From a virus: a stretch of DNA of 36,545 nt. The stretch lies in IMG/VR virus record IMGVR_UViG_3300010885_023196, positions 1 to 36,545 of that record; one strand, written 5' to 3'. The translations under genes and the position numbers were made by a program. Shown piece by piece: positions 1-36,545 of the stretch (the first letter of the stretch is position 1; every line of letters begins with the position of its first letter). The notes beneath the pieces were generated by a model. It was given only the letters and a program-made list of their open reading frames with translations, was not told the origin of the DNA and did not search any database.

Positions 1-2
1 AA

Positions 3-128
3 ACATTATATGGAATGTCATATGAAGAAGCATATGCTGAACATAATCGTTTGGAAAAACTTATTGAAGATCGTGATCAATGGGCAATGAAAATCATTGT
101 TGAAAACGTTCACAGTTTATGGACATGA
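3..128 (+). CDS. Small hypothetical protein, possibly 5'-truncated
   Basis: The frame is open from the left edge to a TGA at 126-128. It has an ATG at 15, but the gene may begin outside the window. The visible product is about 40 residues, rich in Glu, Lys and Leu (a stretch reading EEAYAEHNRLEKLIEDRDQW) and predicted helical. The next gene starts inside it at 119 (ATGGACATGA overlap), which is typical of translationally coupled phage genes and supports it being coding. No family is recognised. Confidence 0.4.
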   Translation, partial: TLYGMSYEEAYAEHNRLEKLIEDRDQWAMKIIVENVHSLWT

Positions 129-346
129 AAAAACGTCAGTTAGAAGAAGCTATTATTAATCTTGAGCGTGAATTAAATCTGCTCAGAAAGATCGTATCTG
201 ATCAAGGGGATGAAATCGCATTCATTAAAATGTCAATGATTCCCCTTTCACCAGTAGGTCCATCCTATATACCAGTCTATAAAGATAAAGAACCATATCC
301 ATTCACCCCTATTGTGTGTGGACTTTCTATGCATCCTTCCCTATAA
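119..346 (+). CDS. Small hypothetical coiled-coil protein (75 aa)
   Basis: The first ~35 residues form a heptad-like helix (LEEAIINLERELNLLRKIV) suited to a short coiled coil. The tail is Pro- and Tyr-rich and looks unstructured. The start overlaps the preceding frame by 10 nt. There is no Shine-Dalgarno sequence. Function is unknown; small coiled-coil proteins of this size are common in T4-like accessory regions. Confidence 0.55.
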   Translation: MDMKKRQLEEAIINLERELNLLRKIVSDQGDEIAFIKMSMIPLSPVGPSYIPVYKDKEPYPFTPIVCGLSMHPSL

Positions 347-354
347 TAAAAGTA

Positions 355-1083
355 ATGAAATACAATAGCGTAAAAGAATTAAAAGAAGATATTGAAACCA
401 AAGTTCAAAAGGAAATTGACTTTGAGGAAAAGCTTATGCAGTCTTTTCCAAATTTGCATAGAAAGGATGCAAATGGTAATGTCCTAGCTCCAGATTGTGG
501 AACATCTTGCCCTCCAGGATGGCAGCCTCTTGTGTATAATCTATGTGCAGCTATTGATTCTTATATTAAGTGCGGAGAAATCTCAACACAAAAGAATGTT
601 GTATGGTTTAAAATTAAGATGTTTCTATATAAGAAGATTATAGTTTCTATTCATAATTTTGTTCATAGCCGCATTAATCCATACGAGCTATATCGTCCAG
701 AATCTGAAAAGAATAAGAAGTCATGGTTGATTAGTCCAGAGGCAACAGAGAAGGTTAAAGCAAATCATGGAACTCGATTAAAGGTATCAAATACTATCTC
801 AAGTTTCTTTCGTTATTTTGAACCACATTATAAATGGAATCGACAACCAATTCCAGCGGTATATATTGGACAGATCAAGGAGAAATTCGGAACACTTAGA
901 TTCTACTATGATGGAGGTGATGATACTATTAGAGGTATGATAAGATTTGCTGAACACCTTTCTTCTGTCACTTGTGCAGAAACGGGTTTGGCGGGATCAA
1001 CACATAAACGAGGAGGGTGGTATCGCACACTATCCCCAAAAATTGCCAAGAAATTTAAATATGTTGCTATATTGGAGGTATAA
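355..1083 (+). CDS. Conserved phage protein with Cys/Gly-rich motifs, unknown function (242 aa)
   Basis: I chose the ATG at 355 (MKYNSVKELKED) rather than the one at 316, which would overlap the upstream gene. Recognisable parts are a CGTSCPPGWQPLV segment near residues 50-62 and, towards the C-terminus, IKEKFGTLRFYYDGGDD followed by a single Cys-x-x-x-Gly motif (CAETGLAG). Proteins with the combination 'PGW..L...LC' and 'KEKFGTLRFY' are frequent in large phages and are annotated as hypothetical. The CxxxG stretch may be the remains of a zinc-binding knuckle, but a full set of ligands is not visible. Overlaps a TATAAATA late-type promoter at its stop codon. Confidence 0.7.
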   Translation: MKYNSVKELKEDIETKVQKEIDFEEKLMQSFPNLHRKDANGNVLAPDCGTSCPPGWQPLVYNLCAAIDSYIKCGEISTQKNVVWFKIKMFLYKKIIVSIHNFVHSRINPYELYRPESEKNKKSWLISPEATEKVKANHGTRLKVSNTISSFFRYFEPHYKWNRQPIPAVYIGQIKEKFGTLRFYYDGGDDTIRGMIRFAEHLSSVTCAETGLAGSTHKRGGWYRTLSPKIAKKFKYVAILEV

Positions 1084-1086
1084 ATA
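1079..1086 (+). promoter_or_regulatory. T4-late-type promoter octamer TATAAATA
   Basis: Exact TATAAATA. The predicted start of transcription, about 6 nt downstream, falls at 1092-1093, the first base of a hairpin, so this promoter would produce the structured leader at 1093-1210. The same octamer recurs upstream of several other genes in the window. Confidence 0.55.
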
Positions 1087-1092
1087 ACTTTA

Positions 1093-1210
1093 CTGGGCGA
1101 AACACAAAGTTGTCACTGCCCAGACCCTCACGGATACATTTCGGTATCGCGGTGAATGTTCGATCATAAGTGATCGGCGAACATATCTGCGGTGTTCTTA
1201 ATATAGAACA
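1093..1210 (+). ncRNA. Structured intergenic RNA: leader of the 3D-lipoprotein gene or a small RNA
   Basis: Four consecutive hairpins can be drawn by eye. H1 is CTGGGC 1093-1098 with GCCCAG 1118-1123. H2 is GATAC 1133-1137 with GTATC 1144-1148, plus CAC 1129-1131 with GTG 1152-1154. H3 is TGTTCG 1157-1162 with CGAACA 1178-1183, plus ATCA 1163-1166 with TGAT 1171-1174. H4 is TGTTCT 1193-1198 with AGAACA 1205-1210. The segment is richer in GC than the flanking genes and has no open frame. It lies between a late-type promoter and the ATG at 1231, so it may be a 5' leader or an independent RNA. I could not fold it into a tRNA. Confidence 0.5.
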
Positions 1211-1230
1211 TATGCACAAAAACCACATAA

Positions 1231-1665
1231 ATGAAAAATATAATTATATTTACACTAATGTTATTATGCACGAATTGCACCCTTGTAGGAAATATCAACA
1301 AAAACAAACAAACCATTACTCAATATGAATCAATAGGAAAGAAAATTAGAGCAAGGATCACCTACTATTTTCCAGAAAAAATATATGGAACTAAGGTTGC
1401 CCAACGAGGGGTAAAGAAAGCTGTAGTTGGCCGTACAATTGCAGCACACCCAGTATTTGCATTTGGAACCAAAATCATAATTCCTAAACTAAAGAATAAA
1501 GTTGGGTGCGGCGAATTCATTGTTCAAGATAGGGGATCAGCAGTAACACGCAAAAAGGCATCACATGGTAAAAACTATGTATTTGATGTATATGTATCAT
1601 CACGAAAGGAAATGAATCATTTGGCAAGAACTATGCCAGAATATATGGAGGTTATCCTAAATTAA
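1231..1665 (+). CDS. 3D (double-psi beta-barrel) domain lipoprotein-like protein, probable cell-wall hydrolase
   Basis: The N-terminus is a signal peptide: a positive residue, then hydrophobic residues 3-15 ending in Cys (LMLLCTNC), which could be lipidated although the box is not canonical. From about residue 38 the sequence follows the 3D/RlpA barrel pattern: ARITYYFP, VGRTIAAHPVFAFGTKIIIP, FIVQDRGSAV and YVFDVYVSS. 3D proteins are named for three conserved Asp; here the second (QDRG) and third (FDVYV) are present, but the first (usually AVDP) reads AAHP. The family includes murein-cleaving MltA-like and stationary-phase proteins. A role at the envelope during lysis or superinfection control is inferred. 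It sits directly downstream of the structured leader. Confidence 0.65.
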   Translation: MKNIIIFTLMLLCTNCTLVGNINKNKQTITQYESIGKKIRARITYYFPEKIYGTKVAQRGVKKAVVGRTIAAHPVFAFGTKIIIPKLKNKVGCGEFIVQDRGSAVTRKKASHGKNYVFDVYVSSRKEMNHLARTMPEYMEVILN

Positions 1666-1668
1666 TCT

Positions 1669-1890
1669 ATGAAAAACAAAAATATACAGACACAAATTAA
1701 ACGTGCTATGAGATCAAAATATACTCCACATTTTGGAACCAAGCAATTAGCGAAAAAACTAGCCGCAAAATTGGTTACAGATTGTATCGGAAAAACCCCC
1801 GAAGAAGCTAATGTCTTAGAAGCGGCATTCTTGGCTAAGATTACAACTACTTCTCATGATGGACCTACATTGGAATCCAATGACGCATAA
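1669..1890 (+). CDS. Small hypothetical basic protein (73 aa)
   Basis: Begins 3 nt after the lipoprotein gene with no Shine-Dalgarno sequence. The product is basic at the N-terminus (KNKNIQTQIKRAMRSKY) and helical in the middle (TKQLAKKLAAKLVTDCIGK). It overlaps the next gene by 11 nt. No domain is recognised. Confidence 0.55.
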   Translation: MKNKNIQTQIKRAMRSKYTPHFGTKQLAKKLAAKLVTDCIGKTPEEANVLEAAFLAKITTTSHDGPTLESNDA

Positions 1891-2071
1891 AGCAACATTA
1901 GAGTTTGCTTTAGAGGAACTCCTCAGGGTAATTGATGATCATGAATTGATGTCAATCGCCAATGAGGAGGGGGCGGATGGGTATTGTGATTGTCTGACTG
2001 ATGCGGTTTCTATTGCACAGAAGGACCTTCATGATAGCAGACATCCTAGTAATGCCCCAGAGGGGGTTTGA
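1880..2071 (+). CDS. Small hypothetical acidic protein (63 aa)
   Basis: Start placed at ATG 1880 (MTHKATLEFALEELL). An ATG at 1856 in the same frame would add eight residues but lengthen the overlap with the upstream gene. The product is acidic and helical, ending in a loop with two Cys (GYCDCL). Function unknown. Downstream lies about 250 bp without a gene. Confidence 0.5.
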   Translation: MTHKATLEFALEELLRVIDDHELMSIANEEGADGYCDCLTDAVSIAQKDLHDSRHPSNAPEGV

Positions 2072-2151
2072 TGGTGGATTCCCGGTTCCTATGATAGGCA
2101 TTACCTCTTTTAGGAGTTAAGGCTAAAGACCATAAGATGATCACTGGAAAC

Positions 2152-2242
2152 CAACGGCTTACATATAGGAAATCTGTTGTTTTGCAATCATTTTGTTGAA
2201 TAGCATCCAATATGATAAAAATGACATTCTCCTAAGCCGTTG
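2152..2242. repeat. Perfect 10-bp inverted repeat enclosing a 71-nt segment
   Basis: CAACGGCTTA at 2152-2161 is exactly complementary to TAAGCCGTTG at 2233-2242. The arms lie in the gene-free stretch 2072-2323, between the small acidic gene and the MORN-like gene. The long loop is AT-rich and contains no convincing open frame. It could fold as an RNA stem or be a binding site. The stem is not followed by a T-run, so it is not a standard terminator. Confidence 0.5.
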
Positions 2243-2285
2243 ATTTGCAATGGGTAAATTATTTTCAATTTTGATGATTTTGTTG

Positions 2286-2314
2286 TTTACAAATTGGCCT
2301 ATTTGTGGTACAAT
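2286..2314 (+). promoter_or_regulatory. Sigma70-like promoter TTTACA-N17-TACAAT
   Basis: -35 TTTACA 2286-2291, 17-bp spacer, -10 TACAAT 2309-2314 preceded by TGG (extended -10). Predicted transcription start is about 2321, only 3 nt before the ATG at 2324, so the message would be nearly leaderless. Confidence 0.7.
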
Positions 2315-2323
2315 AACCTTGTT

Positions 2324-2707
2324 ATGAAACCGCAATATACTGAAATTGATAAATATGGTAGTAAGTATTACTATTCCGATAAAGAACTGACCAACCGTCA
2401 TCGTGAAGATGGTCCAGCATGTGAATGGGCTGATGGAACTAAGGAATGGTGGTTGAATGGTGAACGTCACCGTGAAGATGGTCCTGCAATTGAATGTGCT
2501 GATGGATCTAAGGTATGGTATTTGAATGGTGAATGTCATCGTGAAGATGGTCCTGCAATTGAATATTATGATGGATCTAAGGAATGGTATTTGAATGGTG
2601 AACGTATTACAGAAAAAGCATTCAATAAACTTAAAAAGACCTCTTCATGTGCTGGTAAGATCATTGTTGAGATTGATGGTAAGAAGTGCAAACTGATTGA
2701 ACAATAA
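2324..2707 (+). CDS. MORN-like tandem-repeat protein (127 aa)
   Basis: ATG 2324 is chosen because the alternative at 2294 lies inside the promoter. Residues 26-94 are three consecutive 23-residue repeats of the form HREDGPA.E..DG.K.W.LNGE, preceded by a degenerate copy (YGSKYYYSDKEL). The rest (residues 95-127) is an unrelated Lys-rich tail. Such 'HREDGPA...WYLNGE' repeats belong to the MORN-variant class of short beta-hairpin repeats common in phages and bacteria, and have no agreed biochemical role; protein or membrane surface binding is inferred. The gene has its own strong early-type promoter, suggesting action soon after infection. Confidence 0.7.
   Translation: MKPQYTEIDKYGSKYYYSDKELTNRHREDGPACEWADGTKEWWLNGERHREDGPAIECADGSKVWYLNGECHREDGPAIEYYDGSKEWYLNGERITEKAFNKLKKTSSCAGKIIVEIDGKKCKLIEQ
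2399..2605 (+). repeat. Three tandem 69-bp repeats coding the MORN-like units
   Basis: Units begin at 2399, 2468 and 2537, each starting with a CA(T/C)CGTGAAGATGGTCC-like sequence and ending in TTGAATGGTGAA. The copies are nearly identical at the DNA level, so repeat number could change by slippage or recombination. Confidence 0.75.
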
Positions 2708-2711
2708 TCCT

Positions 2712-2945
2712 ATGAAAAATCTATTTTGGAAATTGTATTATAAGCATAAGCTTGGTAAGGATTATTCAGCTCGAATTGTGAATGCAACTTTATCAAGTCA
2801 CGCAATTGTAGATTTCACGAAGGGATCTAAGGGAGGTCGATATTTTAATCTGGATTGTTCTGGATCAGAAATTCGGTCACGGCATCAGCGTGTTCGTCTT
2901 CCCGAAATCATGGATCATCCCCTTCTCGTAAAATACCCTCGATGA
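2712..2945 (+). CDS. Small basic hypothetical protein (77 aa)
   Basis: ATG 2712 (MKNLFWKLYYKHK) follows the MORN gene stop by 4 nt; an in-frame ATG at 2697 would overlap it. The product is rich in Lys, Arg and His with a central FTKGSKGGRYFNLDCSGSE. No domain is recognised; a nucleic-acid contact would fit the charge but is only a guess. Confidence 0.5.
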   Translation: MKNLFWKLYYKHKLGKDYSARIVNATLSSHAIVDFTKGSKGGRYFNLDCSGSEIRSRHQRVRLPEIMDHPLLVKYPR

Positions 2946-2955
2946 TATATACATT

Positions 2956-3309
2956 ATGGTGACCTATGTATCTCTATTCTCTCGTCTTAAACAAATGTTT
3001 ACGGCTAATGCCGAAACTGAAGATGATATGCTTCGGTCCAGATTATTTTATTGTCTAACTACATTTGCACAATCAACGTATTTCTCCAATAAAAAGAAAT
3101 GGAAACATGGAGCCGCCTCTTATGATTTCATTTCTGAAGCATATACATACATTACACGTGATCGCCCTCTTCAAATTAATGATTTCATTGAAACCGAGTT
3201 GGATCTTAAAGTTGATGATGATCTAATGCAAAACATCGAAGAACAAGATTTGCAATATCTGGCGGGTATTATTAAATATCGTAAGATTATTTTTGATATG
3301 TATGAATAA
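2956..3309 (+). CDS. Hypothetical protein (117 aa)
   Basis: Mostly helical, acidic in the C-terminal half (DDDLMQNIEEQDLQYL), with no signal peptide or membrane segment. It lies 2 nt upstream of the deaminase gene and so is probably co-transcribed with it. No family recognised. Confidence 0.6.
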   Translation: MVTYVSLFSRLKQMFTANAETEDDMLRSRLFYCLTTFAQSTYFSNKKKWKHGAASYDFISEAYTYITRDRPLQINDFIETELDLKVDDDLMQNIEEQDLQYLAGIIKYRKIIFDMYE

Positions 3310-3311
3310 AT

Positions 3312-3716
3312 ATGGCTATTAACTTTACTCGGCTTGAAGAAATTACCCGAGCCACAAAAGTAGGGTTACAGACGGGGAAAAGTTTTCATACTACCTTTGT
3401 GTATCGTGGTAATAAGATGCTATGTATTGCGGCGAATAACTATAATAAAGCACATCGGCGACATAAGTATACAGAGTATAAACCCAATAAGCCGGGCGCA
3501 AATTATCAACCGTGTTTACATTCAGAGATTAGCGCATTGATTAGGATGGGTTTGGAAGATTGTTCGGATTTGACTTTTGTAAATATAAGAATTGATAATA
3601 ATTCTAATCCGGCTATTAGTAAGCCTTGTCCAAATTGTGCACGAGTTTTGAAATCAGTTTCATATAAAAATCTATGGTACTATGATGGAGAACAATATGT
3701 CAAGGAGAAGAATTAA
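3312..3716 (+). CDS. Cytidine/deoxycytidylate deaminase-family zinc enzyme (134 aa)
   Basis: The zinc site of the CDA fold is intact: His70-Ser-Glu72 (CLHSEISAL) and Pro-Cys106-Pro-Asn-Cys109 (KPCPNCARVL). In the family, Glu72 shuttles the proton and His/Cys/Cys hold zinc. The protein is shorter than T4 dCMP deaminase and lacks its extra zinc insertion, so the exact substrate (dCMP, free nucleoside or other) is open. It lies directly before a TS-fold hydroxymethylase with a dCMP-type specificity residue; together they would control the dCMP/dUMP pools. Co-transcribed with the gene upstream; the next gene has its own promoter. Confidence 0.75.
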   Translation: MAINFTRLEEITRATKVGLQTGKSFHTTFVYRGNKMLCIAANNYNKAHRRHKYTEYKPNKPGANYQPCLHSEISALIRMGLEDCSDLTFVNIRIDNNSNPAISKPCPNCARVLKSVSYKNLWYYDGEQYVKEKN

Positions 3717-3724
3717 TTTATTTA

Positions 3725-3753
3725 TTTACAAACTCTTGCCAATAGTATATAAT
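3725..3753 (+). promoter_or_regulatory. Sigma70-like promoter TTTACA-N17-TATAAT
   Basis: -35 TTTACA 3725-3730, 17-bp spacer, perfect -10 TATAAT 3748-3753. Predicted start of transcription about 3760, 2 nt before the hydroxymethylase ATG at 3762. It probably drives the whole modification block to 8681, since those genes overlap or abut. Confidence 0.75.
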
Positions 3754-3761
3754 AATATCAT

Positions 3762-4448
3762 ATGGATACAGTAGATACGATACGGCAACAATTTATCGAA
3801 AACTTTTATGATAATGAATTTGTAATTGATAAATCGGGTGTAAAAACTATTGAGATTATTGGCGCATCATTTATTGCAGACGAGCCTTCGATTTTTGGTG
3901 AACCTAATAAGGATTACATTACTAGAGAATTAGATTGGTATAAGTCTCAATCTCTTAATGTTAATGATATTCCTGGGGTGACTCCTAAGATTTGGAAAGA
4001 AGTTGCATCATCTGAAGGTCTTATTAATTCTAACTATGGATACCTTATTACATCGCATGAAAATGGCGAGCAATATGAAAATGTTTTGAGTGAACTGCTT
4101 AAGAATGCCAATAGCCGTCGAGCTATTATGATTTACACTCGTCCGACTATGCATACCGATTATAATAAAGACGGTATGTCAGATTTCATTTGCACTAATA
4201 CCGTTCAATATTTGATTAGAGGAGGTAAAATGCATGCCATTGTAAATATGAGGAGCAATGATTGTATTTTCGGATATGCCAATGACAGGGCGTGGGCAGA
4301 TCATGTTCTTGAAACATTACTCTTTGACTATAATTATATGCAGTGCGATCATGAGCCTGTTACTAAAGGAGATATTATCTGGCAGGTTGGATCATTGCAT
4401 ATGTATGAACGGCATTTTACCTTTATTGAAGAATATATCAAACAATGA
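3762..4448 (+). CDS. Thymidylate-synthase-fold deoxycytidylate hydroxymethylase (likely) (228 aa)
   Basis: The TS fold is recognised by the catalytic Cys144 in DFICTNTVQ, the phosphate/base loop MRSND (163-167), the following FGYANDRAW (170-178) and the C-terminal GSLHMYERH. Aligned to E. coli ThyA (RSxDxxxGxPFN), the residue at the Asn177 position is Asp175. Asn there selects dUMP; Asp is the hallmark of dCMP hydroxymethylases such as T4 gp42. The expected reaction is therefore transfer of a one-carbon unit from methylene-tetrahydrofolate to C5 of dCMP, yielding 5-hydroxymethyl-dCMP for modified phage DNA. A dCMP methylase is the main alternative. Neighbours (deaminase, Nmad1-like, aGPT-Pplase-like, C5 methyltransferase) fit DNA base modification. 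Shorter than ThyA, as usual for phage enzymes. Confidence 0.75.
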   Translation: MDTVDTIRQQFIENFYDNEFVIDKSGVKTIEIIGASFIADEPSIFGEPNKDYITRELDWYKSQSLNVNDIPGVTPKIWKEVASSEGLINSNYGYLITSHENGEQYENVLSELLKNANSRRAIMIYTRPTMHTDYNKDGMSDFICTNTVQYLIRGGKMHAIVNMRSNDCIFGYANDRAWADHVLETLLFDYNYMQCDHEPVTKGDIIWQVGSLHMYERHFTFIEEYIKQ

Positions 4449-4687
4449 AAGAAAAGAAAAGACTACATACTATAGCTTCGGCTATAGCTCATTTACATAT
4501 GAGTTATACATTATATAATGAACTTCCGACTCCTATTATAGAAATGGAAAAACTCATAACCCAAATGCTCGAGAAGGATTTGGATAAGGGAATCTTATCA
4601 GGGGCAATAGCCGATTATAATATTAATATAGTGGAACCAAAGAGCCCAAAAGCCATCTTAAAAATTACTATAACTAAAACTGTATGA
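4445..4687 (+). CDS. Small hypothetical protein (80 aa) in the modification operon
   Basis: Starts in the ATGA overlap with the hydroxymethylase stop and ends in an ATGA overlap with the next gene, so it is translationally coupled on both sides. N-terminal helix (LHTIASAIAHLHMSYTLYN) and a C-terminal beta-rich tail (PKAILKITITKTV). No family recognised. Its place between two modification genes makes a role in that pathway possible. Confidence 0.6.
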   Translation: MKEKKRLHTIASAIAHLHMSYTLYNELPTPIIEMEKLITQMLEKDLDKGILSGAIADYNINIVEPKSPKAILKITITKTV

Positions 4688-5034
4688 ATGAAACACAACC
4701 TGAATCCGTAACAGTTCTTGAAGAATGCATTGAGACACAAAAACTTAAATCACGGGATTATCAAAATCCTTATTCACGAATTAAGCAAGCTGACTACTAT
4801 TTGAATGGAGTATCTACAATTGTTGATATTGTTCATGCTAAGATCCTACGGGCTAGATCTGTTATTGAAGCAATGACAAATGATCCTACATATGAGCCTA
4901 ATTTTGAATCTTTTGAGGACAGTTTTAAGGATGCAATTAATTACCTGTCCTTTGCAATTGCATATTCTCGTGGAAAGATTAATGGACAGAATCCCGATCA
5001 TGATTTCCTAAATCGTCCTATCAAAAAAGATTAA
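4684..5034 (+). CDS. Nucleotide-modification-associated protein, Nmad1/DUF1599-like (116 aa)
   Basis: The pattern LKSRDYQNPYSRIKQ (about 19-33), then IVHAKILRARSVIEAM, then ESFEDSFKDAINYLSFAIAY (about 80-99) matches the all-helical Nmad1 (DUF1599) family: a K/R-x-x-DY motif, a K..R helix and an ES..D...D..NY helix. These proteins resemble MazG-type nucleotide-binding helices and, in comparative genomics, occur with enzymes that make modified DNA bases. The reaction is not known; nucleotide binding or hydrolysis is inferred. Coupled to both neighbours. Confidence 0.6.
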   Translation: MNETQPESVTVLEECIETQKLKSRDYQNPYSRIKQADYYLNGVSTIVDIVHAKILRARSVIEAMTNDPTYEPNFESFEDSFKDAINYLSFAIAYSRGKINGQNPDHDFLNRPIKKD

Positions 5035-5037
5035 TAT

Positions 5038-6243
5038 ATGCCTTCAATTGAAAAGACAGAATACTATGATGAGTTTATTCGGTATTATAATTTAGCTAAG
5101 GAACAGCATCATAAATGTAATGTTTCCCAGGATCCTCCGTATGGAATGATTCCTCATGCTCAATCTGACATGGGCGATGAACTAATGGAACAGGTTGAGT
5201 TGTATGATGTTGTTGAACGATCATACGCAGGATTTTCACAGATTGTACATGATTGTTTTTATGGTTGGTCAGAAGATCATCCGTATTGGAAAAAAATGAG
5301 TGCTGGTCTTTATTGTGAACAGCGAGATATTATAGCACATGATTGGACTGGTAAACAATCAGAGTTTGGCCTTGCAGAATGGTTATACATATTCATTCTA
5401 CATCGCGTATGCGGATCAGGTATTAATTATTCATTAAAACCATCTGGATATCATAATACAATACTATCAAAACTTTATCGAGCCGATAGTATTGAAAAGA
5501 TGTGTCATATGATTAAGAATGAAAAGAATTCTTTTTATACTTCGGTTGGGTATCAATTTCCAGCATTTCCTAAACCTCCATCTGAATATAAACGGGGTGG
5601 TGATTATTACCTGTGTGAATATGCTCCTCGTCTTGCAAGAGAATTAGCAGATTGGTTGGTAAGGGGTAATAAGAAAGACCTTCGTGAGATAGGTACCTTT
5701 ATGTTGGAGTGGAATGTTAAGAACGGACTTAGAAAATACTTCTTTCAATATGCTGCAACAATCTCTGATATTGCAGATTGGTTTCCTCAATATGTTAATC
5801 GAAATTCTTTATTTTACTATGGTAGTAACGCAACAGAATGTATTTCATACCTAGCAAAGTCTAAGCGTAAAATGAAAACAGATGATCTATTAGATGCTAT
5901 TATGATGCAAATCTTTGAAGATACCGGTTCAGAACCTTATAATGCTGAAGATGTTGCATGTGATTTTATTCGATATATTACAAACTATTATCGTCCTGGT
6001 GCTGACTACAATCATATTGATGGCGATACTGTATGGAATTCCAGTAAGCTTATTCATCCATACGGTAGGCAGAAGGCTATGTTGGATTTAGGATTAGTAA
6101 AATCCTTTAATAATCTTCCCGGCGGATTTTTCTCCGATCAAGTAATTAAGTCTGCCGGTCTAACACCTATCCAATATATAAAAAAGGTAAAGGAACTGCC
6201 TCAATATTCTGATTGGACCTATGCACCTTTAATCTTTTCCTAA
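5038..6243 (+). CDS. Probable alpha-glutamyl/putrescinyl-thymine pyrophosphorylase (aGPT-Pplase)-like protein (401 aa)
   Basis: The key segment is FILHRVCGSGINY at about 119-131 followed by GYHNT (137-141). An R-x-x-GSG motif followed closely by GY-x-N is how I remember the aGPT-Pplase group of DNA-glycosylase-like proteins, predicted or shown to take part in hypermodified pyrimidine synthesis. The protein is all-helical and acidic, with no transmembrane segment. It begins 3 nt after the Nmad1-like gene and is followed 8 nt later by an SGNH-like protein. If correctly assigned, it would join an amine or other group to an activated hydroxymethyl-pyrimidine in DNA. The alternative is a helix-rich enzyme of unknown activity. 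The assignment rests on a motif read by eye. Confidence 0.45.
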   Translation: MPSIEKTEYYDEFIRYYNLAKEQHHKCNVSQDPPYGMIPHAQSDMGDELMEQVELYDVVERSYAGFSQIVHDCFYGWSEDHPYWKKMSAGLYCEQRDIIAHDWTGKQSEFGLAEWLYIFILHRVCGSGINYSLKPSGYHNTILSKLYRADSIEKMCHMIKNEKNSFYTSVGYQFPAFPKPPSEYKRGGDYYLCEYAPRLARELADWLVRGNKKDLREIGTFMLEWNVKNGLRKYFFQYAATISDIADWFPQYVNRNSLFYYGSNATECISYLAKSKRKMKTDDLLDAIMMQIFEDTGSEPYNAEDVACDFIRYITNYYRPGADYNHIDGDTVWNSSKLIHPYGRQKAMLDLGLVKSFNNLPGGFFSDQVIKSAGLTPIQYIKKVKELPQYSDWTYAPLIFS

Positions 6244-6251
6244 TACAATAT

Positions 6252-7346
6252 ATGTCTACCAAACGAAGAGCATTGCTTACATGTCCGTTCATTCCAATTG
6301 TTCCTAGAATGGCATCTCATAGATCGGCACTAGGTGTAATCTATGGTGATATGATTAAACAATCAGGAAAGTATGATGAAGTTGTTATTAACTTCGGGGG
6401 TAAAACAATTACAGATCATAATGAATTTGATGATATGTTTCTTTATCATGGATCAGATTGGAATAAACTCTTAAATTTCTATGGGGGAGTATTTGCATTT
6501 CCATATCTATTTAATGCTATTAATGTATCTAAATTTAAAGGAAGAGTATACTCTTTGGGTATACAATGCCCCAAATATGATACACTTCTTAAGAGAAAAC
6601 TTCATTTGGCAGAAGTTAAAGGCACAGGCGTTATTCAACCGGGATGGTATGATGTAGATATTGATAATATGGGTAAGATGGTTGAATCTATGGAATATGT
6701 TCCATTTCCTCATATTACCGATAAGATTGTAATTGGTGATTCTCATGCAATATGTATGTACCGTCCAGGATGGACAGTTAATTCCGTTAAATTTAAAACA
6801 TTGAATGGTGCATTAACCAGCGGATTATCTTCATTCATTGAAGAAATTCGTCCAGCATCTGAAGTCAAATACTTGGAATGTTATTTTGGAAATATTGATG
6901 TACGACATCACCTATGCCGTTTAGAAGGTAATCATATTAAGAATGCCGTGGAATTAGCAACAAGGTATTTTGATGCTGCAAAAGAATTAACAATTCCTAA
7001 TATTGCACTATATGAATTGTTACCTATTGAAAATGAATCACGAAAGCTTCCGCAAATGGGATTCTATAAAGGACAAGCATTTTGGGGAACATGGGCTGAA
7101 CGAAATGCTGTTCGATCAGCGTTTAATGATACTCTTGAAAAACTATGCTCAATCCATCCTAATATTACATTTAAGAAATGGACCGATTATCTTATTAATG
7201 CAAAGGGCGAACTTGATTTTGCATATATGGAAAAGCCCCAATCAATTCACCTCAGTCGCGAATTTTATCCACATTGGACAGGACAAGATTCAACCATCCC
7301 TATTGCATCACAAATGTGCAACTCCCTAGACCAGTTCTTCTCCTAA
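6252..7346 (+). CDS. SGNH/GDSL-hydrolase-like protein (364 aa), possibly in base modification
   Basis: ATG 6252 follows the previous stop by 8 nt. A central block KIVIGDSHAI (159-168) resembles the GDS nucleophile block of SGNH hydrolases, with FGNIDVRHH (212-220) resembling the later Gly/Asn blocks, and SIHLSREFYPHW near the C-terminus offering a candidate catalytic His. The N-terminal ~150 residues have no recognised domain. SGNH enzymes hydrolyse or transfer acyl and ester groups. The position between the aGPT-Pplase-like protein and the cytosine methyltransferase suggests a role in decorating modified bases, which is inference. It may instead be a member of a family I do not recognise. 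Confidence 0.45.
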   Translation: MSTKRRALLTCPFIPIVPRMASHRSALGVIYGDMIKQSGKYDEVVINFGGKTITDHNEFDDMFLYHGSDWNKLLNFYGGVFAFPYLFNAINVSKFKGRVYSLGIQCPKYDTLLKRKLHLAEVKGTGVIQPGWYDVDIDNMGKMVESMEYVPFPHITDKIVIGDSHAICMYRPGWTVNSVKFKTLNGALTSGLSSFIEEIRPASEVKYLECYFGNIDVRHHLCRLEGNHIKNAVELATRYFDAAKELTIPNIALYELLPIENESRKLPQMGFYKGQAFWGTWAERNAVRSAFNDTLEKLCSIHPNITFKKWTDYLINAKGELDFAYMEKPQSIHLSREFYPHWTGQDSTIPIASQMCNSLDQFFS

Positions 7347-7366
7347 CACTCCTTGTGCTGGGTGCA

Positions 7367-7465
7367 ATGCACAATAAAAAGAAATGCCCATACTGTGATT
7401 ATGAAAATAATTCCGGAAATGTGGCTATACATATAAAAAGAAAACATAATAATGAACCAAACTAA
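7367..7465 (+). CDS. Mini zinc-finger protein, C2H2 type (32 aa)
   Basis: ATG 7367 to TAA 7465. Almost the whole product is one finger: Cys7-x2-Cys10-x13-His-x3/4-His (CPYCDYENNSGNVAIHIKRKH) with a basic start (MHNKKK). The spacing is near that of a classical C2H2 finger. It overlaps the methyltransferase start by 14 nt. Such tiny fingers occur in phages as DNA- or RNA-binding adaptors. A longer in-frame version from 7274 would run inside the upstream gene and is unlikely. Confidence 0.55.
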   Translation: MHNKKKCPYCDYENNSGNVAIHIKRKHNNEPN

Positions 7466-8681
7466 AAAATACACATACGCCGCAATTGTACCTCTAATAG
7501 GAGGAAATCATTTAGGATTAATGAATACATTTGATGGTCAGCTGCCAGAATATGTTTTATCATATGCAGCCTTTAAAGGAAATGATTCTCATTATATTAA
7601 TTATTTAAGAACTACCAAAAATTGGAATGGCGATTATATTACACTAGATGAACAGCCTAATTATGTAGCAGAATATGCTGATATTTTTTGTTGTACTGCC
7701 CCTTGCGCAGGACTATCATCCTTATCTCGAGTATCACATTCACATTCACCGGTTAATGAATGGATGCTTAAATCAGCAGAATATGTTCTTGAGCATGTTA
7801 AACCAAAGGTTATGTATGGAGAAAATGCCCCCCGTTTGGCAACTGCTATGGGTAAACCAGTTGTCGATAAACTTCGTGCTATCGGTGAGAAAAATGGTTA
7901 TACATTTTCTATCTTTAAAACTAAATCTATTTTACATGGTCTATCACAGGTAAGAGATCGTGCATTCTATTTCTTCTGGAAGGGTGATAGTATTCCAATC
8001 TTTGAATATGTGAATAACTATGATACTCATGAACGTATTGAAGATACCATTATGAATGCATTTGTGTCAGATGATGATCCCATGAATGTTCTAACCGGTA
8101 AGAAAATTCCATCTCAAGATCCATTTTATCGGTATGCTCTGGAAGTTATCAAGGGCGGACAAACTCATTTGGAGTTTATGAAAGATCTTAAGCAATCAAT
8201 CAATATTCTAAACTTCATTGAAGATGCAGGCAAAACATATGCAGAAGTTGCAGTATGGATGAAAGAAAAAGGATTTGATACAGCTGCTGCACGTTGTGAA
8301 AGAATTCAAAAGAAACTGGATGATGGTTTTGGTATTATGAAAAAGAATCTTCATTTTCCAGCTAACTATATTGGTGCGTTTGTAGGCCATTATCCTTCAG
8401 AACTTACCCATCCTATTGAGGATCGCAGCCTAACAGTTCGTGAATGTTTGGCGATTATGAAGATGCCTTCTGATTTCCAATTGATAAATCCTACGAGTAA
8501 TCTAAATCATATGTGTCAGTCGGTTCCTGTTACTACAGCAGAATATCCTGCAAGGATGGTTCAAAAATATCTAAATAATGAACTAAAAACAGTTAAGACT
8601 AAATTCCTCATCCAGGATAATAAAAATCAAACACTATCAATACCTGGATTTAATGTAGCCGATTTAACATCATTTATTTAA
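7452..8681 (+). CDS. C5-cytosine DNA methyltransferase-like protein (409 aa)
   Basis: Motifs in order: I, IVPLIGGNHLG (12-22, the SAM loop); IV, APCAGLSSLS with catalytic Cys85; VI, GENAP (123-127, usually ENV); VIII, LSQVRDRAF (164-172, QxRxR); IX, RSLTVRECLAIMKMPSDF (325-342); X, CQSVPVT (355-361). The order is that of standard C5 methyltransferases, with a diverged target-recognition region between VIII and IX containing a helical, coiled segment. Product: 5-methylcytosine in DNA, or, given the hydroxymethylase in the same operon, a related transfer on C5. It ends the modification operon; the next gene has its own promoter. Confidence 0.75.
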   Translation: MNQTKKYTYAAIVPLIGGNHLGLMNTFDGQLPEYVLSYAAFKGNDSHYINYLRTTKNWNGDYITLDEQPNYVAEYADIFCCTAPCAGLSSLSRVSHSHSPVNEWMLKSAEYVLEHVKPKVMYGENAPRLATAMGKPVVDKLRAIGEKNGYTFSIFKTKSILHGLSQVRDRAFYFFWKGDSIPIFEYVNNYDTHERIEDTIMNAFVSDDDPMNVLTGKKIPSQDPFYRYALEVIKGGQTHLEFMKDLKQSINILNFIEDAGKTYAEVAVWMKEKGFDTAAARCERIQKKLDDGFGIMKKNLHFPANYIGAFVGHYPSELTHPIEDRSLTVRECLAIMKMPSDFQLINPTSNLNHMCQSVPVTTAEYPARMVQKYLNNELKTVKTKFLIQDNKNQTLSIPGFNVADLTSFI

Positions 8682-8692
8682 TCAGATTTATA

Positions 8693-8721
8693 TTTACAAA
8701 TCCATAAAAACAATATATAAT
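8693..8721 (+). promoter_or_regulatory. Sigma70-like promoter TTTACA-N17-TATAAT (uvsX)
   Basis: -35 TTTACA 8693-8698, 17-bp spacer, -10 TATAAT 8716-8721. The predicted transcription start coincides with the uvsX ATG at 8728, so the message would be leaderless. Confidence 0.75.
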
Positions 8722-8727
8722 ATTCAT

Positions 8728-10221
8728 ATGTCAAACATCCTAGATAAACTTAAAAAGAACTGTCGTATTAAAGAAGCAGATATCCTAGCAGATTCTCAAT
8801 TTTTTAATAATGATAATCCGGTTTCAACAGAAGTACCAATGATAAACGTGGCATTATCTGGAGCATTAAATGGAGGCCTCCTTTCAGGAACTACATTACT
8901 TTGCGGGGAATCTAAGCACTTTAAGTGCCTTGGTCCTAATACTCCAATAACAATTTATAAAAAAGAATATGAAAAAATACAAACAACATATAAGCAATTG
9001 CACGAACTTCTGGGACAAGATCCTAATATAGAATATTTCGTAAAGTCACATACAGGTAATTATACTAAAATTCTTGCCATATGCCAAAAGAAATCTAATA
9101 CATATTCAATTGATTTTGATAATGGTGTATCATTTGTTGCCGGCGATAAGCATTCATTTATGAATATGATTGATCAGTCTGTATGCACCGACGAATTGAT
9201 CCCGGGCGAAAGGATCAAGACCCTAACTGGATCTACTAAAGTAGTGGCTAGATATGATTTTAAAGAAGATCAGGATGTTTATGATATTATGGTTGGAGAT
9301 CCTCATTGGTATACTAATGATGAACAACATGGAATCATTCATCACAACACGAGTTTCGCCCTTTTAATAGCATCTGCTTATCTTAAAAAATATCCAGATG
9401 CAGCATTAATATTCTACGATACTGAATTCGGATCCCCCCAATCATATTTTAGTAGTTTTGGTATTGATCTTAATAAAGTTTTGCATGTGCCAATTAAGAA
9501 TATTGAAGAACTAAAATTTGAATTAGTTAATCAATTGGAACAGATTGATAAAAAAGAAAAAGTTATTATTATTGTTGATTCATTTGGAAATATTGCTTCT
9601 AAGAAAGAATTGGATGATGCATTAAATGAAAAATCAGTTGCAGATATGTCTAGAGCAAAGGCATTAAAAGGATTATTTAGGATGATAACGCCATATCTTG
9701 CAACCAAAGATATTCCTTTATTGGGAATTTGCCATATTTATCAGGATATGGGATTATTTCCAAAATCAATTGTTAGCGGCGGAAAAGGATTATATTATGC
9801 AGCAGATAATATTTGGATGATCGGGCGACAGCAAGATAAAGTTGGGACTGAAATTCAGGGTTATCATTTCATTATTAATATTGAGAAATCAAGATTCCTT
9901 AAAGAAAAATCTAAGATTCCAATTTCTGTTTCATGGGAAGGTGGTATTGAAAAATGGTCAGGACTTCTTGAAGTTGCTAAAGAGCTTGGCTATGTTAAAA
10001 ATGAAAAACAAGGATGGTGGTGTGCATTCGATCCCGCAACACAAACAGCACTCACAGGAAATCTTCGTGCTGCTGCAACCATGACAAAGGAATTCTGGCA
10101 AGATACAATCTTTGCTAAGACCGATTTTGCAGATGCTGTTAAAAAGCATTATACTATATCATTAAAATATATGTTACCATCTGATAAAGAACCAATTGAG
10201 GATGCCGATTCAGATGATTGA
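8728..10221 (+). CDS. uvsX: UvsX-type RecA recombinase carrying an in-frame mini-intein (497 aa precursor)
   Basis: The exteins follow T4 UvsX closely: FFN near 25-27, PMINVALSGALNGG (37-50), Walker A CGESKHFK-T, then YPDAALIFYDTEFG, IIIVDSFGNIASKKE (Walker B) and DALNEKSVADMSRAK. UvsX coats single-stranded DNA and drives strand exchange in recombination-dependent replication. The Walker A is interrupted after Lys66 by a 141-aa intein (residues 67-207), so ATP binding needs splicing. The mature protein would be 356 aa, a little shorter than T4 UvsX. Own promoter at 8693-8721; no Shine-Dalgarno. Stop overlaps the next gene. Confidence 0.92.
   Translation: MSNILDKLKKNCRIKEADILADSQFFNNDNPVSTEVPMINVALSGALNGGLLSGTTLLCGESKHFKCLGPNTPITIYKKEYEKIQTTYKQLHELLGQDPNIEYFVKSHTGNYTKILAICQKKSNTYSIDFDNGVSFVAGDKHSFMNMIDQSVCTDELIPGERIKTLTGSTKVVARYDFKEDQDVYDIMVGDPHWYTNDEQHGIIHHNTSFALLIASAYLKKYPDAALIFYDTEFGSPQSYFSSFGIDLNKVLHVPIKNIEELKFELVNQLEQIDKKEKVIIIVDSFGNIASKKELDDALNEKSVADMSRAKALKGLFRMITPYLATKDIPLLGICHIYQDMGLFPKSIVSGGKGLYYAADNIWMIGRQQDKVGTEIQGYHFIINIEKSRFLKEKSKIPISVSWEGGIEKWSGLLEVAKELGYVKNEKQGWWCAFDPATQTALTGNLRAAATMTKEFWQDTIFAKTDFADAVKKHYTISLKYMLPSDKEPIEDADSDD
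8926..9348 (+). other. Contiguous mini-intein in the UvsX Walker A
   Basis: Residues 67-207 of the precursor. Starts with Cys67 (CLGPNTPITIY, block A), has a block-B-like AGDKHSFM, a block-F-like DVYDIMVGDPHWYT and ends GIIHHN (block G, penultimate His and terminal Asn), with Thr as the +1 extein residue. All residues for class 1 splicing are present. At 141 aa there is no room for a homing endonuclease. Removal restores GESKHFK-TSFALL, matching the T4 UvsX P-loop. Confidence 0.92.
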
Positions 10222-10504
10222 AGAAAATACCGATTACAAATTAGTTGAGCTTGAAGAAGACGAACATTTCCAGATAAAATTGTTATCTGGAAAGTTCTCA
10301 GATACCTTATACAAATATGGCAAGGTATCTTTTCATGAAGAAAAGAATCAGCTCAGAATCTCGTTTAATTATGAGATTCTGGAAACTCCCCTGGGGATAG
10401 TAGCCGAAGATCTTAAGATTAGTCAAGAATTCAAGGGGCATATATCAGATGTACTTAATAGTATTCTTTTGAGTGGAACCGGATTTACTAAATCCAAGGG
10501 ATAA
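10214..10504 (+). CDS. Conserved small protein between uvsX and helicase (96 aa)
   Basis: ATG 10214 overlaps the uvsX stop by 8 nt; an upstream ATG at 10196 in frame gives a longer overlap. Acidic N-terminus (LVELEEDEHFQIKLLSGKFSDTL) and mixed alpha/beta content. An unknown gene in exactly this place is common in T4-like phages of aquatic hosts. A role linked to recombination or replication is inferred from coupling to uvsX only. Confidence 0.65.
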   Translation: MIEENTDYKLVELEEDEHFQIKLLSGKFSDTLYKYGKVSFHEEKNQLRISFNYEILETPLGIVAEDLKISQEFKGHISDVLNSILLSGTGFTKSKG

Positions 10505-10522
10505 TTCCTATATCTATTTGTA

Positions 10523-10551
10523 TTTACAAATGGTATAGAATAGTATATAAT
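10523..10551 (+). promoter_or_regulatory. Sigma70-like promoter TTTACA-N17-TATAAT (helicase)
   Basis: -35 TTTACA 10523-10528, 17-bp spacer, -10 TATAAT 10546-10551. Predicted start about 10558, giving an 11-nt leader before ATG 10569 without a Shine-Dalgarno motif. Confidence 0.75.
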
Positions 10552-10568
10552 ATATTTACACACATATA

Positions 10569-11969
10569 ATGAGTACAGACAATCTTGAGAGCACGATAAT
10601 CACTAATTTAGTTCATAATGATTCATTTACACGTAAGGTAATTCCGCATATAAAACCTGAGTATTTCACGGGGAAAAATCGTATTGTATATGAGTTAATC
10701 TTAGGATTTCTTATAAAGTATAATAAACTTCCAAATTCAGCAGTCCTTGATATAGAATTTAGAAACTCTGAGCATATTAATAGAGCTGATAGAAATGATA
10801 TTTTAGGTATAATTCAAAACCTTGATGTTAATATTGATGTTGAAGCAGAATGGCTTATTGACTCCACTGAAAAATGGTGTAAGGATAGAGCAGTTAATAT
10901 CGCAATTATGGAAGCGGTTTCTATTATTGATGGAACTGATAAAACTCAAGCAGAAGGCGCAATTCCTTCAATTCTATCTAAAGCACTAAGTATTACCTTT
11001 GATACAAATATCGGGCACGATTATATAGAGGATGGAGCATCTCGGTATGAGTTTTATCATCGTAAGGAAGATAAGTTATCATTTGATATTGAAATGCTTA
11101 ATACTATTACAAATGGTGGTGTTACTCGTAAGACTCTTAATCTTATTATTGCTGGGACAGGTTGCGGAAAAAGTTTAGGGTTATGTCACTTTGCTGCTGC
11201 TGCAATGTCTGAAGGGCGTAATGTTCTTTATATCACAATGGAAATGGCAGAAGAAAGAATTGCAGAACGTATCGATGCAAATCTATTTGATGTGGATATT
11301 AAACAGATCGGCAATCTTTCAAAGGAATCATTTACAAAGAAGGTTGCTGGCATTAAAGCTAAGACTCTTGGTAAATTAATTATTAAGGAGTATCCTACAG
11401 GTTCCGCTCATGTTGGGCATTTTAGGGCTCTTCTTATGGAACTTAAGATGAAGAAAAACTTTGTTCCTGATATTATTTTTATTGACTATTTAAATATCTG
11501 TGCATCTTCAAGAATTAAAGGAGGTATCTCGGGATCAATTAATTCGTACGGTCTAAATAAATCTATTGCAGAAGAAATTCGTGGATTGGGAGTAGAGTTT
11601 AATGTTCCTATGTGGACAGCAACTCAGGTAAATAGAACTGGGTTTTCATCATCTGATACAGAAATTACAGATACATCGGAAAGTTTTGGTGTTCCAGCGA
11701 CAGCAGACCTCATGGTTGCATTTATTCGTACCGAACAATTGGATAAGATGAATCAGATTATGATAAAGCAACTTAAAAATCGTTATAATGATACTTCCGA
11801 AAATAAACGATTTACAGTTGGAGTCGATTTTTCTAAAATGAGATTATATGATATTGCAGACCCAACAGCAAATATTATGGCAGATTCTCCTTCTACTCCT
11901 GCAGTAAAACCAACACCGTTTATGGCTGGAAAAACATCGGCTACAAAATTTACTGACTTTAAGATGTAG
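10569..11969 (+). CDS. DnaB-family replicative helicase, T4 gp41-like (466 aa)
   Basis: N-terminal helical domain (about 1-140) with the short pattern of the DnaB N-domain (FTRKVIPHIKPEYF). RecA-like motor: Walker A GTGCGKS (196-202) after LNLIIA, a conserved YITMEMAEERIAERIDANL (helicase H1a-like), and Walker B IIFIDYLNI with Asp306. Near the C-terminus an arginine-finger region (MIKQLKNRYND) precedes a Pro/Ser-rich tail. It unwinds the lagging-strand template at the phage fork and would work with a primase outside this window. No intein interrupts it, unlike its neighbour uvsX. Confidence 0.88.
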   Translation: MSTDNLESTIITNLVHNDSFTRKVIPHIKPEYFTGKNRIVYELILGFLIKYNKLPNSAVLDIEFRNSEHINRADRNDILGIIQNLDVNIDVEAEWLIDSTEKWCKDRAVNIAIMEAVSIIDGTDKTQAEGAIPSILSKALSITFDTNIGHDYIEDGASRYEFYHRKEDKLSFDIEMLNTITNGGVTRKTLNLIIAGTGCGKSLGLCHFAAAAMSEGRNVLYITMEMAEERIAERIDANLFDVDIKQIGNLSKESFTKKVAGIKAKTLGKLIIKEYPTGSAHVGHFRALLMELKMKKNFVPDIIFIDYLNICASSRIKGGISGSINSYGLNKSIAEEIRGLGVEFNVPMWTATQVNRTGFSSSDTEITDTSESFGVPATADLMVAFIRTEQLDKMNQIMIKQLKNRYNDTSENKRFTVGVDFSKMRLYDIADPTANIMADSPSTPAVKPTPFMAGKTSATKFTDFKM

Positions 11970-11976
11970 GCTATTA

Positions 11977-11984
11977 TATAAATA
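11977..11984 (+). promoter_or_regulatory. T4-late-type promoter TATAAATA (split AAA ATPase)
   Basis: Exact octamer, 6 nt before ATG 11991, so transcription would begin at about the A of the start codon. Confidence 0.65.
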
Positions 11985-11990
11985 TAATAT

Positions 11991-12881
11991 ATGATTAATA
12001 CATCTTTGGGCTTTAGCTCCTATATTACCGAAGCAATATCTACTGCCTCTGCAGAAAAGGCAGCTTTTATTATTACAAAATATCTTAAAAAGAAGACAGG
12101 TTTAGTTTTCTTCCAATATCCTGGAACTGAAGTATTTCATAATGCTTCGGGAAAAGGTTTTGGAATGAGATTCTTTACATCTAAGAAAAATATTTCACTT
12201 CGATTTAACTGGACTAGTTCATCTTTAGTTGGATTGGTTAATTTAGATTCAGTTGATTTCTGGAATGGTAAGTCAGATGCTCCTTATCATATCAAATTTG
12301 ATACAACAGTTTCTATTATTAAGACACTTCCTGTTATTGCAGATATTGTTTCTGATGGGGGGGCTCCTAATGGTCCTATTCGTACATTACCTGATGGTAT
12401 TCCTTTGAATGAAGCTCGTGTAGATCCAGATGAAATGCTTACAAAAATCCTTGATCTTATTGCAAAGCCTGGATTTACTCGTGGATCCATCTATGCTTTA
12501 TATAAAGGTGCAGGTACCAAAATATTTGAACAACTTAAAATGATGTATCCAGAATATATTGTTAAAGCTGGAACATCTTTTGCATGGGCAGGAACACCCA
12601 AGGATCTTCAAAAAATCCTTAAAAATAAGGATGCTATCTTAGATTCTACCGGTTCTGTTTCAGGAACTGTTACTCGCGGTTCTACAAAAGAAAAATATGA
12701 ACCGGTTGGTAATATTGAAGAAATTGAAAACAATGTTGATAAACTTTCATTTGAAGCTCAATTAGCAGACCTTGAGCATTTAGTTAAGTTGACTATAGGA
12801 GGAGCATCGAATGCTCTCTTCGTAGCTGGAAGGGGAGGTTGTCTATCAGCCGATACTGCAATTGTAGCAACTCAAGATTAG
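11991..12881 (+). CDS. Split AAA ATPase, N-terminal half ending in a 13-aa N-intein (296 aa)
   Basis: Residues 1-283 are the N-extein, ending FVAGRGG; residues 284-296 (CLSADTAIVATQD) are an intein block A, followed immediately by TAG. The partner at 14163 begins with the rest of the intein and continues TGKTHT, so splicing rebuilds the P-loop GRGG-TGKT. The N-extein has no recognised domain before the P-loop. Its first residues, FSSYITEA, resemble the T4 capsid-targeting tag, with a possible prohead-protease site after ITE. Late-type promoter at 11977. The ATPase family is uncertain. The mature enzyme would be 503 aa. Confidence 0.85.
   Translation: MINTSLGFSSYITEAISTASAEKAAFIITKYLKKKTGLVFFQYPGTEVFHNASGKGFGMRFFTSKKNISLRFNWTSSSLVGLVNLDSVDFWNGKSDAPYHIKFDTTVSIIKTLPVIADIVSDGGAPNGPIRTLPDGIPLNEARVDPDEMLTKILDLIAKPGFTRGSIYALYKGAGTKIFEQLKMMYPEYIVKAGTSFAWAGTPKDLQKILKNKDAILDSTGSVSGTVTRGSTKEKYEPVGNIEEIENNVDKLSFEAQLADLEHLVKLTIGGASNALFVAGRGGCLSADTAIVATQD
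12840..12878 (+). other. N-intein fragment, 13 aa (atypical split intein)
   Basis: C-L-S-A-D-T-A-I-V-A-T-Q-D, then a stop. This is only the first beta-strand motif (block A) of an intein; block B lies in the C-part. Catalytic Cys1 is present. Split inteins with very short N-fragments are known (AceL-TerL-type), whereas most natural split inteins have about 90-120 residues here. Confidence 0.85.
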
Positions 12882-12911
12882 TACCTCTCCCTGTAACAAA
12901 TATGCAGTTTA

Positions 12912-12919
12912 TATAAATA
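12912..12919 (+). promoter_or_regulatory. T4-late-type promoter TATAAATA (homing endonuclease)
   Basis: Exact octamer, 9 nt before ATG 12929. It gives the inserted endonuclease its own promoter, and would also read on into the C-terminal half of the ATPase. Confidence 0.55.
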
Positions 12920-12928
12920 TAATTGCAT

Positions 12929-14176
12929 ATGATTATACACAAAAGAACAAGGCAAGATATAGTTATTGTTACAGAGGATGAACTATGTGTAATAATTCAA
13001 GGTGTTATAAAAGGATTCAAGAGATTTAATGAAAATAATTCTTACCTAATTGAATCCTTATTAGCATCAACATTTGATAGTTCAAATGATTTTAAAAAAT
13101 ATATACAACAGATATTTCCTCGGAATTTAATTATAAGACTTCCTCTATTAGGAATGAATCCAGAAGAAATTGCTGATAGAAGACATGCTGAATCTATTAG
13201 AGGTTTAAAGTCAGCAGCAAAGAAAAATCATAGAATATCATCATGTTTTTGTATTGAGTTTTGGATGAAAAAAGGATATAGTGATATAGAAGCCAAAGAA
13301 AAAGTTTCTGAAGTTCAATCGAAAAATTCTAGGAAAATTTCTCCGGAATCTCATATTAATTCATCACCAAGAAGAATCGAACATTGGCTTTTAAAAGGAT
13401 ATAGTGATATAGAAGCCAAAGAAAAAGTTTCTGAAGTTCAAAGAATATTATCTCAACGATGCATTGAACATTGGTTAAAATTGGGATTCTCAGAAGAAGA
13501 ATCTAAAAAATGCGTATTCAATATACAGAGTAGAAATGCAAAAGAATTTCTAAAACAATCTACGGAAGTTCGCAGAAAATGTAATAGATTATGCGAGGAA
13601 TATTGGTTAGATCGAGGTTTATCTGAAGCTGAAATTAAACAGAAAAAGATTGAGAATGGATACACATTCTCATTACAAATTTGTATAGACAAATATGGGG
13701 AAGATCTTGGATATAATATTTGGAAATCTAGGCAGATAAAATGGCAAGAAACATTAAAATCTAAATCTCCCGAAGAAATTGCTAATATTAATAGTAGAAA
13801 ATTTGCAAAAAATACTCTAAATTTTTCTAGTTTATGGCAAAAGTTTAATAAATCTGGCATTCTTTATTGTATAGAATTTGGTAATCACGTAAAAATAGGG
13901 ATTACTACAGGCACACTAGAAAGTCGATATGATAGTAAAATTAGACAAAATCATAAAACATTTATATATGAATTTTCTGATGTTTTTGATGCATATGTAG
14001 TAGAACAGACCATGATGAAAAAATATACTAATTCTATTATGAAAGATGATTATGGCGTATTTGGTTGGACAGAAGTAATTAGAAATACAACTTTAGATAA
14101 TGTAACAAAAGACTGCGATGAATATATAAATAGAATTACAAATATTAGATCAAACTTAATTAATGAAAAAGCTTAA
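12929..14176 (+). CDS. Free-standing homing endonuclease-like protein with C-terminal GIY-YIG/T5orf172-type domain (415 aa)
   Basis: ATG 12929 (MIIHKRTRQD). Residues ~105-240 hold four copies of a W(L/M)-x-x-G-(Y/F/L)-S-x-x-E motif (FWMKKGYSDIEA, HWLLKGYSDIEA, HWLKLGFSEEES, YWLDRGLSEAEI), a DNA-binding-like module seen in phage endonucleases. Residues ~245-275 carry CIDKYGEDLGYNIW..RQIKWQ, another such module. The C-terminus reads ILYCIEFGNHVKIGITTGTLESRY (about 312-335), the VKIGIT core of T5orf172/GIY-YIG-related domains. It lies exactly between the two halves of the ATPase and overlaps the C-half by 14 nt. It would cut intein-free alleles and spread the split intein. Confidence 0.7.
   Translation: MIIHKRTRQDIVIVTEDELCVIIQGVIKGFKRFNENNSYLIESLLASTFDSSNDFKKYIQQIFPRNLIIRLPLLGMNPEEIADRRHAESIRGLKSAAKKNHRISSCFCIEFWMKKGYSDIEAKEKVSEVQSKNSRKISPESHINSSPRRIEHWLLKGYSDIEAKEKVSEVQRILSQRCIEHWLKLGFSEEESKKCVFNIQSRNAKEFLKQSTEVRRKCNRLCEEYWLDRGLSEAEIKQKKIENGYTFSLQICIDKYGEDLGYNIWKSRQIKWQETLKSKSPEEIANINSRKFAKNTLNFSSLWQKFNKSGILYCIEFGNHVKIGITTGTLESRYDSKIRQNHKTFIYEFSDVFDAYVVEQTMMKKYTNSIMKDDYGVFGWTEVIRNTTLDNVTKDCDEYINRITNIRSNLINEKA
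13270..13441 (+). repeat. Exact 49-bp direct repeat (13270-13318 and 13393-13441)
   Basis: The two copies are identical and 123 bp apart, in the same reading frame, coding for GYSDIEAKEKVSEVQ twice. Perfect identity at silent positions shows a recent 123-bp tandem duplication within the endonuclease gene. Confidence 0.85.
14125..14132 (+). promoter_or_regulatory. Possible late-type promoter TATAAATA for the C-half of the ATPase
   Basis: Exact octamer inside the endonuclease gene, 30 nt before ATG 14163. It would give the C-terminal half its own transcript. Chance occurrence in AT-rich coding sequence cannot be excluded. Confidence 0.35.
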
Positions 14177-14573
14177 CACAATCAACGATATTAAGGAACT
14201 TACTGAAAAATTATATGGTTCCACACTAGAACACTTCAAATTCTATGATATTTCATCTCTCAATATTAAAATTGAAAGTCCCTCAGGTACTTCAAAGATA
14301 GTATCATTTGTAATTAAACCTGGTAATGATACACTAGTTCAATTTGAAGATGATAGAGTAGTAAAATGTTCAGATAAACATCTTCTAACTACTAAGACTG
14401 GAAGTTTTCAAGTTAAAGATTTAACTGTTGGAACTGAAGTAATTACTAAGGATGGTTCATATGTAAAGATTACAAATGTAGCAATTTCTGATTCAGTTTC
14501 TGATTACTATGATGTTGAAGTTGATTCATCCGATCATTTATATTTTACTGCTAATGGTATTTGTCATCACAAT
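14163..14573 (+). other. C-intein fragment, 137 aa, of the atypical split intein
   Basis: Holds blocks B, F and G with terminal His-His-Asn and +1 Thr. It begins with the segment that normally joins block A to the rest of the intein, which places the break earlier than in classical split inteins and fits the AceL-TerL-type layout. Confidence 0.85.
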
Positions 14574-15236
14574 ACTGGTAAAACCCATACTACAGAAAAC
14601 GTTCTTCATCAAATGGGACTTAGTGATGGTAATGGATATTTCAAAAATACTGGTTCTGCTTCAGCTGCTGGTTTATATTCTCTTTTATTTAAATATAAAA
14701 ATTCCATTGTTTTCTTTGATGACTCCGATGATGCACTTGGCGATCAAGAAGCACGCAACCTGCTAAAGGCTGCTACCGATACCAAAAAAATTCGCAAATT
14801 GGTATGGAATAAAATGGGTAAGAATATTGTTGATCCTGATGAAATGACGGATGATGAAATTCTTGATGCTGGATTGATTCCTAGATATTTCTTTTTTACT
14901 GGAAAAATTATCTTTATCTCCAACCTACCGCTAAACAAATTGGATCCAGACGGCGCTCTTCGTACACGAGCATTTATTATTGATATTAATCCAACCGATG
15001 TTGAAATTTATGATTTCATGGATAAGATTGTTGGAGATATGGAACTTGAAGGCGGTTTAGTACTTGATTTGAAACAACGCCGTCACATTGTTGATCTGCT
15101 TCGTAAAGGTAAATCAAAACAATCAGCGAATCTTCGTAAGCTATCACGAGGTCTTGCAATTGCTGGTGGTGCTCTTAGTGCCGGTGTAAATATTGCAGAT
15201 AATGAACTAAGTCGCCTCATAGAATCCTACGCATAA
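14163..15236 (+). CDS. Split AAA ATPase, C-terminal half with a 137-aa C-intein (357 aa)
   Basis: Residues 1-137 are the C-intein: NTINDIKELTEKLYG continues what normally follows block A, then NIKIESPSG, KCSDKHLLTT (block-B-like), DVEVDSSDHLYFTANG (block F) and GICHHN (block G). The C-extein starts Thr138 (TGKTHTTENVLHQMG), completing the P-loop. Further on are Walker B IVFFDDSDD, ISNLPLNKLD (sensor-1-like) and LRTRAFIIDI (arginine sensor). The last ~60 residues are basic (RKGKSKQSANLRKLSRG). The ATPase could act on DNA or protein; the substrate is unknown. ATG overlaps the endonuclease stop. Confidence 0.85.
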   Translation: MKKLNTINDIKELTEKLYGSTLEHFKFYDISSLNIKIESPSGTSKIVSFVIKPGNDTLVQFEDDRVVKCSDKHLLTTKTGSFQVKDLTVGTEVITKDGSYVKITNVAISDSVSDYYDVEVDSSDHLYFTANGICHHNTGKTHTTENVLHQMGLSDGNGYFKNTGSASAAGLYSLLFKYKNSIVFFDDSDDALGDQEARNLLKAATDTKKIRKLVWNKMGKNIVDPDEMTDDEILDAGLIPRYFFFTGKIIFISNLPLNKLDPDGALRTRAFIIDINPTDVEIYDFMDKIVGDMELEGGLVLDLKQRRHIVDLLRKGKSKQSANLRKLSRGLAIAGGALSAGVNIADNELSRLIESYA

Positions 15237-15242
15237 TTATAT

Positions 15243-15264
15243 TAGATTTATTATATAAAATCTA
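15243..15264 (+). promoter_or_regulatory. AT-rich hairpin just before the metallopeptidase start
   Basis: TAGATTT 15243-15249 pairs with AAATCTA 15258-15264 around an 8-nt loop, ending 2 nt before ATG 15267. Could affect translation of that gene; the weak stem has no T-run and is unlikely to terminate transcription. Confidence 0.3.
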
Positions 15265-15266
15265 TT

Positions 15267-15728
15267 ATGATTCGTATTAGAATATATGGTTGCTCTAAAA
15301 ATAAGGTACTTAAACGGTACCTATTAAGAGCAACCATATTTTTTCTTAACGAGTTATTACCTAACAAACGAAATATTGAAATATTAGTTAGGCTAGTAGA
15401 TAATCTTGTAGGTAAAGAATCTGCCTATGGTGAATGCTATAATTATAGTTCTAAGATACGACCATCAAACTATGTTATTCAATTAGATTCTGGAATGGCT
15501 CCATATGATATATTAACTACATTTGCGCATGAGATGGTTCATGCAAAACAATTTGACAAAAAAGAATTAATATTTTTAGTTAATTGTAGTAAATGGAAAG
15601 GCGAACGATTTAGTAATGATACTCCTGCAGCTGAGTGCCCGTGGGAACAAGAGTCTGTAGACCTTGAATGTAAATTGGCTGATGCCTTTATTGTACAATA
15701 TCCTAAGTTCAAAGAATTATTGGATTGA
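15267..15728 (+). CDS. Zinc metallopeptidase-like protein with HExxH (153 aa)
   Basis: The active-site helix is FAHEMVHAKQF with His88-Glu89 and His92; a third ligand is probably Glu127 or its neighbours in CPWEQES. This layout resembles SprT-like and other minigluzincin-type peptidases found in T4-like phages. There is no signal peptide, so it acts in the cytoplasm or inside the virion. The substrate is unknown; processing of a phage or host protein is inferred. It sits among late genes, 14 nt before a tagged protein. Confidence 0.7.
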   Translation: MIRIRIYGCSKNKVLKRYLLRATIFFLNELLPNKRNIEILVRLVDNLVGKESAYGECYNYSSKIRPSNYVIQLDSGMAPYDILTTFAHEMVHAKQFDKKELIFLVNCSKWKGERFSNDTPAAECPWEQESVDLECKLADAFIVQYPKFKELLD

Positions 15729-15736
15729 TATAAATA
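15729..15736 (+). promoter_or_regulatory. T4-late-type promoter TATAAATA
   Basis: Exact octamer immediately after the metallopeptidase stop and 6 nt before ATG 15743, the same spacing as at 11977 and 23118. Confidence 0.65.
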
Positions 15737-15742
15737 TATCAT

Positions 15743-16714
15743 ATGTATGTGAAAACATTTCGTGAATATATTTCTGAAGTAATAGATAAAGATAAAATTA
15801 TGGCAACAGCAAATACTGTATTATCAGATATAAATGAAATCTATATTGGTTTTATATTAGCTGGCAATAAATGGTTTGATGATGCTGCAAAAAGCCATTA
15901 TAATTCTCGTATAAAACAAGCATTGCCTAATGAAGTAGCAGACGCCCAAGGTAAATCTACTATTATGGCAAAAGAATTCTTAAAGTGGGCAAAAGATAAT
16001 GGGTATAGTGGTAAAGTTAATGGAGTATGGTGGACAGCCCGTCCAGGTTCAATGAAAGCAGCAGTTGGCCAAGAAGTAGATCAACGTAAGAATCCTACTG
16101 ATATATTAATCAGATTCACTTCGGGGCCAGCAAATGGATTCCTTGGTTTATCTGCAAAGGCTACTAAGACTAAGGGAGATATTGGTTTTAAAAATCCTGG
16201 TTTAGGAACAATTGATAAAAATTTAAGTATGAATTTGGGAAAACTATATAAGACTATATTAGATTCTATTATAGTAAAATTGAATTTACCTTTAAGTGCA
16301 GATGAAAGAAAAAAATTCATTAGATCTAATTCTAAGGTTAAACCCGTTACTGAAAAAATGGGAGTTACATTACTGGCCGAAATGAGAGATCTATTATTAA
16401 TTAGATTAAAGAAAATGAAACAACCCGAGTTAGTTAAGTATCTATTATCTGATTGGATGGATGCTGAAATTTTATATCCTCCCTATATTAAAGTTACAGG
16501 ACAAGGTAATAAATCTCCATATTCAGCAACTGTTTCAGATCCGATTAAAAATGAAAAACTAGATGCTCTTGCAAAATATAAAATTACATTAGAACCAATA
16601 GGAAATGAAAGTATTGGTATCAAGGCAGGTAATAAAAGAATAATGAAAATTAGATTTAAATTTGAGTCTGAAAAAATGGCATCATCCTTAAAATTATCGG
16701 GAGATCCTTGGTAA
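15743..16714 (+). CDS. Conserved phage protein with capsid-targeting-like N-terminus, possible PD-(D/E)XK fold (323 aa)
   Basis: The first residues, VKTFREYISEV, closely resemble the T4 capsid-targeting sequence (MKTYQEFIAEA) with a potential prohead-protease site after ISE. In the middle, NPTDILIRF followed by GFLGLSAKATKT and KNPGLGTI looks like a D...(x)AK core that would fit a PD-(D/E)XK nuclease, but the motif is not complete enough to be sure. The remainder is basic. A protein packaged in the head and injected with DNA is one model. Late-type promoter 6 nt upstream; 2 nt separate it from the next gene. Confidence 0.6.
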   Translation: MYVKTFREYISEVIDKDKIMATANTVLSDINEIYIGFILAGNKWFDDAAKSHYNSRIKQALPNEVADAQGKSTIMAKEFLKWAKDNGYSGKVNGVWWTARPGSMKAAVGQEVDQRKNPTDILIRFTSGPANGFLGLSAKATKTKGDIGFKNPGLGTIDKNLSMNLGKLYKTILDSIIVKLNLPLSADERKKFIRSNSKVKPVTEKMGVTLLAEMRDLLLIRLKKMKQPELVKYLLSDWMDAEILYPPYIKVTGQGNKSPYSATVSDPIKNEKLDALAKYKITLEPIGNESIGIKAGNKRIMKIRFKFESEKMASSLKLSGDPW

Positions 16715-16716
16715 AT

Positions 16717-17637
16717 ATGTCATTTACTGAATACACACCTGATAAAGAAACTCATACTCTAGTATTTGCTTATGGATCTAATATGGATCCTAAACAAATG
16801 TGGGAACGATGCCCATCTGCATCTGTAGTTGGTAAGGGTGTTCTAAATAACTATAATAGAGATTATTCAAAATGGTCAACTATAAGATCATGTGGTGTCG
16901 AGAATGTTCAGGAAAGTGGTGGTGATCATATTATGGGTGTAATTTGGGATATACCAACATCGGAATTACATTCTTTGGCTGAATACGAGGAATCATATAT
17001 TGAGAAAACACTATCAGTATATTCATATGAGAATCAAAAGAATATTGCTTGTATAGTTTTTATTGCTAAACCAGAAGGTGAATTTAAACCTAGTTATGAT
17101 TATCTCCAAAAGGTTAAAGCCGGAGAAACATTCTTGAAAGCATTACCAACATATAAATATAACCATAAGATGAAATCATTTAGAGAACATATTAACGAAG
17201 CAGTTAAAGAAGGTAAAAATGTGCATATTATGCATATTGAGGATCAAGTTATTTACGGAGGCGTTAAAGGATGTAGAGAGGCTATTTTTGCTCTTCGTAG
17301 TTTACGTGATATGCTTGCGGGACATTCTGGTTCATCGCTTGATATTGCTGCTAAATTTGACGGTTGTATTCATAAAGATACTCTAGTAGTAACTCAAGAT
17401 TCGGTTAAAAAAGTATCTGATTTAACAAATGAAGATTTTATTAAATGTTATGATATTGATACACACACTACTAAGTATTATAATAATACTATGCCTAGAA
17501 TTACTGGAGGTTCTAAAGATTGGGTTGAAGTAATTTTAGAAGATGGTTCATCATTTATTTGTACTGAAGATCACCCACTATTAACTAAAGATAATCAATA
17601 CATTGAAGCAATTGATTGTTTGGATGAAGATATATAA
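16717..17637 (+). CDS. Gamma-glutamylcyclotransferase-like domain fused to the N-half of a split ligase-like nucleotidyltransferase (306 aa)
   Basis: Residues 13-~130 are GGCT-like: VFAYGSN (16-22), VVGKGVLNNY and LAEYEES (87-93) with the likely catalytic Glu. From Met152 a second protein seems to begin: MKSFREHINEA, a capsid-targeting-like tag, then HIMHIEDQVIYGG and AAKFDG (211-216), which resembles motif I (KxDG) of ATP-dependent ligases and capping enzymes. The 90-aa N-intein starts at Cys217. A TATAAATA lies at 17152, just before Met152. So this may be two genes whose separating stop was lost, with both a fusion and a short form made. The C-half is at 17670. Confidence 0.8.
   Translation: MSFTEYTPDKETHTLVFAYGSNMDPKQMWERCPSASVVGKGVLNNYNRDYSKWSTIRSCGVENVQESGGDHIMGVIWDIPTSELHSLAEYEESYIEKTLSVYSYENQKNIACIVFIAKPEGEFKPSYDYLQKVKAGETFLKALPTYKYNHKMKSFREHINEAVKEGKNVHIMHIEDQVIYGGVKGCREAIFALRSLRDMLAGHSGSSLDIAAKFDGCIHKDTLVVTQDSVKKVSDLTNEDFIKCYDIDTHTTKYYNNTMPRITGGSKDWVEVILEDGSSFICTEDHPLLTKDNQYIEAIDCLDEDI
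17152..17159 (+). promoter_or_regulatory. Internal late-type promoter TATAAATA before a nested start at 17170
   Basis: Exact octamer 10 nt before an in-frame ATG at 17170 that begins a typical tag (MKSFREHINEA). It suggests an independent, shorter ligase-like N-half (155 aa) starting inside the fusion gene. Confidence 0.55.
17365..17634 (+). other. N-intein fragment, 90 aa (classical split intein)
   Basis: Starts Cys217 (CIHKDTLVVTQDSVKKVSDL, block A), with EVILEDGSSFICTEDHPLLT as block B (T-x-D-H). The length of 90 aa is close to classical split inteins such as gp41-1 type. The open frame ends EDI-stop at 17637. Confidence 0.9.
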
Positions 17638-17669
17638 CCCAGTATAATAGTATATTAAAAAATTAATTT

Positions 17670-17783
17670 ATGAAAGTAATTGCTGTAAATAAACTACAAG
17701 AAAAATATGATCAATGGGATTTGACTACCCCAACATCAAATTTTACTATTCTAGCAGGAAACAATGAAGTAATTATTCATAAT
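17670..17783 (+). other. C-intein fragment, 38 aa
   Basis: Starts at its own ATG 32 nt after the N-half stop, ends VIIHN with +1 Ser. No endonuclease gene lies between the halves, unlike the other two split genes. Blocks F and G are present. Confidence 0.9.
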
Positions 17784-18827
17784 TCTCCTGCAGTATTTGC
17801 TGGTACAGATCCATCTGATGGAAAATTCTTTGTTGCTAAGAAAGGTATATTTAATAAGAATCCAAAAGTATATAAGAGCATAGCCGATGTACGTGCCGAT
17901 ACTTCTGGAGATTTGGCTGAGAAATTATCAGTTGCTTTTACTGAACTACAAAAGATTGGTATTGAAGGAATATTACAAGGTGATATTGCTTTTACACAAA
18001 AAGACTTATCTGTTGAAACTTTTGATGGAGAATCTTATCTCACATTTCAACCAAATACTATTGTATATGCAGTTCCGGCTGATAGTGCCCTTGCTGCTAC
18101 TATTAAAAAGGCGAAAATAGGTGTTCTATTCCATACTCGTTATGTGGGAGATTCATTTGAGAATTTAAAGGCTATATATGATTTTGATTCTAGCACCTTA
18201 AAAAAGGTACCATCAGTTTGGGCACGTGATACATATGTACGAGATCTATCTGGTAAAGCAACATTAACGGTCGAAGAAACAGCTGAACTTTCCGATAAAT
18301 TATCTACAGCCGGTGTTATATTTCAAAAAATTGGGGGATCAACCCTTCGAGAGATTGAAAATAATCCTGAGCTTGCACAGAATCTTGAAACATTTAATAA
18401 TACTTATGTTCGCAAAGGTGAGGTTGTTACAAATACAACTAAACATGTGGAAAATCTAATTAAATGGGTAACCGATAAATTTAATAAAGATATTGAATCT
18501 AAGAAGAGCGAAAAAGGAAAAGAGATTTCAACAATAAAACGGGATGAATATCTTAAATTCTTCTCAGATGAAAATAAGAAAAATCTTGATCTGATTTATC
18601 AATTACAAAATGCAATAATTGAAGCTAAACAAATCATTATACGAAAGCTTGATACTCTAAAGAAACTAACAACCTTTGTACGAACAAAGGACGGTTTCCG
18701 TGTAACAGGCCAAGAAGGGTTTGCTATCAGCGATCGTTTAAAGAATAATGTGGTTAAATTGGTTGATCGCATGGAATTCTCAAAGAACAACTTTAGTCCA
18801 GAAATAATAAAAGGATGGGATAAATAA
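17670..18827 (+). CDS. Split ligase-like nucleotidyltransferase, C-terminal half with 38-aa C-intein (385 aa)
   Basis: Residues 1-38 are a C-intein (WDLTTPTSNFTILAGNNEVI as block F, ending VIIHN); Ser39 opens the C-extein SPAVFAGTD. Joined to the N-half this gives AAKFDG-SPAVFAG, i.e. KxDG with its usual hydrophobic surroundings. Later parts include GKFFVAKKG, GIEGILQGDIAF (possible motif III/IV) and a long helical C-terminal region with many Lys and Glu. The likely activity is covalent nucleotidyl transfer on RNA or DNA, but a full ligase motif set cannot be traced, so a catalytic or degenerate role remains open. The joined protein would be 563 aa, or 412 aa from the nested start. Confidence 0.75.
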   Translation: MKVIAVNKLQEKYDQWDLTTPTSNFTILAGNNEVIIHNSPAVFAGTDPSDGKFFVAKKGIFNKNPKVYKSIADVRADTSGDLAEKLSVAFTELQKIGIEGILQGDIAFTQKDLSVETFDGESYLTFQPNTIVYAVPADSALAATIKKAKIGVLFHTRYVGDSFENLKAIYDFDSSTLKKVPSVWARDTYVRDLSGKATLTVEETAELSDKLSTAGVIFQKIGGSTLREIENNPELAQNLETFNNTYVRKGEVVTNTTKHVENLIKWVTDKFNKDIESKKSEKGKEISTIKRDEYLKFFSDENKKNLDLIYQLQNAIIEAKQIIIRKLDTLKKLTTFVRTKDGFRVTGQEGFAISDRLKNNVVKLVDRMEFSKNNFSPEIIKGWDK

Positions 18828-18828
18828 T

Positions 18829-19317
18829 ATGAAAAAAGAAATACGTCTAAGAGATCTTATAAATGTAGATTATACTCAAGGTGATACACCCGAGGATGAT
18901 CAAGGCATGATTCCATATCAGTATATCAAACGTCACCGCGGTCAGATTGGTGAAGATAGTTTGCAGACTATGCATACAAATGCTTGGCATGAAATTCTTG
19001 ATAATGCTCCTCCTAAAGTATCAGAGGAACTTATGAATATTTCTCGTGATAAACAACCTGGTCTTTTATCTGGGGCCGATAAGATTAAAATTGATGAAAT
19101 TCTTCAAAAAACTTCTGATGTAAATCTTCAAAAAGCAATCCGTACATTCATGGGCACAATGGAAATGGTAGTTCATGATAAAGAAGTATCAACAGTAAAT
19201 GAATCCATTTCTCTAAGTAGGACGCGTCGTATTGCAAGATCATTAATATATACAACTGATATGAATGAATCACTTCAGCAACTTTCCTTACAAATTCTTT
19301 TAAACACTAATGAGTAA
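18829..19317 (+). CDS. Hypothetical protein (162 aa)
   Basis: Begins 1 nt after the ligase-like C-half and overlaps the next gene by 8 nt. Mostly helical, near-neutral in charge, starting MKKEIRLRDLINVDYTQ. No motif recognised. The tight coupling to two nucleotidyltransferase-type genes suggests joint late expression. Confidence 0.65.
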   Translation: MKKEIRLRDLINVDYTQGDTPEDDQGMIPYQYIKRHRGQIGEDSLQTMHTNAWHEILDNAPPKVSEELMNISRDKQPGLLSGADKIKIDEILQKTSDVNLQKAIRTFMGTMEMVVHDKEVSTVNESISLSRTRRIARSLIYTTDMNESLQQLSLQILLNTNE

Positions 19318-20161
19318 TATTAAATCATTTCGGTCCTTTACAGAAGAACGGATTAATCCAATTGTAGTTACATTTGGTCGTTTTAATCCTCCTACTATAG
19401 GTCATGAAGAAAATATCGAGTCTATCGCTAAAATGGCTAAAGGCAAACCATTTCGTATATATTCTTCTCAAAGTGAAGATCCGAAAAAGAATCCTCTTGG
19501 ATATGAAGAAAAGATTCGTTTTATGCGAAAGATGTTTCCTAAGTATGGGCGTAGTATCATATTAGATCATTCTATTAAAAATATTTTTAATGTTGCGAGT
19601 TCTGCATATGATGAAGGATTTACCAAGTTAATTGTTGCTGTAGGAAGTGATCGGGTATCTGAATTTAAAAAACTATTATCTAAATATGATGGTGTTGAAG
19701 GTGCTCACGGATATTATAAATTCAAAGATGGAATTGATGTTGTATCAACTGGTAATAGAGATCCAGATATAGATGATCTAACTGGTATAAGCACGTTTAA
19801 AGTTAGTGCATCTAAAATGCGTAGCGCTGCTGCAGCTAATGATATTGAATTATTTTCAAAGGGACTTCCTAAAACATTTAAGGAAGTAAAGGAATTATTT
19901 AATGCTGTTCGTAAAGGAATGGGACTTAAAGAATGCCATGAATTTAAAAAGCCAATTGATATACAAGTTGTATCTGAACAACGGGAACAGTATATTGTAG
20001 GAGAGTTATTTACTATAGGATCAGTAGTATATACCTTAAAAAATCCTGGAATGCAATACATAATTAATGAAAGATATTCAAATTATGTTGTATGCTCCGA
20101 TCAATTTGGAGAAAATACAAAATTCTTTATTCAGGATTTATGTGAAGCCTCAAATGAATAA
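19310..20161 (+). CDS. HxGH-type nucleotidyltransferase, NMN adenylyltransferase/cytidylyltransferase-like (283 aa)
   Basis: Rossmann-like nucleotidyltransferase: VVTFGRFNPPTIGHEENI (19-36) holds the TxGH variant of HxGH, VAVGSDR (109-115), and a C-terminal STFKVSASKMR (161-171) corresponding to the ISSTxxR motif. This fits NMN adenylyltransferase (NAD synthesis) or a cytidylyltransferase; which one cannot be told. The extra ~110 C-terminal residues are unassigned. The N-terminus IKSFRSFTEER resembles the capsid-targeting tag, so the enzyme may travel in the head. T4-like phages of several hosts carry related enzymes and may use them to replenish NAD. Confidence 0.75.
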   Translation: MSNIKSFRSFTEERINPIVVTFGRFNPPTIGHEENIESIAKMAKGKPFRIYSSQSEDPKKNPLGYEEKIRFMRKMFPKYGRSIILDHSIKNIFNVASSAYDEGFTKLIVAVGSDRVSEFKKLLSKYDGVEGAHGYYKFKDGIDVVSTGNRDPDIDDLTGISTFKVSASKMRSAAAANDIELFSKGLPKTFKEVKELFNAVRKGMGLKECHEFKKPIDIQVVSEQREQYIVGELFTIGSVVYTLKNPGMQYIINERYSNYVVCSDQFGENTKFFIQDLCEASNE

Positions 20162-20173
20162 ATAGATTATCAT

Positions 20174-20869
20174 ATGGAAACCTTAAAGAAATCAGATTCA
20201 ATTGAAATATGGGTTAACCATTTTATTGAATCTACTGATACAACTCTTGATAATATATCTCAACGAGAACGTATTAGAATGGCATTGAATTCATATTATG
20301 AAACTCAACGGGATGAAGAAGCACCTATTATGGTTCCAAAAGATGCTAAAATTAAACCACGATTAACCATATCAAAAACTGTCATAGGTGGCGCCGGCCG
20401 AAAGGGATCTGTTAGTCTTATGGGAACCGGCAATGTTGAAGAGGCAGTTAGTATAAAAGAAGATCTGAATATCCAAAGAGCTCTTACAATTACTAATCTA
20501 GCTCTTGGTTCTGATAATTATGATAAGGTTTTAATTAAATCTTATGTGGAACAATCCTATTCTACTGATACCGTGTTTCCATCCAGTATTCAAATAATCA
20601 CAGAATCATTTGAAACATATTCTAGAACTGTTATTTTAACCGAAGCGCAAAAGGTTAAGGTAGGTGATTCTGGTTCTGTTGAATGTATTGCTAATTTTGG
20701 TGCTTGCACAGTTGGAGATGTATATAAAGGTAAGTGGTTACAGGCCTCATTTCCAGATCAATTAAAATTAGAACTTGATAGATTACCCCGTTCTACGTCC
20801 CATCCGATTATCTTTCTTAATAAAGATACCAATAAAGTTTCAATATCCAAACAATTTAAATTACAATAA
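20174..20869 (+). CDS. Conserved phage protein with a repeated W-x2-F...ERI-x-MAL motif (231 aa)
   Basis: Residues 8-46 (IEIWVNHFIEST, then RERIRMALNSYYETQ) have the same motif as residues 196-232 of the next gene product (VWIDDFVKSDD, ERIKMALGAWYAAQ). The central part is Gly-rich (GGAGRKGSVSLMGTG). No enzyme motif. The motif pair recurs in phage late proteins; a structural or packaged role is inferred. Preceded by AATAAATA, close to the late octamer. Confidence 0.6.
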   Translation: METLKKSDSIEIWVNHFIESTDTTLDNISQRERIRMALNSYYETQRDEEAPIMVPKDAKIKPRLTISKTVIGGAGRKGSVSLMGTGNVEEAVSIKEDLNIQRALTITNLALGSDNYDKVLIKSYVEQSYSTDTVFPSSIQIITESFETYSRTVILTEAQKVKVGDSGSVECIANFGACTVGDVYKGKWLQASFPDQLKLELDRLPRSTSHPIIFLNKDTNKVSISKQFKLQ

Positions 20870-20876
20870 TAAATAT

Positions 20877-21794
20877 ATGAAAAAATTATCACAAATCATT
20901 TCTCAACAACCAATTATTGAGTCTATACCAACTTATGAATCTGTAGTTATTGCTGATAGAACACCTCTAATTCTATCTAATCTTTCTAAGATTATAGAGA
21001 TGACGGATGATGTATATAATACGATCGCTCATCTTGAAGAAAGTAATGAAGAAACACAAAAATTAGTTTCCGATCTATATAAACAAGTTGATGCTCTATA
21101 TGAACAAGTTGATGGCGAAGTTGGTATTATCCCAGTTCAAATTGATGAAGCATTAGCATGGAAGATGATGGTTAAGAATATAACTAATCTAGGATTTGAA
21201 CGAGTTGAAAAACCATCTTCTTCAACATATACTACAAATAAAGGGCGTATTCAACATCTATTTGGAATTCCTATGCGTGCTGGAAAATGGGCTGATACCT
21301 TTTTTGTAATCCTTGATACCGAAAATAAACCTTACGGTATTATTGATGATAAAGGTGAAACATGGATTGAAAATCTAGGTGATGCATTAAAGGAACTTAA
21401 TAAACGTGCTAAGACTGGTGAACTTGAAGAAACCATTTCTGAAGTTCTTGATCCCAATGATGAAGCTGGTGTTTGGATTGATGATTTTGTAAAGTCAGAT
21501 GATAAACGATTTGAAGGTAAATCTAAGGAGGAACGTATTAAGATGGCTTTGGGAGCCTGGTATGCAGCACAAAAAAAAGAATCAGTTGAAGAAGGTGAAG
21601 AAACATCAGTAGATAAAGCAGAAATCAATAATAAGATTATTGCCTTAAAATCCAGTTTGGCATCAATTCAGGCTAAGCAACGGCAAACTGATTACGGTCT
21701 TAAATATGATAATGAAGCCAAAGCAGCTAATAGCCAAAAGTTGATTGATATTCCTAAGAAGATTAAAGAGCTTCAATCTAGTTTAACTAAGTAA
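20877..21794 (+). CDS. Conserved phage protein sharing a domain with its upstream neighbour (305 aa)
   Basis: ATG 20877 (MKKLSQIISQQPIIES); longer starts would overlap the previous gene by about 100 nt. Residues ~35-80 form a coiled coil (IAHLEESNEETQKLVSDLYK). Residues 92-170 include FFVILDTENKPYGIIDDKG. Residues 196-232 carry the W-x2-F...ERI-x-MAL-x-(Y/W)Y motif shared with the preceding product. The tail is Lys-rich and helical. Function unknown; probably a late or virion-associated protein. Confidence 0.65.
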   Translation: MKKLSQIISQQPIIESIPTYESVVIADRTPLILSNLSKIIEMTDDVYNTIAHLEESNEETQKLVSDLYKQVDALYEQVDGEVGIIPVQIDEALAWKMMVKNITNLGFERVEKPSSSTYTTNKGRIQHLFGIPMRAGKWADTFFVILDTENKPYGIIDDKGETWIENLGDALKELNKRAKTGELEETISEVLDPNDEAGVWIDDFVKSDDKRFEGKSKEERIKMALGAWYAAQKKESVEEGEETSVDKAEINNKIIALKSSLASIQAKQRQTDYGLKYDNEAKAANSQKLIDIPKKIKELQSSLTK

Positions 21795-21978
21795 GAATAT
21801 CTATTTCCTCTTTTCCAGACCTTGATATATATTATATACATTACTTATTCCCTTCGGGAAACCTTCGGTCAATCAAGTTTTGTTGGATTTATTAATTCAA
21901 GTTCAATTGCCTAGCCCTAATGGAATCTAGGATAATTATAACATAATATAGGAACTTGTAAAGGAAATAATATAGAAT
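21795..21978. other. Gene-free stretch with two small hairpins
   Basis: 184 bp without an open frame. TTCCC 21848-21852 pairs with GGGAA 21856-21860, and CCTAG 21910-21914 with CTAGG 21927-21931. Neither is followed by a T-run. A weak promoter-like GATAAT with an upstream TTGCCT is visible near 21908-21937 but the match is poor. I see no other structure. Confidence 0.35.
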
Positions 21979-22743
21979 ATGGAATTTAGTAATAAAGATA
22001 GCATTGTTAAGGCAATTCAGACTAAACTTGGTATATTATCAGACGGTATTGACGGCCCTACTACATGGAATGCAATTGGGGCTAAACTGGCGGTAAATGT
22101 AGTAGTTCCTCCTCCTATTGTAGTTGGTATTTCCGATGCTGCTTATAAACTTATAATTGAATATGAAGTTGGGGGAGGCGAAATATATTATAACTCAGCA
22201 TTAAAACATCCAGAATATCCAGGTGGTCAAAGTGGAGTAACGATCGGAATCGGTTATGACCTTGGATATACTACATTAAGTCAATTTACATCTGATTGGA
22301 AATCATTACTGATGCCAGAGATTTTTAATGTTCTTTCTCAGCATATTGGTAAAAAAGGAACTACTGCAAAGAATGTAATACATACCCTTAATAATGTAGT
22401 AATTCCATGGGCTGTTGCTGAGACAGTATTTAAGACGTATGACATTCCTAGATATATTAAGGAAACTATTTCTGCATTTCCGGAATCTGATAAACTAAAA
22501 CCAGATGCATTTGGCGCACTTGTTTCATTAGTATTCAATCGTGGCGGTAGTATTACTGGTGAATCACGAAAAGAAATGTATAATATTCGAAATGCTATTA
22601 TACAAAATAGTAAGGTAGATAACATTTACGACTATATTGCTGATCAACTTATTGCAATGAAACATCTATGGATTGGAAAAGGGCTTGATGGATTACTTGC
22701 TCGTAGAGATGAAGAAGCGGCTCTAGTTCGTTCACGTGCTTAA
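21979..22743 (+). CDS. Endolysin: peptidoglycan-binding domain plus lysozyme-like domain (254 aa)
   Basis: Residues 5-35 (DSIVKAIQTKLGI and DGIDGPTTWNAIG) are a PG-binding-1 type module; a Val/Pro linker (VVVPPPIVV) follows. The catalytic domain starts at about 52: IIEYEVGGGEIYY gives the Glu, and PGGQSGVTIGIGYDLG (81-96) matches the 'TIGIG' catalytic Thr region of T4-lysozyme-like and pesticin-like muramidases. It hydrolyses the glycan backbone of murein at the end of infection. There is no signal peptide, so a holin elsewhere in the genome would be needed. Confidence 0.8.
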   Translation: MEFSNKDSIVKAIQTKLGILSDGIDGPTTWNAIGAKLAVNVVVPPPIVVGISDAAYKLIIEYEVGGGEIYYNSALKHPEYPGGQSGVTIGIGYDLGYTTLSQFTSDWKSLLMPEIFNVLSQHIGKKGTTAKNVIHTLNNVVIPWAVAETVFKTYDIPRYIKETISAFPESDKLKPDAFGALVSLVFNRGGSITGESRKEMYNIRNAIIQNSKVDNIYDYIADQLIAMKHLWIGKGLDGLLARRDEEAALVRSRA

Positions 22744-22753
22744 TATATAAGTT

Positions 22754-23122
22754 ATGTCTGCATTTCACGAACTAACAAATAAAAACTTTGATTTGTATGC
22801 AGCAAAAAACTATAATAATCCTTCGTGTTTAGATATTCAAGAATTTTATGATGATGTAGCACGATTTAAATATCTTAAGAGATTATTTAAAAAGTATATT
22901 AATAAAGGGATTTTACAAGAACGATTAATACTTAACCATATTATCATAATTCATAATGTATTTTATGTAAAAGCTGCAGCAAGAATGTGCTTTAATAGGA
23001 TTGATGCAGTATATTGGCCAGCATTAAAGACATTTCTCCTATATCTTAATTTTATTACCGATGATGATTATTGCAACATTCCAATAGATCTTCATATTGT
23101 AAAACAACTTCAACAGGTATAA
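22754..23122 (+). CDS. Conserved T4-like protein of unknown function (122 aa)
   Basis: The pattern QEFYDDVARFKYLKRLFKKY, then GILQERLILNHIIIIHNVF, then LKTFLLYLNF is characteristic of a small helical family found in many T4-like phages, close to head and tail genes. All-helical and basic. It ends 9 nt before the next start, with a late-type promoter overlapping its stop. Confidence 0.7.
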   Translation: MSAFHELTNKNFDLYAAKNYNNPSCLDIQEFYDDVARFKYLKRLFKKYINKGILQERLILNHIIIIHNVFYVKAAARMCFNRIDAVYWPALKTFLLYLNFITDDDYCNIPIDLHIVKQLQQV

Positions 23123-23125
23123 ATA
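23118..23125 (+). promoter_or_regulatory. T4-late-type promoter TATAAATA
   Basis: Exact octamer overlapping the previous stop, 6 nt before ATG 23132, the same spacing as two other late-type sites in the window. Confidence 0.65.
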
Positions 23126-23131
23126 TACAAT

Positions 23132-23716
23132 ATGGGATTAATAAGTAGAACAACTGATGTATTCTATAGTTTTCGTTTTCTGCGATTACTCACTATGCCA
23201 TGGAATACGACTGGCGCATTTGAAGCAGGTATTATTGATGCAGAAGGAAAGATTCTCCGTAAACCCGAAACTGCTGATGATAGAAATGTATATAATTTAT
23301 TTCACAAACTTATTTTTAATCTGAAAAGACTACTGAATAAACTACCCTTCGGAAAGAAAACAATAAGTTCATATCTTGCTGCACTATATCTCATCAAGGA
23401 AGAAACTGGTATGTCTGATGCTAAGTTATCAGAAATTCTTCATGAATTGACGGGCATATATGCAGATACTTATGAGTTAAATGAATCTGCTTGGTATATA
23501 AATGAAGATGCTTCATTACGATCTGGACAATATACCCTTTTAAATAATATAGCATTACCTAAAACAGGAGAAGTATTTGCTCTTAAGAATTCACGGATAA
23601 CAATAGGTGAAAATGCAAAACCAGTTGGGTCTATCTTTGGAACTTCTGTATATGAAGCATTACATTATTCTACAAAACAAAAAATCTATATAACATCCCA
23701 CGATATAATACAATGA
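23132..23716 (+). CDS. Conserved T4-like protein of unknown function (194 aa)
   Basis: Contains FRFLRLLTMPWNTTGAFEAG (about 14-33), GIIDAEGKILRK and HKLIFNLKRLLNKLPFGKK, which together mark a protein conserved across T4-like phages, usually next to the preceding small helical family as here. The C-terminus is beta-rich. No enzyme motif. A late, probably virion-associated, role fits the TATAAATA promoter. ATGA overlap with the next gene. Confidence 0.7.
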   Translation: MGLISRTTDVFYSFRFLRLLTMPWNTTGAFEAGIIDAEGKILRKPETADDRNVYNLFHKLIFNLKRLLNKLPFGKKTISSYLAALYLIKEETGMSDAKLSEILHELTGIYADTYELNESAWYINEDASLRSGQYTLLNNIALPKTGEVFALKNSRITIGENAKPVGSIFGTSVYEALHYSTKQKIYITSHDIIQ

Positions 23717-24063
23717 GTAAAGAACAAACAGACGAAGACATGTCAGTTGGAAGTGGGGCAGTTGCAATGCCATCATTTCCATTAGGAATGAAGTCGCCGA
23801 CACACAAAAATAACGATGATGAAATATTTAGACGTAAAGACTGGGCATTATTTACTGTAAAATCTGAAACATTTTCCAAGTTCGAAGTAGGTAGGAATAA
23901 ATATTCGCGGTGGAATAAATATCTAGATCCAGAAATTGAAGAAGAAAAAGCAGCATTAGATTATGCAAAACGTAATCCTAAGCACATAATTATTTTGCGA
24001 AATTCTGATAATGGTGCATTAAGACAGATAAGACGGTTAGCTGTAAATGAGGATATTTCTTAA
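23713..24063 (+). CDS. Conserved phage hypothetical protein (116 aa)
   Basis: Starts in an ATGA overlap with the preceding stop. Met- and Pro-rich N-terminus (AVAMPSFPLGMKSP), then a charged alpha/beta segment (RRKDWALFTVKSETFSKFEVGR). Function unknown; coupled to the gene upstream. The gene tail overlaps the end of the minus-strand endonuclease remnant by 4 nt. Confidence 0.65.
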   Translation: MSKEQTDEDMSVGSGAVAMPSFPLGMKSPTHKNNDDEIFRRKDWALFTVKSETFSKFEVGRNKYSRWNKYLDPEIEEEKAALDYAKRNPKHIIILRNSDNGALRQIRRLAVNEDIS

Positions 24064-24272
24064 TGTTTTTTAAGATGTTTTTTCCAATGAACACCAGATC
24101 CAGAATATTTGATTGGATCTTGTATAGTTTTACCAAAATATTTCAGTTTGGTAATAGAATGTTGTTTTACATAAAGATGAACAACTACAGTTTCCTCATA
24201 AATAGGATTGTGAATTGTGACAAATTCAGTAGGACCTTCTTCGGATTGTATAAATAATTTTCTAGGTTGCAT
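24060..24272 (-). pseudogene. Truncated GIY-YIG homing endonuclease remnant (70 aa)
   Basis: Minus-strand frame starting at 24272. HLYVKQHS (32-39) and LKYFGKTIQDPIKYSGSG (43-60) with HWKKHLKKH (62-70) are the opening segment of a GIY-YIG-type phage homing endonuclease. The typical protein continues for another 100 or more residues, but here a stop falls right after KKH, exactly at the end of the plus-strand gene. The catalytic Arg/Glu helices and DNA-binding part are missing, so it is probably inactive. It is the only minus-strand gene in the window and lies next to the nrdJ regulatory region. Confidence 0.7.
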
Positions 24273-24297
24273 AATGGCTGTAATGAGTTAATGTAAA

Positions 24298-24327
24298 GCT
24301 GGTGGATATTCGAGTATCGTGACCAGC
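24298..24327. terminator. GC-rich hairpin between the endonuclease remnant and nrdJ
   Basis: GCTGGT 24298-24303 pairs with ACCAGC 24322-24327, with inner GATA 24305-24308 and TATC 24315-24318. On the plus strand it is followed by an AT-rich run (ATTCTATTTATAAAA), so it could end leftover transcription before the nrdJ promoters. Not a textbook poly-T terminator. Confidence 0.4.
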
Positions 24328-24353
24328 ACAATTCTATTTATAAAAAAATGATA

Positions 24354-24382
24354 TTTACTTTACTTTAAAATTATGGTATAAT
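24354..24382 (+). promoter_or_regulatory. Sigma70-like promoter A of nrdJ: TTTACT-N17-TATAAT
   Basis: -35 TTTACT 24354-24359, 17-bp spacer, TGG then TATAAT 24377-24382 (extended -10). Transcription would start about 24389 and cross the 30-aa leader ORF before reaching nrdJ. Confidence 0.65.
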
Positions 24383-24435
24383 ACATACTAGAACTATACT
24401 TATTTTACCGAATATATACAATACAACAACAAATT

Positions 24436-24528
24436 ATGAGTTTAAAATTACCATCTGAATATAATTTTGTCTGGCGCTTTAAGATCTATACGCCGCCGCG
24501 CAATTTAACGATTAAGTTGTTTACTTAA
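24436..24528 (+). CDS. Short leader ORF copying the start of nrdJ (30 aa)
   Basis: ATG 24436 to TAA 24526-24528. Its first residues, MSLKLPSEYNF, mirror the NrdJ start MSLKALSDYTF, and the DNA before both ATGs is alike (TATAAT, then an ACTAT box, AATATATACA, AACAAAT). The rest of the 30 residues diverges and ends at a hairpin (GATTAAGT 24510-24517 with ACTTAATC 24523-24530). It is either a decayed duplicate of the gene start or a regulatory upstream peptide. Confidence 0.45.
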   Translation: MSLKLPSEYNFVWRFKIYTPPRNLTIKLFT

Positions 24529-24548
24529 TCGGCTTTCTATGATATAAT
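24520..24548 (+). promoter_or_regulatory. Sigma70-like promoter B of nrdJ: TTTACT-N17-TATAAT
   Basis: -35 TTTACT 24520-24525 (inside the hairpin at the end of the leader ORF), 17-bp spacer, TGA then TATAAT 24543-24548. Predicted start about 24555, giving a 56-nt leader to ATG 24611. The start-proximal sequence is a diverged copy of that after promoter A. Confidence 0.65.
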
Positions 24549-24610
24549 TCACACCAGGACTATGTCCATTTTTACAAGAATATATACACAATAACAAATA
24601 ATAAAATAAT

Positions 24611-25675
24611 ATGTCCCTAAAAGCGCTTTCTGATTACACTTTTTATTCCCGATATGCTCGATATAACACTACAAAGAAACGTCGTGAAACTTGGCATGAG
24701 TCTGTTGCCCGTGTATACGATATGCATCGCGAAAAATATGCAGATGCTATAACGCAACATCCAGAATTAGGAAAGTTGATTGATTTTGCTCAATCAATGC
24801 AAAATAAGAAAAGAGTTCTTGCTGCTCAAAGATCTTTACAATTTGCAGGAGCACCAATGTTTAAACATCAACTCAAGATGTATAACTGCACTTTTACACA
24901 TATAGATCGGCCAAGAGTATTTCAAGAGATTATGGATGTTCTTCTTTCAGGATGTGGCGTAGGATTTTCTGTTCAAAAACAACATACTGGTTTACTTCCT
25001 AAAATTTCATCAGAAATCAAGGAACAGACTAAAACATATATTATTGAAGATTCTATTGAAGGTTGGGCCGATGCGATTGGTGTTCTAATTAATAGTTGGC
25101 TTACAAAACCTATTGAGTTTCAAGAATATAAAAATTGTAATGTTACATTTGATCCATCTCTAATTCGTCCAGCGGGATCATTAATAGCTGGACAATTCAA
25201 AGCGCCTGGACCGAATGGTTTAATGAAAGCCCTTGAGAATATTAATGAAGTAATTAAGAGTCGAGTAGAGTCCCTTGATTTTAATAAAGGAGAGTTTAAA
25301 AATAAACTTAAGCCTATTGATTGCTATGATATTATTATGCATATATCTAATAGTGTTTTGAGCGGCGGAGTCCGTCGCTGTTTACCGGAGGATTACCTAG
25401 TTAAGATTGGCCCTGATGAATATAAGAAAATATCAGAATGTACTGTTACTGATAGTGTATATTTGAATGATGAATATCATAAAATAACTAATAATTTCGA
25501 ACAAGGGGAACAAGAAGTTGTAAAATTTATTACAACTGACGGAAATCATATATCAACTCCAAATCACAAATGGTTAGTATATGATAAAAATACAAAAGAA
25601 ATTTCATGGAAAACTGCTGATGATATGATTCATAATGTTACAAATTTTGCCTTTGTACAAGAAGATAATGACTAA
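24611..25675 (+). CDS. nrdJ: Class II ribonucleotide reductase (adenosylcobalamin-dependent), N-terminal half with 98-aa N-intein (354 aa)
   Basis: N-extein 1-256: residues ~16-40 carry the class II opening (RYNTTKKRRETWHESVARV), MYNCTFTHI gives the conserved Cys93 of the reducible pair, and VLLSGCGVGFSVQK (110-123) and SVLSGGVRR (248-256) are conserved RNR segments. The intein starts at Cys257 directly after SGGVRR. The enzyme reduces ribonucleoside triphosphates to deoxy forms using coenzyme B12 and so supplies phage DNA synthesis under any oxygen level. The partner is at 26031. Two tandem promoters stand upstream. No Shine-Dalgarno. Confidence 0.88.
   Translation: MSLKALSDYTFYSRYARYNTTKKRRETWHESVARVYDMHREKYADAITQHPELGKLIDFAQSMQNKKRVLAAQRSLQFAGAPMFKHQLKMYNCTFTHIDRPRVFQEIMDVLLSGCGVGFSVQKQHTGLLPKISSEIKEQTKTYIIEDSIEGWADAIGVLINSWLTKPIEFQEYKNCNVTFDPSLIRPAGSLIAGQFKAPGPNGLMKALENINEVIKSRVESLDFNKGEFKNKLKPIDCYDIIMHISNSVLSGGVRRCLPEDYLVKIGPDEYKKISECTVTDSVYLNDEYHKITNNFEQGEQEVVKFITTDGNHISTPNHKWLVYDKNTKEISWKTADDMIHNVTNFAFVQEDND
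25379..25672 (+). other. N-intein fragment of NrdJ, 98 aa
   Basis: CLPEDYLVKIGPDEYKKIS (block A), then VVKFITTDGNHISTPNHKWL (block B, T-x-N-H). Stops at 25675, directly before a Vsr-like endonuclease gene. Size is that of classical split inteins. Confidence 0.88.
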
Positions 25676-25695
25676 GCACCATCTGTTTTTCTGCT

Positions 25696-26034
25696 TTGTC
25701 GAATATAGATAAGATAACATCAATTATTGATGAATATCCAATATCCTATAATAAGGGTAGAAATTTCCTTTATGATTTTTTAATAAATGATTCAATAGTG
25801 CTAGAATTACATGGAGATTATTGGCATGCTAATCCAGAAACCTATCTCGCAGACCAAATAATAAAGTATCCTGGAAATTTGTTTATGACAGCTCAAGAAA
25901 AATGGGATAAAGATATGATAAAGGAAAATATTGCAATCGAAAACGGCTTTAAATATATATGTATCTGGGAAAAAGATATAAGACAAACAAAAGACTTAAC
26001 TAATTTACTATTAACTAAACTAAATTTACTATGA
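25696..26034 (+). CDS. Vsr-like (EDxHD) homing endonuclease between the NrdJ halves (112 aa)
   Basis: The core VLELHGDYWHANP (35-47) with Asp41 and His44, and the later KYICIWEKDI (86-95), fit the Vsr/EDxHD endonuclease family first described from split-intein 'fractured' genes. No ATG is available: the frame opens at 25672 after a stop and the best start is TTG 25696, so the N-terminus may be truncated or use an unusual start. Ends in an ATGA overlap with the C-half. It would cut intein-lacking nrdJ alleles; its activity is unproven given the short N-terminus. Confidence 0.72.
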   Translation: MSNIDKITSIIDEYPISYNKGRNFLYDFLINDSIVLELHGDYWHANPETYLADQIIKYPGNLFMTAQEKWDKDMIKENIAIENGFKYICIWEKDIRQTKDLTNLLLTKLNLL

Positions 26035-26183
26035 ATATACCTATACCAAAGAAATATAAACTAATTGATATACTTTCAATTGAAACTGCTGGATTTGTTC
26101 CTACTTTTGACATTGAAGTAGAGAATGTTCATGCCTTTACAGCAAAAAATCCAAATAGTGGTTTAGAATCAATATCTCATAAT
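26031..26183 (+). other. C-intein fragment of NrdJ, 51 aa
   Basis: Begins at its own ATG within the endonuclease stop. Blocks F (VPTFDIEVENVHAFTA) and G (SISHN) are present with terminal Asn and +1 Ser, so trans-splicing chemistry is intact. It has an insert between F and G (KNPNSGLES), somewhat longer than usual. Confidence 0.88.
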
Positions 26184-27725
26184 TCAGCCTGCATCTGTCT
26201 ATTCTCTTATGATGACCATGAAATGTTAACAGCGAAAACGGGAAATTGGTTTGTAACTAATCCTCACCGTGCCAGAGCTAATAATAGCGTTGCTCTTCTT
26301 CGAGGAACTATCTCAAAGGAACAATTTAGAGAAATCATGAAGTCAACAAAGGAATTCGGGGAACCTGGATTTATTTGGTTAGACGATTTGGATTTTGGTT
26401 TCAATCCTTGCAGCGAAATTTCTATGTATCCTAAAACCGAAGATGGTCGATCTGGGTTCCAAGGGTGTAACCTAACAGAGATCAATGGTAAATGGTGTAC
26501 ATCAGAAGAAAACTTTATGAGAGCTTGTGAGGCATCTGCTATTATTGGAACTCTTCAAGCTGGATATACAGATTTTAATTATTTGGGATCAGTATCAAAA
26601 GAAATCTTTGAGCGTGAAGCATTACTTGGATGTAGCGTAACCGGCTGGATGGATAATCCGGATATTCTATTTAATCCAGAGATTCAACAAAGAGGCGCAA
26701 AGTATATTATTGAAGTGAATGAAAAGGTTGCTGCAATGATTGGTATTAATTCAGCAGCAAGAGTTACAGCAGCAAAACCTAGTGGCAGTACTTCTTGTAT
26801 TCTCTCAACCTCATCTGGCATTCATCCCCATCATGCAAAAAGATATATCCGTCGAGTTCAAGCAAATAAGACTGAATTCTGCTTACAAGAAACCGAAAGA
26901 GTTAATCCTCTTGCAGTGGAAGATTCTGTATGGTCCACTAATAAAACCGATAAGGTAATTTCATTCCTATGTGAAGTTCCTGCCGGAGCTATCGTTAAGA
27001 ATCAATTGAGCGCTATAGACCTTCTTGAAAAGGTTAAACTAACCCAGCAAAACTGGGTTGAGTATGGAACTGTTATTGAACGATGTATAAAACCAGGTTT
27101 GCGGCATAATGTATCAAATACTATTACTGTTAAACCAGATGAGTGGGAAGCTGTTGAAAAATATATCTTTGATAATCAAAATAGTTTTGCTGGTATATCT
27201 CTTCTTCCTGCATCGGGCGATCTTGATTATGCCCAGGCGCCATTCGCAACCGTTCTTACTGCATCTGAGTTAGTAAAGGAATATGGAGATGCATCAGTAT
27301 TTGCATCAGGATTGGTAGTAGATGGTCTTCATGCATTTGATAAGAATCTATGGGCTGCATGCGATACCGTTCTAGGTTTCGGAGAAGTATTACCTGCTTA
27401 CTATGTTAAGCCTGAATATCCAATTAAGAAAACCAATAAAGAATTAGCTAATTATTTCCTTGAACGGGAAGAGCATGATGTATGGTTTTCCAAAACAGAT
27501 TGGGTCCGAAGAGTTAAACAATTCGGAGAACGCTATTTTGATGGAGATACTCGCCGTGCAACATATTGTTTGAAACATGTATCTCTATGGAAAACATGGT
27601 GTGATCTTAAAAGAGATTATGTTGAAGTTGATTGGGAAACTGCAATTGAAGAATCTGAGACATATGTTGCAGCAGATACATTAGGATCCCAAGCATGTTC
27701 AGGAAATTCATGTGAGTTGGTTTAA
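26031..27725 (+). CDS. nrdJ: Class II ribonucleotide reductase, C-terminal half with 51-aa C-intein (564 aa)
   Basis: Residues 1-51 are a C-intein (TFDIEVENVHAF block F; ending SISHN); Ser52 starts the C-extein SACICLFS. Conserved RNR parts follow: NPCSEI with the thiyl-radical Cys, GFQGCNLTEIN with the second Cys of the reducible pair, AAKPSGSTSCIL (active-site loop), and the C-terminal Cys-x4-Cys (ACSGNSCELV) that passes electrons from thioredoxin. Joined with the N-half the enzyme is 769 aa, close to monomeric RTPR-type class II RNRs. Overlaps the endonuclease stop, so translation is coupled. Confidence 0.88.
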   Translation: MNIPIPKKYKLIDILSIETAGFVPTFDIEVENVHAFTAKNPNSGLESISHNSACICLFSYDDHEMLTAKTGNWFVTNPHRARANNSVALLRGTISKEQFREIMKSTKEFGEPGFIWLDDLDFGFNPCSEISMYPKTEDGRSGFQGCNLTEINGKWCTSEENFMRACEASAIIGTLQAGYTDFNYLGSVSKEIFEREALLGCSVTGWMDNPDILFNPEIQQRGAKYIIEVNEKVAAMIGINSAARVTAAKPSGSTSCILSTSSGIHPHHAKRYIRRVQANKTEFCLQETERVNPLAVEDSVWSTNKTDKVISFLCEVPAGAIVKNQLSAIDLLEKVKLTQQNWVEYGTVIERCIKPGLRHNVSNTITVKPDEWEAVEKYIFDNQNSFAGISLLPASGDLDYAQAPFATVLTASELVKEYGDASVFASGLVVDGLHAFDKNLWAACDTVLGFGEVLPAYYVKPEYPIKKTNKELANYFLEREEHDVWFSKTDWVRRVKQFGERYFDGDTRRATYCLKHVSLWKTWCDLKRDYVEVDWETAIEESETYVAADTLGSQACSGNSCELV

Positions 27726-27736
27726 TATATACTAAT

Positions 27737-27901
27737 ATGAAAGAAACTTCCATTACTCCTTTTTGGTATGGTGTTACGATGATACTTGCTGTTCCAATCT
27801 GTGTCATTACTATAATATTACTTGCAGCCTTTCTATTACTCTGTTGGCCCATTATGCCATTCATTGGATATTATCAGAAAAAGGAAGAACTTAATTCATA
27901 A
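27737..27901 (+). CDS. Small membrane protein (54 aa)
   Basis: ATG 27737, 11 nt after nrdJ, to TAA 27899-27901. One long hydrophobic segment (VTMILAVPICVITIILLAAF, about 13-32, extended to residue 43) with a polar N-terminus (MKETSITPFWYG) and charged tail (YYQKKEELNS). It could form one long or two short membrane spans. Holin-like or membrane-associated phage roles are possible, but no family is recognised. Confidence 0.55.
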   Translation: MKETSITPFWYGVTMILAVPICVITIILLAAFLLLCWPIMPFIGYYQKKEELNS

Positions 27902-27909
27902 TATAAATA
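27902..27909 (+). promoter_or_regulatory. T4-late-type promoter TATAAATA
   Basis: Exact octamer immediately after the membrane-protein stop, 7 nt before ATG 27917. Confidence 0.55.
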
Positions 27910-27916
27910 ACATACT

Positions 27917-28120
27917 ATGATAGAAAATAACTGTTGCCCAAAATGCCATTACATTTATGAGATTTCTTGGGATGATAGTGCTGATGAGTATTATAATGAA
28001 GATTCCGATTCGGATTTATCCATTGAACTAGATGAATTATATCCTTGCTATTGCCCCTTCTGTGGGATTCATAGAGATTACGGAACAGAACCTGATTCAA
28101 ATGAGGATGATTGGGCTTAA
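27917..28120 (+). CDS. Acidic zinc-ribbon protein (67 aa)
   Basis: Two CxxC knuckles: CCPKCHY at 6-12 and CYCPFCG at about 44-50, joined by a very acidic loop (SADEYYNEDSDSDLSIELDE) and followed by an acidic tail. A four-Cys zinc ribbon is therefore likely. Acidic ribbons often bind proteins such as RNA polymerase rather than DNA; this is inference. Late-type promoter upstream. Confidence 0.6.
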   Translation: MIENNCCPKCHYIYEISWDDSADEYYNEDSDSDLSIELDELYPCYCPFCGIHRDYGTEPDSNEDDWA

Positions 28121-28130
28121 TATATAAACT

Positions 28131-28565
28131 ATGTCATGGCAATATCAAGGAGCTGAATTTACCTCTGAGTTAGCACAAGAGAAAATAGTTGAAGGTTATA
28201 TTGGTTTCTGTTATGAGATTACTGATAATGCTAATGGAATGAAGTATATCGGAAAGAAACTACTGTTATCAAAAAAGAAATTACCGCCCCTTAAAGGACA
28301 AAAGAGAAAAAGAACTAAAATTACAGAATCTGATTGGAGAACTTATTACGGATCTTCCGAGGCAGTAAAGGAACAGGTTGTCATAAGAAAAGAGGATTTT
28401 AGCCGAGAAATTTTAGAATTTGCAAAATCTAAGGGCATACTAAATTATATTGAAATGAAGTGCCAGGTTGATCGGGAAGTTCTACTAAGGAGATCTGAAT
28501 ACTATAACGGAATTGTGTCTTGTAGGATCAACGCCTCACATTTGCGAGATTTGTGGATTAATTGA
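28131..28565 (+). CDS. GIY-YIG-family phage endonuclease-like protein (144 aa)
   Basis: GFCYEI (25-30) and KYIGKK (38-43) are the GIY and YIG strands; KKK...KRKR (48-62) follows and SDWRTYYGSS (67-76) is a conserved segment of this phage family. A Gln-Val...Glu stretch (MKCQVDREVLLRRSEYYN) provides the late catalytic Glu and a conserved YYN. The family is widespread in T4-like phages, usually as single-domain proteins of this size. Whether it acts as a homing nuclease or on branched or glycosylated DNA is unknown. Here it stands before RNase H. Confidence 0.7.
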   Translation: MSWQYQGAEFTSELAQEKIVEGYIGFCYEITDNANGMKYIGKKLLLSKKKLPPLKGQKRKRTKITESDWRTYYGSSEAVKEQVVIRKEDFSREILEFAKSKGILNYIEMKCQVDREVLLRRSEYYNGIVSCRINASHLRDLWIN

Positions 28566-28574
28566 AAAGAGTTA

Positions 28575-28603
28575 TTTACAAATGATCAAAATTGTGGTAT
28601 AAT
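28575..28603 (+). promoter_or_regulatory. Sigma70-like promoter TTTACA-N17-TATAAT (RNase H)
   Basis: -35 TTTACA 28575-28580, 17-bp spacer, TGG then TATAAT 28598-28603 (extended -10). Predicted start about 28610, giving a 13-nt leader to ATG 28623 with no Shine-Dalgarno. Confidence 0.75.
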
Positions 28604-28622
28604 TACTTCAACACAATAACAT

Positions 28623-29489
28623 ATGATTCTTATCGACTTTAGCAGTATTACTATAGCAACGGTTTTTGCTCAGGGGAAAAATGCACTAAACGAGGATTTG
28701 CTGCGGCATCAAATTCTTAACTCATTACGGATGTATAATTTGAAATATAGAGACCGTTATGGTAAAATGATTATTGCTTGTGACGGTGGATCCTGGAGAA
28801 AAGATTATTATGCACAATATAAGGCGGCGCGAAAAAAGAATCGTGATGCTAGTTCTATGGACTGGACTGAAATCTATAGGATTCTAAACAAGGTCCGTGA
28901 TGAGATTACTGAGTATATGCCCTATGCGGTAATTCAGATTAGAGGTGCTGAAGCAGATGATATTGTTGCTACACTTGTGGAAACTACTCAAGAGTTTGGA
29001 TCTTATGAGGACGTTATGATTATTTCTTCTGACAAGGATTTTATTCAACTTCAGAAATATGGTAATGTAGGCCAATATAGTCCAGCGACAAAGAAACTAA
29101 TATCAGATAAGAATCCTAAAAGGTATCTCTTTGAACATATTATCAAAGGATGCTCAGGAGACGGTGTCCCAAATATTCGTTCATGCGATGAAGCATTAAT
29201 AAATGAGGATATGAGACAAACTCCTATTCGTACAACTAGTATTGATGCTTGGTTTAAATCCTTTTCAGAAGGTAAACTCGAATCGGTTTTAACTACTGAG
29301 GAATATAGAAATTATATTCGTAATGAAACTTGTATTGATCTTTCTAAGATTCCCGAGAGTATTTCAAAACAGATTTTGGATGCTTATACTACGGCTCTAG
29401 TAACAGGTAATTCAAAGGTTTTTAATTATCTTATATCCAATAGATGTAATAATCTCTTGGAATGTTCGGGCGATTTCTTCCAAAAATAA
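28623..29489 (+). CDS. rnh: RNase H / 5'-3' exonuclease, T4 Rnh-like (288 aa)
   Basis: FEN/5' nuclease fold with metal ligands in order: MILIDFSS (Asp5), IIACDGGSWRKDYYAQYKAAR (Asp54 and the basic helix contacting DNA), RGAEADDIVATL (Glu110, Asp112, Asp113), IISSDKDFIQLQ (Asp137, Asp139) and GCSGDGVPNI (Asp180). It removes RNA primers and flaps on the lagging strand, working with the gp41-type helicase encoded upstream. Length is near T4 RNase H. Own early-type promoter. Confidence 0.88.
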   Translation: MILIDFSSITIATVFAQGKNALNEDLLRHQILNSLRMYNLKYRDRYGKMIIACDGGSWRKDYYAQYKAARKKNRDASSMDWTEIYRILNKVRDEITEYMPYAVIQIRGAEADDIVATLVETTQEFGSYEDVMIISSDKDFIQLQKYGNVGQYSPATKKLISDKNPKRYLFEHIIKGCSGDGVPNIRSCDEALINEDMRQTPIRTTSIDAWFKSFSEGKLESVLTTEEYRNYIRNETCIDLSKIPESISKQILDAYTTALVTGNSKVFNYLISNRCNNLLECSGDFFQK

Positions 29490-29504
29490 ACTGATATATA
29501 AAAT

Positions 29505-29954
29505 ATGATTCAACAACGGCAAGAAAAGCACGAAAGACTCCCTCATGAAGTTTTTGCACTTTTAGAAACTACTAAGAAAGTAGCTGAGCGAGTATCTATC
29601 CTTCAAGATAATACATCCTATTCAATTAAAACGATTCTACAAGCTGCATTTCAGGCAAATATTATCTTTGATCTTCCTGAAGGTGCGCCACCTTATACAG
29701 TATCTGCTATCCCGGCTGGAATGCAAAGATCTTCACTTAAGAAACAAATTGAGATACTTCCCCGATTTTTGATTGGATATGATAGAATTCCAAAAATGAA
29801 AAAGGAAATGCTTTTTATCCGACTCCTTGAAGATGTTGATGCCAAGGATGCAGAGATCCTTATTGCAATGAAAGATAAGACTCTAACTAAGTTATATCCA
29901 TTACTTACAATTGCTCTAGTTCGCAAAGCTTTTCCTATACTACTACCAGAATAA
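29505..29954 (+). CDS. Conserved phage protein downstream of RNase H (149 aa)
   Basis: All-helical; N-terminal basic helix (QQRQEKHERLPHEVFALLETT), a Pro-rich turn (LPEGAPPYTVSAIPAGM), then KKEMLFIRLLEDVDAKDAEILIAMKDKTL, a pattern shared with T4-like phage proteins that sit near replication or head genes. No enzyme residues stand out. Co-transcribed with RNase H. Confidence 0.65.
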   Translation: MIQQRQEKHERLPHEVFALLETTKKVAERVSILQDNTSYSIKTILQAAFQANIIFDLPEGAPPYTVSAIPAGMQRSSLKKQIEILPRFLIGYDRIPKMKKEMLFIRLLEDVDAKDAEILIAMKDKTLTKLYPLLTIALVRKAFPILLPE

Positions 29955-29989
29955 TACATATGACATACGAACAACTTGAATTTGATTTT

Positions 29990-29998
29990 TGCTATAAT
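29990..29998 (+). promoter_or_regulatory. Extended -10 element TGC-TATAAT
   Basis: TGC followed by perfect TATAAT (29993-29998), with no clear -35. Predicted start about 30005, giving about 12 nt to the GTG start at 30017. The extended -10 could replace the -35 contact. A 15-codon frame at 29958 crosses it but is too short to call. Confidence 0.45.
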
Positions 29999-30016
29999 AT
30001 TAATTAACTAATCATT

Positions 30017-30316
30017 GTGAAATATTCAAATTCACGAACAACATTTGGCGGAAAAGGTGATACCTTCAGATCTGACTTTATGAAATATCAAGAAGGATCA
30101 TTATGGCAGCATGAATGGTCCTCGGATATTCCCGAGAAAGAAGGCCAATATATGGTAAAGTATTATAATGAGAATAACAAACTTATTTTTGATACAGTAT
30201 ATTATACTACACATGATAATGATGGTATGCCAATTTCATCAATAGGAGGAGAATATCCGTTTCACTTTTGTAAAAATAAAGTTGGGCTCAAATTTAAATA
30301 TAAAGGAGATACATAA
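30017..30316 (+). CDS. Small hypothetical protein with GTG start (99 aa)
   Basis: GTG 30017 (KYSNSRTTFGGKGD); there is no ATG close by. Aromatic and Gly-rich, with KEGQYMVKYYNENNKLI and YPFHFCKNKVGLKFKY. Predicted beta-rich. No family. It lies 4 nt before the zinc-ribbon gene. Confidence 0.55.
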   Translation: MKYSNSRTTFGGKGDTFRSDFMKYQEGSLWQHEWSSDIPEKEGQYMVKYYNENNKLIFDTVYYTTHDNDGMPISSIGGEYPFHFCKNKVGLKFKYKGDT

Positions 30317-30320
30317 TATT

Positions 30321-30578
30321 ATGCGATACGATTTTTTTTGTGATAACTGTTCCCATGAATGGGAAGAAACTCAATTTATGAATGACAGAGATATACCTAC
30401 AACACTTCCATGTCCGAAGTGCCAAACCAAAAATAAAATTAGACGCGTTATTAGAAGTCTCGCTATATCCTATGAGGGAAATCAAACGATACTTCAACGA
30501 GCAGGATCGGGATGGAACGATGTCCTCAATAAAGTTAAAAAGGCAAGCGGTAGAAAAAATAGTATAGAAACACGTTGA
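30321..30578 (+). CDS. FmdB-like zinc-ribbon protein (85 aa)
   Basis: ATG 30321. N-terminal MRYDFFCDNCSHEWEE (Cys7-x2-Cys10) and LPCPKCQTK (Cys31-x2-Cys34) match the FmdB-type regulatory zinc ribbon: YxF.C..C.H.FE...C..C. The tail is basic and helical. Proteins of this type are widespread in bacteria and phages; function uncertain. One of the few genes with a purine-rich GGAG upstream (30304-30307), though 13 nt from the start. Confidence 0.72.
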   Translation: MRYDFFCDNCSHEWEETQFMNDRDIPTTLPCPKCQTKNKIRRVIRSLAISYEGNQTILQRAGSGWNDVLNKVKKASGRKNSIETR

Positions 30579-30583
30579 CTCAT

Positions 30584-30754
30584 ATGTCATCAACAAAAAA
30601 AGGAAGCAAAAAAGGCGGTGGATCACGTAAGAATGATTATTCTTCTGATGATGATTCTAGGAGCGGTAATAAGAAGTTGAAGAAAACAAGATTCAATAGT
30701 GACCGCGACGACAAACGAGTACAACAAGAAATGTTCATAGAACGGGATTATTGA
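30584..30754 (+). CDS. Very basic low-complexity protein (56 aa)
   Basis: ATG 30584, TGA 30752-30754. Lys/Ser/Gly-rich start (MSSTKKGSKKGGGSRKN), an acidic patch (SSDDDSR), then Lys/Arg-rich helix. Intrinsically disordered and likely nucleic-acid-binding. It overlaps the following ATG by one base, so is coupled to it. No family recognised. Confidence 0.55.
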   Translation: MSSTKKGSKKGGGSRKNDYSSDDDSRSGNKKLKKTRFNSDRDDKRVQQEMFIERDY

Positions 30755-31080
30755 TGAGTATTATTACCGAAGATGAATCTCCGCCTCATTCATTTGCAGA
30801 ACTTTATTGCCATAGAACAGCATTATTTGCTGCTCTCATGAAGGCTAATCCTAGTATATCATATATTTCTAGATTACATTCGGATGGAACCTTTCTATCT
30901 GGAATGTTTATAGGTGGTATGACATTACCTACAGGACAAATTACATATCATATGGAAATGAAATATTGGTCTATGTTTTCAGGTATTACAAGTATTGAAA
31001 TTCTTGATCGGGCTCCTGAATGGGATGGCCATTCATCTGATACTGTTGTGGATCGTTTGATAGATTGGACAAAACAATGA
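30754..31080 (+). CDS. Conserved phage WDGH-motif protein (108 aa)
   Basis: Recognised by HSFAELYCHRTALFAALMKA, SRLHSDGTF, ITYHMEMKYW and APEWDGHSS (87-95), the signature of a small protein family common in large phages and known only as WDGH-containing. Function unknown. The start overlaps the stop of the basic protein and its own stop overlaps the nuclease start (ATGA), placing all three in one unit. Confidence 0.75.
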   Translation: MSIITEDESPPHSFAELYCHRTALFAALMKANPSISYISRLHSDGTFLSGMFIGGMTLPTGQITYHMEMKYWSMFSGITSIEILDRAPEWDGHSSDTVVDRLIDWTKQ

Positions 31081-31781
31081 TTACCGAACCGCGACGGCAT
31101 TTCATTCACGAGCCTATATCACTTGGTTATACGGATCTTTCTACCTCAACAGAAAACACAGGTCGTACATATACAACACCATCAGGAAAGAAATATCCTT
31201 CAATAACAACTATTCTTGGCATTCGCGGAAAAGATGCTATTATGGAATGGAGACGACGAGTTGGTAATGAAGAAGCTAACAGAGTTTCCCGTCATGCTGC
31301 CACACGAGGAACTGCTCTTCATTCAATTGCCGAACGATATTTGAATAATGAGGAAAAGTATTTTACAGATACTGAAATGCCTCATGTTAAGGCGATGTTT
31401 CATAGTATAAAACCTTCCATTGACAAATATGTTGGTAAGGTCATTATGCAGGAAGTTCCCCTTTATTCGGATTTCCTAGGCATCGCAGGAAGAGTCGATT
31501 TAATTGCAGAGTTTAACGGAAAGAGATCCATTATTGACTTTAAAACCTCAAGTCGTATTAAAGCAAAGGAAGATATATCAAACTATTTCATTCAGGCTGC
31601 GTTTTATGCAATTGCCATGGAAGAACGAACTACTCTTCCAGTATCACAATTGGTTATTATGATGACAGTTGAGAATTCAAATAAGCCTCTAATATTTCTT
31701 GAGAAGAGAGATAACTGGACGGATGAACTGCAAAAAGCTATTAAGGAATATAATGCATCCAAGTTGTTTGGTCATAGTTAA
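31077..31781 (+). CDS. PD-(D/E)XK exonuclease, RecB-like (234 aa)
   Basis: ATG 31077 in the ATGA overlap. Motifs: GTALHSIAERYL (78-89, the helix with the early Glu), EVPLY (126-130), AGRVDLIAEF (137-146) with Asp141, SIIDFKTSS (151-159) with Asp154-Lys156, and YFIQAAFYAIA (170-180) with the Gln of the Q-x3-Y motif. This is the full core of a RecB/MGME1-type nuclease. It probably trims DNA ends in replication or recombination, or degrades host DNA. It ends just before a glycosyltransferase with its own promoter. Confidence 0.8.
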   Translation: MITEPRRHFIHEPISLGYTDLSTSTENTGRTYTTPSGKKYPSITTILGIRGKDAIMEWRRRVGNEEANRVSRHAATRGTALHSIAERYLNNEEKYFTDTEMPHVKAMFHSIKPSIDKYVGKVIMQEVPLYSDFLGIAGRVDLIAEFNGKRSIIDFKTSSRIKAKEDISNYFIQAAFYAIAMEERTTLPVSQLVIMMTVENSNKPLIFLEKRDNWTDELQKAIKEYNASKLFGHS

Positions 31782-31787
31782 ATACAT

Positions 31788-31795
31788 TATAAATA
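31788..31795 (+). promoter_or_regulatory. T4-late-type promoter TATAAATA (glyco/methyl cassette)
   Basis: Exact octamer 9 nt before ATG 31805. It would be the promoter for the whole cassette to 35786, whose genes abut or overlap. Confidence 0.6.
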
Positions 31796-31804
31796 AAGCA
31801 TAAT

Positions 31805-32530
31805 ATGCAAACAATAGATCTTTTTATTCGTACATATGCAGGTGACGCCCAATGGTTACCATATTGCCTTAGCTCTATTAAGAAATATTGCTCTGGATTT
31901 TCAAATCTTATTGTTGTAACTCCTGAATCATCAAGATCTGTTATTGAACCAATCGCCTTAAAGTATGGAGCAAAGTTTTTTGTGTGCCTCCAATTACATA
32001 CCGATGATTATATTGGACAACAAGCAACCAAAATGATGGCAGATACGTGGTGTACATCCGATGCAATTTGTTATGTTGATTCTGATGTTATATTCATAAG
32101 AGATACCACCCCGAAACTTATACTAACAGAATCTGGTAGTATTAATATGATTAAAACAGCATATGCTACTATCGAATGTCCATGGCAAAGTATAACAGAA
32201 AATGCTGTAGGGTTTCCAGTTGAGTTTGAATATATGCGCCGGATGCCCCTAACATATAATAGAGATTTATTAGAGTTCACTAGAAATCATATTGAAAAGA
32301 CGCATGGCAGAACTTTTCAACAATTCATTGAAGAAGTTCCTGGTAGACATTTATCGGAATTTAACATCTTAGGCGCTATAGCTGATAAATTTATGCCTGA
32401 GAAATTCAATTTTACAGATTCATCCATAGACCCTTTACCCGAGTTATATATAAAGCAATTTTGGTCTTGGGGTGGAGTTTCAGCAGATGTTAAACAACAA
32501 ATAGAAGAAATACTATCAGGAAACAACTAA
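31805..32530 (+). CDS. GT-A-fold glycosyltransferase-like protein (241 aa)
   Basis: N-terminal nucleotide-binding segment (IDLFIRTYAGDAQWLPYCLSS) and a DxD-like YVDSDVIF (90-97; Asp92 and Asp94) that would bind the metal of a sugar-nucleotide. A C-terminal WSWGG is a possible acceptor-site part. No transmembrane segment. It is AT-rich like the phage core, unlike the genes downstream. It could glycosylate a virion protein, DNA base or host polymer; the target is unknown. Confidence 0.6.
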   Translation: MQTIDLFIRTYAGDAQWLPYCLSSIKKYCSGFSNLIVVTPESSRSVIEPIALKYGAKFFVCLQLHTDDYIGQQATKMMADTWCTSDAICYVDSDVIFIRDTTPKLILTESGSINMIKTAYATIECPWQSITENAVGFPVEFEYMRRMPLTYNRDLLEFTRNHIEKTHGRTFQQFIEEVPGRHLSEFNILGAIADKFMPEKFNFTDSSIDPLPELYIKQFWSWGGVSADVKQQIEEILSGNN

Positions 32531-32531
32531 T

Positions 32532-33062
32532 ATGCCACTGAATACCGATATACTCAGATCCCATTTAAATCCTATATTCATAGAAACCGGGACTTATCTT
32601 GGAGAAGGTGTACAAGCCGCGCTTGAAGCAGGCTTTGAACGAATCTGGACAGTTGATCTTGAACTAGATAAAAGATGGGAGGCTGAACAACCCTTTCCAC
32701 AATCACCCAATATAAATTTTGCTGTTGGTGATTCTGCATTATTTCTTGCAGATCTAGTTCCTACCGTAGATGCTCCCGCGACATTTTGGCTTGACGCTCA
32801 CCCAACTGGATACTTCAATCTATTGCAACCAGATCTCCCACTTATCAACGAACTTCTTGCCTTGAGTTTCAGTCCACGACATTTTGATGACATCATTCTA
32901 ATTGATGATCTACGTCTCTTTAACTCTGAGGATCAAATACGATTGACTGCGTTCATTCGACTCCTATGGCCAGATTGTACAATTGATATAATAGATTCTT
33001 CCATTATCCCACAAGACATTTTTAGAATCAGAAACATCAAACCCAAAAAAGAAAACAAATAG
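32532..33062 (+). CDS. Class I SAM methyltransferase-like protein (176 aa)
   Basis: Starts 1 nt after the glycosyltransferase. The first beta-alpha unit reads PIFIETGTYLGEGVQAAL (13-30), a GxG-type SAM loop, followed by RIWTVDLE with the acidic end of strand 2 and a later FWLDAHPTG. The family resembles short methyltransferases of sugar clusters. From here the composition is richer in GC. Substrate unknown. Confidence 0.6.
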   Translation: MPLNTDILRSHLNPIFIETGTYLGEGVQAALEAGFERIWTVDLELDKRWEAEQPFPQSPNINFAVGDSALFLADLVPTVDAPATFWLDAHPTGYFNLLQPDLPLINELLALSFSPRHFDDIILIDDLRLFNSEDQIRLTAFIRLLWPDCTIDIIDSSIIPQDIFRIRNIKPKKENK

Positions 33063-33075
33063 AAATAACAATAAT

Positions 33076-33585
33076 ATGAATGAAAACAATCCTGCTATAG
33101 AAACATTGAACTGGGGAAGCCACTTACCAGCATTAATGGCATGCGTTGCCGTTGGTAATGGTCCGGTACTTGAAATCGGGTCTGGACACTTCTCCACTCC
33201 GTGCCTCCACTCGATCTGTTCCGCACTTGGGCACCATCTTGTTACGACAGAAATGAATGACGACTGGAGAATGAAATTTATGAATTATTCAGGCCCGTCC
33301 CATGAAGTCTTGAAACAGACTCGTGGATTGCTTGAAGAATTATCGAAGCAACAATGGGGGGTGGTTCTTGTTGACGACCAGGCCGACGACCGTTTGGACT
33401 GGTTTTATATGTTTGCCAACTCATCACGCTATGTACTATTCCATGATGCTAATTTTGACGAATATCGGCAACCCTTAAATGACTGGATTGCCGCCAATCC
33501 GTGCAACTCACGTATCTATACTGGCTATGGCCCACATACATTGGTCATCTCCAAGGAGCATCAAATTCCCTTATTACAACCATGA
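33076..33585 (+). CDS. Class I methyltransferase-like protein (169 aa)
   Basis: GNGPVLEIGSGHFSTPCLH (about 27-45) holds the E/DxGxG-type SAM loop; VTTEMNDDW is strand 2 and VVLVDDQADDR strand 4. Short for a methyltransferase, with no target-binding domain visible. Clearly GC-richer than the phage core (34 G/C in the 60 bases from 33181). Overlaps the next gene by 4 nt. Confidence 0.6.
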   Translation: MNENNPAIETLNWGSHLPALMACVAVGNGPVLEIGSGHFSTPCLHSICSALGHHLVTTEMNDDWRMKFMNYSGPSHEVLKQTRGLLEELSKQQWGVVLVDDQADDRLDWFYMFANSSRYVLFHDANFDEYRQPLNDWIAANPCNSRIYTGYGPHTLVISKEHQIPLLQP

Positions 33586-34238
33586 GTGCAATCGAAGAAT
33601 TACCGAACGGACAATGGGTCATTGCTAATGACACCCACATATCGAGATGGTCTCGTGAATGGGGAACCATCAAATGTGATCCTGCACTTTTTGAGATCAT
33701 GACCCCATGGCTTAATGACATTGAAGTAGTATGGGACATCGGAGCATTTATTGGGGATCATACAAGATTCTATCTCGACCTCGGGAAAACCGTAGTTGCA
33801 GTCGAGCCAAATCCGCTCTCATTCAAGTGTCTCTCACATAACTGCCCAGAAGCCACCCTACTTAATGTTGCGGCATCTAGGGTAAAAGGAAAACTTTGTT
33901 TCAGTCAGCTCGACAACGCTGGGGCATCTAGGATTACAGTTGACGGATCTATCAAGGTAACCGCAACTCCCTTAGACTCCCTTGATCTTCCACCGCCAGG
34001 ATTTGTAAAGATAGATGCAGAGGGATGGGAATATGACGTGATCCAGGGTATGTCCAAGACCCTTGAAAAGTACCGACCGCTCATGTTCATTGAGATCAAT
34101 GCTGAAGCCCTAAAAACTAATGGGCACTGTGCAGATGACATAGTTGAACTTCTCAAAGACCTCGGTTACACCAAGTTCCAGATATACCCGCAAGAACTTG
34201 AATGGACTGAACCACAATTCGACATCCTAGTAAGCTAA
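33582..34238 (+). CDS. FkbM-family methyltransferase (218 aa)
   Basis: ATG 33582 in the overlap with the previous stop. WDIGAFIGDHTRFYLDLG is motif I, VAVEPNPLSFKCL motif II (the FkbM 'EPNP'), VAASRVKG strand 3, and LPPPGFVKIDAEGWEYDVIQGM motif with the typical 'KIDxEGxE' of FkbM methyltransferases. These usually O-methylate sugars or amino acids on surface polymers. High GC and a one-base overlap with the next gene. Confidence 0.75.
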   Translation: MSAIEELPNGQWVIANDTHISRWSREWGTIKCDPALFEIMTPWLNDIEVVWDIGAFIGDHTRFYLDLGKTVVAVEPNPLSFKCLSHNCPEATLLNVAASRVKGKLCFSQLDNAGASRITVDGSIKVTATPLDSLDLPPPGFVKIDAEGWEYDVIQGMSKTLEKYRPLMFIEINAEALKTNGHCADDIVELLKDLGYTKFQIYPQELEWTEPQFDILVS

Positions 34239-35008
34239 TGATACCGATCACTACCAATATGCTCAGAGAACACTATGAGCAAAACAATTATTCATTCGGG
34301 AATCCTGGGGCATTCTATACCATCTGCCTTGTTGGAAGTTGCCGCATTGTTCCTATTCTAAATTATTTTCGAGCCTACAATGACTTGAATGGAAGCCCAT
34401 TTGAGTTGGTGTGCTTAAATCCGGTAGAGATGTGGAAAGGTCCGGGAACCGACATCGCAGATTGTGCTAGCGAGAGATTAAAGGATTACAGATTTAAGCA
34501 TGTGGATACGCTTATATGTGAGAGCTTAAAACACTGTGGCCCGCTCAATACCTTCGAAGACGAGCCACAGAACGTATTTACATCACTAAACTGTAATGCT
34601 GAGACTGTTTTACGGATTCCCAATTGGCATGGAATGCTATTCTATGACGTGGAGGTTGAGCATTACAATAAAGAGTATGCAGCCCTTTCTCATATTGACC
34701 GCATCTCAATGCTTAGAACCATAGCGGCATTGTACAAAACCAAGTTTCTGAACCGCTGTGATAAGTCCAGCTTTCCCGAACTCAGGCAATGGGCTGAGGA
34801 TAATTGGTTGACAACCCGCATGGGATGGACATCTGAACATGTATGCCGAAACCTGACATGGAAGTACTTTGAACTTATCTGCCGTGACATGGGACTGACC
34901 ATCACCCGCGATCTTACAGAACACCCTCTTTGTGTCATGGATTCCTATGCAGCCACAGGGGCTATTATTAGGGATCTTGATCGTGAAGCAAACAACTGGA
35001 AATATTAA
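34238..35008 (+). CDS. Hypothetical protein of the GC-rich cassette (256 aa)
   Basis: Start overlaps the FkbM stop (TAATG). A segment FYTICLVGSCRIVPILNYF (about 26-44) resembles the opening 'xxGNCQ'-type strand of WcbI-like polysaccharide enzymes, but no further motif confirms it. Rich in Cys and aromatic residues in the C-terminal half. Its membership of a glyco/methyl cassette suggests a surface-polymer or glycan role. Confidence 0.5.
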   Translation: MIPITTNMLREHYEQNNYSFGNPGAFYTICLVGSCRIVPILNYFRAYNDLNGSPFELVCLNPVEMWKGPGTDIADCASERLKDYRFKHVDTLICESLKHCGPLNTFEDEPQNVFTSLNCNAETVLRIPNWHGMLFYDVEVEHYNKEYAALSHIDRISMLRTIAALYKTKFLNRCDKSSFPELRQWAEDNWLTTRMGWTSEHVCRNLTWKYFELICRDMGLTITRDLTEHPLCVMDSYAATGAIIRDLDREANNWKY

Positions 35009-35012
35009 TACA

Positions 35013-35786
35013 ATGAAAATAGACAGAGTAATGTTAGTGTGGGATGGAAATCCTTTTTATGAAGGATTCTATGAAATGCATGAGAAATTGTGGGCGAAAC
35101 TCGGGATTAAGACGGGTCTTGTATATGTGTCAAACGGCGCAAATGCAGCTGCTATTCCGAAGACAGGAGATGTCCGTGTTCTCGAAGATAGAAGCACGGT
35201 ACCATTTACACCGCCACCCGGGAGAAATTGGAAGGCGACTATGGCGATTATCCATGGTCCGCGTCTATTCCCAGGTGAGGTTGTGGCGGTAACGGGAATG
35301 GATCAGTTTCCAGCCAGCAGACGTTTTATTGATGCCATCGCGGATGTCCCGGATGACCAACTAGTGTCTGCTTTTGGAAGCAAGGCACATCTTGCAACTG
35401 GGTCAATTGTAGCTCATCATGATGTATGGTCGAAGGTTATGGAACCTGCACCGATGGATTTCACCGAACTACTTGAATGGACGTGGGCTCTCGGCCTAAA
35501 TGTCGATGGACACCGAGATATTAACCAACAATCAATCGCCATTGGATGGGGAAATGACGAGGTATTGTTTGCACAACTTGTGCGAGAGTCTGATGTAAAA
35601 GTCCACACAGTATTCAAAGACGCTTGGGAACAATGGATGAATCGTGTACTCGGAATTACTCAGATAGTGCCAGACCCGCAAAAACTAGCTGAAGGATTCT
35701 ACTCCGAACTCCATATTCGGCTCCCAATGTCGGATCTTGATAGAACTACATTCAATACGCTCATAGGAATGGAACCATTCCTATAA
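35013..35786 (+). CDS. Possible glycosyltransferase-like protein of the GC-rich cassette (257 aa)
   Basis: ATG 35013, 4 nt after the previous stop. The N-terminus (IDRVMLVWDGNPFYEGFYEM) and EVVAVTGMDQFPASRRFIDA in the middle have the look of a nucleotide-sugar transferase without a clear DxD; the assignment is weak. Last gene of the cassette, followed by a perfect hairpin. Confidence 0.45.
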   Translation: MKIDRVMLVWDGNPFYEGFYEMHEKLWAKLGIKTGLVYVSNGANAAAIPKTGDVRVLEDRSTVPFTPPPGRNWKATMAIIHGPRLFPGEVVAVTGMDQFPASRRFIDAIADVPDDQLVSAFGSKAHLATGSIVAHHDVWSKVMEPAPMDFTELLEWTWALGLNVDGHRDINQQSIAIGWGNDEVLFAQLVRESDVKVHTVFKDAWEQWMNRVLGITQIVPDPQKLAEGFYSELHIRLPMSDLDRTTFNTLIGMEPFL

Positions 35787-35812
35787 AAAACTCTAGCCAC
35801 ACAATTTAGTCT

Positions 35813-35845
35813 CCATCCAGGATTGTATAATAAAATCCTGGATGG
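35813..35845 (+). terminator. Perfect 12-bp hairpin after the GC-rich cassette
   Basis: CCATCCAGGATT 35813-35824 pairs exactly with AATCCTGGATGG 35834-35845 around a 9-nt loop (GTATAATAA). No T-run follows directly (CAGAATAG), so it may be a terminator that relies on the stem or a processing site. It marks the change back to AT-rich sequence. Confidence 0.65.
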
Positions 35846-35914
35846 CAGAATAGTTTGTTCCTATTCTTGAACTTATAGAAGTAACTTAATTATTAATCCG
35901 ATATATACTTTAAC

Positions 35915-36535
35915 ATGGCTCATACAAAACAAACAAAGAATAACGGCGGTCTTCTTGATATTCTAAAAAAAGGTCCGCATGAATCGATTAGTTATGATTA
36001 TGGTGTAGTTCGAACATACTATCTTTCCGAAGAACTAGGAGATCCCGCTGATTATATTGATTGGTTTCATGAAATGCGCAATGCAAGAGATTCCGATGTA
36101 ATTAAAATAGTGTGTAACTGTTATGGTGGAAATCTTTTTACTACAATTCAATTTATGCAAGCATTATCAGAAACAGATGCTCATATTTGTGTTTCAGTTG
36201 AAGGTGCTTGTATGTCAGCTGCAACACTTATCTTCCTCATGGCTGATGAGTATCAAATTACAAACCATTCACAATTTCTTTTTCACAACTACTCTGGTGG
36301 TTCTGCTGGAAAGGGCGGTGAAATGTATAATGATATTATTAATAAGAAAAAGTGGACCGAAACACTATTTGCAGAAATGTATGCAGATTTTCTAACACCC
36401 GAAGAAATTAAGGACCTATCTCATGATAAAGATATTTGGCTGGACGCAAATCAAGTTCTTGAGCGCCTTGAAAAGCGCGGAAAGATGATTGAGAAAAAAG
36501 CAAAGAAGGCTGAAAAGACAAAGAAAAGCGAATAA
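35915..36535 (+). CDS. ClpP-like serine protease (206 aa)
   Basis: ClpP/crotonase fold: VCNCYGGNLFTTIQF (66-80), then VEGACMSAATLIFLMADEY with nucleophile Ser101, FLFHNYSGG with His124, and a candidate Asp in DIWLDANQ (173-180). The C-terminus is a Lys-rich tail (KRGKMIEKKAKKAEKTKK). Phage ClpP-like proteins act either as capsid maturation proteases or as modulators of host proteolysis; this one lacks an obvious N-terminal docking loop of host ClpP. The Lys-rich tail is unusual. Confidence 0.8.
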   Translation: MAHTKQTKNNGGLLDILKKGPHESISYDYGVVRTYYLSEELGDPADYIDWFHEMRNARDSDVIKIVCNCYGGNLFTTIQFMQALSETDAHICVSVEGACMSAATLIFLMADEYQITNHSQFLFHNYSGGSAGKGGEMYNDIINKKKWTETLFAEMYADFLTPEEIKDLSHDKDIWLDANQVLERLEKRGKMIEKKAKKAEKTKKSE

Positions 36536-36545
36536 AAATTAAAGA

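What the first reader, a model, noticed from the sequence alone, without database searches (positions are those of the whole stretch)
12840..14573. Atypical split intein in an AAA ATPase with a 13-aa N-intein and a homing endonuclease in the break
The N-half ends CLSADTAIVATQD-stop right after FVAGRGG; the C-half starts with a 137-aa C-intein ending HHN and continues TGKTHT. Splicing would rebuild the P-loop GRGG-TGKT. Natural split inteins usually break after about 90-120 residues; a 13-residue N-intein is at the short extreme of the AceL-TerL-like class. A GIY-YIG/T5orf172-like endonuclease with its own late-type promoter fills the break and overlaps the C-half by 14 nt. Thus the P-loop exists only after two proteins meet.
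Basis: partly seen in the sequence, partly recalled or inferred. Interest (0 to 1): 0.92.

Follow-up and report, generated by a model that had tools for sequence, protein, structure and literature searches.

The report
Phage ATPase split by 13-residue intein
A phage ATPase gene is broken in the middle of its ATP-binding loop into two genes whose protein ends carry the two parts of a self-splicing element, and the first part is only 13 amino acids long, shorter than the shortest natural one described (15); an endonuclease gene sits in the break, at a place inside such elements where endonucleases are reported not to occur.

Summary
Window 11991-12881 encodes the N-half of a T4 NrdC.10-like ATPase ending GRGG|CLSADTAIVATQD-stop. 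Window 14163-15236 encodes a 137-aa C-intein ending HHN, then TGKT. A 415-aa endonuclease-like ORF fills the break.

Relatives make the split-intein reading strong. Seventy-six viral relatives carry the uninterrupted gene (GxGG[V/I]GKT). Two other phage lineages carry the same split intein, again with exactly 13 N-intein residues and no endonuclease gene. One (L052) keeps a decayed remnant of the endonuclease's 3' end, with the promoter-like TATAAATA before the C-half; the other (G001) lacks the gene entirely. The C-intein is under purifying selection (dN/dS 0.13, as in the extein). Its model matches inteins, VidaL and gp41-1 among them. Appending the 13 residues restores the intein N-terminal profile.

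Published natural N-inteins span 15-37 aa, so 13 is a new minimum. Related P-loop inteins (gp41 helicase, PhoH) also have an endonuclease gene at this early site, and the helicase intein exists split with it and contiguous without it in near-identical phages. This suggests that endonuclease insertion at the S1 loop creates atypically split inteins. Splicing is untested, and the nuclease class only weakly supported.

The parts
11977..11984 (+). TATAAATA late-promoter-like element 14 nt before the N-half ATG
   Evidence: TATAAATA-N4-10-ATG occurs 7 times on + and 0 on -, 0.8 expected
11991..12839 (+). N-extein: N-terminal 283 aa of a NrdC.10-like P-loop ATPase, ending GRGG
   Evidence: about 40-59% identical to intact relatives
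12840..12881 (+). 13-aa N-intein CLSADTAIVATQD plus TAG stop
   Evidence: homologous 13-aa N-inteins in L052 (CLSADTEINATME) and G001 (CLAGKTEINIQIG)
12912..12919 (+). TATAAATA element 17 nt before ATG 12929 of the endonuclease ORF
12929..14176 (+). Putative homing endonuclease gene (415 aa): N-terminal and middle repeats shared with other phage endonuclease-like ORFs, C-terminal domain with T5orf172/GIY-YIG-like motifs
   Evidence: T5orf172 E=0.088 only
13823..14173 (+). C-terminal putative nuclease domain (GILYCIEFGNHVKIGITTG...R...E)
   Evidence: AlphaFold single-sequence model uninformative (pLDDT 38)
14125..14132 (+). TATAAATA element inside the 3' end of the endonuclease ORF, 38 nt before the C-half ATG; same spacing kept in L052
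   Evidence: window 14125->14163; L052 4552->4590
14163..14573 (+). 137-aa C-intein (block B SDKH, block F, penultimate H, terminal N)
14574..15236 (+). C-extein: TGKT of the Walker A loop and C-terminal 220 aa of the ATPase
   Evidence: phrog_1250 E=1.6e-17

Best explanation
This is a fractured gene. A T4 NrdC.10-like P-loop ATPase of a T4-like phage is encoded as two proteins whose ends carry a naturally, atypically (S1) split class 1 intein: a 13-aa N-intein and a 137-aa C-intein. Proposed mechanism: both halves are made in the same infection, each from its own TATAAATA promoter-like element. The 13-residue N-intein, which forms the first beta strands, docks into the nearly complete HINT fold of the C-intein. 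Cys1 and Thr+1 then drive N-S acyl shift, transesterification and cyclisation of the terminal Asn, joining GRGG to TGKT and making a 503-aa ATPase with an intact Walker A loop. The gene in the break is a free-standing homing endonuclease that probably cuts intein-less alleles at the conserved P-loop DNA and so spreads the whole cassette. Shown: gene structure, homology, conservation of the split, intact alleles, selection, predicted fold of the C-intein. Inferred: trans-splicing, promoter function, nuclease activity and target.
For: ORFs as stated. 76 of 80 viral relatives have an uninterrupted ATPase reading GxGG[V/I]GKT at the junction. L052/L054/L055/L056 (three metagenomes) have the same split: 13-aa N-intein CLSADTEINATME-TAA, 137-aa C-intein 81% identical, no endonuclease gene. 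G001, a distant phage with in-frame TAGs, has GRGG|CLAGKTEINIQIG-TAA (13 aa), a 93-nt gap and a 132-aa C-intein 42% identical, then TGKT. dN/dS between window and L052: C-intein 0.126, C-extein 0.116, N-extein 0.279. TIGR01445 intein_Nterm: C-intein alone E=0.024 in the wrong place; N-intein plus C-intein E=1.3e-4 over residues 1-89 and profile positions 1-82 of 83. AlphaFold model of the C-intein pLDDT 82; its leading PDB fold matches are inteins (gp41-1 E=3e-6, VidaL 2.5e-5, Cat 1.6e-4). No Rfam intron in the break. Exteins of window and L052 are sisters (SH-aLRT 98) and L052 keeps a remnant of the endonuclease 3' end, so the split outlived the endonuclease.
Against: No splicing experiment. 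The record is a 36.5-kb stretch, so an intact copy elsewhere in the phage genome is not excluded. The 13-aa N-intein is shorter than any natural one characterised (15 aa). The nuclease class rests on a sub-threshold profile match (E=0.088). No near relative of the whole endonuclease was found. All three lineages are metagenomic.
Confidence: 0.9

Rival explanations
1. Decayed gene: an endonuclease insertion broke an intein-bearing ATPase gene, the halves no longer splice, and the ATPase is lost (a dispensable NrdC.10-like gene).
For: T4 nrdC.10 is conserved in only 3 of 6 T4-like phages (PMC1524935), so loss could be tolerated; the N-intein is extremely short.
Against: Both halves keep open frames and low dN/dS in window versus L052; all splicing residues are kept; a distant phage keeps the same 13-aa split; the C-half keeps its start codon and a promoter-like element at identical spacing after endonuclease loss.
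Confidence: 0.05
2. The break is bridged at RNA or translation level (intron splicing, readthrough, frameshift or bypassing) and the intein works in cis.
For: N-half and C-half lie in the same reading frame; phage genes are often interrupted by introns with endonucleases.
Against: No Rfam intron family in 12600-14400; in G001 and L052 the break is only 93 and 144 nt, unlike in sequence, with several in-frame stops; the C-half begins with a Met at the same alignment position in all three.
Confidence: 0.03
3. The two halves act as a non-covalent two-subunit ATPase without splicing, like the genes-in-pieces phage ribonucleotide reductase.
For: A precedent exists: a homing endonuclease insertion splitting a ribonucleotide reductase gene into two functional peptides (cited in PMC10448857).
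Against: The break falls inside the Walker A loop, and conserved intein sequence (block A in one half, blocks B-G in the other) is kept at both ends, which has no use without splicing.
Confidence: 0.02

Closest known systems
Fractured genes with split inteins (gp41, NrdA/NrdJ, IMPDH; Dassa et al. 2009; details from memory, paper not held)
   Same: Extein gene broken inside a split intein, with a free-standing endonuclease gene in the break; phage and metagenomic origin.
   Different: Those break at the canonical site (N-intein about 90-120 aa) and carry a Vsr-like endonuclease; here the break is at the S1 site after 13 aa and the nuclease domain differs.
VidaL and PolB16 OarG atypically split inteins
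   Same: S1 split after the first beta strands; short N-intein (16 and 15 aa), long C-intein. VidaL is the top PDB match of the alignment profile (E=7.8e-16).
   Different: Shorter N-intein (13 aa); different host gene; PolB16 is Ser1/Ser+1, this one Cys1/Thr+1; an endonuclease gene lies in the break.
AceL-TerL / GOS-TerL / Cat atypically split inteins
   Same: Short N-intein, long C-intein, phage gene.
   Different: Split at S2 after the first helix (25-37 aa), in the terminase gene.
P-loop intein of the gp41-like helicase in sister phages (L006, L011, L032, L041, L048, L053 split; L022, L049 contiguous)
   Same: Homologous intein (25-29% identical), same type of P-loop site, N-intein of 18 aa when split, endonuclease-like gene in the break.
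   Different: HNH-like ORF on the opposite strand; contiguous forms exist.
PhoH P-loop intein of huge phage LR756500 (L169)
   Same: Atypical split at a P-loop (GKAG|26-aa N-intein ... HN|TGKT), endonuclease-like ORF in the break on the same strand, overlapping the C-half; its repeats match this endonuclease (40% over 107 aa).
   Different: Different extein (PIN-PhoH); C-terminal nuclease domain looks Vsr-like by eye; 26-aa N-intein.

Membership tests
Split intein (class 1) | N-half ends in an N-intein beginning with Cys/Ser; C-half begins with a C-intein ending His-Asn followed by Cys/Ser/Thr | tested here: met
   C1, HHN, T+1
Split intein (class 1) | HINT fold and conserved blocks | tested here: met
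   model and profiles match inteins; block B His and terminal HN conserved
Split intein (class 1) | Exteins together form one protein found uninterrupted in relatives | tested here: met
   76 intact relatives
Split intein (class 1) | Protein trans-splicing | not testable with these tools
   needs co-expression
Atypically (S1) split inteins | Split right after the first beta strands (short N-intein) | tested here: met
   13 aa in three lineages; published natural range 15-37 aa
Fractured genes | Free-standing endonuclease gene between the two intein halves | tested here: inconclusive
   a 415-aa ORF with endonuclease-like repeats is there but its nuclease domain is below family cut-offs
GIY-YIG / T5orf172 endonucleases | Match to a family profile above its cut-off | tested here: not met
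   T5orf172 13.8 bits against a cut-off of 20; none
GIY-YIG / T5orf172 endonucleases | GIY...YIG motifs, catalytic Arg and Glu | tested here: inconclusive
   read by eye: GILYC...KIGIT...SRY...VEQ; no relatives available to test conservation
T4 NrdC.10 family (phrog_1250) | Sequence match including the P-loop region | tested here: met
   E=1.6e-17; T4-like phages, NrdC.10 annotated in RB69

The most novel reading that the evidence does not exclude
The loop after the first intein strands (S1) is a second invasion site for homing endonucleases in inteins. Because a domain inserted away from the usual site is thought to clash with the extein, endonucleases can occupy S1 only as free-standing genes, which breaks the intein into two polypeptides. 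This would be the origin of atypically split inteins, and it recurs with different nucleases in the P-loops of at least three ATPase families (NrdC.10-like, gp41 helicase, PhoH). The endonuclease can later be lost, leaving a bare split intein or a contiguous one.
Probability: 0.55. Interest if true: 0.78.

Novelty: new variant of a known kind. Interest (0 to 1): 0.65.

Why it matters
It would be the shortest natural N-intein (13 aa against a published record of 15), of direct use for peptide-based protein labelling. More basically, it bears on a stated puzzle: all endonuclease domains inside inteins sit at one site, and inteins with endonucleases elsewhere 'should exist' if invasion is random (PMC6801210). 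Here endonuclease-like genes sit at a different site in homologous P-loop inteins, on either strand, and near-identical phages show the contiguous and the fractured form. That gives a concrete, testable route by which atypically split inteins arise.

Tried and rejected
Intron hypothesis: Rfam scan of the break gave only chance hits. Single contiguous intein with a nested endonuclease: rejected, since the endonuclease lies in another frame with stops between. Structure of the nuclease domain: single-sequence AlphaFold failed (pLDDT 38), so no fold search was made with it. Profile searches for GIY-YIG relatives: only T5orf172 at E=0.088; genome-mode searches with T5orf172 and MUG113 found nothing. 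Searches for relatives of the endonuclease in viral contigs and phages gave only matches to its repeats. C-intein relatives in GTDB genomes: none; in the phage collection: none. The HHN|TGKT pattern scan mostly returned unrelated inteins and chance matches, but found G001. A two-chain structure prediction was not possible with the tools. The Dassa 2009 paper is not held, so its details are from memory; whether the papers on VidaL or AceL-TerL noted endonuclease genes in the break could not be checked. Several calls with wrong frames returned errors and were repeated.

Full report
Observation. The window (an IMG/VR virus record of 36,545 bases) holds three consecutive ORFs on the + strand. The first, 11991-12881, ends ...NALFVAGRGG-CLSADTAIVATQD-stop. 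The third, 14163-15236, begins with 137 residues ending GICHHN and continues TGKTHTTEN.... Between them lies an ORF to 14176 that overlaps the third by 14 nt; its likely start is ATG 12929. The coordinates and peptide sequences of the finding are correct.

What the ATPase is. The C-half matches phrog_1250 (E=1.6e-17) and NrdC.10 of T4-like phages at about 30% identity; NrdC.10 was earlier noted as a weak AAA ATPase match (PMC1524935). A scan of viral contigs returned 80 close relatives. In 76 the gene is uninterrupted and reads GxGG[V/I]GKT at exactly the place of the break. The split therefore falls inside the Walker A loop, and splicing would give GRGGTGKT. All three intein-bearing lineages have Thr at +1 where intact alleles have Val or Ile, so the nucleophile probably came with the element.

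The same split elsewhere. Four of the 80 relatives (L052, L054, L055, L056; three metagenomes, nearly identical) carry the same split intein: CLSADTEINATME-stop, that is 13 residues again, and a 137-aa C-intein 81% identical, starting at the same methionine. A third, distant allele came from a pattern scan for HHN|TGKT: G001, a 97-kb phage contig whose N-half has in-frame TAG codons, so TAG is probably read as an amino acid. Its N-half ends GRGG-CLAGKTEINIQIG-TAA, 13 residues, and its C-half, read with TAG as Gln, starts MKTTLSAIKQM... and ends GINHHN-TGKT. Its C-intein is 42% identical to the window's. Thirteen residues in three lineages is a conserved property, not an assembly error.

The endonuclease comes and goes; the split stays. 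G001 has only 93 nt between the halves. L052 has 144 nt, and in one frame this reads SLLEDVMKDC*EYINNIIETKSNLINEK, a decayed copy of the end of the window's endonuclease (TTLDNVTKDCDEYINRITNIRSNLINEKA). The exteins of window and L052 are sisters (SH-aLRT 98), so L052's ancestor probably had the endonuclease and lost it. What it kept includes a TATAAATA element 38 nt before the C-half ATG, at the same spacing as in the window.

Expression. TATAAATA followed after 4-10 nt by ATG occurs 7 times on the + strand and 0 times on the - strand (0.8 expected). It precedes the N-half by 14 nt and the endonuclease by 17 nt; a further TATAAATA, 38 nt before the C-half, lies in the 3' end of the endonuclease ORF. 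That these are late promoters is inference from the T4 consensus.

Is it an intein? The C-intein alone gives a misplaced match to TIGR01445 (E=0.024); with the 13 residues in front the match covers the profile from position 1 to 82 of 83 (E=1.3e-4). An AlphaFold model of the C-intein (pLDDT 82) has intein structures as its leading PDB matches, including gp41-1, VidaL and the engineered Cat intein. The alignment profile finds VidaL first (E=7.8e-16), though that profile includes the helicase inteins; the window's intein alone is closest to gp41-1 (E=1.7e-4). C1, block B His, penultimate His, terminal Asn and Thr+1 are present. dN/dS of the C-intein between window and L052 is 0.126, like its extein (0.116), which speaks against decay. 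No intron was found.

How short is 13? The 2026 literature gives 15-37 aa for natural atypically split inteins, with PolB16 (15 aa) as the record, VidaL 16, AceL-TerL 25; an artificial split after 11 aa works (PMC13014065; PMC10189870). So 13 is a new natural minimum as far as the held literature goes, and biochemically plausible. The split is at S1 (VidaL, PolB16), not at S2 (AceL-TerL).

The endonuclease. Its N-terminal and middle repeats are shared with endonuclease-like ORFs in other split genes: L041 (E=5e-11) and LR756500 (E=2e-16), whose C-terminal domains look Vsr-like by eye. Its own C-terminal domain has GILYC...KIGIT...R...E, but T5orf172 is only E=0.088, below the cut-off. The GIY-YIG label is plausible, not shown.

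A wider pattern. In sister phages the gp41-like helicase has a homologous intein in its own P-loop. Eighteen loci have it split (after 18 residues, for example CVHPETPIRVRIHKKILS-stop), with an HNH-like ORF (E=0.012) on the opposite strand in the break where it was examined; seven have it contiguous; 36 read as empty. L048 (split) and L049 (contiguous) are 97% identical over 107 nt of the C-intein, and they differ by the endonuclease segment plus a few codons. In LR756500 a PIN-PhoH protein is split at GKAG|TGKT, with a 26-aa N-intein and an endonuclease-like ORF in the break. Beyer et al. state that all endonuclease domains in inteins sit at one site and that it is puzzling that none sit elsewhere, proposing steric clash with the extein (PMC6801210). 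Free-standing endonuclease genes at S1 fit that: as a separate protein they cannot clash. The inference is that endonuclease invasion at S1 makes atypically split inteins. The direction (insertion into a contiguous intein, or fusion after loss) is not settled by these data.

Verdict. A real, conserved, atypically split intein in a P-loop ATPase with the shortest natural N-intein found in the held literature, in a fractured-gene arrangement at a non-canonical site. New variant of a known kind. Splicing and nuclease activity remain to be tested.

Noticed in passing
window 16708-17637 and 17670-18827: A second fractured gene: DUF6267/phrog_455 protein split by a canonical split intein (N-intein 90 aa after KFDG, 17365-17634; C-intein 38 aa ending IIHN|S), 32 nt apart, no endonuclease; an intact relative has Ala where the split form has Ser+1.
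   Followed up: partly
window 8728-10221 (intein about 8926-9351): UvsX-like recombinase with a contiguous mini-intein in its P-loop (GESKHFK|C...HHN|TS).
   Followed up: partly
L006, L011, L041, L048, L053 versus L022, L049: gp41-like helicase P-loop intein exists split (18-aa N-intein, HNH-like ORF on the opposite strand) and contiguous in near-identical phages.
   Followed up: partly
L041 1300-4106; L022 1202-4103: The same helicase gene also carries a canonical split intein with an endonuclease-like gene in the break (Vsr-like by eye in L041; HNH plus NUMOD3 in L022), so in L041 one protein is encoded in three pieces.
   Followed up: no
L169 (LR756500.1 37500-43000, minus strand): Unannotated huge-phage PIN-PhoH protein split at its P-loop by an atypically split intein (26-aa N-intein) with an endonuclease-like ORF in the break.
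   Followed up: partly
L162 (Vibrio phage vB_VmeM-32) 1-1562: Isolated phage with UvsX split by a canonical split intein and a gene annotated as similar to SegG endonuclease in the break.
   Followed up: no
L168 4239-7454: Terminase-like gene with an atypically split intein (N-intein about 36 aa) and no endonuclease ORF in a gap of about 120 nt.
   Followed up: no
window, all genes: Start codons mostly lack Shine-Dalgarno sequences; TATAAATA sits 14-18 nt before several ATGs, which would give nearly leaderless transcripts if it is the late promoter. A host that does not use Shine-Dalgarno sequences, such as Bacteroidota, is possible.
   Followed up: partly
window 13263-13440: The endonuclease ORF contains an exact repeat encoding KGYSDIEAKEKVSEVQ, suggesting recent duplication of a repeat.
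   Followed up: no
G001 / L160: The distant phage reads through TAG codons in the ATPase N-half and one in the C-intein, so TAG is probably recoded.
   Followed up: partly
window 16708-17637: A gamma-glutamyl cyclotransferase-like domain runs in frame into the DUF6267 N-half; a TATAAATA at 17152 just before ATG 17170 suggests the DUF6267 part starts on its own.
   Followed up: no
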